Virus record (IMG/VR): IMGVR_UViG_3300022929_000154
Location: 1-28,083 of that record
Origin: a virus
Direction: 5' to 3' (one strand)
DNA: 28,083 nt
Shown: positions 1 to 28,083 of the stretch, piece after piece
Numbering within the stretch: position 1 is the stretch's first letter
Layout of the letters: every line of letters begins with the position of its first letter
Made by a program: the position numbers and the translations under genes
Notes under the pieces: model-generated
Seen by the model: the letters and a program-made list of their open reading frames with translations, nothing else
Told to the model about the DNA's origin: nothing
Database searches by the model: none

Positions 1-175
1 CAACTTGATCGTTGTACTTAGCAATTTCGTCCAGCTCTTTTTCGATTGTATCGATCAAGTCTGAATGCTCTCCTACGCCAACCGGGTTTGTCAAAAAGAC
101 TTCGACATTTGCTTTATGCTTTTGGACATGACCCATAGCGTGGGCACGTACTGCCTGAAGTAATGTTTCTCTCAT
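1..175 (-). CDS. Small conserved T4-like phage protein (C-terminus cut by window edge)
   Basis: Reading on the minus strand from an ATG at 175 gives 58 residues that run off the left edge. The start MRETLLQAVRAHAMGHVQKH and the later segment NPVGVGEHSDLIDTIEKELD look like a small conserved protein found in many marine T4-like phages, with no known function (recollection of the family, not a search). A good Shine-Dalgarno, AAGGAG, lies 5 bases upstream. It is the first gene after tRNA-Arg(ACG). Mostly helical, no membrane segment in the visible part. Confidence 0.8.
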   Translation of the reverse strand, partial: MRETLLQAVRAHAMGHVQKHKANVEVFLTNPVGVGEHSDLIDTIEKELDEIAKYNDQV

Positions 176-195
176 GTTTTCTCCTTATACTACAT

Positions 196-271
196 TGGTG
201 CGCCTGAGATGATTCGAACATCTGACCTTCGGTTTCGTAGACCGATACTCTATCCGCTGAGTTACAGGCGC
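196..271 (-). tRNA. tRNA-Arg (anticodon ACG)
   Basis: The 76-nt minus-strand sequence folds as a complete cloverleaf. The acceptor GCGCCTG pairs with CAGGCGC, followed by discriminator A and an encoded CCA. The anticodon stem TCGGT/ACCGA holds the loop CTACGAA, so the anticodon is ACG. The T arm contains GTTCGAATC. It reads CGU (and CGC/CGA if A34 is deaminated to inosine by host TadA). Confidence 0.95.
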
Positions 272-298
272 ATTATCTACTCAGCGAGTCAGAAAATG

Positions 299-355
299 GG
301 GTGCCCTATCTCACTCTTATAATCGGGAGATTATTCTCTTATCACATCGACACCC
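299..355 (-). other. Stem-closed 57-nt element of unknown nature
   Basis: On the minus strand GGGTGTC at one end pairs with GGCACCC at the other (7 bp, including one G-U). Inside is a perfect hairpin ATAATC-TCCC-GATTAT. The G-U pair would become a C-A mismatch on the plus strand, which favours a minus-strand RNA. The 7-bp closing stem resembles a tRNA acceptor, and a real tRNA follows 27 nt downstream, but there is no T arm and the element is too short for a tRNA. The rest of the interval 272-465 shows no convincing gene, only minus-strand frames of about 20 codons. Confidence 0.3.
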
Positions 356-465
356 AACGTGATCGTATCTTACTTTAATTTATATGCTCTGACCCGTAGT
401 AAGAGACGTTTCAGAAAACGGTCTTTTTGCATCTTTAGGCATGGCTGGACCGGTACGCCATCTAA

Positions 466-726
466 TCAAATCTCTCTTATCAGTGTTGATCCCAACATGA
501 TAAGCATACTCGCATTAAGAATAATCAATGATCTATCTTTCCATCTTATCGATACCCAAAGCCACATCAGCGTTCCTAGAACTCCAGAAATAAGATCAAA
601 TGTTCTAAATTCTGGTCCTGCGCCTCTGAACATAACAGAGATTAAGATGAAGACAGTGGCTGCCCACTTAGCATACCAGTCAAAATTTTCTGGATACCAA
701 TTGTCATCAATTTTCTTGTCGCTCAT
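466..726 (-). CDS. Small membrane protein, unknown function
   Basis: 86 residues. Two hydrophobic segments at about 23-33 and 46-58 flank a conserved-looking WVSIRWKDRSLIILNAS, and a third hydrophobic stretch ends the protein, so two or three membrane passes are likely. Similar small proteins occur in marine T4-like phages; no function is known to me. The start ATG follows AGAAGGATTT. A strong sigma70-type promoter lies 33 bases upstream, making this the first gene of its transcript, which continues into tRNA-Arg(ACG) and the gene at the left edge. Confidence 0.8.
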   Translation of the reverse strand: MSDKKIDDNWYPENFDWYAKWAATVFILISVMFRGAGPEFRTFDLISGVLGTLMWLWVSIRWKDRSLIILNASMLIMLGSTLIREI

Positions 727-758
727 AAATCCTTCTATTGTTTCAATTTAATAGATAC

Positions 759-787
759 ACTATACTACATTATGCATCTTTTGTCAA
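759..787 (-). promoter_or_regulatory. Sigma70-type early promoter for the gene at 466-726
   Basis: On the minus strand an exact TTGACA (782-787) is followed after 17 bases by TATAGT (759-764), one mismatch from consensus. It sits in the only gap between the 35-residue gene at 795-902 and the membrane-protein gene. Transcription would begin near 752. Confidence 0.8.
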
Positions 788-794
788 GCACTTT

Positions 795-902
795 TTACAT
801 CCGCATATCTTCATACATGTCTGAATACAATCTATGCTTTGAGAGATCACCAGGATCTCTTGTTTCGAAGAATGCTTTTATCTTATTCCACAACTTCTTC
901 AT
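795..902 (-). CDS. 35-residue hypothetical protein downstream of tRNA-Leu
   Basis: ATG at 902 gives 35 codons: basic and aromatic start MKKLWNKIKAFFETRDPG, then a polar C-terminus ending YSDMYEDMRM. It starts only three bases beyond the CCA end of tRNA-Leu. Its Shine-Dalgarno, GGGAG at ideal spacing, is the 3' acceptor strand of that tRNA. A frame open upstream through the tRNA to 983 exists but is explained by the tRNA. The product is not recognised. It is probably real given the gene density and ribosome binding site, but short. Confidence 0.5.
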   Translation of the reverse strand: MKKLWNKIKAFFETRDPGDLSKHRLYSDMYEDMRM

Positions 903-904
903 TT

Positions 905-989
905 TGGTACTCCCACCCGGACTCGAACCGGGACGCTTTAAAGCCACAGATTTTAAGTCTGTTATGTCTACCGATTCCATCATGGGAGC
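905..989 (-). tRNA. tRNA-Leu (anticodon TAA)
   Basis: 85-nt class II tRNA with a long variable arm. The acceptor GCTCCCA pairs with TGGGAGT (terminal G-U), then discriminator A and encoded CCA. The anticodon stem ACAGA/TCTGT holds the loop CTTAAAA, giving anticodon TAA. The T arm has GGTTCGAGTCC. It reads UUA. Its 5' end overlaps the stop codon of the gene at 980-1189 and its 3' end supplies the ribosome binding site of the gene at 795-902. Confidence 0.95.
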
Positions 990-1189
990 ATATTATCAAA
1001 CTTAATCTTTTTATCGAGGTAAGACTCTTCCTCATCGCATTGGCAAAGTTTGGCATCTTGTTTAGCTATAAGCATGTCAAGCTTGCGTTCAATACCATCA
1101 CACCTTTCCATAACTTCAGCCATAATTAATCCAACTTCATCATTTGTGATTGAAGCTTTAAAGGTTGATGTGTTACGTGACTTGATCAT
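980..1189 (-). CDS. Small coiled-coil hypothetical protein
   Basis: 69 residues. The middle segment, VGLIMAEVMERCDGIERKLD and on to about residue 45, is a heptad-like amphipathic helix; the tail is charged and contains CQC. The start ATG is preceded by AAAGGA at seven bases. The last ten bases, including the TGA stop, lie inside the acceptor stem of tRNA-Leu, so mRNA and tRNA must share this end. It sits between two tRNA genes. No family recognised. Confidence 0.65.
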   Translation of the reverse strand: MIKSRNTSTFKASITNDEVGLIMAEVMERCDGIERKLDMLIAKQDAKLCQCDEEESYLDKKIKFDNMLP

Positions 1190-1209
1190 TATTGATCCTT
1201 TCTTAAAAT

Positions 1210-1286
1210 TGGCGTCCCCGACAGGATTCGAACCTGTGACCTACGGTTTAGAAGACCGTTGTTCTATCCAGCTGAACTACGGGGAC
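1210..1286 (-). tRNA. tRNA-Arg (anticodon TCT)
   Basis: 77-nt cloverleaf: acceptor GTCCCCG pairs with CGGGGAC, discriminator G, encoded CCA. The anticodon stem ACGGT/ACCGT holds CTTCTAA, anticodon TCT, reading AGA (and AGG). The T arm GGTTCGAATCC is canonical. AGA codons are plentiful in the surrounding genes, so codon-use supplementation is a plausible role. Confidence 0.95.
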
Positions 1287-1294
1287 ATAAAGCA

Positions 1295-1519
1295 TTAGAC
1301 AGACCAGTCTATCTTTTCATCGATTGCGTAGTGACAAGCTTGAATATAATCCCTATCTTCATCGGTCAGAACGTTAAAATACATTGAAAGCTTAGAGAGT
1401 AATTCTTCTAAGCGTTGGTAGTTTTCACCATCAGTCAGGTGAGCATTAGATTCCATTAAACGCTGGACTTCGTCCAGTCGTTCAACATTTCGGGCACGTA
1501 TGCCACTTGCGGCATTCAT
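1295..1519 (-). CDS. Conserved T4-like phage protein, unknown function
   Basis: 74 residues, acidic and helical. The segment SKLSMYFNVLTDEDRDYIQA near the C-terminus looks like a motif conserved in small proteins of marine T4-like phages. The start has GAGGT seven bases upstream. It lies nine bases before tRNA-Arg(TCT) and is likely cotranscribed with it. No enzymatic motif or membrane segment is visible. Confidence 0.75.
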   Translation of the reverse strand: MNAASGIRARNVERLDEVQRLMESNAHLTDGENYQRLEELLSKLSMYFNVLTDEDRDYIQACHYAIDEKIDWSV

Positions 1520-1533
1520 TGTTTACCTCACAT

Positions 1534-1755
1534 TCAGCCGTAATCTTTACGGTCTTCTTCATTATCGTATCCATATTTATACTCTTCAATTTCAGAGTCA
1601 GACATATTGATACTCTCAATTCTTTCACCTTTACCAGTACCTAATGGATACCAGTGTGGGCTATAAGCACGACCATAGTAAGCATCTGCGCTACCACGAT
1701 CTTGCGGACCACCATGAACTGGCAGTTGATTAGATTCAATTGGAACTATCGGCAT
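1534..1755 (-). CDS. Conserved small phage protein, unknown function
   Basis: 73 residues from ATG at 1755, chosen over an in-frame TTG at 1764 because the GGAG at ten bases suits the ATG and is too close to the TTG. It contains HGGPQDRGSADAYYGR followed by PHWYPLGTG and an acidic C-terminus ending KDYG, a pattern I associate with short conserved proteins of T4-like phages. No function is known. The start overlaps the upstream 56-residue gene by 20 bases, so translation is probably coupled. Confidence 0.75.
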   Translation of the reverse strand: MPIVPIESNQLPVHGGPQDRGSADAYYGRAYSPHWYPLGTGKGERIESINMSDSEIEEYKYGYDNEEDRKDYG

Positions 1756-1906
1756 TTTTCTCAAACTCCAAAAGTGATTGAACCTTATTCAGAAGCATAT
1801 TCTCTAGTGCTTCCATAGCCATTCGCTTCTCATCACTTGCACCTTCGTTTAGTGCTATAAGTGCATTCTGAAGGATGGTTATCTCTTCGACAGTTTCGGC
1901 GTTCAT
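1736..1906 (-). CDS. 56-residue helical hypothetical protein
   Basis: ATG at 1906, preceded by GAGGAG at seven bases, opens 56 codons to TGA at 1736. The protein is almost entirely helix-forming, with leucine and glutamate repeats (start MNAETVEEITILQNALIALN). Its start shares ATGA with the stop of the gene at 1903-2025, and its end overlaps the next gene, so it is one link of a chain of translationally coupled small genes. Confidence 0.65.
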   Translation of the reverse strand: MNAETVEEITILQNALIALNEGASDEKRMAMEALENMLLNKVQSLLEFEKNADSSN

Positions 1907-2025
1907 ACGCTCATCTCCTCGAACTTAGCCCAAGCATAAGCTTCGGCTTGTTCGTCACTTAGCCCTAACTCAAGACCCTCTAGAAAGAGGTTCTCAAGCA
2001 GGCTATCATTATATAAATTAGACAT
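1903..2025 (-). CDS. 40-residue acidic hypothetical protein
   Basis: ATG at 2025, with AAGGAG at five to six bases, opens 40 codons. The C-terminal half reads LGLSDEQAEAYAWAKFEEM, a motif I recall from short proteins of marine T4-like phages (a helix-turn-helix-like pair of helices, function unknown). Its stop overlaps the next start as ATGA. Confidence 0.65.
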   Translation of the reverse strand: MSNLYNDSLLENLFLEGLELGLSDEQAEAYAWAKFEEMSV

Positions 2026-2034
2026 CAAATCTCC

Positions 2035-2379
2035 TTACAAGTAAGCAGGGCCGGTCCAGTTGACCCAAGTTAAATCGTTAAACACGTTGCCTCTTGCTTT
2101 GTTTCTAGCAGGGGCAGCCCAACCAGCGGCTTTCAAGATGTCACCAGCTTTAAACTTGGCATCATCTGCTTTCATCACAAAGCCCCAAACACTGCCACCA
2201 GTGATCACTTTGATGTACTTTCTGCCTTCTTCGTAGTGAAGACCTTCGTTGAACTCGGCAATCATATTGTGATTGATCTCTGTGAGTTCTTCGTTGCCTC
2301 TGGCATACGCACATCTCTGCGTCCACTGGAGGTAATCTTTCTTGATTTCTTCAAGCAGGTTTGTTATCGCTTCATTCAT
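2035..2379 (-). CDS. Conserved T4-like phage protein, unknown function
   Basis: 114 residues. The start was set at ATG 2379 because a full AAGGAG lies six bases before it and a strong promoter sits just upstream; the longer open frame to 2589 runs back through that promoter and another gene. The C-terminal half contains KYIKVITGGSVWGFVM, then FKAGDILKAAGWAAPARNKA and RGNVF, ending WTGPAYL. This block is characteristic of a small protein common in T4-like marine phages. No catalytic motif is evident; it may be a small beta-rich binding protein. Confidence 0.8.
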   Translation of the reverse strand: MNEAITNLLEEIKKDYLQWTQRCAYARGNEELTEINHNMIAEFNEGLHYEEGRKYIKVITGGSVWGFVMKADDAKFKAGDILKAAGWAAPARNKARGNVFNDLTWVNWTGPAYL

Positions 2380-2409
2380 ATCTAACTCCTTGTCTTTCAT
2401 TATGTACAT

Positions 2410-2438
2410 ATTATCACATATAAAATGGATAATGTCAA
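2410..2438 (-). promoter_or_regulatory. Sigma70-type early promoter for the gene at 2035-2379
   Basis: Minus strand: exact TTGACA (2433-2438), 17-base spacer, then GATAAT (2410-2415). The TGA inside TTGACA is also the stop codon of the upstream gene at 2435-2638, so coding end and promoter share bases. Confidence 0.8.
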
Positions 2439-2638
2439 CCCCTTTTTTCAAATAAATTTGGGAATTGTACAAAAAGTTCTGACCCATCAATGAGGGAGTA
2501 TTCCTCACCATCAAAGCAGGTAGCTTGAATATCAGTGCCATACTTAGCACGTGTAGAGACGATGGTGCCCATACCTGGTACCACAACATCGGTGCAGTTC
2601 CAGAGGGAATTCATAAAAGATTTGAATTGCTCAGTCAT
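2435..2638 (-). CDS. Hypothetical protein, 67 residues
   Basis: Starts MTEQFKSFMNSLWNCTD with GGAG nine bases upstream. The middle alternates short hydrophobic and polar runs (VVVPGMGTIVSTR, then CFDGEEYSLIDGSE), suggesting a small beta-barrel or strand-rich fold. No family recognised. It follows the gene at 2640-2879 with one base between them and both likely come from the promoter at 2911-2939. Its TGA stop overlaps the -35 box of the next promoter. Confidence 0.65.
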   Translation of the reverse strand: MTEQFKSFMNSLWNCTDVVVPGMGTIVSTRAKYGTDIQATCFDGEEYSLIDGSELFVQFPNLFEKRG

Positions 2639-2639
2639 A

Positions 2640-2879
2640 TCAAACTCCAGACATTTCGAATTTTTTCACACCGGCTTCCCACAATTCAATTGCGGCATCA
2701 TCGTTTTCAAAGCCGTACTCGCTGGCAAAGTCTACAGAAGACGAAGCAAAGACTGACTCTGCAAGACCGTATTCTTGGATGAAGTAGCAGATTGATTTTG
2801 CAGTACTCGCTTCGGCAACCATGTTGTCACCGTCAAACATCTGAATCATGGCGTTATCTGCTGAAATAAAATCTATCAT
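2640..2879 (-). CDS. Acidic hypothetical protein, 79 residues
   Basis: First gene after the promoter at 2911-2939. Strongly acidic with alternating helix segments, for example NMVAEASTAKSICYFIQEYG and the C-terminal ELWEAGVKKFEMSGV. The ribosome binding site is weak (GAGAAAG about nine bases away). The stop is one base before the start of the gene at 2435-2638. No family recognised; it could be a small inhibitory or DNA-mimic-like protein, but only its acidity suggests that. Confidence 0.6.
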   Translation of the reverse strand: MIDFISADNAMIQMFDGDNMVAEASTAKSICYFIQEYGLAESVFASSSVDFASEYGFENDDAAIELWEAGVKKFEMSGV

Positions 2880-2910
2880 TTTTGATCACTTTCTCTCTGA
2901 TTACTTATAT

Positions 2911-2939
2911 AAGGTATCACATCCGAATGGTATTGTCAA
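2911..2939 (-). promoter_or_regulatory. Probable early promoter for the 2640-2879 / 2435-2638 pair
   Basis: Minus strand: exact TTGACA (2934-2939) preceded by GGGG as in the promoter at 2410-2438, 17-base spacer, then TACCTT (2911-2916), which keeps the key T, A and final T of the -10 box. Weaker than its neighbours. Confidence 0.5.
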
Positions 2940-2958
2940 CCCCTAAAATGAACTTTTT

Positions 2959-3111
2959 TTACTTTTCTCGCTTATAAACGTTATAAGCTTCAGTAACAGT
3001 TAAGTTCTCATCAAAGCCTTTGTCCATAGCATCAACAAGCCATTCAAAGGTTTTACCGTAGAACTCAGTTGCTCTACGGGTTAAAACAGTTATTGCACGA
3101 TTATACTTCAT
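2959..3111 (-). CDS. 50-residue basic hypothetical protein
   Basis: ATG at 3111 (a second ATG lies immediately before at 3114; AGGA is six bases from the 3111 start) opens 50 codons, starting MKYNRAITVLTRRATEFYG and ending AYNVYKREK. Basic and helical, no membrane segment. The start lies within the last codons of the HD hydrolase gene, which suggests translational coupling. Function unknown. Confidence 0.6.
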   Translation of the reverse strand: MKYNRAITVLTRRATEFYGKTFEWLVDAMDKGFDENLTVTEAYNVYKREK

Positions 3112-3613
3112 CATTCTTCCTCATCTCTTCAAGTTCACCCATGACTTCAAGGGTATCCATAGCAATCAAAAGGCTAACAGTCTCTTCTTTAAACAAGTTC
3201 CAGAACTTTGGATCATGCTCTTCGATGCTCAGGCTGTTGTGAAACATATCAGCAGTCTTCAGGATCCGAATGATCTCGGGTGCTTCCCGCAACCGTGCTT
3301 CACACAACTCTTTCCGAAACTTTCGATTCCCAACATAGTTAGGAGTCTTAGTCAAGAACCAGACACCTTTCGCAATCTCATCACCGAACTTATCTTCGAT
3401 GTCTTCCATAGTCGCTACAGTGTCTTCGACTGTATCGTGGAGAAGTGCAACTTGAACAGCCATCATGATATCTTCTTCGCTGTAGCCTTTCTTGTCAAGG
3501 TAAATCTCAACAATGTCAGCAACAGCAACTGGGTGAGTAATATACTCTTCACCAGTGTACTTCCGTACTTGACCTTCGTGCATCTTAGTTGCAAATTTTA
3601 ACGCTTCGTACAT
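3101..3613 (-). CDS. HD-domain (p)ppGpp hydrolase-like protein (SpoT/Mesh1 type)
   Basis: 170 residues, the size of stand-alone alarmone hydrolases (Mesh1 family). All hallmarks of the RelA/SpoT hydrolase domain are visible: AxxxHxGQxRKxTGExYIxHP at residues 8-28, the metal ligands H27, H59-D60 and D122, the catalytic ED at 63-64 in LLHDTVEDT, and HN at 125-126. It would remove the 3' pyrophosphate of (p)ppGpp in a Mn2+-dependent way, blunting the host stringent response; action on another nucleotide such as NADPH is possible. There is no synthetase domain. It is the first gene after a strong early promoter. The start ATG lacks a clear Shine-Dalgarno. Domain assignment is firm; substrate is inferred. 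Confidence 0.88.
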   Translation of the reverse strand: MYEALKFATKMHEGQVRKYTGEEYITHPVAVADIVEIYLDKKGYSEEDIMMAVQVALLHDTVEDTVATMEDIEDKFGDEIAKGVWFLTKTPNYVGNRKFRKELCEARLREAPEIIRILKTADMFHNSLSIEEHDPKFWNLFKEETVSLLIAMDTLEVMGELEEMRKNDEV

Positions 3614-3648
3614 CAGTTAATAAGTCCGTTTCTCTCAATTACTTGTAT

Positions 3649-3676
3649 ATAATAACAGGTTCACGCAGAATGTCAA
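3649..3676 (-). promoter_or_regulatory. Sigma70-type early promoter for the HD hydrolase gene
   Basis: Minus strand: exact TTGACA (3671-3676), 16-base spacer, then TATTAT (3649-3654). The leader to the ATG at 3613 is about 30 bases. Confidence 0.75.
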
Positions 3677-3696
3677 CCTTTATTTTACACTTTTTA

Positions 3697-3810
3697 TTAT
3701 TTTTTACCGTCAAAGTAGTCTGTTAGCCAAACTGCTATGTACCATGTAACTACGGGTATACAGAACATAAGAATGAGGGCAAACTCCATAGATGTCATAG
3801 CTTCACTCAT
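3697..3810 (-). CDS. 37-residue single-pass membrane protein
   Basis: ATG at 3810 opens 37 codons. A hydrophobic helix, FALILMFCIPVVTWYIAVWL, spans about residues 10-29, followed by a short charged tail ending FDGKK. The start overlaps the last eight bases of the gene at 3803-3952, so translation is likely coupled. Small membrane peptides like this are common in phage early regions; role unknown. Confidence 0.55.
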   Translation of the reverse strand: MSEAMTSMEFALILMFCIPVVTWYIAVWLTDYFDGKK

Positions 3811-3952
3811 CCTCGATCTTATTGCCATAGTAATCGTGAGTTCCAGCTCTATAGTTCTGCTTTCGCTCTTCGATGATTAAGGCGCTTATCCACAAGGCTT
3901 TGGCGCCAAAGTACGTTATCACAGAGAAAAACAATATTTCTAAAATTCCCAT
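3803..3952 (-). CDS. 49-residue small membrane protein
   Basis: ATG at 3952 opens 49 codons. An N-terminal hydrophobic helix covers residues 2-27 (start MGILEILFFSVITYFGAKAL), followed by a polar tail with NYRAGTHDYYGNKIEDE, a tail I associate with small conserved T4-like phage proteins. It overlaps the genes on both sides (13 bases upstream, 8 downstream), forming a coupled trio with 3940-4158 and 3697-3810. Confidence 0.6.
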   Translation of the reverse strand: MGILEILFFSVITYFGAKALWISALIIEERKQNYRAGTHDYYGNKIEDE

Positions 3953-4158
3953 CTGTCTTTTCCTTTTGATTTATAGAGTGATTTGATATACCACTTATTT
4001 TTAGAGAAAAACTGCTGTGACGTATAGTTAACGCTTTTACCAGTCCAGTTGAACACTTCTATCTTGTGTTCTTGCCATAGTGCGTTGCACCAACTTCTAA
4101 AGTCTGACTGAGGAGTTGATAGAATGAAATCTTTATCAGTAACATCATTGTGATCCAT
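3940..4158 (-). CDS. Hypothetical protein, 72 residues
   Basis: The start was placed at ATG 4158 because AGAGGA lies six bases before it; an in-frame codon at 4176 has no ribosome binding site. It is aromatic-rich: WCNALWQEHKIEVFNWTGKS, then FFSKNKWYIKSLY, ending GKDRWEF. No family recognised. It is the first gene of a three-gene coupled unit transcribed from the promoter at 4191-4219. Confidence 0.65.
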   Translation of the reverse strand: MDHNDVTDKDFILSTPQSDFRSWCNALWQEHKIEVFNWTGKSVNYTSQQFFSKNKWYIKSLYKSKGKDRWEF

Positions 4159-4190
4159 AATTATTCCTCTTAACATATTTTAATAGTATA

Positions 4191-4219
4191 ACTATACACT
4201 ATTTTTTCTGTTTTGTCAA
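4191..4219 (-). promoter_or_regulatory. Sigma70-type early promoter, minus strand, in the divergent gap
   Basis: Minus strand: exact TTGACA (4214-4219), 17-base spacer, TATAGT (4191-4196). It drives the small genes leftward from 4158 and is back to back with the late promoter of the lipase gene. Confidence 0.8.
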
Positions 4220-4228
4220 CAACAATCT

Positions 4229-4236
4229 TATAAATA
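4229..4236 (+). promoter_or_regulatory. T4-type late promoter for the lipase gene
   Basis: Exact TATAAATA on the plus strand, 36 bases before the lipase ATG. In T4 this octamer alone is the late -10 element read by gp55-programmed RNA polymerase. Start of transcription would be near 4242. Confidence 0.75.
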
Positions 4237-4271
4237 CTTATAATATTAATACAAGCCCAATTGAGGAGATT

Positions 4272-5039
4272 ATGACTTCTATAACTAAACTATCCGTAAC
4301 CCAGAGATCATTGCTTTTTGCTAGACTATCAGCAATTGCATACTTAGCTCCAGAAGAAGCAAAGAAGTCAGCCAGATCACTTGGATTTACAACGACAGAG
4401 TTCTACAATCGTGATGGCGCTCAAGCATACAGATTTCAGAATAAGTACGATCTAGTTATTGCTTGCAGAGGCACTCAGCCAACAGAATTTGGCGACATCA
4501 AGGCAGACCTTCAGGCAATGCCAGTTGTAGCAGAAACTATCTCACGTGTACATCGTGGATTCAAAAAAGAAGTTGATGATATTTGGCCTATGATCTGCGA
4601 AGACATTGATCGTAAGCAAAATCTTTCACGTAAACTTTGGTTCTGTGGACACTCTTTAGGTGCGGCAATGGCTACTATTATGGCAAGTCGATGCAAGCAC
4701 GAAGAAAGATTAAATGACCCTGTTATGCTATTCACATATGGCTCACCTAGAGTAGGTTGGAAAGGATACTGTAATAGTTTAGGAGTTGTGCATCATCGTT
4801 GGAGAAATAACAACGATATCGTAACAACAGTCCCACTCAAGTTAATGGGTTACACTCATCATGGATTAGAGCATTACATCAATGCTTATGGACAAGTAAG
4901 AAATCCTACTGGTTGGCAAAGAGTGAAAGATAAGTTTCGTGGATTGTGGATGGGGCTAAAGCAAGGCAAAGTCGATTCATTCTCAGATCACAGCATTGAT
5001 GCCTACATCAAACACATTGGTGATCACGTAGGGTCATAG
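4272..5039 (+). CDS. Class 3 lipase-like alpha/beta hydrolase
   Basis: 255 residues, the only sizeable plus-strand gene here. It has the lipase class 3 layout: IACRGT (oxyanion region, about 63-68), VHRGF (93-97), the nucleophile elbow GHSLGAA with Ser128, FTYGSPRVG (154-162), the catalytic-Asp motif NNDIVTTVP with Asp182, and a likely catalytic His240 in SFSDHSIDAYIKH. There is no signal peptide or membrane helix, so the product would be cytoplasmic unless released by holin action. The ribosome binding site GAGGAG and a late promoter point to expression late in infection. Possible roles are damage to the host membrane at lysis or lipid mobilisation; the sequence does not decide. Its 3' end overlaps the convergent SET gene by 16 bases. 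Confidence 0.88.
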   Translation: MTSITKLSVTQRSLLFARLSAIAYLAPEEAKKSARSLGFTTTEFYNRDGAQAYRFQNKYDLVIACRGTQPTEFGDIKADLQAMPVVAETISRVHRGFKKEVDDIWPMICEDIDRKQNLSRKLWFCGHSLGAAMATIMASRCKHEERLNDPVMLFTYGSPRVGWKGYCNSLGVVHHRWRNNNDIVTTVPLKLMGYTHHGLEHYINAYGQVRNPTGWQRVKDKFRGLWMGLKQGKVDSFSDHSIDAYIKHIGDHVGS

Positions 5040-5311
5040 AAAGTATAGTTACATAGAATCTCTTCACCTGGCCATATGTCACGTTTGGCTACCATAAAGA
5101 ATCTACTATCCTTTCGCACTTTCTCAATATTATCATCAGTGGTACTATGATTGTAGAATGCTCCCAATGGAGTACGCATAATCTTTTCGCCCCAATAGAA
5201 GTGAGATAAGCCGATCTCTTGACCGGCTTCTATTTTCTCTACACACCATAGTCCAAGTCCGTGTATGCTTGACTTCTTGATTGTTACACAAGACGGTAGT
5301 GGAGTATACAT
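5024..5311 (-). CDS. Small SET-domain protein (putative lysine methyltransferase)
   Basis: 95 residues, shorter even than the viral SET protein of chlorella virus. It carries the SET pattern: SSIHGLGLW (15-22), the turn IEAGQEIG (27-34), the pseudoknot motif FYNHS (52-56) with a following N61, and the C-terminal GEEILCNYT (82-90) with the expected Tyr89. There is no post-SET cysteine cluster. SET proteins transfer methyl groups from S-adenosylmethionine to lysines; the target here is unknown. The start ATG has AAAGGA eight bases upstream. It is the last gene of the nucleotide operon and overlaps the end of the lipase gene. Confidence 0.8.
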   Translation of the reverse strand: MYTPLPSCVTIKKSSIHGLGLWCVEKIEAGQEIGLSHFYWGEKIMRTPLGAFYNHSTTDDNIEKVRKDSRFFMVAKRDIWPGEEILCNYTFYDPT

Positions 5312-5324
5312 CTTCTAGTCCTTT

Positions 5325-5774
5325 CTAGCGTTTGATGCCTTTAATAGTTCGAACGATCTTACTCATTAACATTTTGATGACAGTAAAGTGTAGTAATCCA
5401 TAACCGTATAGCCAGTGAAACGTATGGTTCTTTTCAATAGCAGACTTTGGTCCAAACTTCTTAGTCCAGTTATCTACATACTCGCCCTTATATCTTAATA
5501 CAGCATGAGTCATCTTTGTCTTAGATGAACCTACACCACAGATACCCGCTTGTCTAGTGATAAGTGCCCACCACATTTTGTAGTCCTTCTTATCGCAAAT
5601 TCGCCATAATAGCGACAAAGCGTAGTCTTCGCAGTCACCTTCAAACTTGCCGGACTCGCTTTCATTGCGAATGATGCACCAAGCATCTGCCATACCATAT
5701 TGCTCTTTATCGTATCGATACTTCCACTTTTTGTTGAAGTCTGATACTATCTTGTCCCTTTCTTTATTGGTCAT
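5325..5774 (-). CDS. Transglutaminase-like cysteine peptidase-fold protein
   Basis: 149 residues. The spacing of EGDCEDYAL (Cys48), MTHAVLRY (His90) and YVDNW (Asp101) matches the Cys-His-Asp triad of bacterial transglutaminase-like cysteine proteinases. The C-terminal 25 residues are hydrophobic then basic (LLHFTVIKMLMSKIVRTIKG). Similar proteins occur in T4-like marine phages; the substrate is unknown, with a peptidase or a crosslinking role both possible. It overlaps the preceding gene by 11 bases; AAAGGA precedes the ATG. Confidence 0.7.
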   Translation of the reverse strand: MTNKERDKIVSDFNKKWKYRYDKEQYGMADAWCIIRNESESGKFEGDCEDYALSLLWRICDKKDYKMWWALITRQAGICGVGSSKTKMTHAVLRYKGEYVDNWTKKFGPKSAIEKNHTFHWLYGYGLLHFTVIKMLMSKIVRTIKGIKR

Positions 5775-6195
5775 TTCTTAATCCTTTTACGTGTGTCCTA
5801 TGTATTTTGCAATTTATAATTCCATTATAATATTCGTCTGACAGCAACACTTCTCTGTCAAACTGCTCTTTTGCCTCAAGATAAGACATCTCTCCCTTTG
5901 AATCACATAGATGAATAATCTCTCTATGAAAGGAGTCTCTGCCATTCTCTTCGACTAAAAGTTTAACTTCATCACTTGATCCGAAGTAATCTTTCCAGTC
6001 TGATTCTTTGACAACTTTGCGTTTGCGTGTTTTGCCCTTAAGTGGGGCGAGTCTACGTGTGGACTGAAACAGTTTCTTTCCTACGTATTTTTTCTTATTA
6101 GTGAGGTCAGTGATAACATAAACAAATCCAACATAATCTTCTATCATGTCACTGGTGAACTCAGCTTCACCGTAATGCCACATGTCTAATTCCAT
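5764..6195 (-). CDS. GIY-YIG-type putative endonuclease (SegE-like)
   Basis: 143 residues. GFVYVITD (23-30) and KKYVGKK (35-41) correspond to the GIY and YIG strands of this nuclease fold, followed by a basic segment and WKDYFGSS, then a C-terminal block EQFDREVLLSDEYYN. The layout matches the SegE-like GIY-YIG group of T4-type phages. It may be a free-standing homing endonuclease or a phage nuclease of other purpose. An alternative start at ATG 6183 (MWHYGE) has GGA seven bases upstream and avoids overlap with the zinc-ribbon gene; the start is uncertain. Confidence 0.7.
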   Translation of the reverse strand: MELDMWHYGEAEFTSDMIEDYVGFVYVITDLTNKKKYVGKKLFQSTRRLAPLKGKTRKRKVVKESDWKDYFGSSDEVKLLVEENGRDSFHREIIHLCDSKGEMSYLEAKEQFDREVLLSDEYYNGIINCKIHRTHVKGLRNDQ

Positions 6196-6350
6196 GCCTC
6201 TTCATCTTCATCCCAATCATCGTAGTCATCGTCATCGTGATCGATTTCGCTACCACATATGGGACAATATAAAATAGGATCTTCCATGTTGAGGGTTTCT
6301 ACTGTACACTCACTTTCACAATAGTCACAAAATATTTCTTGTCTTTTCAT
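6186..6350 (-). CDS. 54-residue zinc-ribbon protein with acidic tail
   Basis: ATG at 6350 opens 54 codons. Two CxxC pairs, FCDYC and YCPICG, about 20 residues apart form a likely zinc ribbon. The last 18 residues are nearly all Asp/Glu with Trp. The start shares ATGA with the stop of the dCMP deaminase gene. It could bind nucleic acid or a polymerase component; no specific role is known. Confidence 0.7.
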   Translation of the reverse strand: MKRQEIFCDYCESECTVETLNMEDPILYCPICGSEIDHDDDDYDDWDEDEEAWN

Positions 6351-6775
6351 AACTTCTCCACCTTTATTTTACATTTCTCTAGAAAATGAATGCCATTCTC
6401 ATCCCTATACTTATGCTTGTAGAAAACTGCACTTATACCACTAGCATATATCATCTTAGCGCATTCGATACAAGGAGCATGGGTAATGTACATAGTCGCA
6501 TCTTTACCGCTTTCATTTGATCCTGCTAACTTTGATATTGCGTTTGCTTCTGCGTGAATGACTTCTGGTTTTGTTTTTGTTAGAGGCACTCCAAAATCAT
6601 CATCTCCAGTTATCTCTTCGCAAGTGTTTGACCAACCGGCTGGCATACCGTTATAGCCAATAGAAATGATTCGATTATCTTTTACAACAATCGAACCAAC
6701 TTTCAATCTTTGGGCAGAAGACAGAGAAGCGAACCTCTCTGCCGTATCCATATAAGCACTCTGCCACTTATTCAT
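6347..6775 (-). CDS. cd: Deoxycytidylate (dCMP) deaminase
   Basis: 142 residues from ATG 6775, which overlaps the nrdB stop as TGATG; an in-frame TTG 12 bases upstream is less likely. Zinc-binding cytidine/deoxycytidylate deaminase motifs are complete: HAEANAI (His74, Glu76) and PCIECAKMIYASG (Cys102, Cys105). It converts dCMP to dUMP, feeding thymidylate synthase encoded in the same operon. The length is typical for phage dCMP deaminases. It is followed directly by the zinc-ribbon gene. Confidence 0.93.
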   Translation of the reverse strand: MNKWQSAYMDTAERFASLSSAQRLKVGSIVVKDNRIISIGYNGMPAGWSNTCEEITGDDDFGVPLTKTKPEVIHAEANAISKLAGSNESGKDATMYITHAPCIECAKMIYASGISAVFYKHKYRDENGIHFLEKCKIKVEKL

Positions 6776-7782
6776 CAGGCTGGACAACCTTGTCCATCAA
6801 GACCACAAACTTCACCCTCCGATGTGTTCTCGTCCCAACCCCATTCGCCTTCCATGCCGTTAACTGAATACTCAGTAACTCGCTTTTCAAAGAAGTTGTC
6901 ATGTGAAGCGCCATTCAGTACCCAGTCTAACCACGGTAGTGGATTGTCTTTGACTTTGAACTTAGGCTTCATACCTAATTGAAGTAGTCTACGGTCAGCG
7001 ATGTGACGGATGTACTGCTTCACTTCTTCTTCTGATAGTCCTTCAATGACACCAGCATTTTTGTATGCAAGTTTGATGAACTTATCCTCTAGTTTCACTG
7101 AGTTGGTTGCCATCTCATAGATTTTAGACTTCAGTTCGTCATTTACGATACGTGGATGCTCATCTGTGAACTCACGAAACAGCTTTGCGTTACCTTGAAC
7201 GTGCATTGTCTCATCACGTATAGACCACTCTACAATTGTTCCCATGCCTTTCATCTTACCGAAACGCTGAAAGTTCAGTAGCATTACGAACGAGGCAAAC
7301 AATGACATGCCCTCATTAAACACAGATTGAGCAAGCACTAGTGCTAGTCCTGTATGTGTATTGATATTGCCTTGAGCCATGAAGTCTAGCTTATCTGCCA
7401 TTTCACTATACTCTAAGAATGTGTGAAACTCTTCATCTGGCAGACCAAGTGTATCATTCAACAATGCATATGCACGTTGATGCACACCTTCACGTGTCGC
7501 AAATGAAGACAGCATATTACGAATCTCATTATTCTTAAACTTAGGAATCATAAGTTCGTGGTAGTTCTCTCCGACTTGTACGTCTGACTGCGTGAACAGT
7601 CTCAAAATCTGTACAATAAAATCTTTCTCTTCTTCACTCAGCTTCGTCTTCCAGTCTTGTACATCCTCAGACAACTCAGCCTCATCTTCAACCCAATGTA
7701 TTTCTTCGTGTTTCTTTGTTAACTCAACTGCCCATGGATACAAAAATGGGCGATAGCTTTTTGAAAATTCTAGTAGTGACAT
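6775..7782 (-). CDS. nrdB: Ribonucleotide reductase class I, beta subunit
   Basis: 335 residues. Diiron ligands are in the E. coli spacing: Asp67, Glu98 and His101 in REGVHQRAY, then Glu in SVFNEG and the RDETMH motif. Tyr105, four residues after His101, matches the radical-bearing Tyr122 of E. coli NrdB, so this is a normal tyrosyl-radical enzyme. The C-terminus ends CGLDGQGCPA, the tail that docks on NrdA. AAGGAG precedes the ATG and overlaps the nrdA stop. With NrdA it makes dNDPs for phage DNA synthesis. Confidence 0.96.
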   Translation of the reverse strand: MSLLEFSKSYRPFLYPWAVELTKKHEEIHWVEDEAELSEDVQDWKTKLSEEEKDFIVQILRLFTQSDVQVGENYHELMIPKFKNNEIRNMLSSFATREGVHQRAYALLNDTLGLPDEEFHTFLEYSEMADKLDFMAQGNINTHTGLALVLAQSVFNEGMSLFASFVMLLNFQRFGKMKGMGTIVEWSIRDETMHVQGNAKLFREFTDEHPRIVNDELKSKIYEMATNSVKLEDKFIKLAYKNAGVIEGLSEEEVKQYIRHIADRRLLQLGMKPKFKVKDNPLPWLDWVLNGASHDNFFEKRVTEYSVNGMEGEWGWDENTSEGEVCGLDGQGCPA

Positions 7783-7792
7783 TTATTTCTCC

Positions 7793-9781
7793 TTAACCTT
7801 CACATGCACGGCATTCATCGCCGTCTTCAATTTCTACTGGCTGTTCTAAAAATTTTAACAATTCGTTATATCCACCAATATACTCGCCAGCAATGTATAT
7901 TTGTGGTACAGATTTAACGTCCTTTCGACCTGTGACTTCAGCGGCTGATTTACCAATCTCTACAAGATCAATGCTGTCGAATGGAATACCTCTTAGTCGT
8001 AACTCTTCTTTTGCCATCGAACAGAACGGACAATCTTTCTTTGAGTATACGATATTTCTTTTGTCGCCTTGTAAAGCAACTCTTTCTACTTTCTCACTAA
8101 CGTTTTCAGCCCTCTGCTTTGATTCCGTACGTAAATAATATAGTCCCTTAAGTCCTTCTTTCCATGCACGTAGATGCACTTGATTGACATAGGATTTAGG
8201 TGCTCCTGATGGGAAGAATAGGTTAACTGATTGCCCTTGACAGATAAACTTTTGTCTGTCTGCGGCATGCTGTACAACCCAGTTTTGATCTAATTCATCA
8301 GCAGTCTTAAATACTGCCTTTTCGCCTTCAGTCAAAAACGGTAGATGTTGTACTGAGCCTTTCTTTGTAATAATAGATGTCCATATAGCATCGTTATTCT
8401 CTCCCTTCGCTGTAAGTATCTCTTCGAGGTACTTGTTCTTAACTAAGAAAGAACCAGCACGTGTACGATGAGTGTACGCATTTGCTTTTAGAGGCTCAAT
8501 TGAGGGACTTGTAGATAAAATTACGCCACTTGAGGCATTAGGCGCAATCGCAAGAAGGTGGGAATTTCTTCTCCCCGTTCCTTCTCCATCTGGATATTCT
8601 CCTCTTTCTTCCGCAAGCAGTTCTGTTTCTGCGACTGCTTCTTCTTTGATGTGATTAAATACCACTGTATTAATTTCTTTTGCGAGTTCGGATTCCCAAG
8701 CAACTCCGTGTTTTTGTAACAGAGAATGAAATCCCATTGCTCCGAGACCAATACTTCTTTCTCTTGATGCAGAATACTTTGCTCTAGTGATAGTGTCTGG
8801 TGCGTTTTCGATGAAATATTGCAAGACGTTATCAAGCATCCGAACAAGATCACGCACAATGGAAGTATCTTTCCAGTCATCATAGTACTCCAAGTTTAAT
8901 GAAGATAGGCAACAAACCGCAGTTCTTTCTGCGCTTGTAGGTAAATGAATTTCGTTACATAGATTTGATCCGTTGATCTTAAGACCTAAGTCTTTTAAGT
9001 TCTGCGGTAAATCAGCGTTAGCGGTATCAATGAAGTTTAAATATGGCTCACCAGTACGAAAGCGTGTTTCAATGATACGTTCCCATAGCTTGCGGGCATC
9101 TACAGTTTCTTTAACTCTGTTATCTTTTGGATCTTTAAGATCCCAAGTTGTGCCGTTTGAAACAGCATCCATAAATGCGTCAGAGATATTAATTGCGTTA
9201 TGTAGATTAAGTGCTTTACGCTGTACGTCACCTGTAGGAATACGCATATTCAAGAATTCAATAACGTCTGGATGCGATACATCCATATAAGCCGCATAAG
9301 AACCCTTGCGTGTTTTACCTTGACGATACGCAATCATATCGGCATCAACTGTATGCAGAAACGGCATAGGACCAGGAGCGATATCACTTACTGTACGAAC
9401 ATCAGACCAGTGACCACCCACACCACCGCCATATACAGATAGCCATCGCAACTCAGCAGTGTGATCGATTAGACCCTCTAGGGTATCAGGAACATATGTT
9501 AGAAAGCAAGAGATGGGCATTCCCTTGCCCTGCTTCGATCCATTCGGAGCGTTAGACAAAACAGGCGAAGCAAACATGAACCACTTGTTTGATACATAAT
9601 TGTATAATCGCTGTGCTAAGTCTTCATCCATTTCATCCTTGTATTTCGACCACGCAGTAGATGCACGTTTGTATGCTTCTTGAGGTGATGATTCGTATTC
9701 TGTTAGATAGAAATCCTTTAGCATTCCTACAGCATAGTTTGCTAAGAGATCGTCTTTTGTCTTATCGATTTTTATAGTCAT
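7793..9781 (-). CDS. nrdA: Ribonucleotide reductase class I, alpha subunit fused to glutaredoxin
   Basis: 662 residues from ATG 9781 (GGA seven bases upstream; an upstream in-frame GTG at 9823 lies inside thyA and has no ribosome site). Active-site elements of class I NrdA are present: PISCF (Cys92), GSNLCNEIH (Asn273, Cys275, Glu277), AVCCLSSLNLE, and the tyrosine pair in LKGLYYLR. No N-terminal ATP cone is visible, so dATP inhibition is probably absent. From about 570 to 645 there is a complete glutaredoxin domain with CPFC (Cys584), the cis-Pro motif VKSVPQIYI and GGYNEL, placed before the usual redox-shuttle tail CRAC (657-660). The fusion would let the enzyme be re-reduced in cis by its own glutaredoxin. 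Confidence 0.95.
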   Translation of the reverse strand: MTIKIDKTKDDLLANYAVGMLKDFYLTEYESSPQEAYKRASTAWSKYKDEMDEDLAQRLYNYVSNKWFMFASPVLSNAPNGSKQGKGMPISCFLTYVPDTLEGLIDHTAELRWLSVYGGGVGGHWSDVRTVSDIAPGPMPFLHTVDADMIAYRQGKTRKGSYAAYMDVSHPDVIEFLNMRIPTGDVQRKALNLHNAINISDAFMDAVSNGTTWDLKDPKDNRVKETVDARKLWERIIETRFRTGEPYLNFIDTANADLPQNLKDLGLKINGSNLCNEIHLPTSAERTAVCCLSSLNLEYYDDWKDTSIVRDLVRMLDNVLQYFIENAPDTITRAKYSASRERSIGLGAMGFHSLLQKHGVAWESELAKEINTVVFNHIKEEAVAETELLAEERGEYPDGEGTGRRNSHLLAIAPNASSGVILSTSPSIEPLKANAYTHRTRAGSFLVKNKYLEEILTAKGENNDAIWTSIITKKGSVQHLPFLTEGEKAVFKTADELDQNWVVQHAADRQKFICQGQSVNLFFPSGAPKSYVNQVHLRAWKEGLKGLYYLRTESKQRAENVSEKVERVALQGDKRNIVYSKKDCPFCSMAKEELRLRGIPFDSIDLVEIGKSAAEVTGRKDVKSVPQIYIAGEYIGGYNELLKFLEQPVEIEDGDECRACEG

Positions 9782-9794
9782 TTTTGGTTCCGTT

Positions 9795-10673
9795 CTAAAT
9801 GGCCATTTCTGCTTTGATGGCACTTAATGGGTTATAGTTCTCAAGCTGGAAGTCAGAGACGTCCAAGGCTAACACTTCCTCAATAGAAGAAAAGTCTTTA
9901 ATGATTTTCAGTGTGGGTAACTTTTGCGGGCTTCGCTTGAGTTGTTCTTTCACTGCTTCATAGTGTGTAGTATATATATGTGCATCACCAACGGTAAGTA
10001 CAAAATCCTGTACCTTTAAGTTGGTTATTTTGGCTATAATATGAGTCAATAAAGAGTAGCTTGCAATGTTAAAAGGTACACCTAAAAACAAGTCTGCGCT
10101 TCTCTGATACATCTGGCAACTCAACTTTCCATTACTAACATAAAACTGCGCCAATGTATGACACGGTGGTAGAGCCATCTTGTCGATTTGATTAGGATTC
10201 CATGCACTTAGAATCAATCTACGACTATCTGGGTTTGTCTTTATCTCATTGATAAGCCACTCAATCTGATCAGTACCCTTCAGATGTGGAGAACTATTGT
10301 ATATCTCTCCGCCAAAGTTTCTCCATTGAAAGCCATAAACTGGACCTAACATACCGTCAGAGTATCCTAGTGCTTTGCCCTGATTCTCTGCGTTATCAGT
10401 CCAGATAGTTCGCTTTGCGGTTAGTTCTGATCTATCTTTACCGTAAGTTATTTCTGCCAGTCTTCTCTCATCCATAGAGCCTTCGAGAAACCAAAGCAGT
10501 TCACCCACAACAGATTTCCATGCTAACTTCTTTGTTGTAACAGCAGGAAATCCTTGAGTCAGGTCAAATCGCATTTGATAGCCAAAAATGCTTTTTGTTC
10601 CTACTCCAGTGCGATCACTCTTCTCTTCGCCCCAAGTCAGGACGTCATCTAATGAATCCAAATATGTTCTCAT
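9795..10673 (-). CDS. thyA: Thymidylate synthase
   Basis: 292 residues of the folate-dependent ThyA type. The catalytic cysteine is Cys171 in LPPCHT; MYQRSADLFLGVPFNIASY is the dUMP-binding segment, and GDAHIYTTHYEA and the N-terminal DRTGVGT are also conserved. It methylates dUMP with methylene-tetrahydrofolate, which the adjacent DHFR regenerates. The C-terminus ends AEMAI, close to the usual hydrophobic terminal AV/AI. Its start overlaps the DHFR stop as ATGA. Confidence 0.96.
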   Translation of the reverse strand: MRTYLDSLDDVLTWGEEKSDRTGVGTKSIFGYQMRFDLTQGFPAVTTKKLAWKSVVGELLWFLEGSMDERRLAEITYGKDRSELTAKRTIWTDNAENQGKALGYSDGMLGPVYGFQWRNFGGEIYNSSPHLKGTDQIEWLINEIKTNPDSRRLILSAWNPNQIDKMALPPCHTLAQFYVSNGKLSCQMYQRSADLFLGVPFNIASYSLLTHIIAKITNLKVQDFVLTVGDAHIYTTHYEAVKEQLKRSPQKLPTLKIIKDFSSIEEVLALDVSDFQLENYNPLSAIKAEMAI

Positions 10674-11143
10674 GGTGATCTTCTATACTTTTCAATACGT
10701 AAATTTTTATCCACATCATATGACTTAAAGTATAGTTCGAAATCTACTAGATCACTTATGCGTGTATCACAATCATAAATTCCATTGATACGACTAATCC
10801 ACACTTCTTCACATAAATGCATCAACAGATCAAATGTGTGTTTGCCACCAATTACCCAAACGTCTTGTTCAAATTTTTCAACGTGTCTAATTGCAGTAGC
10901 TTCATCTTTAAAGACTACGTTCGGTCCAGCATCAATGCGCTGTGAAGTAATGACAACGTTATATCTATTGGGTAAGGGTTTGGGCATTTTTGGATCATTC
11001 CAAGTTCGTCTGCCCATAATTACAACATCACCGTCTGTACATCCTCTAAACCATTTCAAATCTTCTGAGTTATGTTTCCATGGTAAGGTGCCAGCTTTGC
11101 CGATGCCGCCTTCTCTATCACATGCAAATATTGCTCTGATCAA
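10670..11143 (-). CDS. folA: Dihydrofolate reductase
   Basis: 157 residues. DHFR features: GGIGKAGTLPW loop, catalytic acid Glu27 in PWKHNSEDLKWF, MGRRTW for NADPH binding, and WVIGGKHTF. The first codon is TTG at 11143 with GGAG seven bases upstream; no ATG or GTG fits. A six-codon reading frame that begins on the primase stop and ends on this TTG may couple translation. It supplies tetrahydrofolate to the thymidylate synthase encoded next. Confidence 0.93.
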   Translation of the reverse strand: MIRAIFACDREGGIGKAGTLPWKHNSEDLKWFRGCTDGDVVIMGRRTWNDPKMPKPLPNRYNVVITSQRIDAGPNVVFKDEATAIRHVEKFEQDVWVIGGKHTFDLLMHLCEEVWISRINGIYDCDTRISDLVDFELYFKSYDVDKNLRIEKYRRSP

Positions 11144-11159
11144 TTCACTTCTCCATTCA

Positions 11160-12206
11160 TTAGCATTTTCTCCAGTAAGTTAATTGTAATTTGCCTTCTA
11201 GACCAGAAAACGTATTGTTATCTATAATCAACTCAAGTGAAGCTTGTGTAACTCCAGTCATTATAACATCATTGATGTCTTTTTGCAATACATTTTTAGG
11301 CCAAATGCAAACTTTATATCCCTTATCTAAACACTTTTCCATACGGGCAACAATCTCTTTGTTTCGAGGTTCATTGTCAAATATGAACACAGCGTTTTCG
11401 ATGTTCTCAAGTCCGTTAGCATTGCCATCTGCGCCAGCCATAGCGACTGCGTTACTCAGAAATAGACTGTCTATTGGACCTTCTGCTACATAGTATTTTT
11501 GAGTAAAGTCTACATCGTCTAACCCAAATATCTTGGGCATGGTCTCATCAATCATGATAGTGATATATCTTAGTTCATCATCACGAAACGCTCTAGCATT
11601 AAATCCAAACATATTACCTTGTTTGTCTATGAATGGCATAATCAGTCTGGCTCTATCGTACTCTACAGTAGGAAGCTTGCCTGGAATGATTGAGTTTACC
11701 CATTCGTTAAATTTAGAAGCGTAATATAATTTATATTGTTTCGATGCCGGGATCTGTCTATTTTGCACATAAATCTTACCTTTATGCGAAAAATCTAGCT
11801 GAGATATCTTTTTTATTTTGAGTAGTGGAGAACCCTTCTTTCGAAAGTTAGGCGCCTTCATCTGGAGCTTGTCTAGAGGCTTGATTGGCTCTTCTTTCTT
11901 CTTATCAAAGATTGCTCTTCGCTCACCTTGCTCAAGTGCAGTATCGATAACGTATTCATTGTATAGGTTATGATCAACTGCACGTAAGAAGTTACGCATA
12001 CCATGAGATGCACCACAGTTATGACAGTAGTAAATGGCATTGTTTTCTTTTTCTAGAATCCAACCACGTGCTTTAGTTTTTGATTTTTGGGAATCACCAC
12101 AGATAGGACAACGCATGTTTGCTCTATATGGTGAGTATGATTTGATAGAGAAACGCTCGAGGCGAGTCGATAAGATCCCTGCGTACTTGAGGTCTGTAAT
12201 GTTCAA
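11160..12206 (-). CDS. 61: DNA primase, T4 gp61 type
   Basis: 348 residues. An N-terminal zinc-binding module uses Cys33/Cys36 (MRCPICGDSQ) and Cys61/Cys64 (YYCHNCGASHG). The TOPRIM-like catalytic core contains YYVAEGPIDSLFLSNAVAMA and FIFDNEPRNKEI. This layout fits the T4 gp61 primase that works with a gp41 helicase to make RNA primers for lagging-strand synthesis. The start is TTG at 12206, six bases after GGAG; no upstream ATG exists. It is the first gene of the replication and nucleotide operon, 36 bases below a consensus promoter. Confidence 0.9.
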   Translation of the reverse strand: MNITDLKYAGILSTRLERFSIKSYSPYRANMRCPICGDSQKSKTKARGWILEKENNAIYYCHNCGASHGMRNFLRAVDHNLYNEYVIDTALEQGERRAIFDKKKEEPIKPLDKLQMKAPNFRKKGSPLLKIKKISQLDFSHKGKIYVQNRQIPASKQYKLYYASKFNEWVNSIIPGKLPTVEYDRARLIMPFIDKQGNMFGFNARAFRDDELRYITIMIDETMPKIFGLDDVDFTQKYYVAEGPIDSLFLSNAVAMAGADGNANGLENIENAVFIFDNEPRNKEIVARMEKCLDKGYKVCIWPKNVLQKDINDVIMTGVTQASLELIIDNNTFSGLEGKLQLTYWRKC

Positions 12207-12241
12207 ATGAAGCTCCGGTGTTATATTAGACTATAGTTGTC

Positions 12242-12269
12242 ATTATACACTATTGGAGCGTGGTGTCAA
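12242..12269 (-). promoter_or_regulatory. Consensus sigma70-type promoter of the primase-nucleotide operon
   Basis: Minus strand: exact TTGACA (12264-12269), 16-base spacer, exact TATAAT (12242-12247). This is the strongest host-type promoter in the window and the only clear one before the roughly 7-kb operon that ends at 5024. Confidence 0.88.
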
Positions 12270-12277
12270 GACATAAT

Positions 12278-12739
12278 TTACTTGTAAAGTTCTATGATGC
12301 CGCCAACTTGCAGTAGAGTGGCAATTACAAATCCGATGACCCAAGAGCCACCCATAATCCACCACTTCCATCTTTCGAGTATTGTAACACGTTCAGACAT
12401 ACTTTTCAACTCGCCTGAGACTTCTGAAGACATATTGTCAAGTTTAGATATAATCTCACTATGATTGCGTCTATCCGTTTCTACACTCTCCTCTTTCATA
12501 TCAGAGATGCGTCTATGTAGAAGTTCAACTTCCTTTTCTGCTAGCCTCTTTCGTTCAACGAGTGATGCCTCTGTCTCTTTGATCTGAGTTTCGTGTACTG
12601 CTAAAATTTTAGATATGCCATTAGATGCATCAGCGATCTTATCGATTGCTGTGTCCAGTCGAGATAATAGTCCTTGTATGTTAGACACATCTTTCTTCAG
12701 GATCTCTACATCTGTCCTGACAGTATTTAAGTCACTCAT
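12278..12739 (-). CDS. Coiled-coil protein with C-terminal membrane anchor (XhlA-like architecture)
   Basis: 153 residues. The first 120 are heptad-patterned helix (start MSDLNTVRTDVEILKKDVSN), then ERWKWWIMGGSWVIGFVIAT gives one membrane helix at about 122-145, with a short tail. The arrangement resembles hemolysin XhlA/holin-accessory proteins but is longer. It might help lysis or tether a phage structure to the membrane; a virion role is also possible because it lies at the end of the late gene run. The start follows the previous stop by two bases. Confidence 0.6.
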   Translation of the reverse strand: MSDLNTVRTDVEILKKDVSNIQGLLSRLDTAIDKIADASNGISKILAVHETQIKETEASLVERKRLAEKEVELLHRRISDMKEESVETDRRNHSEIISKLDNMSSEVSGELKSMSERVTILERWKWWIMGGSWVIGFVIATLLQVGGIIELYK

Positions 12740-12741
12740 CT

Positions 12742-13308
12742 TTAGCCTTTAGTATTTGATCCAAGCAAAACTTGGTCTTTGAACCTCTTCACAACAGGAG
12801 TATTCTTCTTTCGATTTTTCTTCTGTTGTGATACTGATAACCCTGGCTCTCCGTCTGGACCAACTCCTATGCCTGCGATATTACCACCGCCTGCTGAATT
12901 TGCCGGTGCATCTTCTTCGAAAGCCCTTTCAAATAGTTCGTCAACGCTTAGTTGACTATCTTCAACGAGTGTCATGTACTCGTTTAATTTTGACTCAAGG
13001 TGCTCTTCCGTGAGCGTCTCCCCTTTCTCCATAATACTGTTATGCTCTTTGATAAGATATAGAGCGGCTGCATATGAACCCAATCTCGTTTTACCACCAG
13101 GCACTTTTTCGATTAGTCTCTTTAGTTTTGTGATCATAATATCAAAGATGCCATAAGAATCTTTTTCTTCACGTGTAGTGAACTCTCTACGCTTTTTGAG
13201 TTGATTACCTTTTTCGTCTATGATACCCAACTCATACGCCTTCCACTCTTTGAAGGGCGTAGCAAGTCTACGTATAAACTGATAAACTAAAAAAAGGTCG
13301 ACTATCAT
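12742..13308 (-). CDS. Conserved T4-like phage protein, unknown function
   Basis: 188 residues. The N-terminus VYQFIRRLATPFKEWKAYEL, then GIIDEKGN and KVPGGKTRLGSYAAALYLI are segments I recognise from a protein conserved in T4-type phages without known function. The last 50 residues are low-complexity (Gly, Asn, Lys) and look disordered, ending in a basic stretch KKNRKKNTPVVKRF. The start shares ATGA with the upstream gene. Its place among late genes suggests a head- or assembly-related role, but this is not demonstrated. Confidence 0.75.
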   Translation of the reverse strand: MIVDLFLVYQFIRRLATPFKEWKAYELGIIDEKGNQLKKRREFTTREEKDSYGIFDIMITKLKRLIEKVPGGKTRLGSYAAALYLIKEHNSIMEKGETLTEEHLESKLNEYMTLVEDSQLSVDELFERAFEEDAPANSAGGGNIAGIGVGPDGEPGLSVSQQKKNRKKNTPVVKRFKDQVLLGSNTKG

Positions 13309-13679
13309 ATCTCTCTTAACTCTTTTATGATTCTGATATCCAATGGAATTTCAGATGAAATTATTTTTTTGTCGCTATACTCAACTACTTCTGGCATGAA
13401 AGCTAGAAAGACTACAAACGGTTTTAAATACTGATGGTAGTCTTCTAACTTAAAGAATAACATTGTAGTTGCCGCTTGACCAAAACAGTTATATAATACA
13501 GTAAGATGATTCAATATCAAACGTACTTTTAGATCATCGTCATCTTCGTATCTCTTAAACAATCTCTTTAAATGTTGAAATCGTTTTAGATCGTCATAAA
13601 ATTCTTCTGCTGAAGCGGCCATTCTAATATCGTAATATTTGGCAGCATACAACAGAAAGCTGTCTTCGTCAAGTTTCAT
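13305..13679 (-). CDS. Conserved T4-like phage protein, unknown function
   Basis: 124 residues, helical. The core LILNHLTVLYNCFGQAATTM followed by LFFKLEDYHQYLKPFVVFLA matches a protein I recall as conserved beside the preceding one in T4-like marine phages. No catalytic residues or transmembrane helix stand out. It is the first gene after the late promoter at 13731-13738, whose transcript would start in a strong hairpin. Confidence 0.75.
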   Translation of the reverse strand: MKLDEDSFLLYAAKYYDIRMAASAEEFYDDLKRFQHLKRLFKRYEDDDDLKVRLILNHLTVLYNCFGQAATTMLFFKLEDYHQYLKPFVVFLAFMPEVVEYSDKKIISSEIPLDIRIIKELREI

Positions 13680-13705
13680 AGTTTATTCACCTTTAGTTAT
13701 TATAC

Positions 13706-13727
13706 TGGAGAGCTTCATTGCTCTCCA
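13706..13727 (-). other. 8-bp hairpin at the expected 5' end of a late transcript
   Basis: TGGAGAGC and GCTCTCCA form a perfect 8-bp stem around a 6-base loop. It lies just downstream (minus strand) of the late promoter at 13731-13738 and after the stop of the structural gene at 13751. No U-run follows on the minus strand, so an mRNA 5'-end stabiliser or processing site fits better than an intrinsic terminator. Confidence 0.6.
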
Positions 13728-13730
13728 ATA

Positions 13731-13738
13731 TATTTATA
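13731..13738 (-). promoter_or_regulatory. T4-type late promoter for 13305-13679
   Basis: Exact TATAAATA on the minus strand in the intergenic gap, 52 bases before the ATG at 13679. Predicted start of transcription near 13725, at the first bases of the hairpin. Confidence 0.75.
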
Positions 13739-13750
13739 ACTGCCAGTGGA

Positions 13751-14617
13751 TTAACTATCAGCTACTACAGCGTCATCAGTTCCGTCAACACCAACGTCAC
13801 CAGCAGTACCTGCGGCTACTTTCATTGGACAGATGTTTTCGACAACATTGCGAGTTACTGCTCCAGCGGCTGCGGTAAGAGTGTGTGCTGTGCCCACACC
13901 AACAGCAGTCAAGTTAACCAGACCTGTTGCGCCTTTTGCTTTTGCGTTTGCCGCAGAAGAATAAAGCTTAATCATACCTGGTCCAACATTACTTACGAAG
14001 TAGTTATCTCCATCAGTCAACCCAGTGATTGCAGTTCCGCCACCATCAGCATAAGTTACTTCTTCACCAGTTGCAAATGAATGCTCGCTTCCACCTGCGA
14101 GATTAATAACATCAGTAGCAATGTCAACCACGCTTGCTTGTGTTGCATCAAATGTTACAACAGTAGCAGGTACAGTTTTAGTATTGTACTCAACCCAACC
14201 AGGTGTTTGAAGACCCTTTGCTCTGTTAGCGGCGATGCCGGCTTCTGTAGTGTCTACAAAGTAGATATCAGAAGGTGTACGCTGAACAGAATGTGCAGTA
14301 CCTACACCAACACCAGTGATATCTAATCGGCCAGTATTTCCACCTGCGACGGCGTTCGTCATAGTATCGTATAGTTTAATTGTATTCGCATCTACGTGAT
14401 TGACGTAGTATACAGTAGCATCAGTCAGACCTGCAACAGCAGTGCCGCCGCCATCTGAATAAGTTACTGCGTCACCGGTTGCTAAACCATGCTCTGATAA
14501 TACGATAGTATCAGATGCGGCCACAACAACGCTAGTAGACGTAGAATCGAAAGTTACAGTAGTTGTTTCCCACTTCGGCGCTGCCGCTAAAGTATCAACT
14601 GTTCCCCATAGTGCCAT
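13751..14617 (-). CDS. Virion structural protein with two inserted repeat modules
   Basis: 288 residues. The start MALWGTVDTLAAAPKW and the segments IYFVDTTEAGIAANRAKGLQ, WVEYNT and TRNVVENICPMKV, ending VVADS, form the framework of a short structural protein common in T4-like marine phages. Two related modules of about 90-95 residues interrupt it, at 21-111 and 153-248. Each contains TVTFD/VVTFD, ATG(D/E)xVTYxDGGGTA, GLTD, IKLY and VGVGTAH. The modules look like small beta domains of the kind seen in phage and bacterial surface proteins, perhaps decorating the particle. AAGGAG precedes the ATG. Confidence 0.7.
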   Translation of the reverse strand: MALWGTVDTLAAAPKWETTTVTFDSTSTSVVVAASDTIVLSEHGLATGDAVTYSDGGGTAVAGLTDATVYYVNHVDANTIKLYDTMTNAVAGGNTGRLDITGVGVGTAHSVQRTPSDIYFVDTTEAGIAANRAKGLQTPGWVEYNTKTVPATVVTFDATQASVVDIATDVINLAGGSEHSFATGEEVTYADGGGTAITGLTDGDNYFVSNVGPGMIKLYSSAANAKAKGATGLVNLTAVGVGTAHTLTAAAGAVTRNVVENICPMKVAAGTAGDVGVDGTDDAVVADS

Positions 14618-14650
14618 TTTATTTCTCCTTTATTAATGGTTCTTTAATCT

Positions 14651-14658
14651 TATTTATT
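14651..14658 (-). promoter_or_regulatory. Late-promoter-like element for 13751-14617
   Basis: AATAAATA on the minus strand, one mismatch from TATAAATA, 34 bases before the ATG at 14617. It overlaps the stop codon of the upstream gene at 14654. Confidence 0.45.
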
Positions 14659-15844
14659 GTACGTAAGTGTTCAGTTCGTACTTTGCGCCCATATTATATA
14701 CTTGAATCTGAAGCATTTGACGAACTGGCTTGCCATTTTTCATCAACTTGATTGAGTAAGAGTTGGTCTTATCTTTGCTAGGCTTTCTAGGGCCAGTAGC
14801 AACTTTATCATGCCAATCGTCTTCATCAACATCAAATCCCTTTTTCTTAGCAACTGCAATTGCTTCTTGCACTGCACCACTAAAAGTGTTATGATAGAGC
14901 TTGTAATTAGGCGCTTCTTGAAGGTCTTGTTGGACTTCTTCATTGACAACCTCTTCGTTATAACCAGGCTTGATAGCTAGAAGACCCATCTTAGACTTAG
15001 GCACTTTTAGCATCTTGGCAGCCTTCATTTTGGCTCCGTATAGATCATTTGCTTCACTCTTTTTGATCTCTACTTTCTTGCCGTTATAAATTGCTACCCA
15101 TCCAGCCATCTTAGACTCTTTGATGTTTTCTGGCTTATGTGGCTTACCGCATGACTCGCATATTTTTTTACCACACTCGCAACCACAGTCACAGTAATCT
15201 TCATCAGTTGCTTCATTGAGTTGCTTTTTCAGCTTATCAATTTTTCTCTGAATAGCAACTTTCTTCATCTTAACAGAAGATGTGTTACCAAAGAAAGTCT
15301 TAAGATACTTTTCTGCTTGGTCGATTTGCTTTTGAATCTTAGCCTTGTCTACGCCTTCGTCAAGTTCAACTTCTTCACGCATAGTCTTCAGAGCATGTAC
15401 CATATCTTTGTATGATTTGCCCATTGCAGTTTGAAGTTTCTCTTTACTATCTGGCTTACGGAAAGAAGCAAACTTCTTAAGCGCAAGTTCAATAACCTTT
15501 GGAGGCAACTTAGCTTTCTTACCGTCAGCAAATTGAATAGGTAGATTGCCTCTGACATCAGCCGCTTTACGTAACTGCATGATGATGTTCATCTTAGCAC
15601 TAGCCTTATCTTTGTCAGTTGCAACTAAGTCAAGATCAGCAGGATCGAACTTCTCATTCACATCTTCGTTTTGACGCTTAAGTACCGCCCTAACTTGTGG
15701 ATGATCTGATAGACCTCTTGCTAATTTTTCGATAGTCTTTGTTGCACCAGTCATATTACCACCAGCATATCGTTTATCAGACGCAATACCAATCGCTTGC
15801 TTGATCTGCTTAGGACTAAATTTTTCGTTTAGTTCATCAGACAT
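14654..15844 (-). CDS. Lys/Glu-rich putative internal head protein with cysteine cluster
   Basis: 396 residues, modular and highly charged. Residues 1-155 are helical and basic and end in MREEVELDEG, which contains LDE, a T4 prohead-protease-like (L/I)xE site. QLNE, then a cysteine-rich patch DYCDCGCECGKKICESCGKP (about 217-236), probably metal-binding, follows. A globular part AGWVAIYNGKKVEIKKSEAN and another LQE lead to a C-terminal domain ending YELNTYVQ. The same EEVELDE signature recurs in the 1072-residue protein upstream. Such proteins are found in heads of T4-like marine phages. The start follows GGAGGA and the upstream stop. Confidence 0.6.
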   Translation of the reverse strand: MSDELNEKFSPKQIKQAIGIASDKRYAGGNMTGATKTIEKLARGLSDHPQVRAVLKRQNEDVNEKFDPADLDLVATDKDKASAKMNIIMQLRKAADVRGNLPIQFADGKKAKLPPKVIELALKKFASFRKPDSKEKLQTAMGKSYKDMVHALKTMREEVELDEGVDKAKIQKQIDQAEKYLKTFFGNTSSVKMKKVAIQRKIDKLKKQLNEATDEDYCDCGCECGKKICESCGKPHKPENIKESKMAGWVAIYNGKKVEIKKSEANDLYGAKMKAAKMLKVPKSKMGLLAIKPGYNEEVVNEEVQQDLQEAPNYKLYHNTFSGAVQEAIAVAKKKGFDVDEDDWHDKVATGPRKPSKDKTNSYSIKLMKNGKPVRQMLQIQVYNMGAKYELNTYVQ

Positions 15845-16567
15845 TTAGTCCTCCAACGCTTTAGAGATTGCTTTTCTACGCTTATGTAAGTACTCATCAG
15901 ATTCGTCTTCATCGCCATCGTTATCGATGTCTTTATCTTTACGATCATCAAACTTCTTTTTAACAGCTTTAGGTTGAACTTTGTCCATACCTTCACCATC
16001 ATCTGACTTGTCATTAGTGTTGTCTTCTTGAACACCTTCATAAGTCTCTTTACAATATTGAGCATATAGTTCTTCAAACTTTGCCTCTGAACAACCGTAC
16101 TTCTCGCTCACTCTCTTGTACATTTCGTGCTTTGAGCATGAAGAAGCATTTAACTTTTTCATTTCGCCAACGCAAGCTTTCTCATCCATAGTTGCTTCTT
16201 GCACTACGTCTTCAAGTTCTACTTTACCGCCATCTTGAATAATCTCAAATCCTTCGTGCTGAGACTTTGAAGCGGCTTTGACTGCTGTTTCTACAGACTT
16301 GGCTGCCTTATCTTTTGATGAGATCATGCCAATCTCTGGAGTCACATCTGCAACTTTAGGCATTTTAGTGTCACCATCTTCTGGCTTAGTCTTATCTGCG
16401 CTACGTGATGCCACTGCTTCTGATACTTCTTCAGGCTGTGCTTCAACTTCAGCTTCTACGACAGGCTCTGCTTCAGGCATTTTATATCCCTGAGATGATA
16501 CTTTAGCAGTGAACGCATCTACCATACCGTCTGGTAGTGGTCTGATGTTTTCTGGTTTCTTAAACAT
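15845..16567 (-). CDS. Acidic putative head protein with Ca-binding-like C-terminal motif
   Basis: 240 residues. The start MFKKPENIRPLPDGMVDAF is followed by a Glu/Val/Ala-rich low-complexity region (30-110), then KVELEDVVQEATMDEKACVG with LED and nearby VQE motifs. A small cysteine-containing helical segment follows (140-170), and a C-terminus with KDKDIDNDGDEDESDEYLHK (about 213-232) that resembles an EF-hand or dockerin calcium loop and recurs in marine T4-like phage proteins. AAGGAGA precedes the ATG. Probably a virion or head-core component; exact role unknown. Confidence 0.6.
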   Translation of the reverse strand: MFKKPENIRPLPDGMVDAFTAKVSSQGYKMPEAEPVVEAEVEAQPEEVSEAVASRSADKTKPEDGDTKMPKVADVTPEIGMISSKDKAAKSVETAVKAASKSQHEGFEIIQDGGKVELEDVVQEATMDEKACVGEMKKLNASSCSKHEMYKRVSEKYGCSEAKFEELYAQYCKETYEGVQEDNTNDKSDDGEGMDKVQPKAVKKKFDDRKDKDIDNDGDEDESDEYLHKRRKAISKALED

Positions 16568-16595
16568 GGTGTTCTCCTTTAATTTATTATGTTAC

Positions 16596-16603
16596 TATTT
16601 ATT
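16596..16603 (-). promoter_or_regulatory. Late-promoter-like element for 15845-16567
   Basis: AATAAATA on the minus strand, 29 bases before the ATG at 16567 and overlapping the stop of the upstream gene. One mismatch from the T4-type late consensus, at the most tolerant first position. Confidence 0.45.
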
Positions 16604-16958
16604 AGTTATCGACCTTTGAGCCTGCTCTCCATTGATAGCATGACCAGTATTTCGCTTTCCATTTCGGACCAGGATTGTCACATCCATGTCTTGCCCTAAA
16701 ACTCTTTCTTCTTGCAGGATCGTCACGTTTGATTTCCATGTTAGGATCACCAAATTGCACTTTCACTACATTACCTTTTTCATTCTTAACGTACACTCCA
16801 AATTTTCTTTTAGAGCCGCTGGGAAGTCTGAAAGGGTCGTTCAGCGTAACCTTTCTTCCTTCATACTCAGATGCTTCTAAAACCAAATCTGCATAAATGT
16901 CGCACTCTTCACATACGGCATCTATTGTATCTTCGTTAAATTTTTTAAACTTTTTCAT
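16602..16958 (-). CDS. Conserved phage protein with basic C-terminal domain
   Basis: 118 residues from ATG 16958, which overlaps the upstream stop as TAATG. The N-terminus MKKFKKFNEDTIDAV loosely resembles the capsid-targeting N-termini of nearby genes. The rest, LPSGSKRKFGVYVKNEKGN, VKVQFGDPNMEIKRDDPARR and FRARHGCDNPGPKWKA, ending YWSCYQW, forms a compact Cys- and Arg-rich domain that is strongly conserved in marine T4-like phages as I recall it (possibly DUF6321). It may bind DNA or metal inside the head; function unknown. Confidence 0.7.
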   Translation of the reverse strand: MKKFKKFNEDTIDAVCEECDIYADLVLEASEYEGRKVTLNDPFRLPSGSKRKFGVYVKNEKGNVVKVQFGDPNMEIKRDDPARRKSFRARHGCDNPGPKWKAKYWSCYQWRAGSKVDN

Positions 16959-17176
16959 TATTGTGCGTCCCAATATGTTTTGTCTAGTTCGCCTGTTCCT
17001 GGTGGGTTACTAGTTTTTCTACACTTGATGTATGTCTGTCTAGCGTTACCACCAGGTAACGTAAACGTTCTAATACCACCACTTATAGTACCAGGAGTGT
17101 CTGAATACGTATCCGATGCTGTTGCCGCATTATCGTATTCCCACTCTGTGTTATTTGTAACTGTAACCCAAGCCAT
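16958..17176 (-). CDS. Small conserved virion-type protein
   Basis: 72 residues starting MAWVTVTNNTEWEYDNA and ending ELDKTYWDAQ, with TYIKCRKTSNPPGTGE between. It is rich in Thr, Gly and beta-strand formers, with no helix-rich region. I recall close relatives in T4-like marine phages annotated as structural. The start overlaps the upstream stop as TAATG, and its own stop overlaps the next start in the same way. Confidence 0.7.
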   Translation of the reverse strand: MAWVTVTNNTEWEYDNAATASDTYSDTPGTISGGIRTFTLPGGNARQTYIKCRKTSNPPGTGELDKTYWDAQ

Positions 17177-17412
17177 TACTCTTCTCCATCCTTGTTCATC
17201 ATGTATCGATGAGCAGAATTTAGATAATCGGCTGCCTTAGTGATCTTGTTTTGTACCCACTCTGGCAAATTGTCATCGTCACCAAACATCTTGATCATAT
17301 GATCCGCATCAGCAATAACACCACGCAGTTGGGTCTTAGCCATACCACCTTCGTTATCGTATTCGCCTGAGTCTTTTGCTTCTGTTCTAAAGTCGCTGAA
17401 CTTTTTAATCAT
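17176..17412 (-). CDS. Conserved small phage protein, possible head-targeted protein
   Basis: 78 residues. The start MIKKFSDFRTEAKD resembles the T4 capsid-targeting sequence (aromatic, then Phe, then xxE), shifted by one residue. Next come EYDNEGGMAKTQLRGVIADA and LPEWVQNKITKAADYLNSAH, a helical block well conserved in marine T4-like phages. No enzyme motif. It follows the endolysin gene by four bases; AGGA about nine bases upstream of the ATG. Confidence 0.7.
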   Translation of the reverse strand: MIKKFSDFRTEAKDSGEYDNEGGMAKTQLRGVIADADHMIKMFGDDDNLPEWVQNKITKAADYLNSAHRYMMNKDGEE

Positions 17413-17416
17413 CTTA

Positions 17417-18271
17417 CTATCCTAATAGTTTCTTTAACGTTACAGGACCAGCTACTCCATCAGCAGTCAAACCATTTGCGGCTTGCCATGCTTTTAATGT
17501 ACGCTTAGTACCAGGTCCAAAAATACCATCAGCTCCAATACCGAGTGCTTTCTGTACAGCCGCAACAGTATCTCCTCTGTCTCCAACACCTACAGTCGTA
17601 TGCTTCACGCTAGACTTTTTGGTAGCAGGAATCTTTCCACCCAAAATTTCGATAGCGGCATTGTAACGCTTAGTTCTATCTGCCAAGCCAATATCGCCAC
17701 CATTAATCTTCTTAGTCATTTTAACAATATCGCATTTATCTGCGATGGCATTTAATTTAGCAGTTTTCCAGAACCAACATGCGCTTTCGATAGCACCCTT
17801 TTCTGTTGCTACATACTCAGCGGCTTGTTCAGCACTCATACCTACAGTCTTACCAAACTTAGTATAGTTATCACGACCAGTAAGTTGCTTCAGTCCACGA
17901 CCTCTAAATAACCATCCGTCACCCTCTTTAACATTGCCCATTTTATATTTACGGAATTCATCCATGTATACATAATTAGCAATCATCTCTGGATTACGTG
18001 CGTATTCTTTTGCACTGCGCTTTGGTGGCTTGCCGAAGTATCGGCCAAACACTCTAGTCAATGCACTTTCGCTATAGTTTAGATTCTCTTCAAGGCTTTT
18101 AAAGTCTCCACTTTCATGGGCGCACTGTGCGATAAAGCCTGCAATTCTTTCAGGAGTAGTGATGTCATACTTAGGAAGTATCTCTACAATTGCATCATAC
18201 CACTTGTCTACTTCTTTATTAGTAGGAATCATTGCTCCTAGCATTTCTTTTGTTAATTCAAATTTACTCAT
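17417..18271 (-). CDS. Endolysin: GH19-type muramidase/chitinase-like domain plus peptidoglycan-binding domain
   Basis: 284 residues from ATG 18271 (GGAG nine bases upstream; an upstream in-frame start at 18298 has no ribosome site and overlaps the ParB-like gene). Residues 1-200 match GH19 phage lysozymes: IAGFIAQCAHESGDF with Glu53, ENLNYS with Glu62, and LFRGRGLKQLTGRDNY. Residues 220-284 form a PG_binding_1 domain (VQKALGIGADGIFGPGTKRT, then ADGVAGPVTLKKLL). It would cut cell-wall glycan at lysis. There is no signal peptide, so it needs a holin; none is certain here. Confidence 0.9.
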   Translation of the reverse strand: MSKFELTKEMLGAMIPTNKEVDKWYDAIVEILPKYDITTPERIAGFIAQCAHESGDFKSLEENLNYSESALTRVFGRYFGKPPKRSAKEYARNPEMIANYVYMDEFRKYKMGNVKEGDGWLFRGRGLKQLTGRDNYTKFGKTVGMSAEQAAEYVATEKGAIESACWFWKTAKLNAIADKCDIVKMTKKINGGDIGLADRTKRYNAAIEILGGKIPATKKSSVKHTTVGVGDRGDTVAAVQKALGIGADGIFGPGTKRTLKAWQAANGLTADGVAGPVTLKKLLG

Positions 18272-18272
18272 T

Positions 18273-18731
18273 TTATTTTTTCTCCAAAACATTTTCATTC
18301 CCTTCGTGTATCTTTTTTGTGAAAGTCTTTGGGTAGCTGTACACGTGTTTTAATAATTCATGGACTTTCACATCTGCTTGCATGATATCGATATCTCCAC
18401 CTACATTTCTAGCGGCTAACCATCTGTGATGACCATCAATGATATAGTTATCTTTGCTCACAATCAGAGGTTTTGCTTGACCAAGAGTCTTGATCTTAGC
18501 GATTGCCCCTACAACCTTATCTTTGTTAAACTCTTTCTGAATAGGCTTCAAACTCTTTGCAGGCACTTTTCTTTTTCTGACGCCCACGTTATTCTTCTTC
18601 AGATGCTTAATCAGTCCATCATAATCTTGCGATCGGACTTGTGGCATCTTATCTCTCGTAAATCCGAGAGTGTCAGTTGACTTAGGCTCATAGACCTTAA
18701 GTTCTGCTACAAAGTTTTTAAACTTCTTCAT
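18273..18731 (-). CDS. ParB-like domain protein with capsid-targeting-like N-terminus
   Basis: 152 residues. The first ten, MKKFKNFVAE, match the T4 internal-protein leader MKxYxxFIAE position by position (K2, aromatic 4, F7, aliphatic 8, A9, E10), so cleavage after Glu10 by a gp21-type protease is plausible. The body carries a ParB/sulfiredoxin-like core: KPLIVSKDNYIIDGHHRWLA with IDGHHR at about 98-103. In ParB-type folds this motif binds nucleotide, and some relatives are nucleases. The start shares ATGA with the upstream gene. Domain fairly sure; role in the virion inferred. Confidence 0.75.
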   Translation of the reverse strand: MKKFKNFVAELKVYEPKSTDTLGFTRDKMPQVRSQDYDGLIKHLKKNNVGVRKRKVPAKSLKPIQKEFNKDKVVGAIAKIKTLGQAKPLIVSKDNYIIDGHHRWLAARNVGGDIDIMQADVKVHELLKHVYSYPKTFTKKIHEGNENVLEKK

Positions 18732-21700
18732 ACCTTAATCACTTTGCTTGATGTACCAAAGTTCTTCTTACGCATAATAGTTTTGTTAACTACTTCATAC
18801 TCGTCCTTTTCACTATCGTAGTTAATGACGATAGGCAAGTTCAAGTCTGCCTGAATATCTTTAAGCACTGCTTCAATGTCAGGATTTTGACGAATGTTCT
18901 TCGCTTTGTTCTTTGCGATCTTTTTAAACACTCTCTGAAGTTCAGCGATTGTGATAGCAGGCTTATTGCGGGCATCATTCATTCTATCTGCAAAATGCTT
19001 AGTGAATTCTACGTCAATGCCAAACTTGTCAAGCAATCTATCAGCGAATCGTTCTAAATCGTTCAACTGTTTTTGTGTAACTTCTTCGCTGAAATGTGAT
19101 TCGAATAAATCATCAAGTTCTACTTCCTCGTGATGATCAAATGCGCTTGATTTACCCCAAGACTTATCAGATTTACGCATATCCTTTAATTTTTTCATAT
19201 TCTGTGCTAGTCTACGCTCACGATCAGCGGCTTTACGCTTACGTTCTGCTTCAGTATTGCCTTGCTTGATTCTACGTAGATTGCGTTCACGCTCTGCGGC
19301 TTGCTTGTGTCTTAGATCCTCTTTCTGCTTATCTGTCATCTGAGAGATTGGCTTAGGCACTGGTCCTTCGCTCTCTGATACGCTTTCACCAGGAGTATCT
19401 TTCTTGTAACGCTTAGTAACTTTTTCAGTACCTCTATCTCCTGCACCTCCAACTTCAATAACATACTTTTCACCTAACATATTGTGCAATACTTTGTGGT
19501 CAACATTTTTGTAAGTCTTAGCGATCTGTTGAGCATAGTAACCAGATCCATGCTTCATGCCTCTACCGCCGGCTTCTTTCTTCTTACGAGTGATTAAGTC
19601 TTTCAGTGTCTTTAGGGCGTGTTGATATGCTTTCTTATTAACTGTAACAGACTTAACTTTGTTTACTACATATCCTTCTGATGCCTCTTTACTCTCTACG
19701 AATTCCTCGAACATCTCATCGACTGAAACTTCTTCGTTTTTAGGCACACAGTTAGGCACTAGTTTGCCATTCTTCTTTTTCATGCCTCTTTGCTCATGAG
19801 AAGCCCAGCAAGGATCATCTTCTTTTAAAGATTTGCCTTCACTGTCGTATCCAGGCTTTCCAGCTTTTGCTTTCTTAGATATAGCAATAGCGGCACGTTG
19901 TGCAGGAGATACTGCACCTTCGTCTAGTTCACCACCAGCGTCTACAAATGCGGCTACAGCCATTTGCTGTTTTTTCTTGTCTGACTTACCTGCAAACTGC
20001 GGCGCATCTGAATTTTTAAAGTCATCAATCCATGCACCAAGTCCATCAGATACTTTTAACTTTTCTTCTATCTCTTCCTTCTTAGAAGAGCCACGTACTT
20101 TAGCGGCTAGGTCTGCGTCTGCTTTGCCCCATGTGCCTGATGATTTAGTAATGAAAGAGTTAACACGTGCAAAGCCCCATTGCTGTGGAGTAGTACCAGG
20201 TCTATGACCAGTTTTCCAAGCGGCAATGCCTCTGTTATATACTTGACGTAGAATGCTAAGTGGCATTCCAGACTTTTCAGCTTTCTTCTTTAGACCTTCA
20301 TTGCCCTTTGCTTCATCAAGTGATACTTGATCAAAGATGTCGTTTGTAGTCTCTTCAATAAACTGAATTAGAGCATCATCGGTATCAAACTCTTCTTTGT
20401 TGATACTTGTAATTTTTTTACGTAACTCTCTAGTCAACAGTGCGTCCATTTCACGCTCATGCTCTTTAGAAAGGTTTTCTCTCTCATCTTTGTGTTGAGT
20501 CTTTAGACGTTTTTCCGCATCAGTTTTAATAGTAATTTCGTCTAGTTCAACTTCTTCTTTGCGTTGTCTGAATGCACGAAAGCGGCGATCTAATTTAACA
20601 GCGCCTTCTTTGCCAAACATTTGATGATATCGCTTAGTGTGCTTTGATGGCTTAGTCTCTGCTTCTGCATCACCTGGTGCAGGCTTGTATGCTGAGTTAT
20701 CGTCATCATCTTTTTTGCCATGCTTTTTGAAATGTGCGTCACGCTTGTCTTTAGTTGACTTTGCCAGACCCTTGTAGTATACTGCAGGCTGTGTACCCTT
20801 CTTATCTTTGATATCTGGGTCTTGTCCTGTAGTAGGCTCTTCGAACAGTGCAGTGAATTCTTCGTTCATTAAGAATGATTCAAACTCTTCATTTATCTTT
20901 TTACCTGACAGTTTAGCAAGGTCTGCTTTTCTGACTTTTGGCAGTAACTTCTTTGCGATTCTGTCGATTGCAGATTTCTTTGTTGCCACTCGCTTATCAA
21001 TAAGCATCTTCTCAGAAGGAGATAGGCTATTGTACTTCTCGCCCTTCTTTCCAGCAACTTTCTTACGAATGATTTTAATGGCAGCCTTTCTTGCACGTAA
21101 CTTCAACTTGTCCATTGAAGCGGCTTTCTTAGCCATACGTCTGCGACCTTGAGCAATCTTAGACTTGTACTTACGCATTGTGATTGCTCTCATGCGTCTT
21201 TGTTGGATAGTTAATGCTTCATCAAGTTCTAGCATCTCAGCGATCTTCATGCCACCACGTACCATATCATATACATCTTGTGCATCTGATTGGAGTCTTC
21301 GAGGTAGACCTGTTTTGAATTTTTTGAAATCGCCTTGCGAGGCTGCGGCTCTCATCTTAGATGCAGACATGCCCTCAACTCCCTCTGAGTCTGGGTCACG
21401 ATCACCAGCAGATACAATAGAGATATTGTCGAAGTTGTAGTCTTTACCGTTGTACTTGTTGAGTAGTTCATCGAATTGCTTGATTCGATCTTGTCCAACA
21501 ACGAGAATTACCTTAGAGAATTTCTTCTGCAACTCTTGCATGATTTGGATGATAGTACGAGCATTGGACTTTACGATGATGTTGCCGAATGCTTTCTTTG
21601 CAAGCATGATCTTATCATCGTAGTCTAGAGGATTTTTCTTAGCGTCTTGGCTATGAGAAACATAGATCAGCGGTGTTGCCGCTTCTGATCTTGCGACAGA

Positions 21701-21946
21701 TTTGATTTTGTTGACTAGCTTTTCATGTCCAACAGTAATTGGATTCATTCTGCCCCAACCCAAAACCACTGTCTTGTTTGGAGCTTCTTCAAGCTTGGGA
21801 TTGATCTCAATAGCGTTCTTCACTAAGAGTTCATCTTTTACTTTCTTCGAAGCCTTCTTTGGCTTCTCTGTCTTATCCGTCTTCTTTTTAGAAGTCGTTT
21901 CTTCACCAGAGTTTGCCTCTGGATTTTCCATAGAATCGTCTTGCAT
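18728..21946 (-). CDS. 1072-residue mosaic protein: N-terminal nucleotidyltransferase plus putative internal head modules
   Basis: After a charged leader (1-55), residues 57-230 form a cytidylyltransferase/NMNAT-like domain: VVLGWGRMNPITVGHEKL (the NPxTxGH nucleotide motif) and GMSASKMRAAA (the SxSxxR-like motif, 192-202). The rest is a chain of Lys/Glu-rich modules separated by acidic LxE motifs: LELDE 239-243, ELDE 467-470, SLDE 542-545, ELDE 673-676, VELDD 942-946. The modules include a very basic one (245-350), one with AAWKTGHRPGTTPQQWGFAR (about 575-594, possibly DUF5824), one with DPCWASHEQRGMKKKNG and PNCVP, a helical RER-rich one (860-935), and a C-terminal globular domain (955-1072). 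Likely packaged in the head and processed. Confidence 0.65.
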   Translation of the reverse strand: MQDDSMENPEANSGEETTSKKKTDKTEKPKKASKKVKDELLVKNAIEINPKLEEAPNKTVVLGWGRMNPITVGHEKLVNKIKSVARSEAATPLIYVSHSQDAKKNPLDYDDKIMLAKKAFGNIIVKSNARTIIQIMQELQKKFSKVILVVGQDRIKQFDELLNKYNGKDYNFDNISIVSAGDRDPDSEGVEGMSASKMRAAASQGDFKKFKTGLPRRLQSDAQDVYDMVRGGMKIAEMLELDEALTIQQRRMRAITMRKYKSKIAQGRRRMAKKAASMDKLKLRARKAAIKIIRKKVAGKKGEKYNSLSPSEKMLIDKRVATKKSAIDRIAKKLLPKVRKADLAKLSGKKINEEFESFLMNEEFTALFEEPTTGQDPDIKDKKGTQPAVYYKGLAKSTKDKRDAHFKKHGKKDDDDNSAYKPAPGDAEAETKPSKHTKRYHQMFGKEGAVKLDRRFRAFRQRKEEVELDEITIKTDAEKRLKTQHKDERENLSKEHEREMDALLTRELRKKITSINKEEFDTDDALIQFIEETTNDIFDQVSLDEAKGNEGLKKKAEKSGMPLSILRQVYNRGIAAWKTGHRPGTTPQQWGFARVNSFITKSSGTWGKADADLAAKVRGSSKKEEIEEKLKVSDGLGAWIDDFKNSDAPQFAGKSDKKKQQMAVAAFVDAGGELDEGAVSPAQRAAIAISKKAKAGKPGYDSEGKSLKEDDPCWASHEQRGMKKKNGKLVPNCVPKNEEVSVDEMFEEFVESKEASEGYVVNKVKSVTVNKKAYQHALKTLKDLITRKKKEAGGRGMKHGSGYYAQQIAKTYKNVDHKVLHNMLGEKYVIEVGGAGDRGTEKVTKRYKKDTPGESVSESEGPVPKPISQMTDKQKEDLRHKQAAERERNLRRIKQGNTEAERKRKAADRERRLAQNMKKLKDMRKSDKSWGKSSAFDHHEEVELDDLFESHFSEEVTQKQLNDLERFADRLLDKFGIDVEFTKHFADRMNDARNKPAITIAELQRVFKKIAKNKAKNIRQNPDIEAVLKDIQADLNLPIVINYDSEKDEYEVVNKTIMRKKNFGTSSKVIKV

Positions 21947-22002
21947 TTCTTTTCCTCTATCGTAGGTTTACCGTAGTCTTACTACAACGATGTGTTATGT
22001 AC

Positions 22003-22010
22003 TATTTATA
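22003..22010 (-). promoter_or_regulatory. T4-type late promoter for the 1072-residue protein gene
   Basis: Exact TATAAATA on the minus strand, 57 bases before the ATG at 21946 and just past the stop of the upstream gene (22013). The leader begins with a small hairpin (GTAGT-AAG-ACTAC). Confidence 0.72.
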
Positions 22011-22012
22011 AA

Positions 22013-22492
22013 TTACAGTAGTTCCTTACTGTCTTCCCATGCCTTCTGGACACTAGCTAGATTTTTTCTAGCAACCTCCACTTCTGTAAGTGCTTCTAGT
22101 TCCAATACTTCAGCACTGATACGCTTATCTTTTAGTATCTGATATTTTTCTTCTGCTTGACGTAGCATTTCCGAATAGTTTTGAATGCCACGCCTTGCGT
22201 CTTTTTCTGCTTGAATTGCAACCAAAGGATCTACAGGCTCTTCTTTAATAGCTGGCATTTCTTTTGGCATTAATGGATGATCTTCACCAGTTATTGGAAA
22301 ATCTTCCTCTTCAATCTCTGCATCTAGATATACAGGATCACTCAATTCATCTGAAAGTTCAACTTCAGCATTTTCAATATGCTCATTAAGTTGTTCAATA
22401 AGCACTGCTTTAGTAAGTCTTCTATCCAATTCAATGCCAACTGTGCGACCATATGCCTCAAGTTCATTCTTTGTCATATCAACAAATTCCAT
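22013..22492 (-). CDS. LEM/HeH-type N-terminal domain with coiled coil
   Basis: 159 residues. The first 40, MTKNELEAYGRTVGIELDRR then LTKAVLIEQLNEHI, look like the helix-extended-loop-helix (HeH/LEM) domain seen in T4-like phage proteins and known for binding DNA or protein ends. The middle is acidic and proline-containing (45-90), and the last 65 residues are a long charged helix. AGAGGA precedes the ATG. It lies among late genes; function unknown, possibly head core or assembly. Confidence 0.65.
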   Translation of the reverse strand: MEFVDMTKNELEAYGRTVGIELDRRLTKAVLIEQLNEHIENAEVELSDELSDPVYLDAEIEEEDFPITGEDHPLMPKEMPAIKEEPVDPLVAIQAEKDARRGIQNYSEMLRQAEEKYQILKDKRISAEVLELEALTEVEVARKNLASVQKAWEDSKELL

Positions 22493-22494
22493 AA

Positions 22495-22656
22495 TTAATC
22501 CTCTGATTTAACTAATGTAAAGATACCATAAGCAATTGCACCATATGCTGCCCAGCCGATTAAACCTTGAAACATAAGAGCGATTACTCCAACTGCGATA
22601 AGAACTCCACCATCCCAAGATGTGCGTTCCATTAATCTGTTTTTTAACCAATTCAT
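22495..22656 (-). CDS. 53-residue two-helix membrane protein
   Basis: ATG at 22656 preceded by AAGGAG; the in-frame stretch upstream runs into a hairpin and is not coding. The start MNWLKNRLMERTSWDGGVLI, then IALMFQGLIGWAAYGAIAYG, gives two membrane helices (about 15-30 and 31-49). A similar short protein is common in marine T4-like phages. Size and shape would suit a holin or lysis regulator, but nothing proves it. Confidence 0.7.
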   Translation of the reverse strand: MNWLKNRLMERTSWDGGVLIAVGVIALMFQGLIGWAAYGAIAYGIFTLVKSED

Positions 22657-22678
22657 AATATTCTCCTTTATAAAAGCG

Positions 22679-22701
22679 AAAGCAGGCAAGAAGCCTGCTT
22701 T
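22679..22701 (-). terminator. 9-bp GC-rich hairpin, terminator or transcript 5'-end structure
   Basis: AAAGCAGGC and GCCTGCTTT pair perfectly around a five-base loop. On the minus strand it is followed by a broken T-run (CGCTTTT) and lies between the stop at 22726 and the ATG at 22656, also just after a late-promoter-like GATAAATA. It could end transcripts from 23162 or sit at the 5' end of the next transcript. Confidence 0.5.
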
Positions 22702-22719
22702 TTGTTAGACTTCATAGTC

Positions 22720-22727
22720 TATTTATC
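22720..22727 (-). promoter_or_regulatory. Late-promoter-like element for 22495-22656
   Basis: GATAAATA on the minus strand, one mismatch at the first base from TATAAATA, 64 bases before the ATG at 22656; start of transcription would be near 22714, 13 bases before the hairpin. Confidence 0.4.
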
Positions 22728-22905
22728 ATTTACTGGACATGACCTCTTTGAGATACATCATGCACTGTTTCGATTCCTCGTGGTAACCCTGCCTTGCGAG
22801 TTCCGCCGCTGCCCGTGAGTAACCCACCATCTGCGAATACCGATCTAGTGAAGACCACAATCCCGATAAAGGTGAAAATACATAGTTGCTTACTAAAGCT
22901 GTCAT
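22726..22905 (-). CDS. Small hypothetical protein, 59 residues
   Basis: ATG at 22905 overlaps the upstream stop as TAATG and has GGGGG/GTGGG before it; an in-frame GTG at 22914 is possible. The start MTALVSNYVFSPLSGLW is hydrophobic, and the second half contains YSRAAAELARQGYHEESKQC, a helical motif that I associate with small proteobacterial proteins. Function unknown. It is coupled to the DUF1127 gene. The overlapping frame at 22730-22930 is rejected in favour of this one because of the motif and the overlap. Confidence 0.6.
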   Translation of the reverse strand: MTALVSNYVFSPLSGLWSSLDRYSQMVGYSRAAAELARQGYHEESKQCMMYLKEVMSSK

Positions 22906-23162
22906 TAGACCCACCCCCGTAAATTTTCATTTGTACGAATTTCAGAATCTCTGCTCCATGCTCCGGTGGCTACGGAATATATTTCTCCACGACTAATACC
23001 TAAATCTCTTAGATCACGGTCTGTAAGTTTGTTTAATTCTTTGATTGTTCTTTTAACTTCTCTTCGATCAGACCATCGCTTCATTACGTTCATGTAAATG
23101 TCTACGATGAATGATAGATTGAGAAAGCTTGCGGCAGTAAGTACCATTTGCGTCACATTCAT
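22905..23162 (-). CDS. DUF1127-domain protein with N-terminal hydrophobic segment
   Basis: 85 residues. Residues 36-65 carry the DUF1127 signature: VKRTIKELNKLTDRDLRDLG followed by ISRGEIYSVAT. The first 28 residues are hydrophobic (start MNVTQMVLTAASFLNLSFIV) and may form a membrane helix. In bacteria such small arginine-rich proteins are implicated in RNA turnover and stress or phosphate responses, especially in Alphaproteobacteria. Here it is the first gene after an exact late promoter, with AAGGAG before its ATG. A phage copy is unusual and may have come from the host. Confidence 0.8.
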   Translation of the reverse strand: MNVTQMVLTAASFLNLSFIVDIYMNVMKRWSDRREVKRTIKELNKLTDRDLRDLGISRGEIYSVATGAWSRDSEIRTNENLRGWV

Positions 23163-23207
23163 CTCCTTATGTGTATGTTGTGTTTATGTCAATCTTGTTG
23201 ACACATT

Positions 23208-23215
23208 TATTTATA
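23208..23215 (-). promoter_or_regulatory. T4-type late promoter for the DUF1127 gene
   Basis: Exact TATAAATA on the minus strand, 45 bases before the ATG at 23162. A 6-bp inverted repeat (TGTCAA/TTGACA, 23187-23203) begins at the expected transcript start. The rest of the gap 23163-23272 shows no gene. Confidence 0.75.
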
Positions 23216-23272
23216 CACTAAAAGTGATTTTTTGTGATGCTAAATCCGAATACCCGTGATGCGGCAAATGAC

Positions 23273-24502
23273 TTACTTCTGCCAGCCCTTGATGAACTCA
23301 TCTGAGAAGTTTGCTTTTGAGAAGCCCATTCGATCTACAAGCTTAACTGCATTCTTACCCATTCTATCGATTGCAACAAAGCCCTCTTGTTCTGTGACTT
23401 TATAACCATCTTTTGTTTTTAAGAAAGTGCCAATAGCCTTTGCTTTGTCTAGCTTACTGATAATGAGTAGTTTTATTTCAACGATCATATTATACAGTTC
23501 AAACAATGCGACAATTTGAGACTTGTCAACGTTTGAAAAATATGCCATTACTTCTTTTCGTCTTTCCGCTCTACCGGCTTTACCTTTTTCGGACTTTAGT
23601 TTGTCAATTTCTTTTTGGTAGTACTCATAGATCCAGCTTACCATGTCAGTAACAAACTTAGAAGGATCTGCAATCTTTTCACCTGCACGTACTTTTACGT
23701 TCAGATATGTTTTAACTCTTGTAAGCAACTCTTCGTTCTCTGTTATGCCATCAAACGTTGCTTTGTTTACTTTATTGAATTGTTTACCTGCGGCTGATAA
23801 TAGCAGAGTAACCGCATCTGTCTCTGTTTTTGTCATTGTGGCGTTACCAGTTACATCTTTATATACTGCGTCTACTGACCAGACTGACCTCGTGTCTTTG
23901 AGATTGCTTGCGATCTTTTCTCCAAAAGACGCTGACATTGATTCAAAAGATTTTCCTCTGTAGTTAGTGTGCCAAACCACACCGATCTCGGATCTGAGGA
24001 TTTTAGAAGCAAGCGGGCTTTTCGCTGGTATAGCGTAAACAATCGTATTAGGATGAAAAGTAATATACGATTCTCCATCAATCTCCACTTTCTTAATATC
24101 TTTCTTCGCATATAGGAAATCACCTTGTATCACTCCTTTAATATTCATAGATGGCAAATGTTTCAATGCCAAATTCATTTTTATATTCAAATCACCTTTT
24201 GTATCAGCATCAACATCCGCTTTAGTCTTATAGACCTTAGGGTTCTTATTGAAGATGCCTTTCTTCGCAACAAAAAACTTACCGTCTGAAGGATCAATGC
24301 CTGCAAACACTGCTGGAGCACCGTCCCATTTGACAGTTACATTAACTGCGGAACGAGAATTACCTGCCAACATATCACGTAGAGATCGTAGATAGTTTAT
24401 AGACTGTCTTGCTCCATCGACACCTGCATTTAGCAAGTTGTCTTCGAGGTGTTCCATGTGAGTGTTTTTGTCTTCAGTCAAAAATGATGAAAGGCGTTGC
24501 AT
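23273..24502 (-). CDS. RNA/DNA ligase-like nucleotidyltransferase (DUF6267-like) with capsid-targeting-like N-terminus
   Basis: 409 residues from ATG 24502 (GGAG six bases upstream; an in-frame TTG at 24514 overlaps that ribosome site). The N-terminus MQRLSSFLTE fits the head-targeting pattern (F7, aliphatic 8, E10). The body contains VKWDGAPAVFAG with the ligase/capping motif I KxDG (Lys58), KGVIQGDFLYA (122-132) and, near the C-terminus, EGFVAID (373-379) and KLVDRMGFS, like motifs IV and V. The family is known in T4-like marine phages (as I recall DUF6267) with no tested activity. It may be a nucleic acid ligase or an adenylyl- or guanylyltransferase. Confidence 0.7.
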   Translation of the reverse strand: MQRLSSFLTEDKNTHMEHLEDNLLNAGVDGARQSINYLRSLRDMLAGNSRSAVNVTVKWDGAPAVFAGIDPSDGKFFVAKKGIFNKNPKVYKTKADVDADTKGDLNIKMNLALKHLPSMNIKGVIQGDFLYAKKDIKKVEIDGESYITFHPNTIVYAIPAKSPLASKILRSEIGVVWHTNYRGKSFESMSASFGEKIASNLKDTRSVWSVDAVYKDVTGNATMTKTETDAVTLLLSAAGKQFNKVNKATFDGITENEELLTRVKTYLNVKVRAGEKIADPSKFVTDMVSWIYEYYQKEIDKLKSEKGKAGRAERRKEVMAYFSNVDKSQIVALFELYNMIVEIKLLIISKLDKAKAIGTFLKTKDGYKVTEQEGFVAIDRMGKNAVKLVDRMGFSKANFSDEFIKGWQK

Positions 24503-24503
24503 T

Positions 24504-25307
24504 CTATGCTCCAAATAATTTCTTTACGTCTTCGGGATTATCGAGACTGTACTTAGACTTGATATTAGTCTTCAGTCTGCCTTGACAACGATATCCAGCG
24601 CCAACAACACGATAGTCTTCGCCTTCTATTTTTCTTGCTTTACTTCCAGATGGTCCTAATCTAAATTCGATATTAACAGATCCTTTATATTCTGGAACAT
24701 CTAATTTTAAGGGATTGCTTCCTAGATAAAAGAGACCTGCTTTACCGATTTGTATATAATACACATTCTTTCGGTTATATGCTTTAGCTATTGTTTTTGC
24801 TGAGTCGAAAGATTGGATTGCGTTCATCTTACCAAGATAGCCAGCTTTCTGTGCCGCTGACCACGCTTCTTTAGTGACTGAACCGAAAGGAATTGTGTAT
24901 GGTGTTTTTTTGTGAAATGCTACTGGCTCTTGCTTACGAATAAAGTTGACCCATTCTTTAAGTGCTTTGTCTTGCTTTTTTGCCGCTTCTATAAAAAATG
25001 GAATGGCGTCATCGTCTACCGCATCCGGTTTGACTAAAGTGTGGGTCTTATTTAATGTATCTATTCGTATAGACGTACCGCCCATTTGAGCATTCTTGTC
25101 TAATTTGATTTCGATATTGAATTCTTTACCGTTGTATAATGCTTCAATATCACCTGCGCCTTGATTACTGTATCCTGCACCTGGTTTACTACCAACGTCT
25201 AATCCCTTCACTCCAGCAGACTTCATTGCATCGAAAACTTTCTTTTCGTATGCTAGTCCTTTTGCACCGACTGATTCGGTAATAAAACTTTTAAATCTGA
25301 CTGTCAT
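24504..25307 (-). CDS. PD-(D/E)XK-like nuclease with capsid-targeting-like N-terminus
   Basis: 267 residues. The start MTVRFKSFITES has the targeting pattern (F, then FITE) with an ITE cleavage-like site. GAGDIEALYNGKEFNIEIKL supplies Asp53 and Glu66-x-Lys68 in the spacing of restriction-endonuclease folds. The C-terminal part is strand-rich, with YYIQIGKAGLFYLG and EYKGSVNIEFRLGPSG. It overlaps the upstream gene by ATGA and is followed after one base by the ligase-like gene. A packaged nuclease that attacks host DNA or processes ends is a possibility; the active site is inferred from motif only. Confidence 0.65.
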   Translation of the reverse strand: MTVRFKSFITESVGAKGLAYEKKVFDAMKSAGVKGLDVGSKPGAGYSNQGAGDIEALYNGKEFNIEIKLDKNAQMGGTSIRIDTLNKTHTLVKPDAVDDDAIPFFIEAAKKQDKALKEWVNFIRKQEPVAFHKKTPYTIPFGSVTKEAWSAAQKAGYLGKMNAIQSFDSAKTIAKAYNRKNVYYIQIGKAGLFYLGSNPLKLDVPEYKGSVNIEFRLGPSGSKARKIEGEDYRVVGAGYRCQGRLKTNIKSKYSLDNPEDVKKLFGA

Positions 25308-26359
25308 TTTTTAACCTTGAATTTAGTATCGTTTGGGTATTCACCAGCTTTAGAATTTCTTAACTCAATTACATAGTCTTCAACAGTATTACTACATAAT
25401 ATCGTAATCTGCTTAGACTTTGTAGATGGATATCTTATATCATCAATCTTTATATTTTGAGATAACTTATCCAGCTTATCTTTGCCTAACCAGAAGACTT
25501 TCCACCCAGTTCGCATACGCCGTACATAAAAATAGTTCATACCCCATGCCCTATTGAAAATCTTTTCGATCTCTCTTGCGTTGGCTCTAGGTACTGCGAG
25601 TTTCGGTCTAACTTTATTTATATTACCTCGTTCATCAAACCCAGCTTGGACCTTGTTTAGATCGACTCCAAATGTCTTTAGAAAGGTAGCGCCAGCTGAA
25701 TTGGGCTGTAAATTACCTTCTCTATCAAACAAAGAAGCGGCACCTGAGTATGAACTGAAAGTATTACCGTTAATGTCTTTGAGTGATATGTACCATGGGT
25801 TTCCTTGATTATCAGTCAGTATGATATCGCCGATAATCGCACCAAGCTTATCTATCGGTATGCCTTCTTTCTTAGTGGCACCAGTTCTCTGCACAGCACT
25901 AACGATTTCTGCGTTAGCAAAGGGAGCATATGACTCACTCATCATATTCACGACCTCAGAAGTTTCATTGTCTGTGCGAGTTTTAAAGTAGTTGTCAAGA
26001 GTCTTAACTGTTCTTACCTCAAACTTTTCACCTGCATTCGCACCTCTTGCTATGATGATGTCAAACTTCAGACCGTTAAATGTGAAACTGTAGCTAGGAA
26101 ACTTAGAACTATTTGGAGATATGGAATTGAAAGTCACACTCTCAAGACTAGTATCTTTGCGTAACTGCATCTTTAAATGATCAATTACTGCTTGGCTTGT
26201 ATCGTCATTCTTATTGATAAGTTGAAGCCTAAACTCACGAACAGACTTGTCGTTTGTTCCTGGTTTACCTTTTGGATACAAAGGAGCAACCTGATAATTC
26301 TTTATCTTTACGATAGAGTTCAGGTTTTCTCCGATCTTTTCGTATACTTCCATACTCAT
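25304..26359 (-). CDS. Putative restriction-endonuclease-fold protein, conserved in T4-like marine phages
   Basis: 351 residues. GAIIGDIILTDNQGNPWYIS followed by LKDINGNTF (Asp178, Lys194) resembles the D...xxK core of restriction-like folds, with Ser in place of the usual Glu. The N-terminal 100 residues form a strand-helix unit (FRLQLINKND, then FNGLKFDIIIARGA), and the C-terminal 60 include RRMRTGWKVFWLGKDKL. No head-targeting leader is visible. Gene order and an ATGA overlap tie it to the nuclease at 24504. The ribosome site (GAGGA) is 13 bases away. Function unknown; nuclease-like or structural. Confidence 0.55.
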   Translation of the reverse strand: MSMEVYEKIGENLNSIVKIKNYQVAPLYPKGKPGTNDKSVREFRLQLINKNDDTSQAVIDHLKMQLRKDTSLESVTFNSISPNSSKFPSYSFTFNGLKFDIIIARGANAGEKFEVRTVKTLDNYFKTRTDNETSEVVNMMSESYAPFANAEIVSAVQRTGATKKEGIPIDKLGAIIGDIILTDNQGNPWYISLKDINGNTFSSYSGAASLFDREGNLQPNSAGATFLKTFGVDLNKVQAGFDERGNINKVRPKLAVPRANAREIEKIFNRAWGMNYFYVRRMRTGWKVFWLGKDKLDKLSQNIKIDDIRYPSTKSKQITILCSNTVEDYVIELRNSKAGEYPNDTKFKVKK

Positions 26360-26390
26360 GTGATAGTAGATTCCTCTTGTTTCTATCTAC

Positions 26391-26398
26391 TATTTATG
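26391..26398 (-). promoter_or_regulatory. Late-promoter-like element for 25304-26359
   Basis: CATAAATA on the minus strand, one mismatch from TATAAATA, 32 bases before the ATG at 26359. It heads the three-gene cassette 26359-23273. Confidence 0.5.
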
Positions 26399-26403
26399 AG
26401 TTG

Positions 26404-26541
26404 TCAGTTAAGCATTCTTGCACACGTAAGAACTGAGTTTTCACCCAAACAATCAGTCCATTGGTGATAAACAACTGCTACTACTATTCCCAAAATCATG
26501 AATGTCAATGATACTTTTAGCCAGAATTCTGTATCATTCAT
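26404..26541 (-). CDS. 45-residue single-pass membrane protein
   Basis: ATG at 26541 preceded by GAGGAG opens 45 codons to TGA at 26404. The hydrophobic stretch VSLTFMILGIVVAVVYHQW spans about residues 10-28, followed by a tail with two cysteines (TDCLGENSVLTCARMLN). It follows the gene at 26543 by one base. Not recognised; a small phage membrane peptide. Confidence 0.6.
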   Translation of the reverse strand: MNDTEFWLKVSLTFMILGIVVAVVYHQWTDCLGENSVLTCARMLN

Positions 26542-26542
26542 A

Positions 26543-26968
26543 TTAGTTTCTCCTCATTGTAGCATATTCTACGGGGTCTTGATCTCTTGTGACCGGAACG
26601 AGATTGGACTTATGCATTGTGGCGATACCGACGATGTAGTCTCCTGTGTAGACTTGTCTTTCTTTTTTTCTTCCTCCGTCTGGAATTCCATGAACTGGGC
26701 TCTTCTCCGAGACTGATTGATAATTCTGCTTATAAACTGTTGTCGTCGGTTCATATGGTACAAACTCCTTTTTCTTTGGTTTTAGTTTGCCTGATATATA
26801 CAAGACGTATTCATCAAGCGTATCGAACTGACATGAATGCATGTGATTGCGTCTCATGTCTTTGTTGTATTGTCTCCACTGAACTTCGACTTTTTTCATG
26901 TCAAGTTTTTTGGGCTTACGCTTCTTTGACTTTGGAGCGTAAACACCTTTAATTATATGCATACTCAT
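26543..26968 (-). CDS. Conserved basic phage protein, unknown function
   Basis: 141 residues, strongly basic N-terminus: HIIKGVYAPKSKKRKPKKLD then KVEVQWRQYNKDMRRNHMHS, followed by CQFDTLDEYVLYISGK. This WRxYNKxMRxxxMHS...LDEYxxY pattern matches a protein I recall from T4-like marine phages. The C-terminal half is polar and ends YATMRRN. GGAG lies ten bases before the start, inside the previous gene's end, and the two overlap by ATGA. Possibly nucleic-acid binding because of its charge. Confidence 0.7.
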   Translation of the reverse strand: MSMHIIKGVYAPKSKKRKPKKLDMKKVEVQWRQYNKDMRRNHMHSCQFDTLDEYVLYISGKLKPKKKEFVPYEPTTTVYKQNYQSVSEKSPVHGIPDGGRKKERQVYTGDYIVGIATMHKSNLVPVTRDQDPVEYATMRRN

Positions 26969-27141
26969 CGGTTCATCTCCTTAGAGTATACTTCTTTTAC
27001 CCACTTAATGGGTATGCCAGACATTCTACTGGCATTTTTCTGAACTCTCATAGCATCGTAGCCACTGAGTCCAGATTCGAGGATTTCCGCTTCTTCTAGT
27101 GCGTACTTAACTTCCCGAATGGTTTCTTCTTTTAGTACCAT
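26965..27141 (-). CDS. Small helical hypothetical protein, 58 residues
   Basis: Start taken at ATG 27141 (MVLKEETIREVKYALEEAEI); an in-frame ATG at 27150 sits only one base after AGG. It is helical with a second segment YDAMRVQKNASRMSGIPIKW. The start lies inside the end of the gene at 27107-27454 and its stop overlaps the next start (ATGA). No family recognised. Confidence 0.6.
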   Translation of the reverse strand: MVLKEETIREVKYALEEAEILESGLSGYDAMRVQKNASRMSGIPIKWVKEVYSKEMNR

Positions 27142-27454
27142 AATAAACATACCTCATCTGATCTACACCCATTTGGGTGTGCTTCGGATACTCACCAGAA
27201 AATTTGACCTTAAGTAGATCGTCCTCTCTGATTAGATGTTTATGATTATGCACTATTTTGTCCCAATTGTCAAGCATTTTTTTCGACAATTTTTTGAGGT
27301 ATCTTTCTGATAATATAGGATCGTTTTCAATGTTTTTTGTGTACTGAGCCATCAAGTATATAGGTACTGACGAACTGATACATCCGTCTACTAATTCCAT
27401 AGCCTCAATATCTAGAAAGACTCCTTCATCTGGAGTCATGAACATTAATTTCAT
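27107..27454 (-). CDS. Conserved T4-like phage protein, unknown function
   Basis: 115 residues from ATG 27454; a second ATG at 27445 has better spacing from AAAGGG, so the start is uncertain. The frame stays open upstream to 27757 but passes through the intergenic RNA region and is not coding there. The segments EGVFLDIEAMELVDGCISSS and LDNWDKIVHNHKHLI recall a small conserved protein of marine T4-like phages. No enzyme motif. A late-promoter-like AATAAATA lies 24 bases upstream. Confidence 0.65.
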   Translation of the reverse strand: MKLMFMTPDEGVFLDIEAMELVDGCISSSVPIYLMAQYTKNIENDPILSERYLKKLSKKMLDNWDKIVHNHKHLIREDDLLKVKFSGEYPKHTQMGVDQMRYVYYGTKRRNHSGS

Positions 27455-27477
27455 CCCTTTATTGTTGTAGGTGATGC

Positions 27478-27485
27478 TATTTATT
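27478..27485 (-). promoter_or_regulatory. Late-promoter-like element for 27107-27454
   Basis: AATAAATA on the minus strand, one mismatch from consensus, divergent from the exact late promoter at 27529-27536. Confidence 0.4.
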
Positions 27486-27528
27486 TTTGTGAAGTTTTCA
27501 CATAGTTTATAGATGAGATTATAAAATG

Positions 27529-27536
27529 TATAAATA
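27529..27536 (+). promoter_or_regulatory. T4-type late promoter of the plus-strand RNA
   Basis: Exact TATAAATA on the plus strand in a gap between minus-strand genes. Expected start of transcription is at about 27542, five bases before the first paired base of the folded RNA. Confidence 0.7.
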
Positions 27537-27541
27537 ACAGC

Positions 27542-27700
27542 ATGGGTGCGTGTGAATGTGTAACAACACAAGAGGCAAGTGTGAACGTTTTTAAACAACT
27601 CACAGAAGGAATAACTGGGGTAGCATCTCGAATGCAGGTGGGGTTCCTCCCAGTCACGCAAACTATTTAGAGAAGGCAACTTTTGGTTGCCTTTTCTTTT
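27542..27700 (+). ncRNA. Proposed structured small RNA with intrinsic terminator (novel)
   Basis: The plus strand from the late promoter folds into nested perfect helices. P1 is TGCGTG (27547-27552) with CACGCA (27655-27660). P2 is TGTGT-AACA-ACACA (27557-27570). P3 is TGTGA (27580-27584) with TCACA (27600-27604). P4 is ACTGGG (27614-27619) with CCCAGT (27649-27654), directly abutting P1. P5 inside P4 is GCAT-CTCGA-ATGC. An intrinsic terminator follows, stem AAGGCAAC/GTTGCCTT (27673-27693) and T-run to 27700. A 42-codon frame starting at the first ATG (27542-27670) lacks a ribosome site, so translation would be leaderless. Wobble pairs favour the plus strand. Confidence 0.55.
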
Positions 27701-27875
27701 GGGCAACATCCTTAACAAAGAAGTCAGGCGTATATCCATCAAAGCCGCTACCTGCATTCAGTAACGACAGCATTCTATTTGCATCTTCTGCACTTTTGGT
27801 GATATAGAGATTTAACCCAGAAGACTTCTCTAGGACATGAAACTCTCTTGAAACCTTCTTCACAAGGTAGAGCAT
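27663..27875 (-). CDS. Small hypothetical protein, 70 residues
   Basis: The start overlaps the upstream stop as TAATG. The sequence begins MLYLVKKVSREFHVLEKSSG and continues LYITKSAEDANRMLSLLNAG, GSGFDGYTPDFFV and a basic tail. The first half looks like a short beta-hairpin plus helix. The last 12 codons overlap the plus-strand terminator. No family recognised. Confidence 0.65.
   Translation of the reverse strand: MLYLVKKVSREFHVLEKSSGLNLYITKSAEDANRMLSLLNAGSGFDGYTPDFFVKDVAQKKRQPKVAFSK
27673..27700 (+). terminator. Intrinsic terminator of the plus-strand RNA
   Basis: AAGGCAAC and GTTGCCTT form an 8-bp stem with loop TTTTG, extendable by G-U and A-T pairs, followed by TTTTCTTTT. The T-run lies on the plus strand only. 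It overlaps the last codons of the minus-strand gene at 27663. Confidence 0.8.
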
Positions 27876-28083
27876 TACTTTTTATTCTCTAACTTCTTAA
27901 TTCTAAGGTCTAGTTCGGGCCACACATCAAACTCGTGGAGTTCTTTACATGGGTGACTATTCTTCTCTAGTTCAATGATTCTGGCTTCTAGTTCATCGAT
28001 TTTCTTTGAGACGTTTGGGTACTTGGTTTTCCAAGCAATGTTCTCTTTGTCAAGGATGTCGATCCCGTATCTCTCAGTTGCCC
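27875..28083 (-). CDS. Coiled-coil phage protein (N-terminus beyond window edge)
   Basis: An open frame enters from the right edge and ends at TAA 27875-27877; 68 residues are visible. YGIDILDKENIAWKTKYPNV is followed by a leucine-heptad helix (KIDELEARIIELEKN), then HPCKELHEFDVWPELDLRIK. Likely a small coiled-coil protein; function unknown. Its stop overlaps the next start (TAATG). Confidence 0.65.
   Translation of the reverse strand, partial: ATERYGIDILDKENIAWKTKYPNVSKKIDELEARIIELEKNSHPCKELHEFDVWPELDLRIKKLENKK

Follow-up and report, generated by a model that had tools for sequence, protein, structure and literature searches.

A predicted stand-alone SpoT/MESH1-like alarmone hydrolase in an apparently T4-like aquatic phage, and the 50-aa gene that travels with it

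Enzymes that degrade alarmones have been described from bacteria, a prophage and phages. An orphan bacterial small alarmone hydrolase (SAH) is promiscuous, hydrolysing both (pp)pGpp and pppApp (PMC9765508), and the prophage enzyme Aph1 cuts pppApp (PMC12226406). The SAH of Pseudomonas phage Adele (PMC12846349) and the HD-alarmone PDEases of jumbo phages (PMC7824862) belong, like the protein considered here, to the phage SAHs with (p)ppGpp or (p)ppApp as the expected substrate, but they are predictions from other phage groups, and the likeness is drawn from their published description.

The stretch of DNA analysed here (the window) is IMG/VR virus record IMGVR_UViG_3300022929_000154, 28,083 bases in one contig. 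The source looks like an aquatic, T4-like phage. Its primase shares 52% identity with those of Sinorhizobium phages phiM7, phiM12 and phiM19, and its DUF6267 protein shares 52-53% identity with those of phages C48C1 and DLP_6, of which DLP_6 likewise encodes an SAH. Compared with isolate phages by megablast, the window gave a single match, 73 bp long (1207-1279), which lies over a tRNA-Arg gene and is shared with a Proteus phage.

Identity and relatives of the hydrolase

An earlier note on this DNA placed an HD protein at 3101-3613, naming no strand. An unbroken reading frame occupies these positions on the minus strand, with an ATG start and its stop codon inside the coordinates, and encodes a protein of 170 aa (P0001). 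Its product is very probably a stand-alone RSH-type (SpoT/MESH1-like) SAH with predicted catalysis, an identification based on profile and PDB matches, a complete residue map, the structural model and its Foldseek neighbours, omega, a conserved promoter, and the lack of a synthetase in related contigs. The protein matches Pfam HD_4 at 2.2e-12, better than the family cut-off, PHROG 990 “metal-dependent phosphohydrolase” at 6.6e-30, and NCBIfam spoT_relA (TIGR00691) at 5.8e-20, the last confined to the first 124 of the profile's 687 positions, which make up the N-terminal domain. The Pfam scan found HD_4/HD only, with no synthetase, TGS or ACT domain. The synthetase domain that long RSHs carry within the same protein is thus absent by both Pfam and TIGR00691, and 170 aa fits the SAH class, in agreement with the earlier description of a hydrolase of proper size lacking a synthetase. 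In a sequence search of the PDB, all significant matches were Rel, SpoT, MESH1 or SAH chains. Against relatives at 65-97% identity, where dS is not saturated, omega is about 0.1, indicating purifying selection and therefore a protein maintained by selection; a chance ORF is ruled out by this analysis.

We aligned the SAH with RelSeq, SpoT, Rel, MESH1 and others, and used E. coli RelA, which has a hydrolase-inactive HD domain, as the negative control. SAH residues R17, K18, T20, Y24, H27 and H59 correspond to RelSeq R44, K45, S46, Y50, H53 and H77, while D60, E63, D64, D122, N126 and S129 correspond to D78, E81, D82, D144, N148 and T151. The metal and catalytic residues (RelSeq H53, H77, D78, E81, D82 and D144) are all kept, as are the nucleotide-holding residues (R44, K45, Y50 and N148), whereas the RelA control lacks most of the mapped hydrolase residues. 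The claim that every metal and catalytic residue of the SpoT/MESH1 hydrolase is present was therefore correct for all residues tested. An AlphaFold model of the SAH (pLDDT 92.6, pTM 0.88) has the predicted SAH/MESH1 fold, and its best Foldseek matches are MESH1, the P. aeruginosa SAH, the Leptospira SAH and Rel, with TM about 0.70-0.79.

HD relatives with other nucleotide substrates exist, and the SAH could, like these, mainly cut NADPH, CoA, PAPS or dNTPs. The phage HD enzyme DatZ is found among the fold matches, but only as a distant one (E 0.038), far weaker than those to SAH and MESH1, and the protein matches RSH-type profiles, not dNTPase-type HD families. NADPH is hydrolysed by MESH1 and by XccSAH, although the latter prefers alarmones about 1000-fold (PMC9765508). 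We consider such a main substrate very unlikely. The earlier note had named grouping with unrelated HD families as the outcome that would speak against an alarmone hydrolase; the RSH-type profile matches and the MESH1 and SAH structural neighbours rule out that identity.

In a 90-row tree, the window SAH falls inside a viral-only clade of 27 rows with support 100/100. Placement deeper in the tree is less sharp: approximately unbiased (AU) tests did not reject a joint clade of the window clade with the long RSHs (p 0.299; separated by a 97/93 split in the 90-row tree), with MESH1 (p 0.202; separate branches in the 90-row tree) or with the 7smg group (p 0.345), and the window SAH and PaSpo of Salmonella phage SSU5 both lie in a poorly resolved fan of phage and bacterial SAHs. 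The phylogeny proposed earlier as a check against small alarmone hydrolases thus yields an RSH-type, viral-only clade, while the AU tests fix no deeper subgroup. Relatives of the SAH are numerous, with a match in 399 phage records and an encoded relative in 212 IMG/VR stretches. Because of these counts and the published phage examples, the earlier view that a SpoT-type hydrolase is less usual in phages does not hold; phage SAHs are already described and common, and the window gene is one more of a reported type.

Promoter, overlapping gene and neighbourhood

A sigma70-type promoter, TTGACA-16-TATTAT, lies at 3676..3649 on the minus strand, its -35 element starting 63 nt before the SAH start. 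An equally good promoter (11/12 or 12/12) is present in 14 of the 18 SAH genes examined, starting ~45-63 nt upstream; each homologue promoter was reached by at most 1% of shuffles, and some of the contigs are near copies. The strong promoter described earlier is thus found and has counterparts in homologues, and early transcription of the SAH can be inferred since the promoter is of the host sigma70 type. Promoter-like sites in the region are not above chance (29 found against 32.3 expected), so that the promoter claim rests on promoter quality and on conservation across homologues. Over the whole window, exact TTGACA-N15-19-TATANT occurs three times against 0.15 expected by shuffling; these near-consensus sigma70 promoters are at 759-787, 4191-4219 and 12242-12269, all on the minus strand, and the SAH promoter is not among them. 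The spacing of the SAH ribosome-binding site looks poor.

The new detail at this locus is a co-travelling 50-aa gene (P0002; 2959..3111, minus strand) that overlaps the 3′ end and stop codon of the SAH, and the two are possibly translationally coupled. The 50-aa ORF was found in 19 IMG/VR contigs, several of them near copies, and in 18 of the 19 an SAH lies at most 1 kb upstream; L160 has the ORF without an SAH in the available stretch. Across the contigs compared (L030, L033, L036, L037, L029, L031, L155, L156 and L158), the small protein is in most relatives the better conserved of the two; at SAH identities of 70-72% its own identity is 90-94%, and its omega is low. It accompanies the SAH across phage lineages with few or no other tested neighbours in common. 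A search of isolate phages gave zero matches. The 50-aa protein is predicted to form three helices, for which a Foldseek search of the PDB returned nothing significant. A speculative and rather improbable extension is that the viral-only aquatic T4-like SAH clade and the 50-aa protein form an early two-gene module against alarmone-producing or tRNA-pyrophosphorylating defence, in which the 50-aa partner would act on the hydrolase as a regulator or change its target. Upstream of the SAH is a 49-aa membrane-like ORF (3803..3952, minus strand; C-terminal end YRAGTHDYYGNKIEDE), which many related contigs retain near that gene.

Farther upstream is a nucleotide-synthesis block, all on the minus strand, encoding dCMP deaminase (6347..6787), the ribonucleotide reductase small subunit NrdB (6775..7782), the large subunit NrdA, fused in one ORF to a C-terminal glutaredoxin domain (7793..9823), thymidylate synthase (ThyA; 9795..10673) and dihydrofolate reductase (DHFR; 10670..11143). 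The block is intact and begins ~2.7 kb from the SAH, with GIY-YIG, peptidase-like, SET-domain and antisense lipase genes in between. The class 3 lipase gene (4272-5039, plus strand) runs opposite to nearly all window genes and is kept in close relatives, and the phage-encoded SET-domain protein (5024-5311, minus strand) stands out by its small size, 95 aa. Elsewhere in the window, a 1072-aa protein (18728-21946, minus strand) combines an N-terminal cytidylyltransferase-like domain with a DUF5824 region. Three tRNA genes on the minus strand, Arg-acg (196-271), Leu-taa (905-989) and Arg-tct (1210-1286), lie downstream of the SAH and are possibly related to tRNA-targeting defences.

An alarmone synthetase was sought in the same setting. 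None was found among the window genes scanned, and RelA_SpoT (PF04607) was found in 0 of 42 related contigs; all of these may be fragments, which makes the absence weak evidence. With no RelA_SpoT synthetase in these contigs, the SAH looks orphan, and the idea that it is half of a toxin-antitoxin pair (an ATfaRel-type SAH) was rejected, as the 42 related contigs hold no synthetase toxin gene. MazG gave no match above the family cut-off in the 42 related contigs, and a PADLOC defence scan gave zero matches.

Substrate and role

By analogy of the active site, SAH residues H27, H59, D60 and D122 would bind the metal ion, which in this hydrolase family is Mn2+, while E63 and D64 would form the catalytic pair and R17, K18, Y24 and N126 would grip the nucleotide. 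The enzyme would then strip the 3′-pyrophosphate from (p)ppNpp alarmones, restoring GTP/GDP or ATP/ADP. Soon after infection, the sigma70-type promoter of the gene would be used by host RNA polymerase. The likely benefit would be that alarmone made by the host, in starvation or by an alarmone-synthetase defence, fails to stop transcription, translation and nucleotide supply.

Candidate substrates are ppGpp, ppApp and 3′-pyrophosphorylated tRNA, which the sequence does not separate. Certain columns have been proposed to set base choice (PMC7644958), and we take RelSeq R145, L146 and M149 to be among them, the numbering appearing shifted by four; the SAH carries M, F and S at these positions and agrees with neither RelSeq nor MESH1. 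RelSeq R150, the arginine two positions past N148 in long RSHs and MESH1, is L in the SAH and S in PaSpo. The (p)ppApp hydrolase 7smg and two phage members examined have D at RelSeq R44, where the window SAH keeps R17.

Two readings of the role, which are choices for the same enzyme and not different enzymes, bear on these substrates. The earlier note put metabolism first: the SAH would lower ppGpp so that a starved host keeps making nucleotides and protein, alongside the ribonucleotide reductase, ThyA, DHFR and dCMP deaminase that the phage encodes. The intact block in the same genome, the conserved host-type promoter, and R44 and K45 kept as in ppGpp hydrolases, where 7smg has D at R44, are consistent with this possible though far from assured role. 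The proposed pairing with a nucleotide operon next door stands as regards an intact block in the same genome, with gene order preserved in close relatives, but the block is ~2.7 kb away and not conserved across the clade: nrd/thyA/DHFR homologues were not found in the available SAH flanks of L029-L033, L036-L037 and L050-L068, members of the same SAH clade. The earlier note also held that marine phages often use MazG for a comparable role. Such a role has been proposed, but cyanophage MazG, the sole tested marine-phage candidate, does not hydrolyse ppGpp (PMC6850273), and there is therefore little direct proof for a ppGpp-lowering strategy.

Alternatively, anti-defence may come first, with the SAH undoing the products of toxic small alarmone synthetases (toxSAS; CapRel, FaRel/PhRel types), that is, the tRNA 3′-CCA pyrophosphate or (p)ppApp, and starvation ppGpp being secondary. 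PaSpo, 36% identical to the window SAH, removes the tRNA modification made by FaRel2 (PMC11559606), and the jumbo-phage HD-alarmone PDEases have already been proposed to act against alarmone-based immunity (PMC7824862). The three tRNA genes within ~3.5 kb of the SAH and the absent synthetase partner in the 42 related contigs also point this way. However, promiscuous SAHs are capable of such reversal without selection for that role, and the SAH sequence has no tRNA-binding-specific feature. We hold this reading as a tentative one and rank ppGpp control slightly above toxSAS counter-defence; both may hold.

Comparison with described hydrolases

PaSpo of phage SSU5 is, like the window SAH, an HD-only protein with no synthetase; the two are identical at 36% over 157 positions and share the motifs RKYTGE-Y--H, HD--ED, GNR and D---N. 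PaSpo differs in its length (213 aa against 170 aa), its longer C-terminus and its phage type, and falls outside the 27-row viral clade. Since tRNA pyrophosphorylation is undone by a related phage SAH, the window gene opens the counter-defence idea to testing in an aquatic T4-like phage lineage. The bacterial SAHs of P. aeruginosa (6yvc), Leptospira (7qoe) and C. glutamicum (RelH, 7qod) resemble the window SAH in fold (TM 0.69-0.79) and in being HD-only, but are chromosomal and share 24-30% identity with it in structural alignments. MESH1 (HDDC3), the top Foldseek match by E-value (1e-7; TM 0.77), has all the metal and catalytic residues, yet is 24-28% identical and occupies its own tree branch (AU p 0.20 for a joint clade, not rejected). 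Cyanophage MazG shares with the window SAH a proposed lowering of ppGpp during marine phage infection but belongs to another protein family, and as it proved inactive on ppGpp (PMC6850273), an RSH-type phage hydrolase is the better candidate for alarmone control by marine phages.
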